In this document: positions 1 to 56,662 of the stretch, piece by piece
Layout: every line of letters begins with the position of its first letter
Numbering within the stretch: position 1 is the stretch's first letter
Source of the DNA: a bacterium
GTDB taxonomy: Bacteria > Bdellovibrionota > Bacteriovoracia > Bacteriovoracales > Bacteriovoracaceae
Length of the DNA stretch: 56,662 nt
Reading direction: 5' to 3'
Assembly: GCA_030425045.1 (NCBI GenBank)
Contig: JAUHVL010000018.1
Coordinates: forward strand, 1 to 56,662
The notes under the pieces: model-generated
What the model saw: the letters and a program-made list of their open reading frames with translations, nothing else
What the model was told of the DNA's origin: nothing
The model's database searches: none
Position numbers and translations under genes: made by a program

Positions 1-105
1 AATCAACCATTTATAGGCAAGATTACTGTTAAGAGCTCTCACTCCCTCGCTTTATCGAGAGAGCAACTGGGAGTTGTCTTTAGCAATCCATAAAAAAGAA
101 AAAAA
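1..105. other. unassigned left-edge segment
   Basis: No open reading frame is credible here. A short stem can be drawn between bases 35-40 (gctctc) and 59-64 (gagagc), followed by an A-rich stretch leading into the hairpin at 106-143. It could be the 3' end of a gene or small RNA that starts outside the window; nothing in it lets me name one. Confidence 0.25.
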
Positions 106-143
106 GGAAGGTGAAAAATTAAGGAAAATATTTTTCACCTTCC
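106..143. terminator. perfect 14-bp hairpin, probable (bidirectional) terminator
   Basis: Bases 106-119 are the exact reverse complement of 130-143, with a 10-base loop. On the plus strand the hairpin has an A-rich 5' flank and is followed by aatataatttt. On the minus strand it is followed by a strong T-run, the complement of 91-105. It most likely ends whatever is transcribed from the left of the window and insulates the exonuclease gene that starts 61 bases later. Confidence 0.6.
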
Positions 144-204
144 AATATAATTTTAATCAGAGTAAACTAAGACAATAGAAACCTTTAACTCGAGCGAATG
201 TTCG

Positions 205-1560
205 GTGACACAAGAAAACGAAAATAATCATTTATCTCCCTCTGAACAAATTAAGAACATTAGTTACTGTGCTTTTGATCTTGAAACCACTGGCGGTAAT
301 CACCGTAACGATAAAATTATCGAAATAGGTTTAGTAAAAATAGAGAATTTGGAGATTGTTGCAGAGAAAGACTTTCTGATTCAACCTGGGATCAAAATAC
401 CTGAGTTTATCCAAAAACTAACTAATATTAGTGAAGACGATGTTGCAACCGCACCCTTGATTGAAGATGTCATTGATGAAATACTTGAGTTCATGGGTGA
501 CTCTATTTTAGTTGCCCATAATACTTCTTTTGATGTTCCCTTTTTCAACTCCGTATTAAGAAGGCTTAAAAAACCTGAGCTGACCAATCGAAGTATCTGT
601 ACTAATCTAATGACGAAATACCTTATTCCAAACTTACTCAATACCAATCTTAATTATATGAGTAAGATATTTTCAATCAAACACCATAAAGCACACCGTG
701 CCCTCGATGATGCCTATGCCGCGGCAGAGCTCTTGATAAGATATCTTCATATTTTTATCGATAAAGATATTCAAAAGATTAACCATCTTTATTACCCAAG
801 AAATCGTTATGAGCTTGATCGTATTCATTTTAAATCAAAAGAAACCGATCTCGATCGAATTGAGCAGTACTTAGAAAAAATTAATACTCCATTTCTTGCG
901 ACAATTAAGGGTGAAAATGGCGTAATTCAATTTGCTCTTCCTTGTGAAAACTTTAAAGATGAAAAAGACTTTATTTTAAAGAAAATTAATCAATGTTCAT
1001 GGGAAACTGTAACATTAAAGCTCTTTGGCTCTTTTGTAGAATCAATGGTCCATTTCAATGGACTCTTTTCAAAGATGGAGTCTTCTGCCAGAGTTGAAAT
1101 CATCAATTTTATGTGGAAAAACCACCTACCAAATGTAAAACGGCAGAAGCACCAAGACGAAGACACAAGTTTTATGTCTCCGCTAAGTAAAGATTTTGGT
1201 GATTTTATTATTTCACCTCATTTGGTTCCAGAGCAGCTTATTATCTTTCCTGTAAAATCTCTCAACTTAAAAAACCAATTAATCTTTCGCTACCCTGGCC
1301 ATCAAAAGAAGCTCTTGCAGTTTATCAATTCGAAGTCCTCAAGAATTTCAAACGATAAACTAAAAGAAGGGCATTACCACCCACTCTTTAAAGATTTCTT
1401 GCATAATTATCTTATCAATCAAAAAGAGATGAATTCGAAGAACTCACTTATCTTTAAGAAATCTCTTCCCCAAGGGAATGCGAGTGAATTTTATAAGAGT
1501 ATAGAAGACTTTTTAGCGAAAAATGCCAATACCTATCGCTATCCCAAAAACTATATTTAA
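205..1560 (+). CDS. DnaQ-like DEDDh 3'-5' exonuclease
   Basis: The N-terminal ~190 residues form a DEDDh exonuclease of the DNA polymerase III epsilon type. Visible are FDLETTG with D25 and E27, the middle block LVAHNTSFD with H105 and D110, and the final block KAHRALDDA with H164 and D169. Such domains remove nucleotides from DNA or RNA 3' ends using two metal ions. Residues ~195-451 match nothing I recognise; at 451 residues the protein is about twice a stand-alone epsilon subunit, so it is more likely a repair-type nuclease than replicative proofreading. The start is GTG, with no convincing ribosome binding site, but no other start lies before the catalytic block. Its 3' end overlaps crcB on the other strand by 48 bases. 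Confidence 0.8.
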   Translation: MTQENENNHLSPSEQIKNISYCAFDLETTGGNHRNDKIIEIGLVKIENLEIVAEKDFLIQPGIKIPEFIQKLTNISEDDVATAPLIEDVIDEILEFMGDSILVAHNTSFDVPFFNSVLRRLKKPELTNRSICTNLMTKYLIPNLLNTNLNYMSKIFSIKHHKAHRALDDAYAAAELLIRYLHIFIDKDIQKINHLYYPRNRYELDRIHFKSKETDLDRIEQYLEKINTPFLATIKGENGVIQFALPCENFKDEKDFILKKINQCSWETVTLKLFGSFVESMVHFNGLFSKMESSARVEIINFMWKNHLPNVKRQKHQDEDTSFMSPLSKDFGDFIISPHLVPEQLIIFPVKSLNLKNQLIFRYPGHQKKLLQFINSKSSRISNDKLKEGHYHPLFKDFLHNYLINQKEMNSKNSLIFKKSLPQGNASEFYKSIEDFLAKNANTYRYPKNYI

Positions 1561-1860
1561 AAATAAAATTAAGAGCCCTTCTTTTATATTTCCTGTTTTA
1601 AAGCTATTAACAACTTCTAGCGAAAAAGTGGAAAATGTTGTTAATCCTCCAAGAAGTCCTACTTTTAAAAGAACATTATTCATTTCATTTTCAAAAAACT
1701 TAAACTTCATCCCCAAGAAAATAAAAAAACAACCAATTAAGTTAACAAGTAAAGTTCCAACCCATGCTTTTAAGTTTTGATTCACAACTAATAAAGTCGA
1801 TAAGAAGCGAAAAGAAGCTCCTAGTCCGCCTCCAACAAAAACATATAAAAAAGTTTGCAT
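1513..1860 (-). CDS. crcB: CrcB/FluC fluoride channel
   Basis: A small hydrophobic protein of 115 residues, the usual size for FluC dual-topology fluoride channels, which export fluoride passively as inverted dimers in the inner membrane. Family marks visible are GGGLGASFRF near the N-terminus, the NLIG segment in the second helix, and GGLTTFSTFSLE, which holds the phenylalanine-box and polar-track residues. Four membrane segments can be drawn. An upstream in-frame GTG at 1881 would overlap the kinase-like gene by 16 bases and add seven non-conserved residues; I prefer the ATG at 1860, which leaves a 5-base gap. It is last in the operon starting at ftsE. No fluoride riboswitch is seen, as expected for an internal operon gene. 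Confidence 0.88.
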   Translation of the reverse strand: MQTFLYVFVGGGLGASFRFLSTLLVVNQNLKAWVGTLLVNLIGCFFIFLGMKFKFFENEMNNVLLKVGLLGGLTTFSTFSLEVVNSFKTGNIKEGLLILFLNIVFGIAIGIGIFR

Positions 1861-1865
1861 ATGAC

Positions 1866-3470
1866 TCACGTAAGTTTCCACTCTGTAATGACAATAGCGT
1901 TTTCTGTGATTTCGACATTTAGGTTTTCGGTATCTATCAAATAACGTAGGAGTTTAGATTCCAAGAGATCTTTTTGATATGAAATGGAATCTTCAAATAA
2001 AATCGCAGCAGAAGACGAGGTCTCTTGATACTTAGCCTTGATTAACTTATTGGAGCGAGGGGCAATCAGCATACCATGATGAACGGCCGTGAGAACCTCT
2101 CCGAAAATAAGATAAAACAACATTGTCGAAGTTGAGAAATTTACATCGAGATCAAGGCTTTCTTCAATTTCATAAGTTAGTTCAAACCGAAGATTCGATT
2201 CAATCATTCTAAAGCGAAGCATATTCAACGATTGCTTAATGGCCTCTTCTAGCGAACAAGTCTTCGAGGCATTTTTTGAACCTTTTGAAAAACCTAAAAA
2301 GATTTCAATTAAGTCTCGACAACGTTTCGCACTTTCTTTCATATCCGCAAGATGTTGCCTATTTTCTTCACTCCACGTGTCTAATTCGAGAAGTGATATG
2401 GCCGCCATGACTCCCCCAAGAGGGTTGTTTAACTCATGGGCGATAGAACTTGAGATAATGCCAAGTTCTTTTGACGAAATTTTTTGGATACGACCAGAAT
2501 CTAAACTTTCTGAGTCATTACTTATGGCACGAAAGAAATAAAGAGAGACATGATCCTCTCTATCAAAAACTTTATCATTTAAATTAAACCGATCTAAAAA
2601 ATAAGAGATATTCTCTAATTGTACCTTCTCACCTGTTTTCATGTTTAAACATTCTGAAGGAAGAAGATGTAAATCGACAAACTGCTTATTATGAAGCAGA
2701 ATTTCACCACTATCTGAAATAAGCGCCATAGGAAGAGGAATCGTGGAGAAAATTTTCTCCCATAGCGTATTTCCACTACTGCCTTTATCACATTCTCTGG
2801 TTAAAAGAAGAAAACGATTGATCCAATAATAAATCATCGACTTAAGGAAAATTTCTTCATATTCATCTATTTTTTTAAGTTCAAGATTTAGAACAAATAT
2901 TTTCTTTCCAACAAAAAGGGGAAAATGAAGTTCATTCACTTCATCGAGATCTTCAAGCTCTTGAAGTTGTAAACTCTTTATCTTTTTCCCAAAAACTTTT
3001 TTTATATTAGATATTAATTCTTCCGTATCGACAGCATAGAACACAGAGGGATCGGACTCGAGGTATTGAGAAATAATTTTCTGATTAATTTTTTCAATAT
3101 TTTCTCTTTTTAAAAGGTGAGTCAGCTTTTTTTCATTTTTTAATAATTCTTCAAGGTTTTGCTGAAGCAAATCTAGGTTTTTTTTGTTTCTTGTAAGTTT
3201 ATTAGCAGTCGTTAAAAACTCAATATAATTATTATTATTTAAAGGAGAGAAAAAACAATGAGGATTGTCTTTTTCAATTTTCTTAATCTCTGTCTCTTCC
3301 TCCCCATGATAAAAATAAACAACTCCCTCATTTTGAGGTAATCCTGAAATATCAATGGGAGTAAAATTAATTTCAAACTCTTTTAGGTCATCGCTTGAAT
3401 AAAGCGTAGAACAATAAGGCCTTACATAGGGAAACATTTCATTGGTATGTTTAATTAATTGTTCCATCAT
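1866..3470 (-). CDS. PAS-HisKA histidine kinase-like protein with degenerate ATPase domain
   Basis: A 534-residue soluble protein. Residues 1-230 are unassigned, with a charged helical stretch at about 90-130. A PAS-like segment at about 236-315 (PLPMALISDSGEILLHN) is followed by a clear HisKA dimerisation helix with the H-box AHELNNPLGG, phospho-acceptor H345. Behind it, where the ATPase domain should be, the N-box is not recognisable (the aligned segment reads LIFGEVLTAVHHG) and no G1 or G2 glycine boxes follow. It may therefore be a phosphotransfer or scaffold protein, or be phosphorylated by another kinase. It overlaps the M23 lipoprotein gene by 4 bases, sits in the ftsEX-envC-ctpA operon, and has no response regulator beside it. 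Sensor identity is firm; catalytic competence is doubtful. Confidence 0.75.
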   Translation of the reverse strand: MMEQLIKHTNEMFPYVRPYCSTLYSSDDLKEFEINFTPIDISGLPQNEGVVYFYHGEEETEIKKIEKDNPHCFFSPLNNNNYIEFLTTANKLTRNKKNLDLLQQNLEELLKNEKKLTHLLKRENIEKINQKIISQYLESDPSVFYAVDTEELISNIKKVFGKKIKSLQLQELEDLDEVNELHFPLFVGKKIFVLNLELKKIDEYEEIFLKSMIYYWINRFLLLTRECDKGSSGNTLWEKIFSTIPLPMALISDSGEILLHNKQFVDLHLLPSECLNMKTGEKVQLENISYFLDRFNLNDKVFDREDHVSLYFFRAISNDSESLDSGRIQKISSKELGIISSSIAHELNNPLGGVMAAISLLELDTWSEENRQHLADMKESAKRCRDLIEIFLGFSKGSKNASKTCSLEEAIKQSLNMLRFRMIESNLRFELTYEIEESLDLDVNFSTSTMLFYLIFGEVLTAVHHGMLIAPRSNKLIKAKYQETSSSAAILFEDSISYQKDLLESKLLRYLIDTENLNVEITENAIVITEWKLT

Positions 3471-4363
3471 TTTTTATCAACAAATTCACGGCTTGCTGAG
3501 ATAAGAGAATGACCCTCTACGGCCATCTCATTTACCTTCACACCCCAGTGCAAATGTGGCCCTGTCACTCGACCTGTCGCTCCTGCTAGACCTATAACTT
3601 GGCCTTTTAAAACACGGTCGCCTTCGTTGACCATTAATTCTGAAAGGTGAGCATAAATTGTGAAAATTTCTAAACCATGATCAATGATAATAGTTCCTCC
3701 TGTATAAAAGAGGTCTCGAGAGGCTATAATTTTTCCCGAATTGGCCGCTCTAATAGGCGTCCCAACGGCGGCCCTGAAGTCCGTTCCAAGATGCTGACTT
3801 CTTTTTTTCTTATTATAGATTCGTTGTGAACCATAGATACTCGTTTCAATTGAATCAATCGGAAGTTCAAATGCTTCATCAAAAAGTGGATAAGTACTTC
3901 CCGCTGCATATATCTTCTTTTTAAACTCTCTTTCTTTATTGACTCTTTTTTGATCTTTCTTATTTAAGAAGACTCGTCTTTTGTTAACCGTTAATCTTTC
4001 TTTAGGAAAATCTTTTTTTACAACGGTGATCTTGGCCACTTCAATCTTAGCTTGACCTGATTTCCAAACACATTGATAAGGCTTAAACTTACTGAAATAT
4101 GTTTCAGAGATAAATGCTCGCAATCTATTTTCAATTATATTAAAAGGTGTATCTTTCCCATCACAAAATAATTTCCCTTCCAGCTTACTTAGTGGAAGTC
4201 TATAAACAATTGAACGGGTCTCACCAGGCATAATCGTGACGGCAAGAGCTGGCTCATAAACAACAACTTTACTTTTTTCTTTAATTGCAGATTTATTTTT
4301 TGCAGCTTTATCTTTTGTTGCGCAAGAAGATAATAACAATAGAATTATTAACAACCTCATCAT
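3467..4363 (-). CDS. M23 (LytM) family peptidase lipoprotein
   Basis: The N-terminus is a lipoprotein signal with lipobox LSSC, acylated Cys14, so the mature protein is membrane-anchored in the periplasm. The C-terminal ~110 residues are an M23 zinc metallopeptidase: HLGTDF supplies the H and D ligands near residues 191-196, an AHL motif follows, and GPHLHWGV near 268-275 carries the HXH pair. All zinc ligands are present, so this should be an active endopeptidase cutting peptidoglycan cross-links. The middle of the protein is basic and unassigned. The gene overlaps xseA and the kinase-like gene by 4 bases each. Sharing an operon with ftsEX, an EnvC-like activator and CtpA suggests a role in septum splitting or wall remodelling. 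Confidence 0.85.
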   Translation of the reverse strand: MMRLLIILLLLSSCATKDKAAKNKSAIKEKSKVVVYEPALAVTIMPGETRSIVYRLPLSKLEGKLFCDGKDTPFNIIENRLRAFISETYFSKFKPYQCVWKSGQAKIEVAKITVVKKDFPKERLTVNKRRVFLNKKDQKRVNKEREFKKKIYAAGSTYPLFDEAFELPIDSIETSIYGSQRIYNKKKRSQHLGTDFRAAVGTPIRAANSGKIIASRDLFYTGGTIIIDHGLEIFTIYAHLSELMVNEGDRVLKGQVIGLAGATGRVTGPHLHWGVKVNEMAVEGHSLISASREFVDKK

Positions 4364-5643
4364 AATTTTTTCATCTCCCCAATTCCATCTTTGAAGTGCG
4401 CATAAATTTTATCTTTACTTGCAAGCATTTTAAAGGATGCCATGTCACTAATCACTTTGTGATCATCATCTTCTAAAAAGGCATATCCTCGATTTAAGAC
4501 ATTTTTAGGGTTTATGGCCTTAAGAAGCTCGTTTTGCTTATCTAATTTATATTTCAGCTCTACTACTCTCTGCGGCAAAATATTTTTAATACTGTTTAAC
4601 ATCTCTTCTAATCTCATCACTTTATCGTGATAACCGGTATATTCATAAGGCCTATTAATAAGATCCATTTGAGACAAAGTTCTTTGATAGTGAGCAATTT
4701 TATTTTGAATGATCGTTAAATTTTGATACGGACCTAAGGTTTGTAGCTTTTCTCGATTTTGATAAACAAGTTCACTGCCAAAATTGGCGAGACTTGATTT
4801 TAAATGACGGAGAGACTCTTTAATTTTTTTCTGAGGAGCAGTCAGTAACTCTGCTGCTGCCGATGGAGTTTCTGCTCTTAAATCTGCAACCATATCACTA
4901 ATACTAAAATCAACTTCATGGCCAACAGCACTGATTAAAGGAATCGGACAATTAAAAATCTCCCAAGCAAGGGCCTCATCATTAAAGGCCCATAAGTCTT
5001 CTAAGCTCCCTCCTCCTCTTGTCATCACGATCACATCGACCTTTTGCTCCTCAGTCGCATGGTTTAGTTGAAAATCAATAATATTATAAAGAGCATTACG
5101 AAGAGATTTAGGTGCAGTATCACCTTGAACAAGTGCTGGAACTAATAAAATATCCATCCATACACTTCTTCGATCAAAAATATTAATAAAGTCTTGAAAG
5201 GCAGCACCATCTGGTGAGGTGATCACCGCCACTCTTTTAGGGTACTGGGGGATGGCCTTCTTTTGGTCTAAATCAAATAGTCCTTGAGCTGCTAGGTTTT
5301 TCTTCAGTTTTTCAAATTGCTCTTTTAAGTCACCAGCACCCACCTTTGTGATATGCTTTACAATGACTTGAAATGTCCCTCTTTTTCCATAAACACCAAG
5401 CCCACCGATCACTTTAACCTGATCGCCATTTTTCATCATTTTGGCGAATTGATTGCGAAAGGCATCCATTTTAAAAAGAGCACAATTTATCATGCTCTCA
5501 CTATCTCTCAATGAAAAATAGATATGACCTGTATTACTTCGTGAAAGGTTCGTGATCTCCCCTTCAATCACGAGATTTCGAAACTGGCCTTCAAGGCTGC
5601 TTTTAATTAAATAAATTGTCTCAGTAACACTAGCAGCTTTCAC
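4360..5643 (-). CDS. xseA: exodeoxyribonuclease VII large subunit
   Basis: The 427 residues fit XseA (usually 400-460). An N-terminal OB-fold reading VTETIYLIKSSLEG then LVIEGEITNLS is followed by the catalytic domain with the family blocks RVAVITSPDGAAFQD and VMTRGGGSLEDLWAFND, then SAVGHEVDFSISD and AETPSAAAELL. The C-terminal part is helical, as expected for contacts with small subunits. Exonuclease VII degrades single-stranded DNA from both ends. The start is GTG and directly abuts the ctpA stop codon. XseB, the small subunit needed for a complete enzyme, is not encoded in this window. Confidence 0.95.
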   Translation of the reverse strand: MKAASVTETIYLIKSSLEGQFRNLVIEGEITNLSRSNTGHIYFSLRDSESMINCALFKMDAFRNQFAKMMKNGDQVKVIGGLGVYGKRGTFQVIVKHITKVGAGDLKEQFEKLKKNLAAQGLFDLDQKKAIPQYPKRVAVITSPDGAAFQDFINIFDRRSVWMDILLVPALVQGDTAPKSLRNALYNIIDFQLNHATEEQKVDVIVMTRGGGSLEDLWAFNDEALAWEIFNCPIPLISAVGHEVDFSISDMVADLRAETPSAAAELLTAPQKKIKESLRHLKSSLANFGSELVYQNREKLQTLGPYQNLTIIQNKIAHYQRTLSQMDLINRPYEYTGYHDKVMRLEEMLNSIKNILPQRVVELKYKLDKQNELLKAINPKNVLNRGYAFLEDDDHKVISDMASFKMLASKDKIYAHFKDGIGEMKKL

Positions 5644-7014
5644 TTAATTAATGATATTTTTAATCCGAGGTAGGGCCTCTAAGTAATTGACTGCTTGATA
5701 GACTTGGTAATCAGAGTCTGGCTTGAAACTTTTCTTTTTATTTTTATTTTTTCTAGCATTACGCTGTCTTTTTAATTCTTCGGCTCTTAAACGTCGTTCT
5801 TCTTTCTCTTCTTTTTCTCTAAGTTTCTTTTCTTCTTCTGTTTCAATAGTTGCCGTTAAGTGATTTGCTAAATCTTTTTCACGCATAAACTGCTTTAACT
5901 TTTTATTGTCATCGGTCCACTCTTGTTCATATTCATCAACAAAAATATCTGGTTTGATTCCAATGGCCTGAATCTTTTTTCCAGAAGGAGTCATATACTG
6001 GGCAACGGTCAACTTCACACCTTTATCTTTATCGATATTAATCACGGATTGAACAGAACCTTTACCAAAAGAAGGTGTTCCCATAATGATGGCACGGCTT
6101 GAATCCTGTAAAGCCCCCGCAACAATTTCTGAAGCGGATGCCGATGCTCCATTGATGAGGACAACGACGGGAATATCGAGTTCTTTGTGACCTATTTTTT
6201 TAACGTAATGAATTTCTTTATGTTTTGGATCTCGATACTCCGTTGAAACGACAATTCCATCTTTTAAAAAGATTGAAGATACATTAACAGCTTCCTGTAG
6301 GAGACCACCAGGATTATACCTAAGGTCGAGAACAATACCTTTTAGATTTTTATTTCTCGCACTTTTTCTCAGATTTTTAATGGCCTTTACAATTTGCTTT
6401 GATCCTTTCTCTTGAAATTGTGTTAAGCGAATATAGGCATAATGGCTTTTTAATAATTTACTTTTAACGGCCGAGACTTTAATCACTTTTCTCGTTAAGG
6501 TGTATTGCTTAACTCCATCGACTCCATCTCTGGCAATTCCAATGGTGACCTTAGTACCGGCTTTTCCTTTCATTTTCTGAGTGGCTTCTTCTAACGGTAA
6601 GCCAATAGCATTTTCTCCCTCAATCTCAACAATCTTATCTCCGGGCATTAATCCCGCTTTATCGGCAGGCGTGTCTTCAATTGGCGTTGTGATCACAATA
6701 ATGCCATCTTTCTGAGTAACTTCGATTCCAAGCCCCGCAAACTCACCTTTCGTGTCTTCTTGAATTCTTTGATAGAGGTCAGGATCGAGATAAGCAGAAT
6801 GGGGATCGAGAGTATTCATCATTCCCTTAATCGCTCCTTGTATAAGTTTTCCTTCATCGACTTGTCTGTAATATTGATTCTCAATAAGGTAAATAACTTT
6901 GTTAAAAAGTTCTAGTTTTTCAAATCGTGATTTATCGGCAATTTCTTTTTTAGCGTGGGCAAAAGGAAGACCAACAGCCAAGAGAACAATTAATATAATC
7001 GGTTTTAGTTTCAT
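5644..7014 (-). CDS. ctpA: carboxyl-terminal processing protease (S41)
   Basis: A signal peptide ending AHA at residue 21 exports this 456-residue protease. Order: S41 N-terminal helices, a PDZ domain at about 88-180 (FAGLGIEV, then GLMPGDKIVEIEG), and the S41 core. The catalytic pair is readable: S293 in NGASASASEI and K318 in SFGKGSVQ, spaced 25 residues apart as in characterised CtpA enzymes. The C-terminal ~80 residues are a long charged helix rich in E, K and R. CtpA proteases trim periplasmic proteins; in other Gram-negatives they degrade peptidoglycan hydrolases, so the neighbouring M23 and EnvC-like proteins are candidate substrates (inference). The stop codon abuts the xseA start. 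Confidence 0.93.
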   Translation of the reverse strand: MKLKPIILIVLLAVGLPFAHAKKEIADKSRFEKLELFNKVIYLIENQYYRQVDEGKLIQGAIKGMMNTLDPHSAYLDPDLYQRIQEDTKGEFAGLGIEVTQKDGIIVITTPIEDTPADKAGLMPGDKIVEIEGENAIGLPLEEATQKMKGKAGTKVTIGIARDGVDGVKQYTLTRKVIKVSAVKSKLLKSHYAYIRLTQFQEKGSKQIVKAIKNLRKSARNKNLKGIVLDLRYNPGGLLQEAVNVSSIFLKDGIVVSTEYRDPKHKEIHYVKKIGHKELDIPVVVLINGASASASEIVAGALQDSSRAIIMGTPSFGKGSVQSVINIDKDKGVKLTVAQYMTPSGKKIQAIGIKPDIFVDEYEQEWTDDNKKLKQFMREKDLANHLTATIETEEEKKLREKEEKEERRLRAEELKRQRNARKNKNKKKSFKPDSDYQVYQAVNYLEALPRIKNIIN

Positions 7015-7032
7015 GATTTTTCCTGAAAAAGC

Positions 7033-8019
7033 CTAGATTCGTTTTGCAAAAAGCTTTGCTGTATCTTGGGCCTTATTTTTATACCATATTCCAAAATTTA
7101 TTACGTTTAATTTTGTACCATTCCTAGGAGTCTGGCCAATGATTTGGCCTTTCTTAACCTTGTCACCTTTGGCCACTTTAGTCGTAAAGGGACCGAAGAT
7201 TACAGATCTGGTTTCGTTACCATGATCTAACATTAAGACATGCCCAAATGTGGATAAATCACCTATATAGATGACTTTACCATCTCTTGTTGCCTTAATC
7301 GGTTTAATACCTTTTAGACTAATATTAATCCCTTTTCTGTGTTTCTTAACCTTTGAATAGTTTTCCACAGGAAAAATAAAATCTTTAATATTGAGAAATG
7401 ATTTCGTCTTAGTAATTTTTCTTTTATTTGATTTTAACTTTTTAAACTTTTTGTTGAGTTGTTTGAATTTTCTTCTTTTTTCTCTATAGTCTGTTAATTC
7501 TTCTAGTTTTTTTCGTTCTAGCTCTTCAATAAGGGCCAGCAAACTGGTTTCGATACCATAATACTCTTCAATTTTTTCTTCTAAAAATTTTGTCTTTTTT
7601 TGCAGATCCTCAACAGAGTCTAGGTTTTGCTGATAATTTGAAAGTTTCTTTTTTAAATGCTTTCTTAATACAATTCTCGCCAGCATATCAGCAGAATCTT
7701 CTTTTTCATTCAAACTTTGAATCAAGTTCTTAGCGAGTAACTTCTTGATACCTTTAATTTCATTTTTTAAAAACCTTGCACGCTCAAGAATCTCTAGGTT
7801 TAACTCTCTCGTTTTCAATTCTAAGAACTTTCTTTTTTCAATTAGTTCAATATATCTTTTATTTTTCTTTCCAAGAGTGTGATCGAGTTTATTGATATCT
7901 TTTTCTAAAGTCTTAAGCTCTGATTGAAATTCAGTGATTTTCTTAAAGGGAGCAGGTCTTCCCCAAACAAGAGAAGACAAAACAATCAACGAAATAAGAA
8001 ATGTTTTTTTTAAATCCAT
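7033..8019 (-). CDS. envC: EnvC-like murein hydrolase activator, degenerate M23
   Basis: A signal peptide is followed by coiled coil covering residues ~25-200, very rich in E, K and L, and then a LytM-fold C-terminal domain (FIFPVENYSKV to the end). The zinc ligands of active M23 enzymes are missing: the first motif reads HRKGIN instead of HXXXD, and the final HXH is replaced by NVINFGIW. That is the EnvC arrangement, a non-enzymatic LytM domain that activates N-acetylmuramoyl-L-alanine amidases under control of FtsEX through the coiled coil. The gene overlaps ftsX by 10 bases, which supports the assignment. The target amidase is not in the window. Confidence 0.85.
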   Translation of the reverse strand: MDLKKTFLISLIVLSSLVWGRPAPFKKITEFQSELKTLEKDINKLDHTLGKKNKRYIELIEKRKFLELKTRELNLEILERARFLKNEIKGIKKLLAKNLIQSLNEKEDSADMLARIVLRKHLKKKLSNYQQNLDSVEDLQKKTKFLEEKIEEYYGIETSLLALIEELERKKLEELTDYREKRRKFKQLNKKFKKLKSNKRKITKTKSFLNIKDFIFPVENYSKVKKHRKGINISLKGIKPIKATRDGKVIYIGDLSTFGHVLMLDHGNETRSVIFGPFTTKVAKGDKVKKGQIIGQTPRNGTKLNVINFGIWYKNKAQDTAKLFAKRI

Positions 8020-8789
8020 TTTTTTGTATTAAAAAGAATCGTCATCAAAAACATACTAAGAGCGAAAACTCCTAAAGAGATGAGATCAACTGTACCTTTA
8101 ATCATAAGTTGAGGAAGAACAATTATCAGAGATAATGAACAAACGAGAATCAAGCAACTTTTCTCGGCCACGTAATTTGTCCTCTTAAATTTTTCGATCA
8201 CTTTAGACTCAAAGAATACTCGATAAACAAATTGAGACGTGAGCATCAACCAAAAAACAGAAAGACTCACTAAGACAAAGAGGTATCCCCAGCCTCTAAT
8301 CCACTTTGAAGTGGTGGAATCCTGACGATTTGAAGAGAGAACGGGACCCAAAATAACATTATCTTCCCCCACAAGACGAACGAGATAATTTCTAAGAAGA
8401 GTTTGTCCTTTATTTCTTATCTCGGGATCAAAAATAATTTTTAAACCGGAATAGCTTAATTTCATATCATCGTAACTTAGGCTTTCATCTAAGCCTGAAA
8501 TAATCGATGAAACTTTAGCTTTAATCTTTGTATCATCAACAGTTGAAACTCCTGCTATTCCAGGTAGCCCAACTAATTTTCTTCTTACCGCTTGAACATT
8601 TACTTTATTATCGATCAAGCCAAAAAAATGCGGCTTAGCAATCTTACTCGCAACAAAATGATTGATCTTACTTTCAATATCAGTTCTAAACGCGAGGTAA
8701 TTAAATAAGAACATTGTGGTGATCATAAAAGCTAAGCTTAAAAAAATCGTTCTTTTTAGAATATTAATTATATGCTCTACATAAAACAT
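8010..8789 (-). CDS. ftsX: cell-division ABC permease FtsX
   Basis: A 259-residue membrane protein with the FtsX layout: one membrane helix near residues 15-32, an extracytoplasmic domain of ~130 residues, then three membrane helices clustered in the last 90 residues. FtsX couples ATP binding by FtsE to activation of periplasmic EnvC at the septum. The extracytoplasmic domain has little sequence identity to the E. coli protein but the right size and place. It overlaps ftsE by 13 bases and the EnvC-like gene by 10 bases. Confidence 0.88.
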   Translation of the reverse strand: MFYVEHIINILKRTIFLSLAFMITTMFLFNYLAFRTDIESKINHFVASKIAKPHFFGLIDNKVNVQAVRRKLVGLPGIAGVSTVDDTKIKAKVSSIISGLDESLSYDDMKLSYSGLKIIFDPEIRNKGQTLLRNYLVRLVGEDNVILGPVLSSNRQDSTTSKWIRGWGYLFVLVSLSVFWLMLTSQFVYRVFFESKVIEKFKRTNYVAEKSCLILVCSLSLIIVLPQLMIKGTVDLISLGVFALSMFLMTILFNTKKWI

Positions 8790-9493
8790 GACTGACCCGA
8801 ATGAATAATACGACCGTTATCGAGATGAATGATTTTACCTGAAAACTTATTTATAAGATCTCTATTATGGGTGGCCCAAATGACTGTAAGACCTCTTTTT
8901 ACATTTAAAAGATTTAAAATATCATACATCTTTCTAGCATTATCATAGTCAAGTGACGCCGTTAATTCATCGGCGATAAGAACATCGGGCCTTGTTAAAA
9001 GAGCTCTCAAAAAAGCTGTTTTATGCCTTAAGCCCCCGTTGGCAAGGCTTACTTTTAAATCCATTCTATTTTGCATGGCCAAAAGATGTGTAAGCTCTTT
9101 TACTTCACTCGCGAAATACTTTTTTGTTCCATAAATCTTTTTATCATAGGCACACCATAAATTTTCTTCGACAGTTTGATTTTCTAGAAGTTTTAAATCC
9201 TGATAAACCGGAGCAACAAAAAGTTTATCCGGGCCATGAAAAGAAAGTTTTCCCGATGTTTGTTTAATATCTTTGGTTAATAATTTTAAGAGGGTTGTTT
9301 TTCCCGAGCCCGATGGACCAGTGAGAAAAATCATCTCGCCTTTTGATATCTTGAGGTTGATTTCAGATAACGCTTTAATACGGCCATAAGTTACAGAAAT
9401 ATTTTCCAAGCTAAAAAGCGGTGGCTTAGCAAGTCCATTTCCTGTCATTGATCTTTTGGTTCTAATTTTATTATTCGAATACATCTGCTGCAC
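8777..9493 (-). CDS. ftsE: cell-division ABC ATPase FtsE, atypical signature motif
   Basis: An ABC ATPase with Walker A GPSGSGKTT (59-67), Q-loop VYQDLKLL (Q98), Walker B VLIADE (171-176) and H-loop WATHN (H209). The signature motif, usually LSGGEQQR in FtsE, reads LANGGLRHK at 150-158: the serine is replaced and the glutamines are gone. ATP hydrolysis or dimer closure may therefore differ, although gene order makes the FtsE identity firm. The start is uncertain: GTG at 9493 or ATG at 9484. Both add an N-terminal extension of about 25 residues before the usual FtsE beginning. This is the first gene of the eight-gene operon running down to crcB. Confidence 0.9.
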   Translation of the reverse strand: MQQMYSNNKIRTKRSMTGNGLAKPPLFSLENISVTYGRIKALSEINLKISKGEMIFLTGPSGSGKTTLLKLLTKDIKQTSGKLSFHGPDKLFVAPVYQDLKLLENQTVEENLWCAYDKKIYGTKKYFASEVKELTHLLAMQNRMDLKVSLANGGLRHKTAFLRALLTRPDVLIADELTASLDYDNARKMYDILNLLNVKRGLTVIWATHNRDLINKFSGKIIHLDNGRIIHSGQSCFM

Positions 9494-9603
9494 GATCCTG
9501 TTCCTTAGATCTGGGGAGCTTACCCCTTCCTGGGCCCCAAGATTCTTACACTATTTTAGCGCTAATTGAGCAAATCAGTAAAGCTACTGTGAATAAATGA
9601 AAT

Positions 9604-9630
9604 GATACCCAAGCACCAAACTCGGGTATC
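9604..9630 (-). terminator. hairpin after the LamG/CXXCH protein gene
   Basis: The stem 9604-9613 with 9621-9630 pairs 9 of 10 positions with a 7-base loop. On the minus strand it lies 19 bases past the stop of the 1096-residue protein gene and is followed by the moderately T-rich atttcatttatt. It plausibly ends that transcript before the ftsE promoter region. Confidence 0.5.
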
Positions 9631-9648
9631 TAAAGGCTGTTTTTACAG

Positions 9649-12600
9649 CTATTTATGCTTTAGGTTAAGAATCATCTGATTCCCTTTTCTTAATGAGAGA
9701 GGAAGATAAGGTGTACAGTTGACCTTACTCTTGTCTCGCCATGAGTTATCTTTGGCGCTACAGATTCTTATCTTCGTCTCACTATTTAAGTTGGGCTTTT
9801 TTCCATTATAACAAGCACCATTGAAAACAAGAGAATTTTTAGTCTTTAAAATTCCAGAGTGCACACAAGGAGCAATCGTTTTAACATCGTTTTCCTCGTC
9901 AAGATAACGAATATCAAATGAATACGTATGAGTCGTTCCCTTATTCCACGAAACATTTAAATTATTTATAACAGGATGAAGCCATTGATCTACAAAGCTT
10001 TCTGTGTTTGAAGTAATCGCCCTTGCAGGTTTTCCTTTTCCAAAATAATTTGCCGGAATCACCCCTCTTAGAACGCTCGCTGATTGCATCGGCTGTCTAC
10101 GCGTATCATGTTGCATAGCTAAGTGACCATGGCGCTCAAGGGCCGTTAGGTTGAGCTCGTTATTAGGATTAAGATCATCACTAACATGACAAGATAAACA
10201 AAAATGATTTTTGGTAAAGCTTGGTCTTGGTTGGTTATAAACTAGTTTATTTTTAATCTTTAAAACATCTTCTCTCACCGAGACAAAGCCAGTAGGCATA
10301 TTTTTTAAATTTGCATGATAATCAGAGTTAAGCTCATCTCCCACCTTAGCTCCCCCGTAATATCTGGTGAAGCAAACATATTTATCAGGTGAAGATTCAG
10401 GTTTTCCGATAATTTTTGAAATTGTTCTATGAGTTCCCATGGGATAAGAGTTTGCAACACCTAACCAATAGGAATTCTGAGCGGGATCAATTTGAGCAAG
10501 AGTACCACGAGAGTAATTACAACGCTCTTCAAGTGTAGGGTTTCTTGCGATTAATTTAAAATCATCAATCCAACCATTAACCCCAGCAGTAGAAATCCCA
10601 CTTCTTTGACCAACGACAATTTGGCTTCCACTATCGAGAGAGAAAATTTGAGCAAGTCTTGTTTTATATTCAGCTTTTGAAGGTCTTGCTGCACCAGCAT
10701 ACATTCCATCAATATAAATATAAGGTCCAGAATTACCATTGAAACTCACACCAATATTACGCCATCTTTTATTTTTAATTTTTAGACCATCTGGAAGGTG
10801 AAAATAACCAATAACTTTTGTTCCCTCTCGAAAAACGAGACGATCAAAGAGATAAGGCCCATCTTTCACCTTCCTAAGAGCAATACTCTGGCTGTTCCAA
10901 GAAACAAGATTACGAAGATCACTTGCACTGGTTTTATCTCGAGCATCTAAAAAGAGACTCATATACCAATTTTTATTTGTTGTGATATCAAACTTAGCAT
11001 CGACGGCGGTGCTCGTCTGACTTGGAATGGAGAAAGTCACTCCAGAGTTTGAATCTAACCAAAGACCTTTCCCATGAATACCACCTTTAGCGATGGGCTC
11101 AATTCTCGCATTCCCATGAAGTTTTCCATAATGAGGTGGCGTTAAAAACTCTGGTGGTGCCGTCGATGCGTTTTGAATTAAAGCAGGAGTAGAAAGAGGA
11201 ACTTGCGGAAAGCCAGAAAAGTCATTACTTTGAGCAACAGATCTTTCAAATCCATCGTAATGTTTCATACGATGCCCAAGTTCATAACCAACTGGCGCTG
11301 TCATCTCTGCATTGATAACCATAAAAGGATTCATATAATCATCAAAGGCCACTTCTTCAGTGTAACGAGTTGAACCAAAAAGCCAGACCACATCTCGAGG
11401 AGTCACAGGTTTCATGCCTTTATGATAATTAAGTCTATTTTCAACCGATCCCATAAATGTTGAATTAGGAGTTAAGTCTTTGTGATACTCTCTAATAATT
11501 AAAGGTGTATCACCAAGTTCTCTCATCGCACCAACGTCTTCATAGGCTTTTCCAGCAGGAGTCGCACTATAAAGTTCAAGTTTTCGATTAACCTTTACTC
11601 TTGTTCCATCAGCTCGAACTCTATCGGCAATAGTAAAAGCATAGTCTGTATTATTTAACTGCCCATCGAGTAAAACACTTTTACCATGAGTCCAAAAGCC
11701 GGCCATAGTAATACCAACGGTTTCGGAACCTCTTACTTCATAAAGATTAGCTTCAGCTGCAAAAGCTCTAAAACCTTTATAACTAAAGTCATAGGGAGAG
11801 ACATAGTCTCCATCATCTTTTTCTTGAAATGGTGAAACGACGTTTCCACTTACGAAATTATAAAAATGATCAGCTCCAAAGGCCGTATAAAATAAATTGA
11901 CGGCATCTTTATCCATCCAAGGATAACTTCCACCTAACTCTCTTCCCGGCTCGACAATTTGACCAAGAGAATCTCTTAATGGATAACGAGCAAATTTATA
12001 ACGATCTTTCATATTATTATATGTATCAGCATAAGCATATGAGATAGGCTTGAAGTTATTCCATTTAGTGACGTCACATTGAGCTTCATCTTCAGAATAA
12101 ACAGAATAGACGATATTAATATCATTTTCTTTGGCATTAAAAACTTTCGTCACCCCATCTCTACTTCCACCGAGAGTAAATCTTTTTCCTCGATGAACAC
12201 GAGTCACCAGTAAACGATTATCTCCAGCAATAACGGGCTCTGCTAACTTTGGAAAAGTTAAAACCGGACCAACTTTAAAACTCGACTGATCAAAAGTAAC
12301 GGATGAAATTCGTGCACTAGCCGTCTTAGGATTTGATACTTTAATGGTGGCATCGATTGCCGCTAATCTAATTTTTTTATAATTTACATCAGCGATTTTA
12401 GTACTTAAATCTTTTTGAAAACGAGTTACCAGAGTAACCTTATAACAATCTTTATTCCCGTCACAAACATAAGGATTTTCTCGCTCTTCGAATTTTTCAC
12501 ATACAATGGTTCGGTGAGGACTTAACATCACATTATTTGAATCGATAGTTGCCGTTACTTTTTTTCTATTGGCCAAACTGATATGACGTCCGGGTCGATA

Positions 12601-12939
12601 ACGAAAGCCTTCTTCATCCATCAATCCACCACCCATCAGTTCATTTTGGGGATGCTTAAAATGCGCCTTTACTTTTTCAGGCTTTAATAAATAAAGAGGA
12701 GCTCCTCCTCTTGCTGAACCCTCTATATAGGTTCGGTAACCATCAGATCTTTTAATACCGATCCTTCCATCTCGAGTCATATCCAAGATAGGAAGATGAT
12801 TACTGGTTGGTTCCAAAATTCCATCATCATTTTTTTGAATAACGACAGTATTCATATTTCGAGATGGATACTTAGGAAGTGGATCAGCTGAAGCTGAGAA
12901 TAAAAAAGATAGACTAAAAACTACGTTCAAATAGCGCAT
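9649..12939 (-). CDS. large secreted protein with LamG-like domain and CXXCH motif
   Basis: A signal peptide (cleavage likely after SASA near residue 18) is followed by 1078 residues that I cannot place in one known family. Residues ~640-800 look like a LamG/concanavalin-type beta-sandwich: an allowance for fixed-strand repeats, then YIYIDGMYAG and GWIDDFKLIARNPT, typical of such domains. A single CLSCH motif near residues 911-915 is a c-type haem attachment signature, followed by a histidine-rich stretch that could supply the sixth ligand. Otherwise the protein is beta-rich and aromatic. The ribosome binding site ggggga is excellent. It is transcribed alone, with a promoter candidate at 12965-12992 and a terminator at 9604-9630. 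A surface or periplasmic redox/adhesion role is possible but unproven; the CXXCH could also be a chance occurrence. Confidence 0.75.
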   Translation of the reverse strand: MRYLNVVFSLSFLFSASADPLPKYPSRNMNTVVIQKNDDGILEPTSNHLPILDMTRDGRIGIKRSDGYRTYIEGSARGGAPLYLLKPEKVKAHFKHPQNELMGGGLMDEEGFRYRPGRHISLANRKKVTATIDSNNVMLSPHRTIVCEKFEERENPYVCDGNKDCYKVTLVTRFQKDLSTKIADVNYKKIRLAAIDATIKVSNPKTASARISSVTFDQSSFKVGPVLTFPKLAEPVIAGDNRLLVTRVHRGKRFTLGGSRDGVTKVFNAKENDINIVYSVYSEDEAQCDVTKWNNFKPISYAYADTYNNMKDRYKFARYPLRDSLGQIVEPGRELGGSYPWMDKDAVNLFYTAFGADHFYNFVSGNVVSPFQEKDDGDYVSPYDFSYKGFRAFAAEANLYEVRGSETVGITMAGFWTHGKSVLLDGQLNNTDYAFTIADRVRADGTRVKVNRKLELYSATPAGKAYEDVGAMRELGDTPLIIREYHKDLTPNSTFMGSVENRLNYHKGMKPVTPRDVVWLFGSTRYTEEVAFDDYMNPFMVINAEMTAPVGYELGHRMKHYDGFERSVAQSNDFSGFPQVPLSTPALIQNASTAPPEFLTPPHYGKLHGNARIEPIAKGGIHGKGLWLDSNSGVTFSIPSQTSTAVDAKFDITTNKNWYMSLFLDARDKTSASDLRNLVSWNSQSIALRKVKDGPYLFDRLVFREGTKVIGYFHLPDGLKIKNKRWRNIGVSFNGNSGPYIYIDGMYAGAARPSKAEYKTRLAQIFSLDSGSQIVVGQRSGISTAGVNGWIDDFKLIARNPTLEERCNYSRGTLAQIDPAQNSYWLGVANSYPMGTHRTISKIIGKPESSPDKYVCFTRYYGGAKVGDELNSDYHANLKNMPTGFVSVREDVLKIKNKLVYNQPRPSFTKNHFCLSCHVSDDLNPNNELNLTALERHGHLAMQHDTRRQPMQSASVLRGVIPANYFGKGKPARAITSNTESFVDQWLHPVINNLNVSWNKGTTHTYSFDIRYLDEENDVKTIAPCVHSGILKTKNSLVFNGACYNGKKPNLNSETKIRICSAKDNSWRDKSKVNCTPYLPLSLRKGNQMILNLKHK

Positions 12940-12964
12940 ACGTCCCCCGACATTTTAATACTTT

Positions 12965-12992
12965 ACATTATCGGTTGGTTAATGAATTTCAA
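12965..12992 (-). promoter_or_regulatory. promoter candidate for the 1096-residue secreted protein
   Basis: On the minus strand TTGAAA (12987-12992) is separated by 16 bases from TAATGT (12965-12970), a reasonable sigma-70 arrangement about 25 bases before the start codon. The octamer ACCGATAA (12968-12975), seen in the FliA-like candidates elsewhere in this window, overlaps the -10, but no TAAA-like -35 is present at the right distance. Confidence 0.4.
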
Positions 12993-13152
12993 GGAGGAAA
13001 AAGAAGAGGAATCTCTATAATTATAGCAACTTAGATTATTTAAATACTGATAAAATGGCGTTTCAAGCGACTCTAAAAATGGGCGAAATAAGCTCTTAAA
13101 CTAATCCCTTTAATTCGAGATAAGTATTCAACGTAAACTCGTATCATTTATA
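12993..13152. other. intergenic segment without recognisable features
   Basis: Together with the repeat copy at 13153-13367 and the ~55 bases after it, this makes a 482-base gene-free stretch. I see no open reading frame with a ribosome binding site, no strong hairpin and no tRNA-like fold in these 160 bases. Confidence 0.4.
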
Positions 13153-13367
13153 AAGTTCCAAATACTTACAAAAGAATTAAAACTTCCATGTTTTGCGATA
13201 ACCAATATCGGGACATCCTTGTCCCGACCCTTCGGGCAAGTATTGGTCATCTCCTAATTCAAAAAAATAAGAGGTATTTAAAACTTGCCCACGAAGTGGG
13301 TGCGACCACGACGGGAGCATTTTAAATGTCTAAAAACAGGGACGTTTTTATAGGATTATCAAAAATA
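13153..13367 (+). repeat. structured intergenic repeat, copy A
   Basis: About 215 bases aligning over their whole length with copy B at 39361-39576, including a 33-base identical block (13295-13327). Helices that can be drawn: 13201-13207 with 13241-13247; inside it 13208-13215 with 13220-13227 (8 bp, loop tcct); 13273-13283 with 13320-13330 (11 bp, two GU-type pairs); inside that 13288-13292 with 13296-13300; and a terminal 7-bp hairpin 13331-13337 with 13344-13350. GGGCAAG (13234-13240) can also pair with CTTGCCC (13284-13290), a possible pseudoknot or alternative state. It lies between two minus-strand genes, 55 bases past the stop of the HD phosphohydrolase gene. I do not recognise it as a known RNA or mobile element. 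The plus orientation is arbitrary. Confidence 0.8.
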
Positions 13368-13421
13368 GTTTCAGTTTCAAAAATGAAACATATCCATTTA
13401 AGAGCATCATTTCACTAAGCT

Positions 13422-14879
13422 CTACAAACTAGCGTCACTTCCATTTTTTGAAAGATCATGAATCATACCAGAGTCCACTAAGAGTTTATAAGCTCCAAGT
13501 GAAACAAAAACATTGGGGATATAATTATTGGTATTATTTAACCGAGAGATAATGGAATTATCGAGTTCTGCGAGTAACTTCACACTACCATCGTCACAGC
13601 TAATCTTGACGGGGTCTCTTTCTAGTAAAATATTTTCTTCGGTTTTATTTTCGATGATGCTCTTAGGTGATTTAACAAAGCTGATTTCTTTTTTCGGAAG
13701 ATCAGAGATAATCCAGTCTTCAGAGCTTCCTTTTTCTTTCAAGAAAGCTTCTATTTCTTCAACCTTCTTCTCAATTTTTTTGAATAGTTTTTGGTTAGAA
13801 ACTTCATCATCTTTATTAAGAAGGATTTTTTGCAACTCATTAGTTTGAATATGCCTAGCATCTCCAGCAAATATCAGGGTCTGGGCCATATTTTTGATCT
13901 TGGGGTATTTATCAAAGCCACCATTCATATACTGAGTGTGAACGAGGTTGATAAAATAACTATCATTAAAGCCCCAAAAACGCTCGGGCTCATTTGTGAT
14001 CATTTCAAGTAAATCGCTATAACGATAAATTAAATTCTTCTCTAATAAGAAAAAACATATATGTTCTGCAATGGCATCATACTTAGCACCTCGTGGAGAA
14101 CGAACAACTTGAGAGTACCAAGCAAAGCGAGACATTAAAAAATCTTCAATACAGTTGAGAGCGTTTTGTTTAATAGTGAGAATATCATGGTTACCAACTC
14201 TTCTTGGCTTAAAGTGATGAAGAAGATAATCACGATCATAAGAGCCATACTTAAGCCCTGTATAATGGGCATCACGTAGGAGATAATCCATTCGATCACA
14301 ATCGATTTCGGAATGAAGAATCTGATTGGCCATAATAGAAGGATCCGTTCCTTTTACGAGGTCAGAGATAATCTGTGGATCATATCCATATTTTTTTAAA
14401 ATATAAGTAACTCCTCCCGGATAATCTGTATTTTTAATAATAAAAGATCCCAGATTTTCATGGTCATCTTTTAAAACGGAGTTTTTACTTTTCTTTTTTG
14501 TCTCACCAAAATCAATATATGCTCCCTCAGTGGTATGAGAGAAACAAAATGTTCCAAGGTCGTGCATCAAAGCACCGAGGCGGATTTGCTGGTGGTATTT
14601 TTTCTCTGGCGTCAGGTCACTGGGATCCATTAACTGTTCGTCGGTGACGGCGCGACCACAAGATTGAATAATTCGATGCCCATTCTCCATCACTCCAATC
14701 GAGTGACCGTAACGGGAATGCTCTGCTCCTGGAAAAACATAACTAGAAAACCCCAGTTGTTTAATCCAACGAAGTCTCTGATAAAATGGGCTGAAAATAA
14801 TTTCTCTTTCGACTGGTGTTAAGTGAATAAAACCATAAAGAGGATCGTATACTGTCGCAGTTTTGTAACCAACATCCAT
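13422..14879 (-). CDS. HD-domain (dNTPase/SAMHD1-like) phosphohydrolase
   Basis: The N-terminal half is an HD domain of the dNTP triphosphohydrolase/SAMHD1 type: H54 in EHSRYGHSIGV, H106-D107 in LMHDLG, and the distal aspartate region SEIDCDRMDYLLRD (about 190-203), which also includes the family's DRMDYL block. Such enzymes hydrolyse dNTPs to deoxynucleosides and triphosphate or related substrates. The conserved start DPLYGFIHLTPVE matches the family, so the ATG at 14879 is firm. Residues ~330-485 are variable, with a helical charged segment. It lies 12 bases after the 70-residue gene, probably co-transcribed with it. Confidence 0.88.
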   Translation of the reverse strand: MDVGYKTATVYDPLYGFIHLTPVEREIIFSPFYQRLRWIKQLGFSSYVFPGAEHSRYGHSIGVMENGHRIIQSCGRAVTDEQLMDPSDLTPEKKYHQQIRLGALMHDLGTFCFSHTTEGAYIDFGETKKKSKNSVLKDDHENLGSFIIKNTDYPGGVTYILKKYGYDPQIISDLVKGTDPSIMANQILHSEIDCDRMDYLLRDAHYTGLKYGSYDRDYLLHHFKPRRVGNHDILTIKQNALNCIEDFLMSRFAWYSQVVRSPRGAKYDAIAEHICFFLLEKNLIYRYSDLLEMITNEPERFWGFNDSYFINLVHTQYMNGGFDKYPKIKNMAQTLIFAGDARHIQTNELQKILLNKDDEVSNQKLFKKIEKKVEEIEAFLKEKGSSEDWIISDLPKKEISFVKSPKSIIENKTEENILLERDPVKISCDDGSVKLLAELDNSIISRLNNTNNYIPNVFVSLGAYKLLVDSGMIHDLSKNGSDASL

Positions 14880-14891
14880 GTTGAAAAAGTC

Positions 14892-15104
14892 TTATTGTAA
14901 TTTAGTTTTAGAACTACGAGATTTTGACTTTGAAAGTTGAGGACACTTATCAATCACATGTTTAAAAACAAGAAGAGCTTCTCTTCTCATATTATTTTCG
15001 TGAATAAAACGATAGCAATTTTCCAAGTCAGCAGAACTTTTGAAACTCTTCATTGGACTTAACTTTTCTGTTTTTGTTGCTGCTTCTTTAGATGTATTGG
15101 TCAT
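14892..15104 (-). CDS. small basic protein of unknown function
   Basis: A 70-residue protein with no signal peptide, a polar N-terminus, a helical middle (DLENCYRFIHENNMRREALL) and a lysine/serine-rich tail. I do not recognise a family. The reading frame is supported by the strong ribosome binding site aaggagagg directly before its ATG and by a promoter candidate at 15129-15157. It precedes the HD phosphohydrolase gene by 12 bases, so the two are probably one transcript and may work together. Confidence 0.65.
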   Translation of the reverse strand: MTNTSKEAATKTEKLSPMKSFKSSADLENCYRFIHENNMRREALLVFKHVIDKCPQLSKSKSRSSKTKLQ

Positions 15105-15128
15105 TTCCTCTCCTTAACTTAAAGACAT

Positions 15129-15157
15129 ATCTTATTACATGGTAAGTCATTCGTAAA
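15129..15157 (-). promoter_or_regulatory. sigma-70-type promoter candidate
   Basis: On the minus strand TTTACG (15152-15157) is followed after exactly 17 bases by TAAGAT (15129-15134). It lies 25 bases before the ATG of the 70-residue gene and downstream of the terminator at 15185-15214, so it could drive that gene and the HD phosphohydrolase. Confidence 0.45.
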
Positions 15158-15184
15158 TATACTCGTGATGTTCATTTAAAATTA

Positions 15185-15214
15185 AACAGGATTTTCTTTA
15201 GAGAAAATCCTGTT
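15185..15214 (-). terminator. terminator of the AAA+ regulator gene
   Basis: A perfect 13-bp stem (15185-15197 with 15202-15214) with a 4-base loop lies 11 bases past the stop of the regulator gene. On the minus strand it is followed by tttaatttt. Confidence 0.7.
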
Positions 15215-15225
15215 ACTGCACCGTT

Positions 15226-16776
15226 TTATTGATTTTTTTCTGCGATAACACCGTAGCTATGCAGCTTGTTATAAAGTGTTTTAACAGTAATCCCTAGAGA
15301 CTTAGCTGTTTTTGTCTTGTTACCACCAAGATGCTCTAGCGTGTTACAGATATGATGCTTCTCTAATTCATCGAGAGTCATATTTGTAAAATTGATAATG
15401 TTATTTGTTTCTTCTTCTTTTTCCTCTGCAACTTTTTCATTTAAAAGGTGCTCTGAAAGATGACTTTTTTCAACAACCATTCCATCAGAAAGAATATAGG
15501 CCCTCTCAACAACATTATGTAACTCTCTAACGTTTCCAGGCCAGCTGTATGACTTAAGAGCTTCAATTGCTCCAGGAGAGAGAGTTTTCTGCTGATTTAA
15601 ATCTTTATCTAGATTTAAAAAATGTGTCGCCAATTCTTCAATATCATCTTTTCTATCTTTTAAATCAGGGAAGTTTAACTTTACCGTTGTGAGCGATAAG
15701 TATAATTCATCTCTATATTCACCTTGGCTTACAACTTCATCTAAGTTCTTTGCCGTGGTTGAAATAATTCTCACATTACTTTTATAAGGAACTGATCCAT
15801 TAACTCTAAATGCTAATTTCTCATTTAAAAAAGCACTTAACTTCACTTGAGCAGAAGGAGATAAACGATCGATCTCTTCGATTAAAAGTGTCCCACCGTT
15901 CGCTTTTTCAAGAAGTCCAATCTTCACAGACGTATCGAGAGAATTGATATTTTCTTCACCAAATAGCTCTCTTTCTAATTGTTCTTCAGACATACTAGAG
16001 CAATCGATACTAAAAAATGGTCCCTCTTTTCTAATACCACGACAGTGAATTTTTTGAGCGAGAGTTGCTTTACCAACACCTTTAGAACCTGTTATCATCA
16101 CACTTACATGTGACTGACATACCTTGCCAGCAACACCGAGGACATCTTTCATAATTTGAGAGTTTGCAACCATTGGTTTATCACTAACTTGAGAGTAATA
16201 AGCTGTCTGGGCAACATTTGATGTCGTTGTTTCTTTTTCTTTTAATTCAATTTGTTTTAATAATGATTCATTTAAAAGCTTCGCTGATAAATACATCTTC
16301 ATATTAACGAGCGGCGCTTGAAGGGCCTTAAGAACCTCATTAATTTTATTAACGTCTTCTCTAGAGAAGTTATCTTCAGATTTAATTTGACGAAAATGCA
16401 TCGTCGCCATCACGATACCTTCTTGAGTCACAGGAATAACAAGCTCTGCTCTCACTCCGTTTTTAACACTTTCACTAAAAAGAGGGTCACTTTCTACAGA
16501 GTTTGAAAAATAAGGTCTTCTGGTTCTCACAACATGACCGGCGGCTCCAGCTCCTTTCTCTTCAATTTTTCCATTTTTGATATACTCACCGTTTAAAGCG
16601 ATGGCCTGACAAGAGTCGTCCTCTCTCACAAACTTGATCAAAACTTGGTCAACATTAAATTCACCTAAAAAGAATTCTCCCAATTTAGGAAAAAATACCT
16701 TTTCATCTAATGTAGAAAGTAGGAAAGAAGATAAGTCTTCTAATTTCGATGGGTTAAGTGCTTGGCTGTCTAACAT
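15226..16776 (-). CDS. GAF-AAA+-Fis regulator lacking the GAFTGA motif
   Basis: Architecture of a sigma-54 activator: GAF-like sensor (about residues 20-165), AAA+ domain (about 195-430), and a C-terminal Fis-type helix-turn-helix (NKTKTAKSLGITVKTLYNKL). Walker A is GSKGVGKAT and Walker B is TLLIEEI, both slightly off consensus. Where the GAFTGA loop should follow LFGEE, the sequence reads NINSLDTSVKIG, so the loop that contacts sigma-54 is absent. It therefore probably does not act as a classical sigma-54 activator; it may regulate another promoter class or repress. The frame extends upstream to 16815, but ATG 16776 has aggag seven bases before it and is preferred (516 residues). It follows tolB with a 133-base gap. 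Confidence 0.85.
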   Translation of the reverse strand: MLDSQALNPSKLEDLSSFLLSTLDEKVFFPKLGEFFLGEFNVDQVLIKFVREDDSCQAIALNGEYIKNGKIEEKGAGAAGHVVRTRRPYFSNSVESDPLFSESVKNGVRAELVIPVTQEGIVMATMHFRQIKSEDNFSREDVNKINEVLKALQAPLVNMKMYLSAKLLNESLLKQIELKEKETTTSNVAQTAYYSQVSDKPMVANSQIMKDVLGVAGKVCQSHVSVMITGSKGVGKATLAQKIHCRGIRKEGPFFSIDCSSMSEEQLERELFGEENINSLDTSVKIGLLEKANGGTLLIEEIDRLSPSAQVKLSAFLNEKLAFRVNGSVPYKSNVRIISTTAKNLDEVVSQGEYRDELYLSLTTVKLNFPDLKDRKDDIEELATHFLNLDKDLNQQKTLSPGAIEALKSYSWPGNVRELHNVVERAYILSDGMVVEKSHLSEHLLNEKVAEEKEEETNNIINFTNMTLDELEKHHICNTLEHLGGNKTKTAKSLGITVKTLYNKLHSYGVIAEKNQ

Positions 16777-16909
16777 TCGTGCTCTCCTGATTATTGCTAA
16801 GATCGACACATACAAATATTTCTAAGCCAATAATACACCGCGTCAGAAATTTTTACAAGACTAAAATACTCTGTTGTTTATTTTTTATGCAATATGTTAT
16901 AAGAATCGG

Positions 16910-18193
16910 TTACTTAGACCATCTAGGAGTTATACAGTTTCCGAAATTGTTGGTGATCGACTTCAAAATACGCCCTTCCCTCGTCATTATGTATATATTT
17001 TGAACGGCCTTTGAGCGTGAAATCACTCTTTGTGAGCTAAAAGCAATAAACTGTCCATCATTTGAATAGGTAGGGTCTTCATTTGATCCGAAATCCTTGG
17101 TTAACCTGACTAAATTTCCGCCATCGTGATCAATTCGAAAAATATCAAAACGATTATCTAACCATGAAGAAAAAGCGATCTCTCTCCCATCGGGAGAAAA
17201 CCTTGGAGTGGCATTAAACTGACCAACAAAACTAACTCTCTTTACTGATCTTTCCGTTCCCCTAGGATCTGCAATATAAATCATTGGCTTACCAGGCCTT
17301 GCCGATAAAAAGGCCATCTTATCGCCAGTAAAATTAATACTAGGATCAACATCGGGAGTGTAATGCTTTGTCACCTGCCTTAAGCTTTTTGAAGATAAAT
17401 TCATCGCATAGATTTCAGCATTTCCCTTATGACTTAACGTAAGAAGAATCTCTCTATCTCCAGGCATAAAGACAGCACCCGAATTTATCCCTCCTCTTTT
17501 AGAGATGAGAGAGCTTTTACCTGTGGCCAAGTCATAGACGTAAAGGTTTACATTCCTTTTAGTTTTTCCACCGGTAATAAGACTATATAAAACCTTTTTA
17601 CCGCTGTAGGAAATCGCAGGGGAGATCACGGTTCCTCTATGTCTTGTCAGTTGAAATATATTTCCCCCGTCAAAGTCCATCTGATAAAGTTCTTTGATCG
17701 GTCTTCTTTTGGTACTTCCCCTATCTGAGACAAAAATAATTTTGGAAAGAAAAATAGATTTCTTTCTGGTAATCGACGAATAAACCTTGTCCGCAACTTC
17801 GTGAGCACTTGTTCTTAACTTAGCTTTCAATGTCGTAATATTTAATGTTTCACTAGGAATAATATTGCTTGGATTGAGACTATCTTTAATATCGACTCTC
17901 GTCTGAAACGTCATGGATGCTGTTTTCACAAAAGTGATACTTACTTGATAACGGCCATTACCAGTTCTTCCAATTTCAAATTTATCTGAATAGTATGAGA
18001 AATCATTTTCTATAATCTGCTGAATACTTCTTAAAGACGATGCATCTGACCCTGCTGCCCCATTGGCCGAATACTTAAAAACAATTTTGTCTTTCGCAAT
18101 ATTGGCATCTCCGACAGCAACAATTGATAAGTCGCTTTGGGCAAATAGAGAAAGTGAAATAAGGAGTGAAAAGAAAATACCTAATAACTTCAT
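16910..18193 (-). CDS. tolB: Tol-Pal system beta-propeller protein TolB
   Basis: A signal peptide (LSLFAQ) is followed by the TolB N-terminal domain (to about 165) and a six-bladed propeller of PD40 repeats with readable family blocks such as IFQLTRHRGTVISPAISYSG, DPSINFTGDKMAFLSARPG and ATPRFSPDGREIAFSS. TolB is periplasmic and hands Pal between the outer membrane and the TolQRA motor during constriction. The 427 residues fit. It starts 11 bases after tolA in a tolQRAB operon. No pal gene follows in the window, which departs from the common order. Confidence 0.95.
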   Translation of the reverse strand: MKLLGIFFSLLISLSLFAQSDLSIVAVGDANIAKDKIVFKYSANGAAGSDASSLRSIQQIIENDFSYYSDKFEIGRTGNGRYQVSITFVKTASMTFQTRVDIKDSLNPSNIIPSETLNITTLKAKLRTSAHEVADKVYSSITRKKSIFLSKIIFVSDRGSTKRRPIKELYQMDFDGGNIFQLTRHRGTVISPAISYSGKKVLYSLITGGKTKRNVNLYVYDLATGKSSLISKRGGINSGAVFMPGDREILLTLSHKGNAEIYAMNLSSKSLRQVTKHYTPDVDPSINFTGDKMAFLSARPGKPMIYIADPRGTERSVKRVSFVGQFNATPRFSPDGREIAFSSWLDNRFDIFRIDHDGGNLVRLTKDFGSNEDPTYSNDGQFIAFSSQRVISRSKAVQNIYIMTREGRILKSITNNFGNCITPRWSK

Positions 18194-18204
18194 ACTAGCT
18201 CCGA

Positions 18205-19005
18205 CTATAAGGGAAAACCTAAAAGAATAGAGCCATCACGAATGGCCTTACTTATTTTTTTAGGAGGAATAGGAAAACTTGTTTTTTTAACGGCTTCGAG
18301 TGCCCTTAAATCATACTCTTGATTACCACTGGACTCGTGAATCGACGCTTTGGTCAGTCTTCCTGAATTGTTTATAAAGATTCTTATTCGACATTGTAGT
18401 TCTTGCTCAGCTAAATAACTGGGGATACTCCAGTTTTCTCTCACCAAATCCGGCAAGACCGAAGCGTATTTTTCAAATTCTGTGGTCTCCGTAACAGACT
18501 TACCTCCGACGAGACTCTCACCCTTAGATAATTTATTTCCCGCAAGAACTAAGTTCTTTAGCTTTGATGTATTAAAATTGTCTTTTGCCTTATATTTACT
18601 CTCATCAATTTTTTTTGCCTTAGCAATTTTGTTATCAACTTTTTTTGAATACTGCTTAAGCATATCTTGGAAACTACTTTTTTTCTTTTCAACTTTATAG
18701 CTATCTTCTGTAATTTCTTCTTTTTTCTCTTCAATAACTCTCGTGGTTTCAGTACTCTCTTGTTGGGCCGCCCCCATTTGTCCTTGTAAACTTTTGAGTT
18801 CTTGGACAGACATCTCTGGCATGGCCACGACATCAACTTTGACTGACGACTGTACGAGCTTGAGGTTATAATCTCTCACTTTATCCATCTGATTTTTAAA
18901 AAAGAATCCCATCGCCACAAAGGCACCAAAGAGTAAGACGTGAGCAAAAGTCGAGCCTTTATAATAATAGTTCAATGACTTAAAAGGGTGGTTTTCAAGC
19001 TTCAT
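18205..19005 (-). CDS. tolA: TolA/TonB-type energy-transducing protein
   Basis: One membrane helix near residues 19-38 (FAHVLLFGAFVAMGFFF), a charged coiled or extended periplasmic segment (about 60-170, rich in E, K and Q), and a C-terminal TonB/TolA domain (about 180-266) with the family marks LVRENWSIP, CRIRIFINNSGRL and ALEAVKKTSFPIPP. It carries proton-motive force from TolQR to TolB/Pal. At 266 residues the linker is shorter than in E. coli TolA. Placement between tolR and tolB decides the TolA name over TonB. It overlaps tolR by 4 bases. Confidence 0.9.
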   Translation of the reverse strand: MKLENHPFKSLNYYYKGSTFAHVLLFGAFVAMGFFFKNQMDKVRDYNLKLVQSSVKVDVVAMPEMSVQELKSLQGQMGAAQQESTETTRVIEEKKEEITEDSYKVEKKKSSFQDMLKQYSKKVDNKIAKAKKIDESKYKAKDNFNTSKLKNLVLAGNKLSKGESLVGGKSVTETTEFEKYASVLPDLVRENWSIPSYLAEQELQCRIRIFINNSGRLTKASIHESSGNQEYDLRALEAVKKTSFPIPPKKISKAIRDGSILLGFPL

Positions 19006-19418
19006 GATTTCTTTTTTTCAATCTCTGTCACCAAAGCAATATTTGAAATGCCGTTATGTTTTAAAAAGGACATGATCGAAGCAACTTTGCCATAATCTAG
19101 CTTGAAATCGGCCCTCAAATAAACGGTTTCTGTTCTATTCTTTTTTTGTAAACTCTTTATTTCTTCGATCAATTCTGTTTTTAAAACTTTATCTTTCCCC
19201 ACAAAAAGCTCTCCAGAGAGAGTAATACTAAGAACAATTTGACTTGTGGTTAAGTTCAACGGACTCACTTCTTGAGTCTTTGGCAAATTCATTTGAATGC
19301 CATTGAGCATAAGTGGCGCTGTCACCATGAAGATAATCAGAAGAACAAGCATCACATCTACGAGGGGGGTCACATTAATATCACTAATACGACCTTTTTT
19401 AGATGTATTCATTCCCAT
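19002..19418 (-). CDS. tolR: TolR/ExbD-family biopolymer transport protein
   Basis: 138 residues with one N-terminal membrane helix (DVMLVLLIIFMVTAPLM) preceded by the family block SDINVTPLVDVMLV, whose aspartate D23 region lies in the proton path. The periplasmic C-terminal domain ends with the usual pattern of a short strand and helix (VYLRADFKLDYGKVASIMSFL). With TolQ it forms the proton-driven stator of the Tol system. It lies 2 bases after tolQ and overlaps tolA by 4 bases. Confidence 0.94.
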   Translation of the reverse strand: MGMNTSKKGRISDINVTPLVDVMLVLLIIFMVTAPLMLNGIQMNLPKTQEVSPLNLTTSQIVLSITLSGELFVGKDKVLKTELIEEIKSLQKKNRTETVYLRADFKLDYGKVASIMSFLKHNGISNIALVTEIEKKKS

Positions 19419-19420
19419 AA

Positions 19421-20119
19421 CTACAGAGTCCTTTCAAAATTATTTAACAACTCTTGTTCAAATGACTCCATTCGAGCATCAAGCTCATCCCCAGAGTTTT
19501 GAAATTGATTATAAAACCAAGTTGCAGGGATAGCGGCAGCGAGACCGACCGCTGTGGCGACCAAGGCCTCAGCAATACCAGGAGCTACAGCATCTAGGGT
19601 TCCTCCTCCAGAAGCAAGACCTGTAAAAGAGTTGATGATTCCCCAGACTGTTCCAAAAAGACCAATAAATGGAGAGACGGAACTAATACTTGCTAATGTG
19701 GAAAGTTGTTTTGAGACAATTGTCCTTGCTTCAACAACACCTTTTTTAATGGCCCTTTCAACAAAATGGAATCCAAACTTTTGCATATACTCACGATTGG
19801 ACATATTTGAAACAGATGCCTCTTGCCCAATGCGTGTCACTTCATCAAATCCATATTCAAACATTGATTTAAATGGTGAGTATGGCAAGCTTCCCATTTT
19901 CTCTTTAACTTCTGTTAGATCAGAACATTGCTCAAACAAGGCCATAAAGTTCTCATCATTTGTTTGTAAAACTCTAAAATGATTTTTTTTATAAAAGACG
20001 ATGGCCCAAGAAGCGATTGAAGCAAAAATTAAAATTAATAAAACTGCTTTAACAACCGGACCCGATTCTAGAATAATCGCCAAGATATCCATTTCACTTT
20101 GTCCCAACATATCCTCCAT
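19421..20119 (-). CDS. tolQ: TolQ/ExbB-family proton channel protein
   Basis: A 232-residue MotA/TolQ/ExbB protein with three membrane helices: one near 20-45, and a pair at about 135-160 and 175-200 containing FIGLFGTVWGIINSF and EALVATAVGLAAAIPATW, the conserved proton-channel region. It starts the tolQRAB operon. The start is open: ATG 20119 has no ribosome binding site, while the ATG at 20110 directly follows ggagg at very short spacing. Confidence 0.94.
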   Translation of the reverse strand: MEDMLGQSEMDILAIILESGPVVKAVLLILIFASIASWAIVFYKKNHFRVLQTNDENFMALFEQCSDLTEVKEKMGSLPYSPFKSMFEYGFDEVTRIGQEASVSNMSNREYMQKFGFHFVERAIKKGVVEARTIVSKQLSTLASISSVSPFIGLFGTVWGIINSFTGLASGGGTLDAVAPGIAEALVATAVGLAAAIPATWFYNQFQNSGDELDARMESFEQELLNNFERTL

Positions 20120-20182
20120 GAGTTTTTATAGGCTAATAAATTTTAAATCCTTTTGAAGATAATGTGAAATTTAACGAACTGT

Positions 20183-21007
20183 TTAATTTGATGAACGAGA
20201 TAGGTCTAATTTACTTCGGGCCTTCCATTTCCAATAGCTAATCACAATTGCTATTAAAACCGTCATATTAACCCAGTTTAACCGCACTTGTGGCTCAAGT
20301 ATTGAAAAGCCACTCTCCCACACTGGATCTAGTCCCAAAATAGCAACTGCTGGAGCAGTCAGACATAAATTGAAAAAGATTAAACTCTTAATTGATTTCT
20401 TTACGAGGACAAAATAAAAATTAAAAAAATGAACAATCAGAATAAAAGGCAGATAATCTAGCTCACTACCAAACTGAAAATAATTGAGAGCACCAAATAA
20501 AAGACTATAGATTACAAGTGAGGTCGACTTTTCAAAGTCTGAATGGGGAAAAATTCTTTCTAAAAAATAAACAAGTACAGAATCCAAAGAAAATAGAAAA
20601 AAAGAACTAAAAAAAGCAATAAGAACTTTTGAGATAAGGATGATTCGGCCATCTTCGAACTCTGGTTTAACAATAACAAGTGTTAAAAAGAGCAGAGTTA
20701 GAACTCCCACGATGTCTTGAGTCTTAATTCTTTTATTATTTTTAAGAACATTGAAAAAACCTACCCCCGCAGGAAGTTTAACCGAAATAAATTGATACAA
20801 ACAAAAGAGAGTCAGAATTTTAATCATTAAAAATATTGTCCAGCTCTTATCAAAAACCCATGCTTCTATATCCATCATCGAGTGATCGATAAGAAAGTGA
20901 AAAAAAGCTATTCCAGAAATAAAGATGACGTAGAAGAGACAACTTATAAAAATATAAGAAAACAAATACAGAAGTCTTTTTGTATAAAGAGAGCTTAGCC
21001 AGTTCAT
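20183..21007 (-). CDS. multi-spanning membrane protein of unknown function
   Basis: 274 residues with about seven hydrophobic segments (for example near 10-35, 50-72, 98-120, 125-150, 165-180, 190-205 and 215-270). I do not recognise a family or any catalytic motif. It overlaps the upstream exported-protein gene by 4 bases and is the last gene of the sppA-lapB operon, 63 bases before tolQ on the same strand. Co-transcription with two exported proteins suggests a small envelope module; what it does cannot be read from the sequence. Confidence 0.7.
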   Translation of the reverse strand: MNWLSSLYTKRLLYLFSYIFISCLFYVIFISGIAFFHFLIDHSMMDIEAWVFDKSWTIFLMIKILTLFCLYQFISVKLPAGVGFFNVLKNNKRIKTQDIVGVLTLLFLTLVIVKPEFEDGRIILISKVLIAFFSSFFLFSLDSVLVYFLERIFPHSDFEKSTSLVIYSLLFGALNYFQFGSELDYLPFILIVHFFNFYFVLVKKSIKSLIFFNLCLTAPAVAILGLDPVWESGFSILEPQVRLNWVNMTVLIAIVISYWKWKARSKLDLSRSSN

Positions 21008-21864
21008 CTGAGCTTATTATCTCTTGGTGGACTTAACCAATTGAGTTGCATTTCCGGAGAGGGATAGACTTTAAGATGCTTTTGATACATGACATTTGTT
21101 TTGACCAGCTCATCAATCTTTTTCAAAAGCCTAAAATAAGAATTCCATAATTTTTGATCTGACTTTAAAAGGCCATCCATTTTCTTTGTAATTGAAAACT
21201 GTTGCTTAAAAGTAAAACCCTTATCATAAATTTGTAAATCAAACTTCTTTAACAAGTCGTCTAAAAGCTTTGGATCCAAGGTTTTCCCATGAAAGTTTTT
21301 TCCAAACATATTTTTAATTTCAGTATAATCAATATTTTGTAGGAAAAGCTTTTCATCAACTCTTAAAAGGTCTTCTAAAAGCATGAGAGAGATTTCTAAC
21401 TTACTCAAATCCATGGTTCTAATAAAAGGAAGAGATACAACAAAGATATACTCATTCGCGTTACTAGGTAATGCATAGTGAGTGACATTGGGAGTGTTAA
21501 TATACAGAACTTTAATTTTCTTCTCATAAAGTCCTAATGTCTCAAGTAAAATAGTAAAGGCTTTTACGACACCATAGTCAGGCTTTCGAAAATCCCATTT
21601 TAAAACAGTGGCATTTTTAACAAGCCAATACTCCGAGAAGAAACTCCAAAAATCTTCTTCAGCGGGAAAATTATAATACTTTTTAGTTTTACTTTCACTT
21701 TCAGTAACTTGTTTTTGCTCACTCTCTTTTTTCTCATTTTCGATTTGTAAGAGACCATCATTTTTTAAGACTTGGCGGATATTATCAAAATTAACGACAT
21801 CTTTTTTTTCATTAGCTGAAAGATTCATCGTTAAAAATAAAATAACAATTGTTATGACTTTCAT
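21004..21864 (-). CDS. exported protein of unknown function
   Basis: A signal peptide (MKVITIVILFLTMNLSA) precedes ~270 residues. A lysine/glutamate-rich linker (about 20-65) leads to a mixed helical domain with GKTLDPKLLDDLLKKFDL and ISLMLLEDLLRVDEK. I do not recognise a family. It overlaps its neighbours by 4 bases on both sides, so translation is likely coupled with the membrane protein after it and the small exported protein before it. It is probably periplasmic. Confidence 0.7.
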   Translation of the reverse strand: MKVITIVILFLTMNLSANEKKDVVNFDNIRQVLKNDGLLQIENEKKESEQKQVTESESKTKKYYNFPAEEDFWSFFSEYWLVKNATVLKWDFRKPDYGVVKAFTILLETLGLYEKKIKVLYINTPNVTHYALPSNANEYIFVVSLPFIRTMDLSKLEISLMLLEDLLRVDEKLFLQNIDYTEIKNMFGKNFHGKTLDPKLLDDLLKKFDLQIYDKGFTFKQQFSITKKMDGLLKSDQKLWNSYFRLLKKIDELVKTNVMYQKHLKVYPSPEMQLNWLSPPRDNKLR

Positions 21865-22274
21865 TTAATTTTTGATTTTCCTTGATTATAGAGGTCGTAG
21901 AGTTTCCCCCAATAATACATTTCAGTGAGGCTTGGGTTTACGTAATCAAAAAAACGTGGGTATTTATTTTGATAACACTTATTTCTCTTTTTAGAGATAT
22001 CTCCTTTTTTGAGATAACCTTTATAGGGCCCCACATTGACGTGGTAGAATCCACTTTTCATTGTTGGGTTTCCCTTTTTACCTAAAACTTTTATGGGGTG
22101 ATTACATCCTATTGTTGATAAAGATTGTGAGTACCGAGAAGGGTTTTTATGAATATGTCCAAATAAGTTTTTATAATAACCAATAAAAGCAACATTTCTG
22201 TATTTTTTCTTTGCAGAAAGATTCGGAGAAAAAAGAATGGTGAAGATGAGTAAATACTTAATTATACCTTCCAT
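21861..22274 (-). CDS. small exported basic protein, possibly SH3-like
   Basis: 137 residues with a signal peptide (YLLIFTILFSPNLSA). The mature part is basic and aromatic. The stretch IKVLGKKGNPTMKSGFYHV followed by GPYKGYLKKGDI resembles a bacterial SH3 fold, in which short strands frame a lysine-glycine turn; this is a weak resemblance. The ATG lies within the 3' end of lapB (13-base overlap), giving translational coupling. It may bind the cell wall, but that is inference. Confidence 0.68.
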   Translation of the reverse strand: MEGIIKYLLIFTILFSPNLSAKKKYRNVAFIGYYKNLFGHIHKNPSRYSQSLSTIGCNHPIKVLGKKGNPTMKSGFYHVNVGPYKGYLKKGDISKKRNKCYQNKYPRFFDYVNPSLTEMYYWGKLYDLYNQGKSKIK

Positions 22275-23491
22275 CTAAATTTAATTGTTTCCCACTCATA
22301 ACACTGAGGACAACGCCAAAAAATTTCATCAGAGTTATAACCACAGTTACTACAAAAGTGTTTTGTTAACGACTGGTGCATATGATCGAGTAATTTATCC
22401 ATCCTTTCGATGGCCTCATCACTGCGCTTCAACTCGATTAATAACTTTATATACTCAATGACAACGGCTTCACTTGGACGTTCATTCTTACTTAAAAATT
22501 CCTTAATCAAATTATAAGCTTTATCGACTTCACCTCTTTGCTTAAGAAGTCGTACTTTAGTCAAAATGAATGAAGGTAAGATCAAAAGCTCTGTATCTTT
22601 TAACCCAAGAAAGAAATTATTCAAAATCTCTAACCTGGTATTATACTCTTTCTTTACTTGTCCATCTCCTTTGAAGTTCTCATGAAGAGATTCAAAAATA
22701 AAAGAAACGTACATGGGGTGTTCTTTCAAAAGCTCAACTAGAAGATCTTTTGATTTTTCGATATCACCAGAGGTTAAAAATAACCGCAACCTTAAGATTT
22801 TAGCTGATACACTTGGTGCAAAACGAAAGGCATCTTCTAAATCCTCATGACATTTTACAAAATCACCCTTTTCAAAATAGTTCTTAGCTTTTTGAACGAG
22901 AATATGAGAGATGGTCTCTGCTTGATTCTCATGTCCAACTTTTGAAAGCATAATTCTATAGTTATAAGCCTGATCCCAATCTTCTATATCTTCAAAGATT
23001 CGACACAGAGATTGAATAACTTCATACTCATCACGGTTGATTTTTAATACGTCTTTATAAGTCTCAATGGCTTTTTCAACAAAACCACCCTTATCAAAAT
23101 CGATGGCCAACTCTTTTAGAGAACGAAGTCGATCAGATTCCGTGATATTTTCTCTTGCGATAAGACTTCGATGAATACTGATCGCCTTTTCAATTTCACC
23201 ATTACTTCTAAAAAGTCCACCAAGTGCAAAATAGGTTTCGATGGTTTCACGGTTTATATCTACAGCATTAAGAAATTCCTTAATGGCCAAGTCTCGGTTT
23301 CCAGAAATAAGGTATTGAGTTGCATTTAAAAATACTTTTGATTGGGCTTCAAAAATAGAATTACGATATCTCTTTGAAAGCTTTACACCAGTGTCTCTTT
23401 CTATAAGGTAGTGATAAATCAAAACCAACGTTATCACGACAGCGATAATGGCCAGTAGATGCTCTTGAAACCAATATTGATCTAATTGCAA
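22262..23491 (-). CDS. lapB: LapB (YciM)-like TPR and rubredoxin-type protein
   Basis: An N-terminal membrane anchor (about residues 10-28) is followed by tetratricopeptide repeats covering ~45-370 (for example AIKEFLNAVDINRETIETYFALG and AIETYKDVLKINRDEYEVIQSL read in shorter pieces), and a C-terminal rubredoxin-like metal site with CSNCGYNS and WRCPQCYEW. This is the LapB arrangement; in E. coli it promotes FtsH proteolysis of LpxC and so sets lipopolysaccharide synthesis. The start is TTG with only a modest ribosome binding site, but the membrane anchor immediately after it fits the family start. It lies 10 bases after sppA. Confidence 0.88.
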   Translation of the reverse strand: MQLDQYWFQEHLLAIIAVVITLVLIYHYLIERDTGVKLSKRYRNSIFEAQSKVFLNATQYLISGNRDLAIKEFLNAVDINRETIETYFALGGLFRSNGEIEKAISIHRSLIARENITESDRLRSLKELAIDFDKGGFVEKAIETYKDVLKINRDEYEVIQSLCRIFEDIEDWDQAYNYRIMLSKVGHENQAETISHILVQKAKNYFEKGDFVKCHEDLEDAFRFAPSVSAKILRLRLFLTSGDIEKSKDLLVELLKEHPMYVSFIFESLHENFKGDGQVKKEYNTRLEILNNFFLGLKDTELLILPSFILTKVRLLKQRGEVDKAYNLIKEFLSKNERPSEAVVIEYIKLLIELKRSDEAIERMDKLLDHMHQSLTKHFCSNCGYNSDEIFWRCPQCYEWETIKFRWKV

Positions 23492-23501
23492 AAAGCGTCC
23501 C

Positions 23502-24455
23502 TTAGTTTAGTTGATAATAGAAAGAGCCATGTCCTTCAGCTTTTTGTTGTTTAATAAGACCTAGAACATTACTTGAAACTTCTTCCATATCTTCTAATAT
23601 TTTCCAAATTCCAGAAGGCTTCTTTTTCTTAATAAATTTGAGGTTGAGTTCACCTTCTAATTTTAATTCTTTGTGAATCGATCTACCCGCATCCCAAAGT
23701 CCTGCGAGCTCATCGACAAGGCCGTAGTCAAAGGCTTGCTTGCCAGAAAATATTTGTCCTTGAGCAAGCTCGTTAATATCTTTTTTAACTCTGTCTTTTC
23801 TCTTTTTCATAATATCGTCCATAAACTGTTGATGGACACCACCGATCACACTCTCCAGAATATCTCGCTCCTCTTGAGTCATCTCTCTTCCTGGATCTCC
23901 AATATCTTTATACCGACCAGCTGTAATATTGTTTTGCTTAACTTTTGCCCATTCAAATAATCGTGACAGGTTAACAAATTTCATAATAACCCCAATCGAT
24001 CCCGTTAGAGTTCCCGGGTTACTAAAAATCTTTCTCGCAGCACTTGCGATATAATAGCCACCACTGGCCGCAACAGTTCCAAAGGAAGCGTAAACAGGTT
24101 TACCTTTTTCTCCCTTACTTTGATCATACTCGTTATCAATTCTTGCCATTTCTTGATAGATCTCTTGACTTGGCCCAACGGCACCACCGGGTGAATTAAT
24201 TCTTACAATGATGGCCTTAACTGATTTCTCTTTTTCAGCTCTATGTAATAACTCGACAACAACTTTAGATTCCATGATCACGCCATTAACTTCAATGACA
24301 CCAATAGCATCTTTTCCAAGTCCTGAACGATCAAGGCCAAACTTCTCACCATCTCTAATCGACTTCATGGTATATGATGCAAATATCATCAATATTAAAA
24401 AGAAGATGAAAACCAACATTAAAATACCCAAGATAGAACGGTTAGAACCTTTCAC
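23502..24455 (-). CDS. sppA: signal peptide peptidase SppA (36K type)
   Basis: One membrane helix (about 8-30) and a serine protease domain of the short SppA type. The nucleophile is S131 in TVAASGGYYIA and the general base K183 in AGRYKDIGD, spaced as in the characterised Bacillus enzyme. Other blocks are VIEVNGVI, RINSPGGAV, NPGTLTGSIGV and SGKQAFDYGLVDELAG. It digests leftover signal peptides in the membrane. The GTG start is supported by gggga six bases before it. First gene of the operon sppA-lapB-three unknowns. Confidence 0.94.
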   Translation of the reverse strand: MKGSNRSILGILMLVFIFFLILMIFASYTMKSIRDGEKFGLDRSGLGKDAIGVIEVNGVIMESKVVVELLHRAEKEKSVKAIIVRINSPGGAVGPSQEIYQEMARIDNEYDQSKGEKGKPVYASFGTVAASGGYYIASAARKIFSNPGTLTGSIGVIMKFVNLSRLFEWAKVKQNNITAGRYKDIGDPGREMTQEERDILESVIGGVHQQFMDDIMKKRKDRVKKDINELAQGQIFSGKQAFDYGLVDELAGLWDAGRSIHKELKLEGELNLKFIKKKKPSGIWKILEDMEEVSSNVLGLIKQQKAEGHGSFYYQLN

Positions 24456-24570
24456 TCGAAACTCCCCTAATCCAAGACAGCATAATTCAACATATATAGT
24501 CCCAAAATATTGATTCTACGTAAACGTCTTTTCAAATACCGGACTAAAAAACTCCGCTAACGAGCAACTT

Positions 24571-24598
24571 TAAAGAACCGTGTAGTTTACACCGATAA
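24571..24598 (+). promoter_or_regulatory. FliA (sigma-28)-like promoter candidate
   Basis: TAAA (24571-24574, extended TAAAGAAC) and ACCGATAA (24591-24598) are separated by 16 bases; the enterobacterial consensus is TAAAGTTT, 11 bases, GCCGATAA, which counts as 15 after TAAA. Transcription would start near 24605, leaving a short leader holding the ribosome binding site aggagg. It would drive the 85-residue exported protein. Confidence 0.45.
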
Positions 24599-24616
24599 AG
24601 AATTATAGGAGGAGTA

Positions 24617-24874
24617 ATGAAAGCAATCATTCTTGCCATTAGTCTATATTTTGTCGTTTCTCAAATTCAGGCGAAATCTCCTGTGGTCGATGATACTGCC
24701 ACGGGTGGTCAACAATTTGATCAGTTTCAAGAGAATAATTATCGAGTACGCAGTTTAAGTTCTGAAAACTCTGACTTAAAGCAAATAAGAAATCCTTCTT
24801 CTGACAAAGATGAAGTGAAAGCTAAAAAAGAAGTCGTTGATCCGGCTCCAGAACCTTGGCCTTATTCAGAATAA
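24617..24874 (+). CDS. small exported protein of unknown function
   Basis: 85 residues with a clear signal peptide (MKAIILAISLYFVVSQIQA) and a short polar, probably disordered mature part ending PAPEPWPYSE. It has a strong ribosome binding site (aggagg) and the FliA-like promoter candidate at 24571-24598. No family recognised. It stands alone between divergent sppA and convergent rlmN; its stop codon directly abuts that of rlmN, leaving no room for an intergenic terminator. Confidence 0.72.
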   Translation: MKAIILAISLYFVVSQIQAKSPVVDDTATGGQQFDQFQENNYRVRSLSSENSDLKQIRNPSSDKDEVKAKKEVVDPAPEPWPYSE

Positions 24875-25915
24875 TTAAGAAGTAGCTGTATCGAGTTTAC
24901 TTTTCAGTTGTCCACAAGCCGCCAGGATATCATCACCCTTGGTGATTCTTACAGTACAAGTATAGCCATTATCTAATAAGCTCTTTTGAAACCATTTGAT
25001 TTTTTCTTCACTAGGCTTTTTAAATTTTGATTCGGGATATTCATTAAAGGGAATGAGATTAACTTTCGATTTATCTTTATCTAATAAATTCATCAGTCCT
25101 TTAATATCATCCTCACCATCATTGAGATCTTTTATTAGAATATATTCGTAAGTAATTCTTCTTCTGGCCTTGAGGGGAATTTTTTTGATGGCCTCAAATA
25201 ATCTTTTCAGATCATAAGCCTTATTAATGGGCATAAGCTCAGAGCGAATATTATCGTGAGCAGCGTGAAGCGAAATAGCGATATTGACAGGTGGAAAGTC
25301 GAATAGCTTTTCAATTTGAGGAACTAACCCTGAAGTCGATAATGTAATTTTTCTCTGAGAGAGGTTGAGACCTTTATCTTCCATAAAGACTTTAGTTGCT
25401 CTTTTCACAGGCTCATAATTATGGAGAGGTTCCCCTTGTCCCATATAGACAATATTTGTGAGTTTTTGCTCACGCTCTTTAAGAAATTGGGCCACCACAA
25501 TCAACTGCCCAACAATTTCACCGTCAGACATATGCCGCTTAAGTCCCATCGTTCCTGTATGGCAAAAGGTACAACCAATTGCACAGCCTACTTGAGTCGA
25601 AAGGCACTGAGTGAGACGATTTGAAACGGCAGGTATCACAACCGTCTCAACCGTCTGGCCATCATATAACTGTAAAAGAAATTTTAATGTTCCATCTCTC
25701 GACTCTCCCTTCCAGACAATCTTTGGAAGTTCGAGCGAAAAGTTTTCTGTGAGAAAGTTTTTTACCTTATTAGAAACATTACTCCAGTTATCTGGATTGG
25801 TTTCTAACTTGCGGTAGATCCAATCGTATACTTGGTCACTAGCATATGGAGCGAGCCCGGCCTCTTTAAGAGAGGACCTCATTTGCGCTAAGGTTAGACC
25901 ATAAAGTGAGCTCAT
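24875..25915 (-). CDS. rlmN: 23S rRNA (adenine-2503-C2)/tRNA methyltransferase RlmN
   Basis: A radical-SAM methyltransferase. The cluster motif is GCAIGCTFCHTG with C111, C115 and C118 (numbering from the ATG at 25915), and the C-terminal ILAACGQL holds the second methyl-transfer cysteine. Other family blocks are DGQTVETVVIP, MGQGEPLHNY, ITLSTSGLVP and AISLHAAHDN. It methylates A2503 of 23S rRNA and A37 of some tRNAs. The frame can be extended one codon to a TTG, but the ATG is preferred. Length 346, within the family norm. Confidence 0.96.
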   Translation of the reverse strand: MSSLYGLTLAQMRSSLKEAGLAPYASDQVYDWIYRKLETNPDNWSNVSNKVKNFLTENFSLELPKIVWKGESRDGTLKFLLQLYDGQTVETVVIPAVSNRLTQCLSTQVGCAIGCTFCHTGTMGLKRHMSDGEIVGQLIVVAQFLKEREQKLTNIVYMGQGEPLHNYEPVKRATKVFMEDKGLNLSQRKITLSTSGLVPQIEKLFDFPPVNIAISLHAAHDNIRSELMPINKAYDLKRLFEAIKKIPLKARRRITYEYILIKDLNDGEDDIKGLMNLLDKDKSKVNLIPFNEYPESKFKKPSEEKIKWFQKSLLDNGYTCTVRITKGDDILAACGQLKSKLDTATS

Positions 25916-25927
25916 CAATATTCATTC

Positions 25928-26278
25928 TTACCAGTGAAAGAAACGACAACGAATACGGGGAACAACTCTTACAAAGGGATTGTAGTTATTGGTGTAAACG
26001 TAAAGATTGGCGTACTGACCTGGATAAAGAACAAGCCCTCTAGCGTAAGAAAACGCTTTAATTCCAGAACTTGTAAGACCAACCACTTTTCCATTACAAA
26101 CGATCGGGTTGTAATTCCAGTTATGAACAATTACGTTTCCGTAAGTTCTATCCATATAAACTTCTGTTTGAGCTGGAAAAGTCCCTACATAGTTTTGAAC
26201 ATTATGATGAGGTCCAACATAAGAAAAAGCCTGTCCGGCCATTATTAAAGTAACTGCTAACAAAATGCCTTTCAACAT
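25928..26278 (-). CDS. small exported aromatic-rich protein
   Basis: 116 residues with a signal peptide ending AFS. The mature part is rich in Y, N, V and H with a beta-type alternation (TYGNVIVHNWNYNPIVCNGK, LVLYPGQYANLYVYTNN), two cysteines (CNGK and RIRCRF) and no recognised family. It may be a compact periplasmic or outer-surface beta-domain with one disulphide. The start ATG follows gggagac. It lies 12 bases before rlmN on the same strand and may share its transcript. Confidence 0.7.
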   Translation of the reverse strand: MLKGILLAVTLIMAGQAFSYVGPHHNVQNYVGTFPAQTEVYMDRTYGNVIVHNWNYNPIVCNGKVVGLTSSGIKAFSYARGLVLYPGQYANLYVYTNNYNPFVRVVPRIRCRFFHW

Positions 26279-26344
26279 AATCAGTCTCCCATTAAAAAAT
26301 TAATACATTGCAAAATGGGTAATAACACGTTCTATTAAGGAATT

Positions 26345-26743
26345 CTAGTTGAAAATCCGACCCCAAAGACCAGACTGCTTTGAGCTCTCAATCGGTATGA
26401 TTTCACCACCCTGATTCATTTTTTCTTTAAATTCAGAGATATCATTAACTTCTGAAAGAATAGCATTAAGACCTGGCGCAGCATGAATATTGAGCTGATC
26501 CACCCCCAATCTTTCGGCCAATTCAAAACTATAAAGTCTGAGTTCTTCTAAGTTGTTGAAAACCCCAACTCTTCCCCGGTCGAGCAGGTTGGGGTCACGG
26601 CTAAACTTCTCTCGAAATAGCTCAAGCTTAAGATCAAGGTCTACTTGAAACTTGTTGCTGCAACAAACAGTAATCAGATGCCCCACGTCTCCATGGAGAG
26701 AAGGAGTGCTTTCAGTGTGGACTATCCATAAAATTGACTTCAT
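26345..26743 (-). CDS. hypothetical protein linked to the GH-like gene
   Basis: 132 residues, no signal peptide or membrane segment. It begins with a strand-like ILWIVHTES and continues with helices (LRLYSFELAERLGVDQLNIH). No family recognised. Its ATG overlaps the stop of the 570-residue gene by 4 bases, so the two are almost certainly translated together and should be studied as a pair. Confidence 0.65.
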   Translation of the reverse strand: MKSILWIVHTESTPSLHGDVGHLITVCCSNKFQVDLDLKLELFREKFSRDPNLLDRGRVGVFNNLEELRLYSFELAERLGVDQLNIHAAPGLNAILSEVNDISEFKEKMNQGGEIIPIESSKQSGLWGRIFN

Positions 26744-28452
26744 GAATACACTCCAAAATCCATTGAGACTTTCCCCTCGGGTAAGAATTCAACTTCGACG
26801 AGATTATGAGTGGTATTAAATTTTACATTTTTATCGTCTAAGATTTTTAATAAATTAAACCCTGTTTTTAAATCCAGTCGTAACTTCTTTTTGTAGTTAG
26901 TTGGATTATAAATACTCAGTCTTCTAATTTCTTCGTATTCAAGTTCTTTATAATCAGATGGTCTTGAACGCCAATTACAATGAAGTCCTTCGATATAATT
27001 AACGGGTAAATGTTTTACCACAAAAGTAGATATCAGTTTTTGCCAAAACTTCGACATATCTTCAACAGTACAATCCGCCAGTTCATCCCCATCGATAACA
27101 ACAAGACGACCTTCACCAAGAACGACATTGTGAACAGTACATTGTGACTTTATTTTTTCTACATTGAGGGAGTTTTCTAAAAAAAATGTTTCTAATCTTT
27201 TTAGTAAAGTCGCCTCTAGTCCCGAGCGATTAAAAATAATTTTCCCCCCGGCCATAAAAGTTCTTAAAACATTATTAAATAACTTTTTGGTCATTCCCAT
27301 TCCATGGAAAAAGAAGATCGTGTTTTCATAATCTAGACTTTCGTTGAAAACGTATTCTTCATTTCCTTTGTCTGCAAAGCACCAATTAAACTTGTGTTGC
27401 AAAAAGTCCCAAAGACCGAGATCGGCCCACATTATGGACTCAGGGTAAATAAGATCATCGATATCGTAGACTTCAAAAAATCGAAGGGGGTAAAAGAAAC
27501 CAGCTCCATCATCTTCATAAATTTCTTTACTTAATTTTTGCTCTAACATGGACTTCGTTACAAGATCTTCCAGCATTGTTTGAACAATACCGGACTTGCG
27601 CGAAGGTTTAATTAAAGTAGAAGAAGAAAGCACATCAAAAGTTACACACTCCATGATGTCGAAGCTATAATGTGATTTGCTATCGACTTCACAAACGCGA
27701 TCAAAATTATCAACCTGACCTCCGCCAAGAAAACTAACCTTAAACATGCCTTCCCAATTAGCAGAAAGATTTTTACTGGCACAGTCATTATAGAGAGTCC
27801 AGATGGTTTGATAAAAATCATGATGATTTTGAAACTCAGTAAGATCGGCAGACTCTTCATTAGCATGCAAAAAATTTTGAAAAGCAGAAGTATAAGCCTC
27901 TGAGCGATCATAAAAAAAGCTTCTAAAACTTCCCGAATTCAAACTTCCACAATCAATCCCCCAAACATCACAGTTCACTCCCTTTGCGGAGAGATATTGA
28001 CCAAGCTCTTTAGTAAAACGAGAAAAGCCTTTGAAGATTCTTTGATCAAAAAAGCTAAACATTTTATTGATTTCGCCACTGGCACCGAGGGCCCATATGG
28101 GCATTTTTTCTTCATCAACAGAAGGAATTCTCGCTAAGAAGGAAGGTACTCCTCCATTGGGAAGAAAAGGTGCTGGCGTTAGCGGTAATAAAAGAACAGG
28201 CGTTCTATTGTGCTCATTGACCTGAGACACTAAGCGAAAAATATCGGTTTCAGGTCTTAAAGTTCCAAAGTCATAATCATCACCCGTTTCCGAATGAAAA
28301 CTCCAGTTAATCGGAATAATAATTTTTTCATAAGCAGGAACTTGCCCAATTTTATCTTTCCACAATGATGCGGATGTTTTCCAATAGTAGAACCAGTTTT
28401 CACCGGGAAAAACTAAGTCAGAATCAGGGGTTATGGCGGGATTTGCCTTCAA
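26740..28452 (-). CDS. hypothetical protein, possible glycoside-hydrolase-like fold
   Basis: 570 residues, no signal peptide. The first ~240 residues have the feel of a TIM-barrel sugar hydrolase (PVLLLPLTPAPFLPNGGVP, FSRFTKELGQYLSAKGVNC, VWGIDCGSLNSG), and residues ~385-430 read like the class-I amidotransferase-type domain seen in GH42 beta-galactosidases (FFHGMGMTKKLFNNVLR, AGGKIIFNRSG). I cannot identify the two catalytic glutamates, so function is open; the resemblance is weak. The start is TTG, directly after an in-frame stop and with gaggt at good spacing, and no ATG lies nearby. It is followed by the 132-residue gene. Confidence 0.6.
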   Translation of the reverse strand: MKANPAITPDSDLVFPGENWFYYWKTSASLWKDKIGQVPAYEKIIIPINWSFHSETGDDYDFGTLRPETDIFRLVSQVNEHNRTPVLLLPLTPAPFLPNGGVPSFLARIPSVDEEKMPIWALGASGEINKMFSFFDQRIFKGFSRFTKELGQYLSAKGVNCDVWGIDCGSLNSGSFRSFFYDRSEAYTSAFQNFLHANEESADLTEFQNHHDFYQTIWTLYNDCASKNLSANWEGMFKVSFLGGGQVDNFDRVCEVDSKSHYSFDIMECVTFDVLSSSTLIKPSRKSGIVQTMLEDLVTKSMLEQKLSKEIYEDDGAGFFYPLRFFEVYDIDDLIYPESIMWADLGLWDFLQHKFNWCFADKGNEEYVFNESLDYENTIFFFHGMGMTKKLFNNVLRTFMAGGKIIFNRSGLEATLLKRLETFFLENSLNVEKIKSQCTVHNVVLGEGRLVVIDGDELADCTVEDMSKFWQKLISTFVVKHLPVNYIEGLHCNWRSRPSDYKELEYEEIRRLSIYNPTNYKKKLRLDLKTGFNLLKILDDKNVKFNTTHNLVEVEFLPEGKVSMDFGVYS

Positions 28453-28554
28453 TCATACCTCAAAAAGAAATCTTACTTTATTTTAGTCATGCTGCAAAAA
28501 TCTTGTCCAGCGGAATCCTATATTAAAGACAATAGTACCCAATACAGACAAATA

Positions 28555-28584
28555 TTGATATAGTCTGCCGCTAATAAATATCAA
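28555..28584 (+). promoter_or_regulatory. 7-bp inverted repeat, possible operator
   Basis: TTGATAT (28555-28561) and ATATCAA (28578-28584) are exact inverted copies with 16 bases between them, 22 bases before the first acyl-CoA dehydrogenase start. It could bind a fatty-acid-responsive repressor, but no regulator gene is adjacent. Confidence 0.3.
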
Positions 28585-28605
28585 AGCGTACTTAAAGGAT
28601 TATCC

Positions 28606-29748
28606 ATGTGGTATTTCAGCGATGAAGAGAAAGAACTTCAAAGATTGTGCCGAGACTTTGCAGAAAAAGAAATCGCACCCTTTGCCGAAAAACATGACAC
28701 AGAAGAATCATTCAACCTTGCAGCTTTTAAAAAAATGGGGGAGCTGGGAATTCTTGGTATTACTGCTGACCCCGAATATGGTGGTGCCGGTATGGGCTGT
28801 GTGGCCGCGACCATCGTTATGGAAGAATTTGGAAAAGCCTGTCCTGGCCTTACGCTAAGTTATCTTGCCCACTCCATCTTGGCCGTTAATAATATTCAAA
28901 ATAACGCAAGCGTTGAGCAGAAACAAAAATATCTCCCTAAACTGATTTCTGGTGAACATATTGGTTGCATGGGAATGTCAGAACCAGAGTATGGATCCGA
29001 CGCTATTGGTATGCAGACTCAAGCAAAACAAAACGGTGACGACTATATATTAAATGGTACCAAGATGTGGATTACGAACGCAGCTTATGCTGACATCGCC
29101 TATGTCTATGCCAGAACGGGAAAAGAGAAGAAAAATCTTTCTACATTTATTTTAGAAAAAGAAAAAAATCATTTCACAACAGGTAACCCCATTCACAAAA
29201 TGGGTATGCGCTCTTCACCAACGGGTGAACTTATTTTTGAAGACGTAAATGTGGCCGCCGAACATCGTGTAGGAGAAGAAGGAAGTTCTGTTTCCCATAT
29301 GATGGCCAACCTCGATATTGAAAGAATTACGATTGCAGGAATCTCTCTTGGGGTCGCCCAAGCTTGTCTCGATCATTCCGTAAAATATGCGGGAGAGAGA
29401 AAGCAGTTTGGAAAGGCCATCGGTCAATTTCAAATGATCCAACGAATGATTGCAGAGATGGCCACAAAGACCTCCATGATGAGAAACACTCTCTATAATA
29501 TTGCTTATCAATACGACCAAGGAGAGAGAGATAGTATCCATGCGGCCATAGCAAAACTTGGAATTCCTCAAATGGCAACAGAGGTGGCGTTAGATGCCAT
29601 ACAAGTTCATGGTGGCTATGGTTATAGTCGAGAGTTCCCTGTGGAAAGACTGATGAGGGATAATAAACTCAATGAAATCGGAGCCGGTACAAACGAGGTC
29701 ATGGTTCTCATTATCGCTAAAAATTTGTTAGGAAAATTTAAACAATGA
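28606..29748 (+). CDS. acyl-CoA dehydrogenase, isovaleryl-CoA dehydrogenase-like
   Basis: A 380-residue FAD acyl-CoA dehydrogenase with the family blocks CMGMSEPEYGSDA, GTKMWITNAAYADI, RKQFGKAIGQFQM and QVHGGYGYSREFPVERLMRD. At the position of the usual catalytic glutamate it reads NEIGAGTNEV, as in isovaleryl-CoA dehydrogenases, where the base sits in another helix. It is therefore more likely an isovaleryl- or other branched-chain enzyme than a straight-chain one. It starts an operon with a second acyl-CoA dehydrogenase (4-base overlap) and pgi. The ribosome binding site aaagga is well placed. Confidence 0.9.
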   Translation: MWYFSDEEKELQRLCRDFAEKEIAPFAEKHDTEESFNLAAFKKMGELGILGITADPEYGGAGMGCVAATIVMEEFGKACPGLTLSYLAHSILAVNNIQNNASVEQKQKYLPKLISGEHIGCMGMSEPEYGSDAIGMQTQAKQNGDDYILNGTKMWITNAAYADIAYVYARTGKEKKNLSTFILEKEKNHFTTGNPIHKMGMRSSPTGELIFEDVNVAAEHRVGEEGSSVSHMMANLDIERITIAGISLGVAQACLDHSVKYAGERKQFGKAIGQFQMIQRMIAEMATKTSMMRNTLYNIAYQYDQGERDSIHAAIAKLGIPQMATEVALDAIQVHGGYGYSREFPVERLMRDNKLNEIGAGTNEVMVLIIAKNLLGKFKQ

Positions 29749-30878
29749 ATGAACTACAAAAAGAATTAGTCGAACAAATCAATAAATTTAATGCTGAAAA
29801 AATTGAACCCTTCTTGGAAGAGGATGATCGCGAAGAAACTTTCAGAATGGAAATTTATCGAGGTCTTGGGGAACTAGGCCTTGCTGGAATTCCCCTGCCA
29901 GAGGATGTGGGAGGAGCTGACTTAGGTTACGAAGATCTTTGTATCGTTCTCGAAGAAATATCAAAATCTTCTGCTCCTTACGCCGTCACTCTTTCTGTCT
30001 CGACTATGGTTCAATCTATCATCAATGAATTCGCCACAGATTGGCAGCGAAAAACATTTTTACCTGCCCTCACTTCAGGAGAAGAGATCGCAGCTTTTTG
30101 TTTAAGTGAGTCTAGCTCTGGTAGTGATGCTGGAAGTTTAAAAACTACGGCCAAAAAGGTTGATGATGGTTATATTTTAAATGGAAATAAAATGTGGATC
30201 ACCTCTGCAGGTGTGGCTTCTACTTATCTCGTTATGGCGAGAACAGGTGGAGAAGGAACCTCAGGTGTTAGCGCTTTTATCGTTAAAGACGGAACTGATG
30301 GTCTCAAATTTGGGAAGAAAGAAAGAAAAATGGGGTGGAGAACTTCTCCAACTCGTGAAGTATATTTTGAAAACTGTAAAATTCCTCACAACCATCTTCT
30401 AGGAAATGAAGGAGAAGGTTTTAAGCTCGCCATGAAAGCTCTCAATGCTGGAAGAATTACCATTGGGGCTTGTGCTCTGGGGTTAGCAAGAAGAGCGCTT
30501 AAAGAAGCTGTTACGTATGCTCTTGGAAGAGAACAATTTAACCAAGCTCTTTTTGAATTCCAAGGTCTACAATTTATGTTAGCTGATATGGCGGCAGAAA
30601 TTGAAAGCTCTGCTTTACTAGTTGAAAAAGCTAGTAAGATGCATGATGCTGGAGGTTGCGGTAAGTTGCTTGCATCGACTTGTAAATTAAAATGTACTGA
30701 TATGGCGATGAAAGTTACAACTGATGCTGTACAGGTTCTTGGTGGTGTTGGCTACACTAGTGAATATCCTGTAGAGCGTTTGATGAGAGATGCAAAAGTT
30801 TTTCAAATCGTCGAAGGAACAAATCAAATTCAAAAAGTCGTTATAGCGAGAGAATTAAAAAAACAATTTCAATCATAG
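29745..30878 (+). CDS. acyl-CoA dehydrogenase
   Basis: 377 residues, full-length, with the blocks CLSESSSGSDAGSL, GNKMWITSAG, REQFNQALFEFQG and LGGVGYTSEYPVERLMRDA. Unlike its upstream neighbour it has the standard catalytic glutamate in IVEGTNQIQ, as in short/medium-chain acyl-CoA dehydrogenases. It oxidises acyl-CoA to 2-enoyl-CoA, passing electrons to electron-transfer flavoprotein (no etf genes here). Its ATG overlaps the previous gene by 4 bases. Confidence 0.92.
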   Translation: MNELQKELVEQINKFNAEKIEPFLEEDDREETFRMEIYRGLGELGLAGIPLPEDVGGADLGYEDLCIVLEEISKSSAPYAVTLSVSTMVQSIINEFATDWQRKTFLPALTSGEEIAAFCLSESSSGSDAGSLKTTAKKVDDGYILNGNKMWITSAGVASTYLVMARTGGEGTSGVSAFIVKDGTDGLKFGKKERKMGWRTSPTREVYFENCKIPHNHLLGNEGEGFKLAMKALNAGRITIGACALGLARRALKEAVTYALGREQFNQALFEFQGLQFMLADMAAEIESSALLVEKASKMHDAGGCGKLLASTCKLKCTDMAMKVTTDAVQVLGGVGYTSEYPVERLMRDAKVFQIVEGTNQIQKVVIARELKKQFQS

Positions 30879-30885
30879 GTTCATC

Positions 30886-32157
30886 ATGGAAGTCATTTTT
30901 AAAGGTGTAGAACGAATCTACCAAAGCCCCATCGCCTCTTTTTTCGAAGAAAAAAAGAACGCACTCAACTCTTGTTACGAAAATCCAAACTATGGTTTTC
31001 TAAAAATGGAAAATGTCATCGAAAGTGCCATTACTGATTGTCATGAAATCCATAAGAAGTTTTCTCATAAGACTCAGTTTATCCAAGTTGGAATTGGTGG
31101 AAGTGCTCTCGGCCCCGAAATGCTGATTTCGTCCTTAAAGAAATCGGACACTCAATTTACTTTTGTTAATAATATTGACCCCGATAGACTTTTTGAACAA
31201 CTGAAAGACTTAAAACCAGAGAGTTCTCTCTTTTACATTGTTTCAAAGTCAGGTTCTACGGCCGAAACCATGGCCAACTTTTCAATTATCTGCCAATGGC
31301 TTTTTGATCATGGAGTAAAGAAAGAAGATATTAATCAATACTTTGTTTTTGCAACAGATCCAGTAAAAGGTGACCTAAGAGAGTTGGCCCAATTGTTTAA
31401 AGTTGAATGTCTTGATATTCCTGAAAATATTGGTGGTCGTTATAGTGTTTTAACTTCTGTTGGTTTACTGCCAGCACTTTTTGGCGGGTTAAATTTAAAT
31501 GAACTTTTTGATGGATATAAACAAGCTAAAAAAGTAATTTTTGAGAGTGCAGAGAACTCTCTTTTTCAAAGCTGCTTTTACTTAGAAAAAGCTTTTGAAA
31601 AAGGCATCAACCAAACGGTGATCATGCCCTACTCTTCAAAACTTAGACAGCTATCAGACTGGTTTGTCCAACTTTGGGCCGAGAGTCTTGGGAAGCAGCT
31701 CGACCTTAACAATAAAATCGTAGAAACGGGCTTAACCCCAATTGCCTCTTATGGTGCAACTGATCAACATTCTCAAGTCCAATTATTCATGGAAGGACCT
31801 CGCGATAAGATAATCCTGATCATTGAAGTAGAAAGCTTTAACCATGACTTTAAATTGGAAAATAATTTCGACCAAAAAGCTCTTTCAAAGCTCTCTCCTT
31901 TTAGTCTCGCGACTTTATTAAAAGCTGAGCTCGAAGGGACCAAAGAGGCCCTTACTGAAAAGAATCGACCATTTCTGTCGTTTAAGATCGATCGAATTAA
32001 TGAAAAAGAAATTGCTAAGCTGGTATTTTATCTAGAAACCCTTACTGTTTTAATAGGTGATTATCTCAAAATTGACCCACTAAATCAGCCGGGAGTTGAA
32101 GCTGGTAAACGCTATGCACATGACTGGCTCCAGCAAAATTTTAATAAAAATTCTTAG
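30886..32157 (+). CDS. pgi: glucose-6-phosphate isomerase
   Basis: 423 residues with PGI blocks GIGGSALGPEML, SKSGSTAETMANF, PENIGGRYSVLTSVG, the phosphate/catalytic region YSSKLRQLSDWFVQLWAESL and GATDQHSQVQLFMEGP, and the C-terminal QPGVEAGKRYA. It is the shorter bacterial/plastid-like form (E. coli is ~550). It interconverts glucose-6-phosphate and fructose-6-phosphate. It starts 7 bases after the second acyl-CoA dehydrogenase, in the same transcript. Confidence 0.95.
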   Translation: MEVIFKGVERIYQSPIASFFEEKKNALNSCYENPNYGFLKMENVIESAITDCHEIHKKFSHKTQFIQVGIGGSALGPEMLISSLKKSDTQFTFVNNIDPDRLFEQLKDLKPESSLFYIVSKSGSTAETMANFSIICQWLFDHGVKKEDINQYFVFATDPVKGDLRELAQLFKVECLDIPENIGGRYSVLTSVGLLPALFGGLNLNELFDGYKQAKKVIFESAENSLFQSCFYLEKAFEKGINQTVIMPYSSKLRQLSDWFVQLWAESLGKQLDLNNKIVETGLTPIASYGATDQHSQVQLFMEGPRDKIILIIEVESFNHDFKLENNFDQKALSKLSPFSLATLLKAELEGTKEALTEKNRPFLSFKIDRINEKEIAKLVFYLETLTVLIGDYLKIDPLNQPGVEAGKRYAHDWLQQNFNKNS

Positions 32158-32175
32158 TGAATTCCCTGCCTTATA

Positions 32176-32204
32176 TTGAAATGTGAAGGGGCTAGATATA
32201 AAAT
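32176..32204 (+). promoter_or_regulatory. sigma-70-type promoter candidate for the cyclase gene
   Basis: TTGAAA (32176-32181), 17 bases, TAAAAT (32199-32204), 46 bases before the cyclase ATG and just after the pgi stop. It gives the FHA-GGEEF gene its own start site within the plus-strand cluster. Confidence 0.5.
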
Positions 32205-32250
32205 TCCATAGTGGCCAAATACAAGTGGTCCTTTAAATCCTGAGGAAAAT

Positions 32251-33156
32251 ATGGGTGATGATTCTACAATTGTCCTAACTGACATAAAAGCTGCGTTAGC
32301 GACTACTGAAAATGAAGCTTCTGATAAACCAGCGGCACTTCTTGTTGTTGGTGGTGATCTCAATGGAACTATTTTTGATATTGCCGCTCCTGAAATATCT
32401 GCAGGAAGAAACCCTGATAATGAAATCCCTCTCGAATTTAATGGCATCTCTCGCTATCACTTTAAAATCATCGAAGTTGAAGGTGGTCACTGTGTAAAAG
32501 ATGCGGGTTCTAAAAATGGAACTTTTTTAAATAATAAAAAATTGGATGGTTCAGCAGTTTTAAACAAAGGCGATATGATCAAAATTGGAAGTATTGCTTT
32601 AAAATATTTACCAAAAGGTGATCCAGAAAGACTTACTTACGATAAGCTACAAATGGAAGCCAATACTGATCAACACACTGGCTGTTATAATAAAACCTAT
32701 TTTAATAACGCCATCACTTTGGAAGTTAAGAAATCAAAAATTACGGGAAGTCCTCTCTCTCTGATTATTTTTGATTTAGACCATTTCAAGAATCTCAATG
32801 ATAACTTTGGCCATGATGCTGGAGACTTCGTTCTAAAAGAATTGGCCGGAGTCATCAGAGCAAACGGGGTAAGAGACAATGATATTTTCGCTCGCTATGG
32901 TGGTGAAGAGTTTGTCATCCTCCTTCCCAAAACGAATCTAAAACATGCTTTTGAAATCGCTGAAAGATTAAGAAAGCTAGTAGAGGCTCATCAGTTTATT
33001 TACGAAGGCAAGGAACTACCCGTAACGGCATCGATTGGAGTTGCCGACTACAGACAAGGTGTCGCAACAGGAACAGATTTATTTAAGCGTGCTGACGAAG
33101 CAGTTTACGCATCCAAGGAAGGAGGTCGAAACCAGGTAAGTTTCTATCGGGCCTAG
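32251..33156 (+). CDS. FHA-GGEEF diguanylate cyclase, DgcB-like
   Basis: An acidic, threonine-containing tail (MGDDSTIVLT) precedes an FHA domain (about 28-120; GR at 52-53, SRYH 67-70, KNG 88-90) and a GGDEF domain (130-301) with active-site GGEEF 217-221 and inhibitory-site RXXD 208-211, five residues before it as usual. It makes c-di-GMP from GTP and should be product-inhibited. Bdellovibrio DgcB, needed for prey invasion, has the same order and uses its FHA domain to read a phosphorylated N-terminal peptide; T6 or T10 here are natural candidates. The gaggaaaa ribosome binding site fixes the start. The Ser/Thr kinase at 37014-39179 is a possible partner (inference). Confidence 0.92.
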   Translation: MGDDSTIVLTDIKAALATTENEASDKPAALLVVGGDLNGTIFDIAAPEISAGRNPDNEIPLEFNGISRYHFKIIEVEGGHCVKDAGSKNGTFLNNKKLDGSAVLNKGDMIKIGSIALKYLPKGDPERLTYDKLQMEANTDQHTGCYNKTYFNNAITLEVKKSKITGSPLSLIIFDLDHFKNLNDNFGHDAGDFVLKELAGVIRANGVRDNDIFARYGGEEFVILLPKTNLKHAFEIAERLRKLVEAHQFIYEGKELPVTASIGVADYRQGVATGTDLFKRADEAVYASKEGGRNQVSFYRA

Positions 33157-33158
33157 TT

Positions 33159-34763
33159 TTGACATTCCAAAATCCAGATAACCACCCTATTATTCACCAA
33201 CTTCCAAACTTTCTAATTGATCAGATAAAAGCTGGTGAAGTTGTCGAGCGCCCTTCTCAGGCCATAAAAGAAATCGTCGAAAACTCAATTGATGCCGAAT
33301 CGACTCGAATAGAGATCGAAATCAGAGACAATGGACTTGAACTCATTTCAATCTCCGATAATGGTATCGGTATTGATTTTGATCAACTCCCCATCGCTTT
33401 TAAAAGACATGCCACTTCAAAAATTAATCGTTACGAAGACCTTTTTAATTTGGACACTTTTGGATTTCGAGGAGAGGCACTTGCCAGTGTTGCTGCCATT
33501 TCAAGACTAAGCTGTTTCTCAAAGCCTCGTCATAAAGAAGGTATCGGTGGAAAAATTGTTTATGCTGGTGGACAACAGGTTGAATACTTTGAAAACCAAG
33601 CTCTTCCAGAGGGAACAACTCTTAGTATTGAAAATCTTTTTTATAATACACCAGCAAGATTAAAATTTATACGTTCAAAACAATCCGAAAAAAATGCTAT
33701 TAATAAAATTCTTTATTCATTTTTGTTTTCAAATTTTAGAATTTCATTCTCCCTGAAATGGGATGATCAAGAGGCAAAAGTTTATCCCGCATGTAAAACA
33801 GAAAAAGAGAGAGTAGAACAAATATTTTCTCGAAAGAAAAATAATGAAGTCATTGACTTTAAAATTGAGCATGAAAACTATCATGTCCATGGGTATTTTT
33901 CGACAGAAGGAAATAAAGGGACTCAGGGAAAACTTCAATACCTTTTTATCAACAACCGTTACTTTCAAGATAAATCTCTTCATCAGGTTATTTTAAGATC
34001 TCTTGAATATATTTGGGGAGCAGGACATAGTGGCCATTACTGTATTTTTATCAAAGCTCCAAAAGACCAGGTTGATGTCAATGTTCACCCTTCAAAAACA
34101 TTTATTAAATTTCAAAACCCTCCCCTCATACATTCATTAGTAGGAGCAGGTCTTAAGCAAAATAAAAGAGAGCGAGAAACTTTTTCTTCAAACGAAAGTG
34201 AACAAACTTCTTCAACAGAACTAACGAGACCTCAATTTCATTCTCCAACCTTCACCTCTTCTCCAGAGCAAGCGGCAATGTCGACCATGCCCTCTTCAGG
34301 TGAGCTTTTTTTTCTTGGGGATGGTTTTCTCTTATTTAAAAGAGATGAAAAAAACTATATTTTAAATCTTACCAAACTTCTCGATCGATTCTTTTCCAAA
34401 AAAGTAAATACTAAAGAAAATAAACCCCAGGCACTGCTCGTCGCAATACCAATAAACATTTCAAATAAAGTCATTTTAAAAAAACTAAATGAAAATGGCT
34501 TTCATATCGAGACTTTTTCGAATGTCGATCAAAGTGAAAAGTACTTATGCAGGGCTGTTCCGCAATGGTTACTCGAATTAGGGACAAATTCTTTTCTACA
34601 ACTTTTCGTGCTCTATTTGTCAAATTCACTTACTCTTGATGAGCAAACTCAACGTTCTTTAAATAAGACTCATCTTTTAAAAATATTAGAACATGAAGAT
34701 AATGTCTCCACTTCCATATTAAAAGAAATTACCCAAGAGATGATTCACCAATGGCTAGTTTAA
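33159..34763 (+). CDS. mutL: DNA mismatch repair protein MutL, short C-terminus
   Basis: The N-terminal GHKL ATPase is canonical: IKAGEVVERPSQAIKEIVEN (catalytic E in the last helix), ISDNGIGI, RHATSKI and GFRGEALASVAA. At 534 residues it is shorter than typical MutL (~600 or more), and the C-terminal domain starting near residue 370 (SGELFFLGDGFLLFKRDEKN) lacks the DQHA-X2-E-X4-E endonuclease motif seen in most non-enterobacterial MutL. It may therefore need another nicking activity; MutH is not in the window. The start is TTG two bases after the cyclase stop; no better start exists. It overlaps miaA by 13 bases, a common mutL-miaA arrangement. Confidence 0.92.
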   Translation: MTFQNPDNHPIIHQLPNFLIDQIKAGEVVERPSQAIKEIVENSIDAESTRIEIEIRDNGLELISISDNGIGIDFDQLPIAFKRHATSKINRYEDLFNLDTFGFRGEALASVAAISRLSCFSKPRHKEGIGGKIVYAGGQQVEYFENQALPEGTTLSIENLFYNTPARLKFIRSKQSEKNAINKILYSFLFSNFRISFSLKWDDQEAKVYPACKTEKERVEQIFSRKKNNEVIDFKIEHENYHVHGYFSTEGNKGTQGKLQYLFINNRYFQDKSLHQVILRSLEYIWGAGHSGHYCIFIKAPKDQVDVNVHPSKTFIKFQNPPLIHSLVGAGLKQNKRERETFSSNESEQTSSTELTRPQFHSPTFTSSPEQAAMSTMPSSGELFFLGDGFLLFKRDEKNYILNLTKLLDRFFSKKVNTKENKPQALLVAIPINISNKVILKKLNENGFHIETFSNVDQSEKYLCRAVPQWLLELGTNSFLQLFVLYLSNSLTLDEQTQRSLNKTHLLKILEHEDNVSTSILKEITQEMIHQWLV

Positions 34764-35701
34764 AAAAAATCATCATTGTAAGTGGCCCTACGGCAACAGG
34801 AAAAAGTTCTCTCTCCATTGAAATTGCAAAAAGATATAGTCAGTGTGAAGTTGTTAATTTTGATTCGCTTTGTTTTTATGAAGAACTCTCTATCGGAACA
34901 GCAAAGCCCACACACGAAGAACTCAACTCTGTTCCACACCATCTATTTAATATCTCTTCAATCAATGATGATCTTAATGCTTCTGACTACTGCAAGATTG
35001 CACAAGAGAAGATCAACGAATTACACCACTCTAGTAAAATTCCCATTCTTGTAGGTGGAAGTGGGTTTTATCTACGAGCACTTATCAAAGGGATGTATGA
35101 TGACAACGAAGAGAGCAAACACCGTGAAGAAGTTGAATTACTCTATGAAGAAAAAGGAATTGACGTTATTTTAGATTATCTTAAAAAAAATGATCCTGAA
35201 TCTTTAGAACATCTTCATAAGAATGACCATTATCGTTTATGCCGAGCAATGGAATTTCATCTCAATACTAGACTTAAAATTTCTGATCAAAAAAAGAGCT
35301 TTGATGAGTCAAGGCCCTATGATTTTAAAACAAACTTACATAATTGGGACATTCACCATATCTACCTCGATATAGAAAAAGAAGAGCATTGGAAGATTAT
35401 TGAAAACAGAACGAAAAAAATGATTAAAGATGGTCTTTTAGATGAAGTTCATGAGCTTCTTGCTCAAGATTATTCTGAAAAACTTAAACCGCTTCAATGT
35501 ATTGGTTATAAGCAAGTTTTAAACTTTCTACATGAAAAAAACTCTTCCAAAGATCAGCTTATCGAAAGCATCTATATCGCCACACGACGCTTAGCAAAAT
35601 CCCAACGTACATTCTTTAAAAAAGTTACCCCAAAGTATTCCTATCATCCCCTAAATGACAGCAAAAAGATCTTTAGCGACTTGAATCAGTTTTTAGAATA
35701 A
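34751..35701 (+). CDS. miaA: tRNA dimethylallyltransferase
   Basis: 316 residues with P-loop SGPTATGKSS near the N-terminus, VNFDSLCFYEELSIGTAKP, LVGGSGFYLRAL and LQCIGYKQV. MiaA adds a dimethylallyl group to A37 of tRNAs reading UNN codons. Within the usual DSXQVYR block the aligned residues are DSLCFYEEL, a notable divergence in the substrate-binding loop. Position directly after mutL is the common order. Confidence 0.94.
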   Translation: MASLKKIIIVSGPTATGKSSLSIEIAKRYSQCEVVNFDSLCFYEELSIGTAKPTHEELNSVPHHLFNISSINDDLNASDYCKIAQEKINELHHSSKIPILVGGSGFYLRALIKGMYDDNEESKHREEVELLYEEKGIDVILDYLKKNDPESLEHLHKNDHYRLCRAMEFHLNTRLKISDQKKSFDESRPYDFKTNLHNWDIHHIYLDIEKEEHWKIIENRTKKMIKDGLLDEVHELLAQDYSEKLKPLQCIGYKQVLNFLHEKNSSKDQLIESIYIATRRLAKSQRTFFKKVTPKYSYHPLNDSKKIFSDLNQFLE

Positions 35702-35719
35702 AATGAATTAAGGTGAATT

Positions 35720-36568
35720 ATGAGTCCAAATAATAAAAAAATGAAAGTTGTCATTATATCTGATGGAACAGGCTCAACGGCAACCGGAATTACAAGGGCC
35801 GTGACCGCACAGTTCAAAGATAGAGAAATCTTTCTCACCAGATATAAAAATATTCGAACAAAAGAACAAATTGAAAGTATTTTCACTGAAGCGGCCATAC
35901 ACCATGACTTGGTTGTGTACACCATTGTAAGTAGTGAATTAAGAGAGTATATAGCTGAACTTTCGAGAAAAAAGCACCTTCGATGTCTTGATATTCTAGG
36001 ACCTGCCCTCACTGTATTTTCGAATTACTTTGAACAAGAACCTGAAGCAACACCTGGTTTACTTCACGCGGTCAATGATAATTACTTTAAAAGAGTCGAA
36101 GCGATGGAGTTTACTTTAAATCATGATGATGGACGACATCTCGAATCACTTTCACTAGCTGATGTTATTTTAGTAGGAATTTCTCGTACCTCAAAAACTC
36201 CTCTTTCTTTATATCTTTCACTTAACGGCTTAAAAGTCGTTAATGTTCCTATTATTATGGGAACACCTCTTCCAAAAGAATTGTTTGAGATTGATCAAAG
36301 AAAAATATTTGCCCTCACGATCGATGGCGATGCTCTTTTGGCCATTAGAAAAAACAGACTTGATCGCCTCGGAGCAAAAGGAATCACCGGTGATTATGCT
36401 GACGACTCTAAAGTTATCGATGAACTTGAATGGGCAAATAAAATTTTTGATGAAAATAAGAGATGGCCGGTATTTAATGTCACCAACAAGGCGTTAGAAG
36501 AAACAGCTAGTGATATTTTAAAACTACTTAATATGAGAAAAAATAATAAATTCAAGCAGAGTAAATAA
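35720..36568 (+). CDS. PEP synthase / pyruvate phosphate dikinase regulatory protein
   Basis: 282 residues of the DUF299 bifunctional kinase/pyrophosphorylase family: N-terminal ISDGTGSTATGITRAV, ALTVFSNYFEQEP, and the P-loop-like VGISRTSKTPLSLYL near 150-168, then NVPIIMGTPLP. It switches its target off by ADP-dependent phosphorylation of an active-site threonine and back on with phosphate. Whether the target is PEP synthase or PPDK cannot be told, as neither gene is in the window. Its stop shares one base with the ATG of the acetyltransferase gene. Confidence 0.92.
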   Translation: MSPNNKKMKVVIISDGTGSTATGITRAVTAQFKDREIFLTRYKNIRTKEQIESIFTEAAIHHDLVVYTIVSSELREYIAELSRKKHLRCLDILGPALTVFSNYFEQEPEATPGLLHAVNDNYFKRVEAMEFTLNHDDGRHLESLSLADVILVGISRTSKTPLSLYLSLNGLKVVNVPIIMGTPLPKELFEIDQRKIFALTIDGDALLAIRKNRLDRLGAKGITGDYADDSKVIDELEWANKIFDENKRWPVFNVTNKALEETASDILKLLNMRKNNKFKQSK

Positions 36569-37017
36569 TGTTTATCACCTACAATAAAGTTTCAAGTCTC
36601 GGTCAAAAAAAAGTTGAACTTTTTAAAAGAATTCTAGGCTCCTCTATTGGCAAAAACTCAAAAGTTACAGTAGATGAAATTATTACCAAGTATACCAGTG
36701 AAGAAGAACATTATCTGATGGCAAAACTCGCAGGCAATAGTGTAGCCGGTGTAATTGCTTACAGACTTGATGGTAATGCTGGCTTTATTGATTATATTGC
36801 CGTAGCTAAGAAATATTCTCGAAACGGCTACGGCCGTAGTCTCGTTAACCATGTCTTTGATCAAAACTCTGTTCAAAGAGTCACCCTAGAGTGTGGCGTT
36901 GAATCTGCGACTTTCTTTGAAAAAGTTGGATTTAAAGTTACCGAACAGTTTACAGACCTTACCAATCAAAAGAAATTTCGCTTCGAAAGAAAAGTTGATA
37001 AACAAGTTTATTTCTAG
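36568..37017 (+). CDS. GNAT-family N-acetyltransferase
   Basis: 149 residues with the GNAT motif A pattern: IDYIAVAKKYSRNGYGRSLV, in which RNGYGR is the acetyl-CoA pyrophosphate-binding R/Q-X-X-G-X-G/A, followed by the LECGVESATFFEKVGFKV block. Substrate unknown. It overlaps the previous gene by 1 base and its 3' end overlaps the kinase gene on the other strand by 4 bases. Confidence 0.85.
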   Translation: MFITYNKVSSLGQKKVELFKRILGSSIGKNSKVTVDEIITKYTSEEEHYLMAKLAGNSVAGVIAYRLDGNAGFIDYIAVAKKYSRNGYGRSLVNHVFDQNSVQRVTLECGVESATFFEKVGFKVTEQFTDLTNQKKFRFERKVDKQVYF

Positions 37018-39179
37018 ATTATCTCACAAAGATCAATTCGGCTTTCGATATCTTCTTGAGGGTTAAGCTTCAATTGAATCTTTGTTCTTACATTTTGACC
37101 ATTTTTTCTGCTGTTTTGAAAGTAGATATCATAAACAATATTACCCTCTTCATCGACTGATGAATTCCCATCACCATTTACGGGAAAAGGGATTCCAAAT
37201 TGCTTGTTATTGAGAGGAATATTCTCTGCTCGACTCTCTCCAAACAGCTTGAAATAAATCTTACCTTTTAAACGGCAACCTGGACTCTGATAAAGATAAC
37301 CATAATTTTCAGGCATCATATCTGGGACTTTGATTGAAATTCTTGAACTCGGGTCTTTTATATTTTTTATATAATGTTTTTTTCCGGGAGACTCAATCCT
37401 TAAGACGTAGGTCTTTCTTTTTTCAACTTCTAATTGATTTAAAATATCAACCGACATACTTTTACCATTTAAATAGAGTCGCTGTTTATACTTATCAAAG
37501 TTTGGTAAATGTATGGTGATAAATTCTTTTTTCTCAATTTTTTCAACCTGCTCATTTTTTTCATTTTCATTGCCAGCATCAGGATCAACATACTCCGAGC
37601 TTGGAAGTCTTTTTCGCCCGAGCAGTTTCTCTTGTAAACTAGGCAAGTTTTTGTATGCAAAAAAAGCAGCAAAAAGCATTCCAACCGCAAGGCCATAGGC
37701 TCCAATCATTTTAACAAAACGCCCTTGTCTTTCGGTTAAAGACGTTAAACCGGTGATCGATGTTTTAGAGGCTCTTCTGATTCTTGCTCTTGTTTTATTA
37801 TCTTCTTCTTTTGTACTTTTTAAGTCTTTTTTTGCCGATGAAACATTATTCTTGCCAGCCATATCGAGACCGAGGTTTTTTCTCTTTTGAGGACCTCCAG
37901 CTCTACGACTAACCCCAATAGTATCACCTAACGGAGCTCCTCCACTACCGGGCTTGGCGTTTGGCCTTTCAATATTAATGATTGAAGCTTCTGAGTCATA
38001 CTCGAAAATATTTTCATTACGATGATCAGAAAAGTCACTTTTATCCTTTTTACCTATTTCTTCTTTTTTCGAGTCAGAAGAAGCAGGTGGTTTGTTTGGA
38101 ATTATTTTCTTTGTCTCTTCAGTTCCAGGAACAATGATATCGGAGCTCGTAAAACTACCTCCATCTTGCTCTTTTTTCCACTCTGAAATAAAAGGAGTGA
38201 TATTAATCTTTCCAAACTCAAAAAGCTTAGCGCGATCTTTTTTAATCTCGTCTTTAAAAAGCTCTTTCGCAAAATAAGAAAGGTCAGAAGCATTAAAGTC
38301 AGGATAATTAGCGTATAAAAACTTAATTAACGCTCTATTAAATTGATCCATATTCTCGAAACGTTTGCTACGATCTTTACTCATAGCACGCATGACGATT
38401 TCATCTAACTCTTTTGGAACATTTGGATTAATACTTGAAGGTGCTGGAATATTACATTCTTGAATCTTCTTTAAAACGGCCAGATCATTAGGGGCCCTAA
38501 AAAGTCTAAGACTACAAAGCATTTCCCACAAGGTATTACCAACAGCAAACTGATCATAACGATGATCGAGTTCAAACCCCTCTAAGTATTCCGGGGCCAA
38601 ATAACTAAGCTTTCCTTTGATGGTACCAGCTTGAGTGGATTCAGAGTTGGTATTAGACTTTGCAATACCAAAGTCGATGATCTTAATCGCACCATCATAA
38701 GTAAGCATAATATTATGCGGAGAAATATCACGATGAATAATATTTGCGGCCTTCCCTGTTAGCTTATTTGTATAAGTATGAGCGTAATGAAGCCCCTGAC
38801 AAACTTGAGAAATAATATAAATTGAAATCTCTACCGGGAAAACATATTTATTTTCTCTAAGTCGATCGAGATATTGTTTTAAATTTCGGCCGTCACAATA
38901 TTCCATGGCGACATAAAGCTGGCGTTTATAAAAACCATAGTCATAGGTTTGAACAATATTAGGATGGAGAAGACCGAATGTTAGTTTAATCTCATCCATA
39001 AACATTTGCTTAAACGCTGGGTTCTCTGAATACTGAGACTGAACCATTTTGATGGCCACAATTTTATCTGCTTGTTCACCAAGAAAACGCGCACGACAAA
39101 TTTTTGCCATCCCCCCATCAACGAGGTGATCTAAAATTAAATAACGTCCAAAGCGTTGCTTGATGATGTCATCAGACAT
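37014..39179 (-). CDS. transmembrane Ser/Thr protein kinase with PEGA-like ectodomain
   Basis: An Hanks-type kinase domain (about 10-290) with catalytic K44, E63, HRD 149-151, N156, DFG 169-171 and APE 195-197; the glycine loop is degenerate (LVDGGMAKI). A long basic, serine-rich linker (330-488) is followed by one membrane helix (489-509) and an exported domain of ~210 residues. The stretch RLYLNGKSM then VLRIESPGKKHY looks like a PEGA fold. It should phosphorylate cytoplasmic proteins in response to an envelope signal; FHA proteins such as the cyclase at 32251-33156 are plausible readers. It has a good ribosome binding site (aggagag) and a FliA-like promoter candidate at 39203-39230. Confidence 0.92.
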   Translation of the reverse strand: MSDDIIKQRFGRYLILDHLVDGGMAKICRARFLGEQADKIVAIKMVQSQYSENPAFKQMFMDEIKLTFGLLHPNIVQTYDYGFYKRQLYVAMEYCDGRNLKQYLDRLRENKYVFPVEISIYIISQVCQGLHYAHTYTNKLTGKAANIIHRDISPHNIMLTYDGAIKIIDFGIAKSNTNSESTQAGTIKGKLSYLAPEYLEGFELDHRYDQFAVGNTLWEMLCSLRLFRAPNDLAVLKKIQECNIPAPSSINPNVPKELDEIVMRAMSKDRSKRFENMDQFNRALIKFLYANYPDFNASDLSYFAKELFKDEIKKDRAKLFEFGKINITPFISEWKKEQDGGSFTSSDIIVPGTEETKKIIPNKPPASSDSKKEEIGKKDKSDFSDHRNENIFEYDSEASIINIERPNAKPGSGGAPLGDTIGVSRRAGGPQKRKNLGLDMAGKNNVSSAKKDLKSTKEEDNKTRARIRRASKTSITGLTSLTERQGRFVKMIGAYGLAVGMLFAAFFAYKNLPSLQEKLLGRKRLPSSEYVDPDAGNENEKNEQVEKIEKKEFITIHLPNFDKYKQRLYLNGKSMSVDILNQLEVEKRKTYVLRIESPGKKHYIKNIKDPSSRISIKVPDMMPENYGYLYQSPGCRLKGKIYFKLFGESRAENIPLNNKQFGIPFPVNGDGNSSVDEEGNIVYDIYFQNSRKNGQNVRTKIQLKLNPQEDIESRIDLCEII

Positions 39180-39202
39180 AATTGCTACTCTCCTAATAGT
39201 AT

Positions 39203-39230
39203 TTATCGGAAATTATTGAATTTTTCTTGA
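39203..39230 (-). promoter_or_regulatory. FliA-like promoter candidate for the Ser/Thr kinase
   Basis: On the minus strand TCAA (39227-39230, extended TCAAGAAA), 16 bases, TCCGATAA (39203-39210). The start site would be near 39196, giving a ~17-base leader that includes the ribosome binding site aggagag. Spacing equals that of the candidate at 24571-24598. Confidence 0.4.
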
Positions 39231-39360
39231 ATAACAAAAAAGCTCTAAGTTACTGATTATGTTGAAAAGATCATGGAATATTTTTATTTGCTATAAGAGG
39301 AGAGAAAAAGATCAATAACTAATTTGAGATATGTTTTGTAAATTATTTCTTAATATTTCA

Positions 39361-39576
39361 TAGTTCTAAATAATTACATAAACATGTTAAAACATTCATG
39401 TTTTGTGATAACCAATATTCGGCCATCCATGGCCTCACCCTAACGGGCAAGTATTGGCCATCTCTACGATTAAAGCGAAAAGATATTTAAAACTGGCCCA
39501 CGTAGTGGGTGCGACCACGACGGGAGCATTTTAAATATCGAAAAACAGGGATGTTTTTTAGGACTTTTAAAAAATA
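39361..39576 (+). repeat. structured intergenic repeat, copy B
   Basis: Second copy of the element at 13153-13367, same orientation. Equivalent helices: 39412-39417 with 39452-39457; inside it 39421-39425 with 39430-39434 (ggcca/tggcc, where copy A has a different but also perfect stem); 39482-39492 with 39529-39539 (11 Watson-Crick pairs, where copy A uses two GU-type pairs); 39497-39501 with 39505-39509; and a terminal hairpin 39541-39547 with 39552-39558. The 33-base identical block is 39504-39536. It sits in the 400-base gap between the kinase start and the lipoprotein gene and ends about 4 bases before that gene's stop. The remainder of the gap (39231-39360) shows nothing I can name. Confidence 0.8.
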
Positions 39577-39579
39577 TTT

Positions 39580-40104
39580 TTAAATTTTTATTGTTTGCGC
39601 TTTAAATCCTGGAAAAGTCAGACTTAAATCCTTCTTCTCGAAGCTCTCCTGACAGATCCCATCAACTTTATAGAGCTGAAGTCGCAACATTTCATAATCT
39701 GGGTGCATCTTTAAATTTCTTTTAAACTCTCTCAGAGCGAACCTACTGTGAGCTTGATCTTTAAACTGATCTATCATGTCTTGCTTACTTATTTTTTCAT
39801 CGTCCTGAGCATAAGTCACAGCAACAAAGCTATCTTTACATCTTGCCATGGCCTCTTTCTCCGCCTGAGAAAACCAATTATAGTAGGGTGAATTTTTATC
39901 AATCCGAACGGCCAAAATATCATAGACGAGAGTTAATTCTTTATACCAAGAAAAGCGCTGAAAAACTAAGTCATCTTCCCACTGAGTATTTCCGGCTTTA
40001 CCAGAACTAATTTCAAATTCACCGTGACGAACAAAGTTCTTTGATAAATTTGAACAAGCCGATGATAATAAAAGAATGAGAGCTAAACCTAAATATTTCT
40101 TCAT
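39580..40104 (-). CDS. lipoprotein of unknown function
   Basis: 174 residues with a lipoprotein signal, lipobox SSAC (Cys17). The mature part is charged and helical (YNWFSQAEKEAMARCKDSFV, DQAHSRFALREFKRNL), with no recognised family. It overlaps the alpha/beta-hydrolase-like gene by 4 bases, and both follow the GYF_2-PilZ gene, so all three are one transcript. Anchored in the inner or outer membrane. Confidence 0.75.
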   Translation of the reverse strand: MKKYLGLALILLLSSACSNLSKNFVRHGEFEISSGKAGNTQWEDDLVFQRFSWYKELTLVYDILAVRIDKNSPYYNWFSQAEKEAMARCKDSFVAVTYAQDDEKISKQDMIDQFKDQAHSRFALREFKRNLKMHPDYEMLRLQLYKVDGICQESFEKKDLSLTFPGFKAQTIKI

Positions 40105-40892
40105 TTTATAACTTCTTTAAACCATTTTCCTATAGAAGCCATTATATCCTCAGATTGCTCACTTTGAAAAAGCCAATGTCCTAAATCTTGATACTCGATA
40201 ATCGTTTTATACTTAGAGTCGATCGATTGAGTAAATTTCCGCGTATCTTCCAGTGAATAGAACGATGATGCGCCCCCCGTCATTACCATAATTGATTTAT
40301 CAACTAGACTCCCCCAACTAAGAGCAATGGGGCCATCGAGGTTAACCAGACCAAAAAGGCGAAAACTAATTTTTTTACAATTCAGAGGATCTTCTTTCAT
40401 CTGAGGTGTAAAAAGTTTTTCTGCATTCGTATAGGGAACTTTTAATTTTCCTAAAGGGCCATTGAGAATATAGGCCGAGTCTTTAAAGCCTTTTGTAAAA
40501 TATTCTTTAAAAGAAAAGAAGGGATTACATAAAAACAATCCCTCAACATTTTTTGAAAAGCGATTTCCAAATTTAAAATAAACTTTTAAAGCAAGTAAGG
40601 CCCCAAAACCATAACCACCAAGAATAATTTTCTTGTTGGGTTGCTGGTCGATATAATTGGAAATCTCAAGACAAAATTCATCGAGGTCGTCGAGATGCCC
40701 TCTGGTTCCGCCACTTAAGCCAAACCCGGGAACATCAAATAACGTTGTGGACACCTTATTTTTTGTTATTTCATTTATATAATTTCCTAATGAAAGGTAG
40801 GATTTATGGTAGTCCCAAAAATCATGAAAAAAAATGAAAAGATGAGAGGAAGAATGATCTCCCAATTCTTTTTTATAAATTTTTTCTTTCAC
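40101..40892 (-). CDS. alpha/beta-hydrolase-fold protein lacking the nucleophile
   Basis: 263 residues resembling lysophospholipase/monoglyceride lipases: LFDVPGFGLSGGTRGHLDDL matches their PGHGXS-GXRGH block, and DLGHWLFQSE near the end supplies the catalytic histidine. The nucleophile elbow, normally GXSXG, reads GYGFG at 93-97, so the serine is a glycine (codon ggt, not near a sequencing ambiguity that I can see). It is probably non-catalytic, or uses another residue. No signal peptide. It is joined by 1-base and 4-base overlaps to the PilZ and lipoprotein genes. Confidence 0.75.
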   Translation of the reverse strand: MKEKIYKKELGDHSSSHLFIFFHDFWDYHKSYLSLGNYINEITKNKVSTTLFDVPGFGLSGGTRGHLDDLDEFCLEISNYIDQQPNKKIILGGYGFGALLALKVYFKFGNRFSKNVEGLFLCNPFFSFKEYFTKGFKDSAYILNGPLGKLKVPYTNAEKLFTPQMKEDPLNCKKISFRLFGLVNLDGPIALSWGSLVDKSIMVMTGGASSFYSLEDTRKFTQSIDSKYKTIIEYQDLGHWLFQSEQSEDIMASIGKWFKEVIK

Positions 40893-41725
40893 TACTCTGC
40901 GCTACTTTGAATATATTGATGAATAGAATTAACTGCTTCTTCATTGAGATCTTCAAACCTTAACGAGAAACCTCTCTCTCCATCGAGAGTTCTCACAACT
41001 TTCCCCCGAGCAACAAAGTGATAATCCGAGTTGTCTGGATGAACATTTAAGTTAACTTCATCGCCCACCTGAACCGGACAATCTGAAACTAAAAGCTGTA
41101 AGCCTCCTACAGAAATATCACGACAAATTCCCTCGTAAACCTGTTCGTTGTCGTGAAAAAAGAGTCTTGCAATAAAAGGTCTTCTTTTATTAATTCTTCT
41201 ATCATGATCTTCAATGGTCGGAGGTAGTCCTCCCGTAATCTTTTGATAAATGGGTGTATCACCAAAAAACATCCAATCGTCTAAGCCGGGAGTAAAAATA
41301 AATGTCTTTTCGTTGATACGATTTTCACTTAGTGCTTTTCGCAATTGATTGATGGTAAATGGGCCATATTCTGTTTCGTGTCCTCCACGATCTAATCCGA
41401 TTTTAATCGAAATGACAGGATCTTCTTCTGAAATATTATCCCAATTAAAGGAGTCATTTGAACTTTTTGAAAGTGGAGGAATTTGCATAAAAGGATCAGT
41501 TTCTTTTTCAAAGTCCTCTTCAGCGTCAACAGCTGAGGTTTCGGGAGGATTCATCACATCAGAAAGCTCTTCTACATCTTTTAAAAACTTCCAATTATCA
41601 AAGCCTTTTTTCCAGACGTAACTATCTTCATTTAACTCCCCAGCAGAGAAGAGTTGTGATAATTTATCCTTATCAACGGGACCAACTCTTTCACTTCCTT
41701 GTACATAATACCAACTAGAGTCCAT
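40892..41725 (-). CDS. GYF_2-GYF_2-PilZ protein
   Basis: Two GYF_2 (DUF4339) modules at about 4-50 (WYYVQGSERVGPVDKDKL, WKKGFDNWKFL) and 104-158 (EYGPFTINQLRKAL, GLDDWMFF) flank an acidic linker, and a PilZ domain covers ~174-275. The c-di-GMP motifs are intact: RXXXR at 177-181 and DXSXXG at 203-208. No membrane segment, so it is a cytoplasmic c-di-GMP effector that probably binds proline-rich partners through GYF_2. The ribosome binding site gaggaagg is strong. It leads the operon with the hydrolase-like and lipoprotein genes. A sister GYF_2 protein is encoded at 55297-56136. Confidence 0.9.
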   Translation of the reverse strand: MDSSWYYVQGSERVGPVDKDKLSQLFSAGELNEDSYVWKKGFDNWKFLKDVEELSDVMNPPETSAVDAEEDFEKETDPFMQIPPLSKSSNDSFNWDNISEEDPVISIKIGLDRGGHETEYGPFTINQLRKALSENRINEKTFIFTPGLDDWMFFGDTPIYQKITGGLPPTIEDHDRRINKRRPFIARLFFHDNEQVYEGICRDISVGGLQLLVSDCPVQVGDEVNLNVHPDNSDYHFVARGKVVRTLDGERGFSLRFEDLNEEAVNSIHQYIQSSAE

Positions 41726-41863
41726 CTTCTTCCTTCCTCTTTTTTCATGTATTTATACTATTTTATGTATTTTCCTAGTTTAACTCTAGAGAGAAATTTT
41801 TCCTATTTTTAATACCTTAGCATACGAGAAACCGATTTTTTTACTCAAAAGTATTTAAATCCT

Positions 41864-41890
41864 TAAATTTTTTATCAAATCAATCGATAA
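41864..41890 (+). promoter_or_regulatory. FliA-like promoter candidate for the VWA lipoprotein
   Basis: TAAA (41864-41867, extended TAAATTTT), 15 bases, ATCGATAA (41883-41890); the 15-base count equals the enterobacterial consensus. A start near 41897 leaves only 8 bases before the first ATG (41905) and 23 before the second (41920). Confidence 0.4.
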
Positions 41891-41904
41891 GCATATGGGT
41901 TTTC

Positions 41905-43491
41905 ATGATTTGGAAGGTTATGCGTATTTTTAAAACTTACCCAATTTTACTATTCATTCTACTGCTAGCAGTGGCATCGTGTGGTAATGAGCGGTTTTCT
42001 TCGATTAAAAATACTGAAAGCACCCCTCCCCCGTCACGAGAAACCTCTGAGGTTTCAAAATGTAGTGAGTTCACCTATATTAAACCAGAAGTCGATTTTC
42101 TCTTTTTATGGGATAACTCGACATCATCTTTATTTGTCGACAACACCACACTTAATGCCTTAGCAAACTTATTAACAAATATCTCTAATCAGTTTGATTA
42201 CCATGTGATGATTGCTCCCCTAAAAGCTACGGGAAGCTCTCAGGCAAAATTGGCCGCGGCCACTCCTAATGGTTTAGGTGCCTCTGCCCTAGGCATGCAA
42301 GTTCCTCTTTCAAGTATTCCCGCTAGTGCACTAGGCTTTACGAAAGTCGGTGGAAACCAAGAAGCAGGAATTACCAGAGCGGTTAATCTTATCAACTCAA
42401 ATAGAAGTAATGGAATCTTCAGACAAAATGCCTATTTAAATGTCGTCATTATATCTAACCAAGATGATAATTCATGGGAACAAGGCTTCCCTCCTTCGGC
42501 CTATGATAGACAAATTTATGTTAATGAAAAATTAAATGAGCTACTTTGTTTAAGAGGTCATTATAATCCTCCATCGGGATTAAGCTGTACCGGGATTTCT
42601 GCTCTTAATAGCCAGCAGATGAGATTTATGTCCGTTGTCGCTTACAGCGATCCAGCAACCCAAAGCTGTGGCCAGCTAAACTACTGGAGACAAAATCGAG
42701 TTTATAAAGAAATTTCTTCACGGATCTACTCTGCTCCTTATACCAACTCTGTCGTCTTAACAGATCAAAATAGTAGAAGTGATTTAGAAACAAGTAGCGG
42801 CTTTTATAATTTTGATAGTTATAATATCTGTTCTCAATCGAGTTTCTCCAGTCTCTTTGATGGAATTAATGCTAGCATCCAGGCAACACTTATTCCTCAT
42901 AAATATAATTATGCTCCTGTAGCAGGGCCCGGGGCCATTATTGATCCCAATGCTATTAAGGTTTTTAAAAATGGTGCTGAATTAGCACGGCTTACACCAC
43001 CGGTTGGCCCAACTGATAATGGATTTACATTTAATAATATCGTTCAAACTGTAAATACAAGATATGAACCAACACCAGGTGAACCTTTTACGGGATATCT
43101 GGTTGAGCTTCACGGTTCCGCACGCGCGGCTTATCCTGATTGCTTAAGAGCAACCACGACGACCCCTGCAGAGTATTTTGGATATATTCCACTCAATGCC
43201 AAACCCTATGAGCCAAGTATCTCTGTAAAGATAAATAATGTCTCCATCCCAAAATCATCCGTCAACGGCTGGCAACTGGTTAAAGATGGTGGAGGAGATC
43301 CAAGGTTTTTCTCAAGTAAAAATATCAAGATTCAAAGTAACGCCGCTAAATGTCCCGTCTCAGGAGACTCAAACCGTTACTGTGAAGCCAATCCCCCTGT
43401 TAGTCGCTCAGGTTATATGATTCAAGTCTTTGGGACCGCTATTTACAGTAACGGTGCCAATATTCAAGTGGTTTACGATCCTTCATCTTAA
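41905..43491 (+). CDS. lipoprotein with von Willebrand A-like domain
   Basis: A lipoprotein signal with lipobox AVASC (Cys26, or Cys21 if the second ATG at 41920 is used). The domain beginning VDFLFLWDNSTSS resembles a VWA fold with a MIDAS-type DXSXS, here DNSTS, followed by NVVIISNQDDNSWEQG as the expected later strand. The last ~200 residues are beta-rich, with GYLVELHGSA and YMIQVFGTAIYS. Such proteins bind metal-dependent ligands or act in adhesion; pilus-associated VWA lipoproteins exist in related groups. A pilin gene follows 291 bases downstream on the same strand. The start is uncertain: neither ATG has a well-spaced ribosome binding site. Confidence 0.78.
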   Translation: MIWKVMRIFKTYPILLFILLLAVASCGNERFSSIKNTESTPPPSRETSEVSKCSEFTYIKPEVDFLFLWDNSTSSLFVDNTTLNALANLLTNISNQFDYHVMIAPLKATGSSQAKLAAATPNGLGASALGMQVPLSSIPASALGFTKVGGNQEAGITRAVNLINSNRSNGIFRQNAYLNVVIISNQDDNSWEQGFPPSAYDRQIYVNEKLNELLCLRGHYNPPSGLSCTGISALNSQQMRFMSVVAYSDPATQSCGQLNYWRQNRVYKEISSRIYSAPYTNSVVLTDQNSRSDLETSSGFYNFDSYNICSQSSFSSLFDGINASIQATLIPHKYNYAPVAGPGAIIDPNAIKVFKNGAELARLTPPVGPTDNGFTFNNIVQTVNTRYEPTPGEPFTGYLVELHGSARAAYPDCLRATTTTPAEYFGYIPLNAKPYEPSISVKINNVSIPKSSVNGWQLVKDGGGDPRFFSSKNIKIQSNAAKCPVSGDSNRYCEANPPVSRSGYMIQVFGTAIYSNGANIQVVYDPSS

Positions 43492-43591
43492 AAACTGCCT
43501 AAAAAAATACTCATGACTTTTTATTAGTGCACTAAAAACAAAACAAATATTTCTTCTCAGTTTTTTAACTACCTAAAATCCCACCAATCAT

Positions 43592-43619
43592 TCAAAAAAC
43601 CAATAAAATATACCGATAA
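43592..43619 (+). promoter_or_regulatory. FliA-like promoter candidate before the pilin gene
   Basis: TCAA (43592-43595), 16 bases, ACCGATAA (43612-43619). A perfect TATAAT (43624-43629) lies right behind it but has no -35 at 16-18 bases, so the identity of the sigma factor is open. The leader would be about 150 bases long. Confidence 0.35.
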
Positions 43620-43747
43620 GATGTATAATAAATTTATAAATTGATAGGGAAACTTTGGATTACTTTTATTTAAAGTTTTGAAGTCAGTTTGAAATTTATC
43701 TAACCACTATGAAGAAAGAGAACTCTTAATGTTCCCTTTCCATTAGC

Positions 43748-43770
43748 AGCGATCATCTTAATAGATCGCT
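43748..43770 (+). promoter_or_regulatory. hairpin abutting the pilin ribosome binding site
   Basis: AGCGATC (43748-43754) pairs exactly with GATCGCT (43764-43770), 7 bp with a 9-base loop, and the ribosome binding site aaggag follows immediately. This could shield or expose the site, or stabilise the messenger. It is not followed by T residues, so it is not a terminator. Confidence 0.4.
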
Positions 43771-43782
43771 AAGGAGTTAAAA

Positions 43783-44328
43783 ATGAAGACACTACAAAGT
43801 AGTAAAGGTTTTACGTTAGTAGAGCTTATGGTTGTGGTAGCAATTATCGGTGTTCTCACCTCAGTAGCTATTCCCAACTTCAGACGTTATCAAGCTAAAT
43901 CAAAAACTTCGGAAGCTAAAATTGCTCTAGCGGGAATTTACTCTGCTGAGACTACAATGCAATCTGATTATGATCACTTTGCAACTTGTCTTAACAAGGC
44001 CGGCTTCACAGTTGGAGCTAACCGTTATTATGTTCAAGGTTTTGCAGCGACAAATAATACCGCCAACGGTCTTGTCAGAGGTGAAGGTGGAGATTGTCCC
44101 GACGGTGCTACTTTTAGATATGCTTCTCAGAAAAATGTCGGTGGCGTAAGACTTTCAAATGCTAACTTTTCAACTCAACTTGCTACCGCTGTTGTGAACA
44201 ACACTGGTGAAACCTTCATTGCCGGTGCTGGTGGCTATATCGACTCAAACAATAATACCGCTGCCACTGCTAGTCTTTGGACTATGGACAATAACAAAAA
44301 CCTTGTTCAAGTGAGAATGGGTTACTAA
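43783..44328 (+). CDS. type IV pilin-like protein
   Basis: 181 residues with a textbook class-III (prepilin) signal: KG^FTLVELMVVVAIIGVL, glutamate at +5 of the mature protein, eight-residue leader, then a hydrophobic helix and the IPNFRRYQAKSKTSEAK continuation. The globular part has two cysteines that could form the D-region disulphide. Prepilin peptidase would cleave after Gly9. Whether it is a major pilin (PilA) or a minor/pseudopilin cannot be decided, since no assembly genes are nearby. The ribosome binding site aaggag is excellent and preceded by a hairpin. Its end overlaps the cNMP-binding gene on the other strand by 4 bases. Confidence 0.9.
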   Translation: MKTLQSSKGFTLVELMVVVAIIGVLTSVAIPNFRRYQAKSKTSEAKIALAGIYSAETTMQSDYDHFATCLNKAGFTVGANRYYVQGFAATNNTANGLVRGEGGDCPDGATFRYASQKNVGGVRLSNANFSTQLATAVVNNTGETFIAGAGGYIDSNNNTAATASLWTMDNNKNLVQVRMGY

Positions 44329-45419
44329 TATTTCCCCTTACCATCAGCAGCTTTTGACTCGTTTAAGTCTTTGATTGCTAACATTAAAACGATGGAAGGA
44401 TAAATATTTTTTAACTTTTCGAAGTTGATTACAGAAGTGAGTTTATTACCACTTCCCACAATTATATCTTCACAAAGACCTGCATCGACGGCGTCTTTAA
44501 GTGACTCTTCAGATATTTTTAAATTGGCCGATCTCATCTCTGTTACTATCTCTGAAATATCAGCTTCGACACGGGGACCGCTGGCCCCAGATTTTCTTAG
44601 CCAATTTAAAATGAACTTTAAAAAAGTGGCACAGTCTTTAGAGATATTGAGTTTCTTTGAATCTTCTAACATTTTTTGAGTATTAAAAAAGACCAGCATA
44701 TTGCGAAGATCTTCGGGGTTATACATATGAACCATTTTCGGAAGACCATCTTCATCTTTACCAATTTTTAATATATCAGCAGCCTTCAAGAGGTTTAAGA
44801 ACTCTTCAAACTTTACTTCAGCTAAGGCATACACGTCATAAAGATAAAACTTCAAACGATTCATATGAATCTCCCAATGAGATTCTTTTTTTGTCCCGTG
44901 ATTTTTAGTGGCCAAATATAACGTCGATAACATTTTTATAATATCGGCGTTATGTAAAAAGACATAACCGGCAACCTTCCCGCCAGTTCCATAACCAACG
45001 GAGTTCCCTTCAAGTTCTTTCACTTTATCATTTGTTTTTCTTAAACGATCGGCAAGAGTATTAATAATGGTTTTAAACCAGGGGTTTAAACCTTCAATTG
45101 TTTTAGCAAAGGCCAAGAAGGAAATTTCCACCACTTCAGTTTTAACCATCGCTGCAGCTGAACAACTTCTTCTTCGACTTTTCTCATCGAAATAGGCCAT
45201 CTCACCAAGCACTTCCCCCGATCTTAAAATCGCAAGGTCGATAAAACCTTTTCCTTTTGGTTTATAAAGCCTTAGCTGTCCCGACTGAATAATATAAAGA
45301 GATTCCGCTACATCATTTTCATGAAAAAGAACATCACCCGCCTCAAAGGTTTTTATCCCCGATTTTTTAGAAGCAGCTTTTTTCTTTTTACTGGCAATTT
45401 TTGTAACTTTTGTATTCAC
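44325..45419 (-). CDS. cyclic-nucleotide-binding domain protein
   Basis: A lysine-rich N-terminus (about 1-22) is followed by a CAP-family sensor domain (about 23-140): FHENDVAESLYIIQSGQLRL, IDLAILRSGEVLGEMAYFDE, with the phosphate-binding cassette only loosely kept. The remaining ~200 residues are helical with no clear HTH; a winged-helix module cannot be excluded. It may bind cAMP, c-di-GMP or another ligand and act by protein contact. The start is GTG, sharing one base with the thiolase stop. Linked to fatty-acid genes by this overlap only. Confidence 0.82.
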   Translation of the reverse strand: MNTKVTKIASKKKKAASKKSGIKTFEAGDVLFHENDVAESLYIIQSGQLRLYKPKGKGFIDLAILRSGEVLGEMAYFDEKSRRRSCSAAAMVKTEVVEISFLAFAKTIEGLNPWFKTIINTLADRLRKTNDKVKELEGNSVGYGTGGKVAGYVFLHNADIIKMLSTLYLATKNHGTKKESHWEIHMNRLKFYLYDVYALAEVKFEEFLNLLKAADILKIGKDEDGLPKMVHMYNPEDLRNMLVFFNTQKMLEDSKKLNISKDCATFLKFILNWLRKSGASGPRVEADISEIVTEMRSANLKISEESLKDAVDAGLCEDIIVGSGNKLTSVINFEKLKNIYPSIVLMLAIKDLNESKAADGKGKY

Positions 45420-46582
45420 TAAACTCTCTCAATAATCATAGCGAGGGCTTCTCCCCCACCTATACAAATAGAGGCCATACCATACTTGGCATTTTTAACT
45501 TTCATAGCATTCATTAACGTCACAACAATTCTGGAACCGGAACAACCAATGGGATGGCCCAAGCTTACTCCACCACCAAAGATATTTACTTTGTCGTGAG
45601 CTAAGTTTAAATCTCTCATCGCGGCCATCGGTACAACGGCAAACGCCTCGTTAATTTCAAATAAGTCTATTTCATTAAAGTTAATTCCTGCAGCGTCAGC
45701 ACATTTTTTCATGGCCTCAACAGGAGCTGTGGTGAACCAAGTTGGGTTTTGAGCATGAGAAGCGTAAGATACAATTTTAAACTCAGCTTGATCTTTATAT
45801 TTTTCACCACCTAAAACAACGGCAGCTGCACCATCATTGATAGTCGAAGCGTTTGCCGCCGTAATGGTTCCACTTTTATCAAAAGCAGGTCTTAGTTGAG
45901 GGATTTTTTCAAAATTGGCCTTAAATGGTCCCTCATCAGTATCAACGACTTGTTCACCTTTTCTTGTTTTTACAGTGACAGCAGCAATCTCGTTTTTAAA
46001 ATGTCCCTGCTCAATTGCTTGCTGTGCTCTTTTAAAAGATTCAATCGAAAAAGAATCTTGTTCTTCACGTGTAAATTTATATTCGGTAGCACATTCTTCT
46101 GCACAATTACCCATAGGTCTGTCACTATAAACATCCCAAAGACCATCCCACTGCATAGAATCTTTCATGGCACTTCCACCAAACTTAACTCCCGTTCTAA
46201 ATCCTGGAATTAAATGAGGAGCTAAAGACATATTTTCCATTCCCCCAGAAACCACAAGTGAGCGGTATCCAGTTTGAATCGCTTGGGCCCCTTGAATGAT
46301 GGTCTGAAGACCTGAACCACAAACTTTGTTAATGGTCGAACAAGGAGTGGCCTCACTTAAACCAGCACTAAGAGCCGCTTGCCTGGCGGGAGCTTGCCCA
46401 ACTCCAGCTTGAACAACCTGACCCATAAAGACTTCTTCGACTTCTTGAGCATTAACTTTTCCTTTTTCAAGTGCTCCTCTAATCGCAACACCACCTAAAG
46501 TTGGGGCCGTTACTGTAGAAAGGGCTCCGAGAAAACTACCACTAGGAGTACGAGCTCCTGCCAAAATATAGGTGTCAGACAT
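45419..46582 (-). CDS. acetyl-CoA acetyltransferase (thiolase)
   Basis: 387 residues with the thiolase nucleophile C88 in INKVCGSGLQ, the NEAFAVVPM block, GGGVSLGHPIGCSGSRI (catalytic histidine) and the C-terminal ASICIGGGEA (second cysteine). It makes or cleaves acetoacetyl-CoA and longer 3-ketoacyl-CoA, completing the beta-oxidation set of this window. The good ribosome binding site aagga precedes the ATG. Biosynthetic versus degradative use cannot be told from sequence. Confidence 0.94.
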   Translation of the reverse strand: MSDTYILAGARTPSGSFLGALSTVTAPTLGGVAIRGALEKGKVNAQEVEEVFMGQVVQAGVGQAPARQAALSAGLSEATPCSTINKVCGSGLQTIIQGAQAIQTGYRSLVVSGGMENMSLAPHLIPGFRTGVKFGGSAMKDSMQWDGLWDVYSDRPMGNCAEECATEYKFTREEQDSFSIESFKRAQQAIEQGHFKNEIAAVTVKTRKGEQVVDTDEGPFKANFEKIPQLRPAFDKSGTITAANASTINDGAAAVVLGGEKYKDQAEFKIVSYASHAQNPTWFTTAPVEAMKKCADAAGINFNEIDLFEINEAFAVVPMAAMRDLNLAHDKVNIFGGGVSLGHPIGCSGSRIVVTLMNAMKVKNAKYGMASICIGGGEALAMIIERV

Positions 46583-46660
46583 GTCTTTTCCTTTGAATAA
46601 ATTTCAATAAATTATACTCACTCGTTGGGAAACTGGAAAGCTTGTAAGCACGATAACTAT

Positions 46661-46675
46661 GCGGTAAAGTACCGC
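46661..46675 (+). promoter_or_regulatory. small perfect hairpin in the divergent promoter region
   Basis: GCGGTA (46661-46666) pairs with TACCGC (46670-46675), loop AAG. It lies 47 bases before the ATG of the small frameshifted gene and may be an operator or leader hairpin; there is nothing else to support it. Confidence 0.2.
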
Positions 46676-46721
46676 GTTAAATTAAGCTAACAGCGAATAA
46701 CTTATTAAATAGAGGGTAAAA

Positions 46722-47161
46722 ATGCTTTCGAGAAAAAATCAAGAATCAGCTCCTAATTTCTTACCACTAGAATGGCAGCAAAAAATTGAAACTCTCTTGT
46801 TTGAAATTTACAAAGCACAGTGTCAAAAAGATAGCTCAGGCTTCCAAGTTCATGGCATCACCTACCCCAATGAAGTCTTTTTGAGCGTGTCTTATGTAAA
46901 CCTCAAATCCCCAACAAGTACCCCCTACACATTACTCATAAGCGCAGACCTAGATGATAAACCGATCCTCTTAAAACGATGGATCATCTTGTCGACTCTG
47001 TGGGGATGCTACTCGATCATTTTTTTCAATCTGATGATAGAGAAATCGAAACCAGATGGAATGAAATTGACTTTCAAAAAATTAAAATACACTACCGAAC
47101 AACTCGTGAGAATATCTCTCTTACTATTGAGGCCAATAAAATTTTAGAGGAAAACAGTTAA
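46722..47161 (+). CDS. small cytoplasmic protein gene, apparently frameshifted near 46970
   Basis: A good ribosome binding site (gaggg) precedes an ATG whose frame reads like a genuine protein up to about residue 85 (ISADLDDKPILLK). After ttaaaacga at 46969-46977 that frame turns into improbable sequence and stops at 47147. The -1 frame then reads TMDHLVDSVGMLLDHFFQ and continues protein-like to the stop at 47161. One extra A in the aaaa run, or a -1 shift, gives a single ~147-residue protein. No family recognised. The tetra-A context does not fit a standard slippery heptamer, so an old one-base deletion or a sequence error is as likely as programmed shifting. Confidence 0.6.
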
Positions 47162-47166
47162 GAAAC

Positions 47167-48117
47167 TTATTCGTCGTAAACAGGTTTTGACCCTGTCTTT
47201 GTTTCGTAAGCAATAACTTGATCATCGTCATCAGAAGCAGATTCATCATCAATTGAATCATCAATGTCTTCAACGTCATCAATATCCATGGCCTTTAAGG
47301 CAGAGAAGAATACGCTGTCATCAGACATATCTTTAAAAACAGATTCAATATACTTCGATGGATATTTCTCAACAAGTGACTTGATACTATCTTGAAGTTC
47401 TCCCGTCATCAGGACTTCTTGCTTACGCTTAATATCTTTCCAGTTTTTTATATAGTGAAATCGGCAATAACCGGCGGTTGTAGCAGGAGAATCACATCCC
47501 TTTTCAAAACAATCACCGGAATGAGAATCAAAAAAGTCTAAGCTATAGACGACACTATAAACATCATCAAAGCTGTGATCTTTGGCGATGCTTGCAACTT
47601 CATTCGTAATTTCTTGCTTTACAGCTTTTTCTTCAGCAGCTGCCGCTTTTTTCGATTTAGCATTCGTCTTTTTTTCTTCAGCTTTAGGTGCAGGTGCTTT
47701 TTTCGCTTCAGCCTTTGCTGCCGTTTTTTTAGGTGCAGCTTTTTTTGCCGGAGCTTTTTTAGTAACTTTTTTCGTCGTTTTCTTAGCAACTTTTTTTGCT
47801 GTTTTTTTGGCGACTTTCTTCGCTACTTTTTTCTTTGCTGTTTTTTTAGCTGTTTTCTTTGCCGTTTTTTTGGCAGCTTTTTTAGCGACCTTTTTCTTGG
47901 CAACTTTCTTTGAGGTTTTCTTAGCTGTTTTCTTTGCTGTTTTTTTGGCAGCTTTTTTCGTTGCTTTTTTTGCTGTTTTTTTAGCAGCTTTCTTTGCTGT
48001 CTTTTTCTTTGTAACTTTCTTGGTAGCTTTTTTTGCCGTTTTCTTGGCGGTCTTTTTCTTAGCCGTCTTTTTTGTTACTTTTTTTGATGTTTTTTTCTTA
48101 GCAGCTTTTTTTGCCAT
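47167..48117 (-). CDS. histone-H1-like Lys/Ala-rich protein with a C-terminal CCCH zinc motif
   Basis: Residues 2 to about 165 are an almost pure series of AKKTAKK, KKVAKK and KKAAKK repeats, as in histone-H1-like nucleoid proteins, and should coat DNA. The C-terminal ~120 residues are different: an acidic tail and, around 200-220, CFEKGCDSPATTAGYCRFH, a C-X4-C-X8-C-X2-H pattern that could bind zinc. Fusion of these two parts is unusual. The frame runs up to 48156, but the ATG at 48117 starts MAKKAAKKK and has gagagg eight bases before it, so it is preferred (316 residues). Overlapping ORFs on the other strand are codon shadows of the repeats. Confidence 0.85.
   Translation of the reverse strand: MAKKAAKKKTSKKVTKKTAKKKTAKKTAKKATKKVTKKKTAKKAAKKTAKKATKKAAKKTAKKTAKKTSKKVAKKKVAKKAAKKTAKKTAKKTAKKKVAKKVAKKTAKKVAKKTTKKVTKKAPAKKAAPKKTAAKAEAKKAPAPKAEEKKTNAKSKKAAAAEEKAVKQEITNEVASIAKDHSFDDVYSVVYSLDFFDSHSGDCFEKGCDSPATTAGYCRFHYIKNWKDIKRKQEVLMTGELQDSIKSLVEKYPSKYIESVFKDMSDDSVFFSALKAMDIDDVEDIDDSIDDESASDDDDQVIAYETKTGSKPVYDE
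47640..48117 (-). repeat. imperfect tandem repeats coding AKK-type units
   Basis: On the minus strand the DNA is a run of imperfect units of 9-15 bases built on gct/aag/aaa codons. Codon variation among units is high, which argues against very recent expansion, but unit number could still vary between strains. Confidence 0.7.
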
Positions 48118-48160
48118 TTTCTTAACCTCTCGAAGGATTGAGTCTACAATTTTCATCTTC

Positions 48161-49303
48161 TTAACGCAAGTCTTTCAACTCTTCAGAAGCAATGACTAAT
48201 CTTTGAACCTCAGAGGTTCCTTCATAAATTTCAGTAATTTTTGCGTCCCTAAAATATCTCTCAACAGGATATTCTTTTACATAACCATTTCCACCTAAAA
48301 CCTGAATCGCTTTTGTGGTGGTCCACATAGCAGCTTCAGAGGCAAAAACCTTAGCGTGCGCCGCTTCTTTATTATAAGGGAGGTCTCGATCTTTCAACGC
48401 ACTAGCATGAGATACAAGTAATCGGCTAGCCGCAATTTTTGTACTCATATCAGCCAAGATAAATTGAATTGCCTGTAAATCACCAATTGGTTTTCCAAAC
48501 TGTACCCTTTCAAGAGAATACTTTTTAGCATAACGAAAAGCGCCTTCAGCAATTCCAAGAGCTTGTGCAGCAATACCAATTCTTCCCCCGGCCAATGTTG
48601 CCATGGCGACACGAAAGCCTTTTTCTTCTGGCCCAAGTAAGTTTTCCTTAGGCACTTTCACATTCTCTAATACGATTTGAGTCGTCGAAGAACCTTTAAT
48701 ACCTAACTTGTCTTCTTCCTTTTGAACTAAAAATCCATCACTTTCACATTCAACGATAAAAGCGCTTATTCCCTTGTAGTTATCGGTCTTTTTTGTTTTC
48801 GCAAAGACGATCGCAATCTTTGCTTCTTTACCATTGGTGATCCAATTCTTTGTTCCATTTAAAACGTAATGATCACCTTTATCATCAGCATAAGTTGTTA
48901 AGGAACCAGCATCAGTTCCCGCACCAGGCTCACTCAGACAAAAACATCCAATTGTTTCCCCAGCGGCCATTTTTGGTAGGTATTTTTTCTTCTGCTCTTC
49001 GTTTCCAAAAGCAATGATCGGCCAACTCGCCAAACTACAATGGGCAGAAACTAAAACTCCTGTAGAAGCACAATTCCTTGAAAGCTCTTCAATTAAAATT
49101 GAGTACGAAGTGTAGTCCATCCCAGCGCCACCATACTCTTCAGGAATATAACAACCCATAAAACCGTTTTCAGCCAGTTTTCCTACAAGTTCTTCAGGGA
49201 TTTTTCCATTGCGGTCTATAGACTCGGCAAGAGGTGCGACTTCAGAGTCACTGAACTTAGCAATCATTTCTCTAATTTCTTTGTGTTCTAACGATTCAAT
49301 CAT
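48161..49303 (-). CDS. acyl-CoA dehydrogenase, butyryl/short-chain type
   Basis: 380 residues, full family set: CFCLSEPGAGTDAGSL, GTKNWITNGKEA, ERVQFGKPIGDLQA, LGGNGYVKEYPVERYFRDA, and the catalytic glutamate in EIYEGTSEVQ. Probably short-chain (butyryl-CoA) given its operon with enoyl-CoA hydratase and 3-hydroxybutyryl-CoA dehydrogenase. It starts 2 bases after the hydratase stop and is followed by the histone-like gene on the same strand. Confidence 0.93.
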   Translation of the reverse strand: MIESLEHKEIREMIAKFSDSEVAPLAESIDRNGKIPEELVGKLAENGFMGCYIPEEYGGAGMDYTSYSILIEELSRNCASTGVLVSAHCSLASWPIIAFGNEEQKKKYLPKMAAGETIGCFCLSEPGAGTDAGSLTTYADDKGDHYVLNGTKNWITNGKEAKIAIVFAKTKKTDNYKGISAFIVECESDGFLVQKEEDKLGIKGSSTTQIVLENVKVPKENLLGPEEKGFRVAMATLAGGRIGIAAQALGIAEGAFRYAKKYSLERVQFGKPIGDLQAIQFILADMSTKIAASRLLVSHASALKDRDLPYNKEAAHAKVFASEAAMWTTTKAIQVLGGNGYVKEYPVERYFRDAKITEIYEGTSEVQRLVIASEELKDLR

Positions 49304-49305
49304 AA

Positions 49306-50109
49306 CTATTTCCCTGTAAAGTTTGGAGAACGCTTTTCAATGAAAGCAAGAGTTCCCTCTTTCATATCTTCTGTTGCAAAGCTTGAAGCAAAGTAATTTA
49401 ACTCGGAATCTAAACCCTTCTCAACTTCAATATCAACACCTTTATTAACGGCCATTTTTGAATGATAAATCGCCATCGGTGAATTCTTTGCCATTTTATT
49501 AATTGTCTTCATGGCCGCTGCCATAAGTTCTTCTTTATTAGTGAAGAGCTTAGTCACAAGACCCATTTCATAGGCCCTTTGTGCTGTTATATTTTCACCT
49601 GTAAAAATAAACTCTTTTGCTCTATTGCGACCAACAATGCGAGCTAACCTTTGAGTTCCACCAAAGCCAGGAATCAAACCAAGCTTAACTTCTGGCTGAC
49701 CAAAAATACTTGCTTCAGTGGCATAGATAAAATCGCAAGACATGGCCATCTCACAACCACCGCCAAGAGCAAATCCATTGACCGCAGCGATCACAGGAAT
49801 TGGCATATTTTCAATTGATAATGTTAAATCTTGACCTAGTTTTCCAAATTTCTTGGCCGTCTCAAGATCCATTTCAGTCATCTCTTTAATATCTGCGCCA
49901 GCAATAAATGCTTTTTCCCCTGCTCCAGTCAAAATGAGACCTTTCAAGCCCCAGTCTTTGTTAGAGTCTTTGATTTCTTCTAATAGTTGCGTCAACTCTC
50001 CCAGAACTTGCTCACTGAGAGCATTAAGTTTTTTCTCACGATTAATTGTAATAATACCGACTTCATCTTTTTGTTCGAAAAGAATCGTTTCAAAATTACT
50101 GATACTCAT
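49306..50109 (-). CDS. enoyl-CoA hydratase (crotonase)
   Basis: 267 residues with the crotonase blocks KALILTGAGEKAFIAGADIKEM-type oxyanion region (here FIAGADIKEM), NGFALGGGCEMAMSCDF with catalytic glutamate, and EVKLGLIPGFGGTQRL with the second glutamate. It hydrates 2-enoyl-CoA. The frame extends upstream to a TTG at 50136, but ATG 50109 with agagg five bases before it is the likely start; it overlaps the 3' end of the dehydrogenase gene by 14 bases. Confidence 0.93.
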   Translation of the reverse strand: MSISNFETILFEQKDEVGIITINREKKLNALSEQVLGELTQLLEEIKDSNKDWGLKGLILTGAGEKAFIAGADIKEMTEMDLETAKKFGKLGQDLTLSIENMPIPVIAAVNGFALGGGCEMAMSCDFIYATEASIFGQPEVKLGLIPGFGGTQRLARIVGRNRAKEFIFTGENITAQRAYEMGLVTKLFTNKEELMAAAMKTINKMAKNSPMAIYHSKMAVNKGVDIEVEKGLDSELNYFASSFATEDMKEGTLAFIEKRSPNFTGK

Positions 50110-50950
50110 AAAAACCTCTACCTGACTTTCTTCCAAGTCTTCCTGCTAAAACATAATTTCTTAGAAGTGGACAAGGACGATATTTAGAATCCCCAAGACC
50201 TTCGTGAAGAACTTCCATAATGGCCAAACAAGTATCGAGTCCAATAAAGTCCGCTAGCTCCAACGGTCCCATTGGCTGGTTACATCCCAACTTCATACCA
50301 GTATCAATATCCTCAGCTGATGCCACTCCCTCAAAAAGCGTATAAACAGCTTCATTAATCATAGGCATAAGAATACGATTAATGGCAAAGCCTGCGAGAT
50401 CGTTTACTTTAATAAAAGTTTTCCCCATGTCGACGGCAACTTTTTCAACAGCTGTAAAAGTTTCATCTGTCGTTTCAAGTCCTCTTATTCCCTCAACCAG
50501 TTTCATCACGGGAACAGGATTCATAAAATGCATTCCGGCGACCAGACCAGGTCTAGACGTTACGGCCGCAATTTCTGTGATTGAAATTGAAGATGTATTG
50601 GTCGCTAAAATCGCATTCGTTTTTGCAATTTCATCGAGTCTTTTAAAAATTTCAAATTTTATTTTCTTATTCTCTGTAGCAGCCTCGATAATGAGATCGC
50701 ATTGAGCAAGGTCGTTCATTTCAGTAGAAAAGCTAAGATTGGACATGGTTAAGTCAGCTTTTGACTGATCCCATTTTTCTTTTGCCACCCCTTTATCCAT
50801 CTGTTTTTGGATAAAAGACTGAGCGAAACCTAAAGCCTCTTCAGATATATCAGACAACTGAACCTGATATCCACTCATAGCTGCTACTTGAGCTATACCT
50901 CGGCCCATCTGACCAGCACCAACGATTCCAACTTTCTCAATATGACTCAT
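50096..50950 (-). CDS. 3-hydroxybutyryl-CoA dehydrogenase
   Basis: 284 residues with NAD-binding GIVGAGQMGRGIAQVAA, ATNTSSISITEIAA, GMHFMNPVPVMKLVEGI (catalytic histidine) and the C-terminal DNPMGPLELADF-like GCNQPMGPLELADFIGLD. It oxidises 3-hydroxyacyl-CoA after the hydratase. An in-frame GTG at 50959 is possible, but ATG 50950 with aaggtg about six bases before it is preferred. First gene of the operon with hydratase and acyl-CoA dehydrogenase. Confidence 0.94.
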   Translation of the reverse strand: MSHIEKVGIVGAGQMGRGIAQVAAMSGYQVQLSDISEEALGFAQSFIQKQMDKGVAKEKWDQSKADLTMSNLSFSTEMNDLAQCDLIIEAATENKKIKFEIFKRLDEIAKTNAILATNTSSISITEIAAVTSRPGLVAGMHFMNPVPVMKLVEGIRGLETTDETFTAVEKVAVDMGKTFIKVNDLAGFAINRILMPMINEAVYTLFEGVASAEDIDTGMKLGCNQPMGPLELADFIGLDTCLAIMEVLHEGLGDSKYRPCPLLRNYVLAGRLGRKSGRGFYEYQ

Positions 50951-51021
50951 CGCGCACACCTTCTTACTCTGTAAAAATTTTCGTGATAATAACGATATAA
51001 AGACCCTAGATCAATTATTTC

Positions 51022-51050
51022 TTGCAAAGTTTGACAATTTAGTCTAAAAA
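51022..51050 (+). promoter_or_regulatory. rpsT promoter candidate
   Basis: TTGCAA (51022-51027), 17 bases, TAAAAA (51045-51050), about 70 bases before the rpsT start. A perfect TTGACA at 51031-51036 has no -10 at the correct distance, so it is probably not used as a -35. Confidence 0.35.
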
Positions 51051-51119
51051 ATTCTCTCGTGTTAAACAAAGCACAATATTAATTAGTGATTAATAACTAG
51101 AATAATAAGGGAGTGGATT

Positions 51120-51380
51120 GTGCCACATCATAAGTCAGCAAAAAAACGTGTTCGTCAAACAAAAGTAAGAACGGCGAGAAATTCTTCTATCATGTCTGAG
51201 ACGAGAACGGCGATCAAAAAGGTTCGTTCAGCAATCGCAGATAAAGACAAGTCAACTGCTGCTTCACTTCTGACAAATGCTCAAGCTCTTCTTGCAAAGC
51301 TTTCTAAAAAAGGAATTATCAAGCCTAATACTGCAGCAAGAAAGACTTCAAGGTTATCAAGCCAAATCAACGGTCTTTAA
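51120..51380 (+). CDS. rpsT: 30S ribosomal protein S20
   Basis: 86 basic residues starting MPHHKSAKKRVRQ, the typical S20 beginning, with LLAKLSKKGIIKPNTAARKTSRL near the end. S20 binds 16S rRNA early in 30S assembly. The start codon is GTG (51120) after agggagtgg; non-ATG starts are common for rpsT and are used in autoregulation in E. coli. It is followed by a strong terminator lying inside the 3' end of holA. Confidence 0.97.
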   Translation: MPHHKSAKKRVRQTKVRTARNSSIMSETRTAIKKVRSAIADKDKSTAASLLTNAQALLAKLSKKGIIKPNTAARKTSRLSSQINGL

Positions 51381-51393
51381 CCTTAAATTAAAT

Positions 51394-52323
51394 TTAAACC
51401 GAACGGTTCTTTATAAAGCTCTCAACTTGAGAGCTTTTTTGTTTTGAGAGGATTTCTAATTCAGCAAACAACCTCAGATCTTTTTCCCATTCTTCTTTTG
51501 TTTTTCTTTGAGAGTTTTGAGTAATTTTTCGATCGTACTGACTGAGATTCTTCTTATCTTCTTGATAACTAGGATCGATGAGTTTTATCAAATGGCCTTG
51601 CATAAAAATACTTAATCTCATCAAGTCTTCATAAGAAGAAAGAGGTAAAAGTCCTTTGAAAAACTGTGTGCGATTTCCACTCACCCAAATGTCGGCCAAA
51701 TTAAAAAAATCTAATTTATGAGAAGAGATTAACTCTTTTACCAGCTTCATATCAATTGGTTTACCCGGCTGAACGTGAAGAAAAAGAGTCTTTATGGCGT
51801 TCATATAAAGTGAAGAATCGTTTGGTAGTGCTTCTGCTAAATAATCTACGATAGACCTATCAAGAGAAAGCCCCATACTCTTTAAATAAAACTCGATTAA
51901 TTTATTTGCTTGCCAGGGTTTAGGTGCTGACACTTTAAAAAAGTTATGAGGATTATTTTCACTCAGTGTTTTAAAAACTTTTTTATCATTTTTAAAATGG
52001 ATAAAAAGTGTGTTTTCACCCCAATCAATTCGGTCATCAACTAAAAACTGAATATTTTTTAGTTCATCTCCATTCATGATTTTAAAGCACTGTTCTGCTG
52101 CGAATAAATCATAACCACCGACAGTATCTTCAAACCACTCAAGCGTAATCTCATCGGCCGTTTTCACTTGGAAAGTCTTATTTTTAAATAAATGATTTGA
52201 AATTATTTTGCTAACATAAGGGTCAGCGCAAGAAAAACCATAAAGACCTGGAGCTGATACAAAGTCGTCACTAAGCTCACTTAAATACATCCATGGAAGA
52301 AAACTTTTACTTTTAGAAGACAT
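51394..52323 (-). CDS. holA: DNA polymerase III delta subunit-like protein
   Basis: 309 residues of HolA type: an N-terminal region with strand-like ENTLFIHFKNDKKVFKTL, the block PWQANKLIEFYLKSMGLSLD, and the helical collar-like C-terminus (FFNLADIWVSGNRTQFFKGL, LMRLSIFMQGHLIKLI). Delta opens the sliding clamp in the loader. Sequence similarity is modest, but the position after an LptE-like lipoprotein and opposite rpsT is the common holA context. It overlaps the lptE gene by 11 bases. Its last codons encode the rpsT terminator on the other strand. Confidence 0.82.
   Translation of the reverse strand: MSSKSKSFLPWMYLSELSDDFVSAPGLYGFSCADPYVSKIISNHLFKNKTFQVKTADEITLEWFEDTVGGYDLFAAEQCFKIMNGDELKNIQFLVDDRIDWGENTLFIHFKNDKKVFKTLSENNPHNFFKVSAPKPWQANKLIEFYLKSMGLSLDRSIVDYLAEALPNDSSLYMNAIKTLFLHVQPGKPIDMKLVKELISSHKLDFFNLADIWVSGNRTQFFKGLLPLSSYEDLMRLSIFMQGHLIKLIDPSYQEDKKNLSQYDRKITQNSQRKTKEEWEKDLRLFAELEILSKQKSSQVESFIKNRSV
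51415..51444 (+). terminator. rpsT terminator inside the holA coding end
   Basis: AAAGCTCTCA (51415-51424) pairs with TGAGAGCTTT (51428-51437), loop ACT, followed by six T residues, a G and four more T. It is a strong intrinsic terminator for rpsT. On the minus strand the same bases encode the last residues of holA, so the two genes share the segment. Confidence 0.85.
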
Positions 52324-52981
52324 TTAAAACAAGATCCCTAAAGTCATTAGCTACACTTATTGAAGTATTTCTTAAACTGGCCTCAAAATAATAACGAGAG
52401 CGAGATGTATTTGTTATACCAGTAGAATCAACGAGATCGGTCCCCCTAATAGAGAGTTCAGCACTGACCTCACGCTCTAAAATTCGATTAAACACAATCT
52501 TTTTTGATCGCTGTAAATAAGGCAATAACTCTGAATTAATCAATTTTTTATCAACATCGGAAGGATGACGAATGAGCACAAGCCTTACCGTTAGTGAATA
52601 TTTTCGATAACGAGGAATAAAAAAAGAAGAACGGTCACCAATTGAACTCGTTTGTTCGTTATTCTCATCCTTATCAATGAAAAAAGTCCCCCCCTTTTCG
52701 TAGAGATCTTGATATCTTTTGGGGGAATCAATAATTCCAATCAAAAGAGCATCTGCCTTTCGGTTATCGCCCATATAGATTCTGATATCCGTTGAATCAG
52801 CAAGCACGTCGACGACATCTTTAGTAAAAATATGTGAGGCATTAGGTATTGATGATTTATTGATAAACATAGGCACAGAGATGCTTTTGATCCCTTCATC
52901 AACTAATGGGTTTCTTTGATTTTTAAATCGATACCCAGAACAAGAACTTAAAATGCACAGCGCCAAAAGTAACCACTTCAT
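52313..52981 (-). CDS. lptE: LptE-like LPS-assembly lipoprotein
   Basis: 222 residues with a lipoprotein signal (lipobox LSSC, Cys15) and the LptE-type opening SGYRF followed by GIKSISVPMFINKS and a helix leading into beta strands. LptE sits inside the LptD barrel in the outer membrane and helps lipopolysaccharide insertion. At this length, divergence is high; the name rests on the N-terminal pattern plus its place before holA, a common order. Confidence 0.78.
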   Translation of the reverse strand: MKWLLLALCILSSCSGYRFKNQRNPLVDEGIKSISVPMFINKSSIPNASHIFTKDVVDVLADSTDIRIYMGDNRKADALLIGIIDSPKRYQDLYEKGGTFFIDKDENNEQTSSIGDRSSFFIPRYRKYSLTVRLVLIRHPSDVDKKLINSELLPYLQRSKKIVFNRILEREVSAELSIRGTDLVDSTGITNTSRSRYYFEASLRNTSISVANDFRDLVLNVF

Positions 52982-53078
52982 GGACGAAGTATACTAAATC
53001 CGATACATAACGTCATATAGTCATTTTAGGTAAATATCATATAAACTTATAAATAATGACTTAATAGGCGTTTAGACC

Positions 53079-53615
53079 ATGTTTAAAAAATTATCTGATG
53101 TTTTTAGCAATTCAGGATACAAAAAATCTGGTCAAAAAAACTACCGCTATAAAACAAACCCTGATGTCATCGACTTCCATCTGCTGGTAAATGACTGGGA
53201 AAATATTGTAGGACCTAAGCTAGCAAAAAATACGGTTCCACTTAAAAACCAAAATAAAGTTCTCACCATTCTAACGAACCACCCGGCCTATGCTCAACAA
53301 CTTAGCTTTATGGAAAATATGCTAAGAGAAAAAATTATCGAAAAACATCCTCCCTTTAAGAGCTTTATCAAGAAAATTATCTTTCAAACCTCAACTGAAT
53401 ACTTTGACAATAAAAAACAGGAGCTTGAAGAAACAGCTCGCTATCACTCATCAGAGACCGTTACAAAACCTGACTTCAAAGGCAAACTACATCCTCACAA
53501 TCCTGAGTATAAAAAATACCTTACAAAATTTGAAGACGAATACAGTTTTATAGAAGATCGTGAACTAAAAGAAAGACTCGTTTCAATTGCAGTTCAAAGA
53601 GAACTGCTCAAATAA
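53079..53615 (+). CDS. DUF721/DciA-like protein
   Basis: 178 residues with the DUF721 core: VNDWENIVGPKLAKNTVPLK, NQNKVLTILTNHPAYAQQL and the helix FMENMLREKII. DciA proteins load the replicative helicase in bacteria lacking DnaC; others of this family are of unknown role. The C-terminal third is a basic-acidic helical extension. Divergent from lptE with a 97-base gap. Its 3' end overlaps the TsaC-like gene on the other strand by 33 bases. Confidence 0.75.
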   Translation: MFKKLSDVFSNSGYKKSGQKNYRYKTNPDVIDFHLLVNDWENIVGPKLAKNTVPLKNQNKVLTILTNHPAYAQQLSFMENMLREKIIEKHPPFKSFIKKIIFQTSTEYFDNKKQELEETARYHSSETVTKPDFKGKLHPHNPEYKKYLTKFEDEYSFIEDRELKERLVSIAVQRELLK

Positions 53616-54200
53616 CCTATTTAAATTTTCGACATCTTCTCCCTTTCGCCAAAAAGAAACTTCACTATTTTCAATTTTTAAAATAGTTGAAGATGTACCT
53701 GATAAGACTCCCTCCTCTCCTGGATAGAAACTTACCTGAGGACAGTTTTTTTCGACAAATCGATTTGCATCAGCTCTTTTGGTAATGGGGGGAAAACCTG
53801 TTTCATTCAAGCTGGTTGTTGTAAAAGGACCACCTAGCTCTTGGTAAATTTGATGAATCCAGCTCTTTTCCATCACTCTGACACAAATATACTCGCTTTG
53901 GCATAAAACAGAAGGAGCAATCTCAAAGTTTAAAGACTTTCGAGGATAGGCCAATGTTACCTGATAGCTAAAAAGATTTTTTAAAAAAAGTTGATCAAAA
54001 ATAACATCATCACTTTTATTTAAAGTACTTAACATTAAATCGATTGAAGGAAACATTACTGATTGTGGTTTCAAGTCTGTAATCTTTTTTATCTCATTAA
54101 TTCTTAAAATTGACTCTTCACTATTAACGGCACCACCGATTCCCCAAACAGTATCTGTGGGATACACTACAATTTTTGGATCTATTGAATTGCTTGCCAT
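53583..54200 (-). CDS. TsaC/YrdC-domain threonylcarbamoyl-AMP synthase-like protein
   Basis: 205 residues. The beginning VVYPTDTVWGIGG is the YrdC/Sua5 signature; the following region with KPQSVMFPS, PRKSLNFEI and CVRVMEKSW keeps the fold, and FTTTSLNETGFPPITK is the later block. TsaC makes threonylcarbamoyl-AMP for t6A37 of tRNA. The usual KXR-like lysine/arginine pair is only partly visible, so a paralogue of YrdC type (YciO-like) is possible. The 3' end overlaps the DUF721 gene by 33 bases, the 5' end the next gene by 19. Confidence 0.8.
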   Translation of the reverse strand: MASNSIDPKIVVYPTDTVWGIGGAVNSEESILRINEIKKITDLKPQSVMFPSIDLMLSTLNKSDDVIFDQLFLKNLFSYQVTLAYPRKSLNFEIAPSVLCQSEYICVRVMEKSWIHQIYQELGGPFTTTSLNETGFPPITKRADANRFVEKNCPQVSFYPGEEGVLSGTSSTILKIENSEVSFWRKGEDVENLNRLFEQFSLNCN

Positions 54201-55318
54201 ATATTTTCCATTTTTGTGTCACCAAGATTTGTTAGTTGGTAAACCGCAAATTCTGAAAGCTTTTTATTTTTTAAACTCTTTTTATAATAATCTCTCTTTA
54301 TTTGGAATAAAGGTTTATCAAAATAATTATCGAGTTTCGCCATATCTCTTTTTAAAATACTATTTTCCATCACGCTCAACACGAGTAACTGCCCTTCACT
54401 ATTTTTGCTCTCCCATGTTCTCATAAGCTTTTGAGTAATCACTTCTCTTAACTTAGGATCACCTGGATAATAATGTTTAAACAGCCAAAATTGAGATACT
54501 TCTGCTTTTATTAAAATATCATGAGAAAGCATTGTTCTCATTAAAGTTCGCAAATTATTATCAGAGGTTCGATTTAAAAGGTGTATATACCAAAAATCAA
54601 AAAACTTATTTGCAAACATTGTTTTTTTTATAATTTCTCGAACTTCCTGAAGTGGCCAAAGAGAATTAAACCTATTGACGAGAACTTTATAATTATTACT
54701 ATGGCCGAATTGATAAAACATATTGGCCATCATTTGAGTTTGAATAATTCGCCTCGTCGCCTTTTGATATTCAGTTAAAAGCACTTCTAACAGATCTACA
54801 AACTCCGTTTCATTTTCTACCGTCCGAACAGGATTGATCGCTAATTCAAAAGTGTTTGTTTTTAAAATATTTTCTACAACTCTATTACTCCACCCATAAT
54901 TTTTCACTTTAAGAGACAAGGCGAGTTCTGAGAGATGCTTAAAAAAAACATTATTAATTTTTTGAACTTCACTTAAGTCTTGTTTGAGGACCTTGTACTT
55001 ATCTTTTTGCTCAAGACTTTCAACCAGCCTTTTAAAAAGGACAAACGCTTCATTATGTTTCTTTTTTAAAACTCTCAGTTTCTGAAAATTAATATTATTA
55101 TTTTCTGCAGTTTTACAGCGTGAAAAAAAATCACTTTTAAAATCACTCTGGGTTAAGCTTTTTATATAATCTGAAAGCAGATGATAAAATTTATTATCCT
55201 CAGAGCATGTCTCTTTAATTTCCCTTAGAAAATCGTAACGAATTCCAAAAAGCGAAATGGTTGATCTTATATCAATATGTTTATTACTGATGGGGTCTAA
55301 CTCAAAAAGACTTTTTTT
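54182..55318 (-). CDS. open frame without start codon: -1-frame continuation of the GYF_2/TM gene
   Basis: This frame is open from 55318 to the stop at 54182 (378 codons plus stop) and reads like real protein throughout (KHIDIRSTISLFGIRYDFL, CSEDNKFYHLLSDYIKSL, FQKLRVLKKKHNEAFVLF), yet contains no ATG or GTG and no TTG before 54919, where the TTG lacks a ribosome binding site. It begins inside the A9 tract (plus strand T9 at 55312-55320), where the GYF_2 gene reads its last lysines. A -1 shift there, or one more A in the transcript, joins 275 residues of GYF_2/TM protein to 376 residues of this frame, about 651 in total. The product would be an exported helical domain behind the membrane helix. 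No family recognised. Confidence 0.72.
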   Translation of the reverse strand, partial: KKSLFELDPISNKHIDIRSTISLFGIRYDFLREIKETCSEDNKFYHLLSDYIKSLTQSDFKSDFFSRCKTAENNNINFQKLRVLKKKHNEAFVLFKRLVESLEQKDKYKVLKQDLSEVQKINNVFFKHLSELALSLKVKNYGWSNRVVENILKTNTFELAINPVRTVENETEFVDLLEVLLTEYQKATRRIIQTQMMANMFYQFGHSNNYKVLVNRFNSLWPLQEVREIIKKTMFANKFFDFWYIHLLNRTSDNNLRTLMRTMLSHDILIKAEVSQFWLFKHYYPGDPKLREVITQKLMRTWESKNSEGQLLVLSVMENSILKRDMAKLDNYFDKPLFQIKRDYYKKSLKNKKLSEFAVYQLTNLGDTKMENIWQAIQ

Positions 55319-56136
55319 TTACTTAACGACTGAGGGGAACTCAAGGTTTGAGCATGAGCCGAGTTCATGCCGACAAGAGGAAAAGGAGAACTAAACAGGT
55401 TATAATAAAGATATAAAACGAAGGCGATCATCATTAAAAGAACCACGATCACAATAAAGAGATAGCGATCATTACGTCGTTTTTTCTGCTCATAAATATG
55501 TTTTTGTGTATCAGTATTATCTTCCACTTCACTATTACGAATATCTTGAATATAGGCTGATTTTCTTGAGTCTAGCTCAGCATCGACATCATCAATATCG
55601 TAATCTTCTTCATTATACGCTTCATACTCTTCCGTACCCAATTCTTCATCAAGTGTCGGAGGAGGAGGTAACTCGACGTCTTCACTTTCTGACATCATAT
55701 CCATATCAGGATACTCTAAATCCTCATGACTCGGGAGTGCATCCTCATCCTCTTCAACAATATTACTTACCGGAGGAGGTGCCATGTCGGGATAAGCAAG
55801 GTCATCCCCTTCGGGGTACACAAAGTTTTCTAAGTCTTCTTGAGTGCTGGTAACGGGGGTAGATTTTGTAACAGGTTCATTAAGAATAGAGTTTATAAAG
55901 CTGATATCTGAATCTGATGCTTCACTTACAGGATTATAATCTTGTTCAATATCTCCAAAGACATATTTATCAATAAGATTTTTCTCACGAACCCAAAACC
56001 AATACCCATTTCCCATCGTAAGCTCGTCATCGCCATTGAGCGAACCTTTTTCGAGAAGTTCACGAATTTTAGTTTTACTTACTGGTCCAAGTAACTTTTT
56101 ATTCCGTGTTCTAATAAGCCAGTTTTTATTGGTCAT
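55297..56136 (-). CDS. GYF_2-domain single-pass membrane protein (zero-frame product)
   Basis: An N-terminal GYF_2 domain (about 4-60; LIRTRNKKLLGPVSKTKI, GYWFWVREKNL), a long acidic, proline-containing linker (65-215), one membrane helix (225-247, FIVIVVLLMMIAFVLYLYY), and ~30 exported residues ending KKKVFLS at the stop 55297. In this frame the protein stops shortly after the membrane. The lysines K273-K275 are coded by the A9 run. Architecture, without the PilZ domain, parallels the GYF_2 protein at 40892-41725. Its ATG shares one base with the upstream MCE-like gene. Confidence 0.85.
   Translation of the reverse strand: MTNKNWLIRTRNKKLLGPVSKTKIRELLEKGSLNGDDELTMGNGYWFWVREKNLIDKYVFGDIEQDYNPVSEASDSDISFINSILNEPVTKSTPVTSTQEDLENFVYPEGDDLAYPDMAPPPVSNIVEEDEDALPSHEDLEYPDMDMMSESEDVELPPPPTLDEELGTEEYEAYNEEDYDIDDVDAELDSRKSAYIQDIRNSEVEDNTDTQKHIYEQKKRRNDRYLFIVIVVLLMMIAFVLYLYYNLFSSPFPLVGMNSAHAQTLSSPQSLSKKKVFLS
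55312..55320 (-). other. A9 tract, candidate slippage site
   Basis: Nine A residues in the coding strand, read as AAA AAA AAA then GTC in the zero frame. The heptamer A AAA AAA fits the X XXY YYZ rule for -1 ribosomal shifting, and runs of nine or more A are also prone to RNA-polymerase slippage and to length change during replication. All three would reach the open frame at 54182-55318. Confidence 0.6.
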
Positions 56137-56662
56137 TAAAGAAAAAATCCTATTAACCCTTTAAGGTCTTCATCGGTAAATCTTAAACCAGCACTCAGTG
56201 TCGCACTTCTTGAATCTTCGGCTAAATCCTCACCATAGATTCTTCCATAAAGAACGTTCCAAATATGCGCCTCTAATATCAGTCTAAAGTTAGGTCCAAT
56301 ATCATCACGATAATCAAAAACTTCAAAACTTAATGTCGTTCCTAAACGGTTCCAATGATAATCAACTCCGAGACCACCAGTGGATTCAATAAGTCCCCCT
56401 CTAAGCGTCCAGTTTTGAATATTACGACCAATTTGAATATTAAAACGGTATGTATCCTTATCTCTCTCGACTCTTGTTTCTGTCGTCGATACACCATTGA
56501 CCGTGGTGGTGGTTTCTTTTTCTCTCTCTACACCAAACTCACTGGTGGCAAGACCTAATAAATAAAATCTCTCCGGAGAAGGATAAATAACGAGAGCTAA
56601 ATCTGACTGTCCACCGTGAACCGTATCGACTCCAGTAAACACACTTAACTCTGTTCTAATTT
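56136..56662 (-). CDS. C-terminal part of an MCE/MlaD-like protein (runs off the window)
   Basis: The frame is open to the right edge, so only the last ~175 residues are present. The stretch with PSPERFYLLGLATSEFG, followed by repeated beta-strand pairs and a VDYHWNRLG turn, resembles the C-terminal barrel-like region of deltaproteobacterial MCE (MlaD-family) lipid-transport proteins. The alternation of polar and aromatic residues (FNIQIGRNIQNWTLRGGLIE) would also suit an outer-membrane barrel. The gene overlaps the GYF_2 gene by one base, so both are in one transcript. Without the N-terminus the MCE call is tentative. Confidence 0.6.
   Translation of the reverse strand, partial: IRTELSVFTGVDTVHGGQSDLALVIYPSPERFYLLGLATSEFGVEREKETTTTVNGVSTTETRVERDKDTYRFNIQIGRNIQNWTLRGGLIESTGGLGVDYHWNRLGTTLSFEVFDYRDDIGPNFRLILEAHIWNVLYGRIYGEDLAEDSRSATLSAGLRFTDEDLKGLIGFFL

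Follow-up and report, generated by a model that had tools for sequence, protein, structure and literature searches.

The genome of this Bacteriovoracaceae-related bacterium was found to contain at least 52 full-length copies, plus fragments, of a small mobile DNA element whose middle encodes, on both strands, the same predicted folded RNA module with loops that match the binding site of the global regulator CsrA. A transposon therefore appears to have scattered putative CsrA-binding sites across the genome, whereas binding and titration of CsrA are inferred and not shown. The analysis started from two copies, A (13153-13367) and B (39361-39576), in a window of 56,662 nucleotides, which is the whole stretch of DNA analysed (contig JAUHVL010000018.1 of assembly GCA_030425045.1).

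The two copies were reported in a sequence-only reading as a structured intergenic element with compensatory base changes, and this observation was confirmed. Copies A and B were found to align over ~215 bases, including an identical block of 33 bases, AGTGGGTGCGACCACGACGGGAGCATTTTAAAT. The 11-bp helix contained two G-U pairs in copy A and Watson-Crick pairs in copy B, whereas the inner hairpin kept its stem with different bases. The ccc/ggg and cccac/gtggg stems and the aaaac/gtttt end hairpins were found to be present. The similarity was far beyond chance, as BLASTN returned 42 matches in the same 3.97-Mb draft genome, with the best non-self match at 6.6e-87. A covariance model built from 24 of these matches was found to hit 52 full-length cores, one internally deleted copy and seven pieces at contig ends. 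Many contigs ended inside a copy, and the number is therefore a minimum. Loci L032 (G000:C35:42183-42626) and L023 (G000:C79:34836-35274) were found to contain tandem pairs of cores about 45-110 bp apart, and in L032 both cores were followed by the same sequence, which suggests recombination between copies.

The interpretation given in the sequence-only reading was partly supported. Selection on RNA or single-stranded structure was supported by compensatory changes in several stems, invariant loops, strand-specific G-U use and conserved modules between a diverged linker and diverged flanks. The statement that the element matches no known RNA held at Rfam gathering scores, as a search of the whole window returned no hit above threshold, whereas the GGA hexaloops match the CsrA site and TwoAYGGAY was found to be the nearest family. 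The suggestion of a non-autonomous mobile element was right, whereas the IS200/IS605 type was not. The pseudoknot between GGGCAAG and CTTGCCC was not supported, as this pairing arises because the left half is an inverted copy of the right half. A single closed fold with a P1 stem joining the ends was also rejected, as pairs 6-167 and 10-163 failed in 14 and 19 of 24 sequences, respectively. The long pairing between the two end hairpins failed mostly at the two freely varying loop positions, and it is not what is conserved.

Positions of the features in the window, with the strand on which each feature is read
Position	Strand	Feature	Support
13088-13096		Left target-site duplication of copy A (ATAAGCTCT)	9-mer repeated at 13415-13423 as CTAAGCTCT (1 mismatch)
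13097-13414	+	Copy A, ~318-bp non-autonomous IS1-type element (MITE), ends TAAACTAATCCC...CATCATTTCA	Same ends and length (~317 bp) as copies with perfect 9-bp duplications
13415-13423		Right target-site duplication of copy A (CTAAGCTCT)	
13179-13251	-	Module read on the minus strand in copy A: 11-bp stem with hairpins P4' and P5', then the GGA end hairpin (reverse complement of 13179-13194)	Model R2, built on the plus-strand module, hits 13197-13252 on the minus strand at 30.8 bits; folds to the same architecture, z -4.6
13213-13222	-	CsrA-type hexaloop ACAAGGATGT in P5'	
13182-13191	-	CsrA-type hexaloop ACATGGAAGT in the minus-strand end hairpin	
13252-13271		Linker between the two modules (diverged between copies)	0.58-0.60 mean identity against 0.86-0.95 in the modules
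13272-13349	+	Module read on the plus strand in copy A: 11-bp stem 13273-13283/13320-13330 with hairpins P4 and P5 (tandem G.A), then end hairpin 13332-13349	
13336-13345	+	CsrA-type hexaloop ACAGGGACGT in the plus-strand end hairpin	
39389-39462	-	Minus-strand module of copy B; P5' loop CATGGATG at 39424-39431; its end hairpin has lost GGA (ACATGAATGT)	R2 hit of 24.6 bits on the minus strand
39481-39558	+	Plus-strand module of copy B with hexaloop ACAGGGATGT at 39545-39554	
13422-14879	-	HD-domain gene whose 3' end abuts copy A	
39580-40104	-	174-aa ORF of unknown family whose 3' end lies 21 bp from copy B	

The outer layer of the element was found to be a ~317-bp non-autonomous IS1-type transposon (MITE) with the terminal inverted repeat (TIR) AAACTGAT... 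and 9-bp target duplications. Copies aligned with their flanks shared the ends TATAAACTGAT...ATCAGTTTATA, about 317 bp apart, and no transposase gene was found inside. Eleven copies with AAACTG/CAGTTT ends contained a perfect direct duplication just outside (9 bp, one 10 bp), for example TAAAACTTA, TAAGAAATA, TAAGAATTT and AATTATTCA, and locus L046, with weaker TIRs, is a twelfth if counted. Copy A contained an 8/9 duplication, whereas copy B had lost clear ends. One IS1-like element elsewhere in the genome (C82) was found to begin with AAACTGCTGGCTTTAATTGGATA, which is related to the MITE terminus AAACTGATNNNYTTAATTGGA, and to contain a matching right end and its own 9-bp duplication AAAAAATTA. 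The best family for its transposase was NF033558 (IS1) at 1.1e-17 and 64.6 bits, below the 100-bit cut-off of that model, as in a divergent IS1-like group. Divergent single-ORF IS1-like transposases (~285-320 aa) with AAACTG termini were found to be abundant in this phylum and to fall below the NCBIfam IS1 cut-off. The recent copies are therefore read as IS1-type MITEs, whereas it is inferred that this transposase moves them.

The inner layer, a core of ~170 nt, was found to be an inverted dimer of one ~75-nt module, in the order minus-strand module, linker and plus-strand module. The covariance model R2, built on the right-hand 59 nt, hit the left half on the opposite strand in every one of the 13 copies tested (24.6-34.7 bits). 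Each module contained an 11-bp stem enclosing the hairpins P4 and P5, followed by the end hairpin AAAAC-ANGGAN-GUUUU, so that a transcript of either strand would carry one correctly oriented module. The plus-strand module, the minus-strand module and the monomer from another genus were predicted to fold to the same architecture, with z-scores from -3.2 to -5.0. The decisive sign was strand-specific wobble. Every wobble in the right stem was G·U on the plus strand (64 against 0 A·C), whereas every wobble in the left stem was G·U on the minus strand (71 against 0). Compensatory changes were found in the right stem (five pairs), in the left stem and in the P5' stem, whereas the P5' loop was nearly constant. 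The right-half P5 contained tandem G·A pairs (GCGA...GAGC).

The modules were found to be conserved at ~90% identity where the linker and the flanks had diverged. In a second subfamily of 11 copies the mean identity was 0.32-0.53 in the flanks and 0.58 in the linker, whereas it was 0.89-0.95 in the modules. In subfamily 1 the respective values were 0.60-0.67, 0.60 and 0.86-0.93. Several copies kept only the core. Gene conversion between copies could raise identity, although it would not spare only the modules, and the drift of linker, TIR and flanks around retained modules is hard to explain by recent transposition or gene conversion alone.

Both end hairpins were found to contain ACA-N-GGA-N-GU in almost all of 53 copies, with variation concentrated at the two N positions, whereas the P5' loop on the minus strand contained CA(N)GGATG in 50 of 53. 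Most plus-strand P5 loops had lost GGA and contained CGA or TGA instead, leaving one full site on that strand. The cores contained 2-4 sites against 0.12 in shuffled cores. The published CsrA SELEX consensus is RUACARGGAUGU, with invariant ACA and GGA and hexaloops closed by AC/GU (PMC7652899), and high-affinity sites are described as CANGGANG-containing apical hexaloops (PMC4894983). The loops of the element therefore match the CsrA site in sequence and predicted structure. The genome was found to contain one csrA (PF02599, 91 bits) next to fliW and a flagellin-like gene. On the minus strand of locus L079 the top Rfam hit was TwoAYGGAY, aligned over both GGA hairpins at 21.7 bits against a threshold of 43 bits, and no hit to this family passed the cut-off in six genomes. 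On motif evidence the element would work like a CsrA-binding RNA, whereas it is not a TwoAYGGAY member by threshold. Two further motifs of this type were found in the window. At 14872-14881 on the minus strand, ACATGGATGT, a CANGGANG hexaloop on a CAAC/GUUG stem, overlaps the start codon of the HD-domain gene, although about two such 10-mers are expected by chance in the window and the hairpin was not more stable than shuffles. At 41693-41702 on the minus strand, ACAAGGAAGT was found in the early coding region of ORF 40892-41725, with no hairpin predicted.

Outside this genome, R2 was found to hit three copies of a monomeric module at 51.5 bits in a Bacteriovoracaceae MAG (G054) that had not been used to build the model. 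The module in this MAG contained both GGA loops and was located 3' of an IS1-like transposase gene, between the gene and the right TIR. Genome G130 (JADGAM01) contained a related stem domain at 55.5 bits, although it was in the training set, whereas genomes G035 and G287 contained one at 38.7 and 31.1 bits, respectively, and other hits in the phylum were weak or partial. A palindrome AAACTGTAATTACATAAAAATTTTATGTAATTACAGTTT with IS1-like AAACTG ends was found near the module in JADGAM01 (locus L147, 6700-6760). In a relative (locus L155, 1470-1520, G011:C79) the hairpin GGCGTCATTTATCAGGATGGTAAATGACGCC was found next to TGCGACCAGGATGGGAGCA, giving two neighbouring hairpins with CAGGATG, possibly another CsrA-binding RNA. 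The RNA is not a fixed part of all IS1-like elements, as the ordinary IS1-like elements examined in related genomes ended without it. A search of 85k species with the 20-base P5 pattern returned only two Bdellovibrionota MAGs plus two probable chance coding matches, and no match was found in viral contigs. A 22-base match to the P5 pattern in the Aeromonas ribD region (locus L146, 3523-3544) was the reverse complement of codons for CSHHGRTP in a ribD-like gene and was judged to be a coincidence.

Of 46 cores with genes called on both sides, 26 were found between convergent genes, 17 between co-directional genes (7 ++ and 10 --, without orientation bias) and 3 between divergent genes. Convergent gaps made up about 5 of 50 in the window by a count from the ORF list, and the binomial p was about 7e-15 against 10% and 5e-6 against 25%. 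This position fits a 3'-end role on either strand, whereas it also fits simple avoidance of promoters and genes, and the bias can arise simply because insertions elsewhere are harmful.

The best explanation, held at a probability of about 0.6, is a MITE-dispersed, bidirectional CsrA-binding RNA module at gene 3' ends. The analysis itself established the MITE anatomy and copy number, the IS1-like element with a related TIR and its own duplication, the inverted-dimer RNA module with constraint on both strands, the CsrA-type loops as a match of sequence and structure, and the presence of csrA. It is inferred that the transposase of this element moves the MITE, that read-through transcripts of genes next to a copy expose two full sites on the minus strand and one on the plus strand in most copies, that CsrA binds these sites, and that the copies together act as a distributed CsrA decoy and/or local 3'-end regulator. 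In this view, selection has kept the module in old copies whose transposon ends have decayed. The lack of orientation bias among co-directional genes, the lack of an identified conserved promoter, the loss of GGA from most plus-strand P5 loops and the TwoAYGGAY score far below its cut-off speak against this explanation. A more far-reaching reading, which remains tentative and less likely than not, is that a transposable element has turned into a distributed, bidirectional CsrA sponge, in which scores of copies at gene 3' ends would expose CsrA-binding hairpins on whichever strand is transcribed, so that genome-wide read-through would set free CsrA.

Among other explanations, a functional RNA that is not a CsrA site but a bidirectional 3'-end element, such as a transcription terminator, RNase barrier or processing site kept between convergent genes in the manner of REP or Correia repeats, is unlikely but the strongest of the rivals. 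The enrichment between convergent genes and the presence on each strand of a module ending in a hairpin followed by U-rich sequence agree with it, and transcripts of known MITEs form stable stem-loops, with SPRITE being terminator-like (PMC10969869). However, the end hairpin is mostly A-U and weak for an intrinsic terminator, and a terminator needs no invariant ANGGAN loop, whereas the loop bases are invariant except at the two N positions that the CsrA consensus also leaves open, and the P4/P4' loops vary. A purely selfish MITE, in which the module is conserved only for binding by transposase or a host factor during transposition and old copies are not under selection, is less likely still. 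The clear transposon anatomy and the related module inside an autonomous IS1-like element favour it, whereas the decay of TIRs and flanks in subfamily 2 around conserved modules, the lack of the module in the ordinary IS1-like elements of the phylum examined and the strand-specific G-U tolerance, which points to single-stranded RNA, speak against it.

Independent trans-acting sRNA genes with their own promoters, as in an RsmX/Y/Z-like multicopy family, are about as doubtful. Copies were found in both orientations relative to their neighbours, and AATACT was found at a fixed distance of 15 nt upstream of both subfamilies, whereas no recognisable -35 partner was seen by inspection, no conserved promoter was identified and the motif was absent from several old copies. 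The IS200/IS605-type element is very unlikely, as only the terminal hairpins agree with it, whereas 9-bp target duplications and TIRs with IS1-like partners were found.

CsrA antagonist RNAs are known mainly as a few sRNA genes in Gammaproteobacteria, and how CsrA is buffered in FliW-type genomes is less clear. A transposon that spreads CsrA-type hairpins to more than 50 gene ends, on both strands, would be a concrete case of mobile DNA building a post-transcriptional network in predatory-type bacteria, where lifestyle switching is central, and CsrA CLIP peaks at the copies and dependence on GGA would be expected. The opposite G·U bias of the two halves also shows how an inverted-dimer design can be recognised. 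MITEs and CsrA-type GGA-hairpin RNAs are both known, whereas no description of their combination in this arrangement was found, and literature searches for MITE-borne CsrA sites or Bdellovibrio-group repeats returned nothing matching.

The antagonist sRNAs CsrB/CsrC and RsmX/Y/Z, which are CsrA sponges, contain repeated GGA hexaloops on short stems that match the CsrA consensus, as found here. They are a few dedicated sRNA genes, whereas the sites here were scattered in more than 50 transposon-borne copies, one or two per strand, on both strands. TwoAYGGAY RNA (Rfam RF01731), itself proposed to bind CsrA, also contains two GGA hexaloop hairpins, with tandem G·A pairs reported in one of its stems (PMC4333381). 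It is known from human gut samples, gammaproteobacteria and Clostridiales (PMC2864571) and is not reported as an inverted dimer or as mobile. The IS1-family MITEs are likewise non-autonomous, with a TIR and a 9-bp target duplication, and the genome here contains an IS1-like transposase as the inferred partner, whereas the element here carries a conserved structured RNA module that outlives the transposon ends. REPIN/BIME, ERIC, Correia, SPRITE and BOX repeats are inverted, palindromic, multicopy intergenic elements whose transcripts fold. No CsrA-type loops were described for them in the literature read, the repeated unit here is a three-hairpin module plus end hairpin that lacks an obvious REP motif by inspection, and the mobilising enzyme, by inference, is IS1-like. 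The flaA mRNA of Campylobacter, another CsrA-FliW organism, contains two GGA hexaloops and acts as a CsrA sponge in a genome without antagonist sRNAs (PMC4894983), which makes the proposed role plausible, although it is one highly expressed 5'UTR whereas the copies here are many, dispersed and mostly near gene 3' ends.
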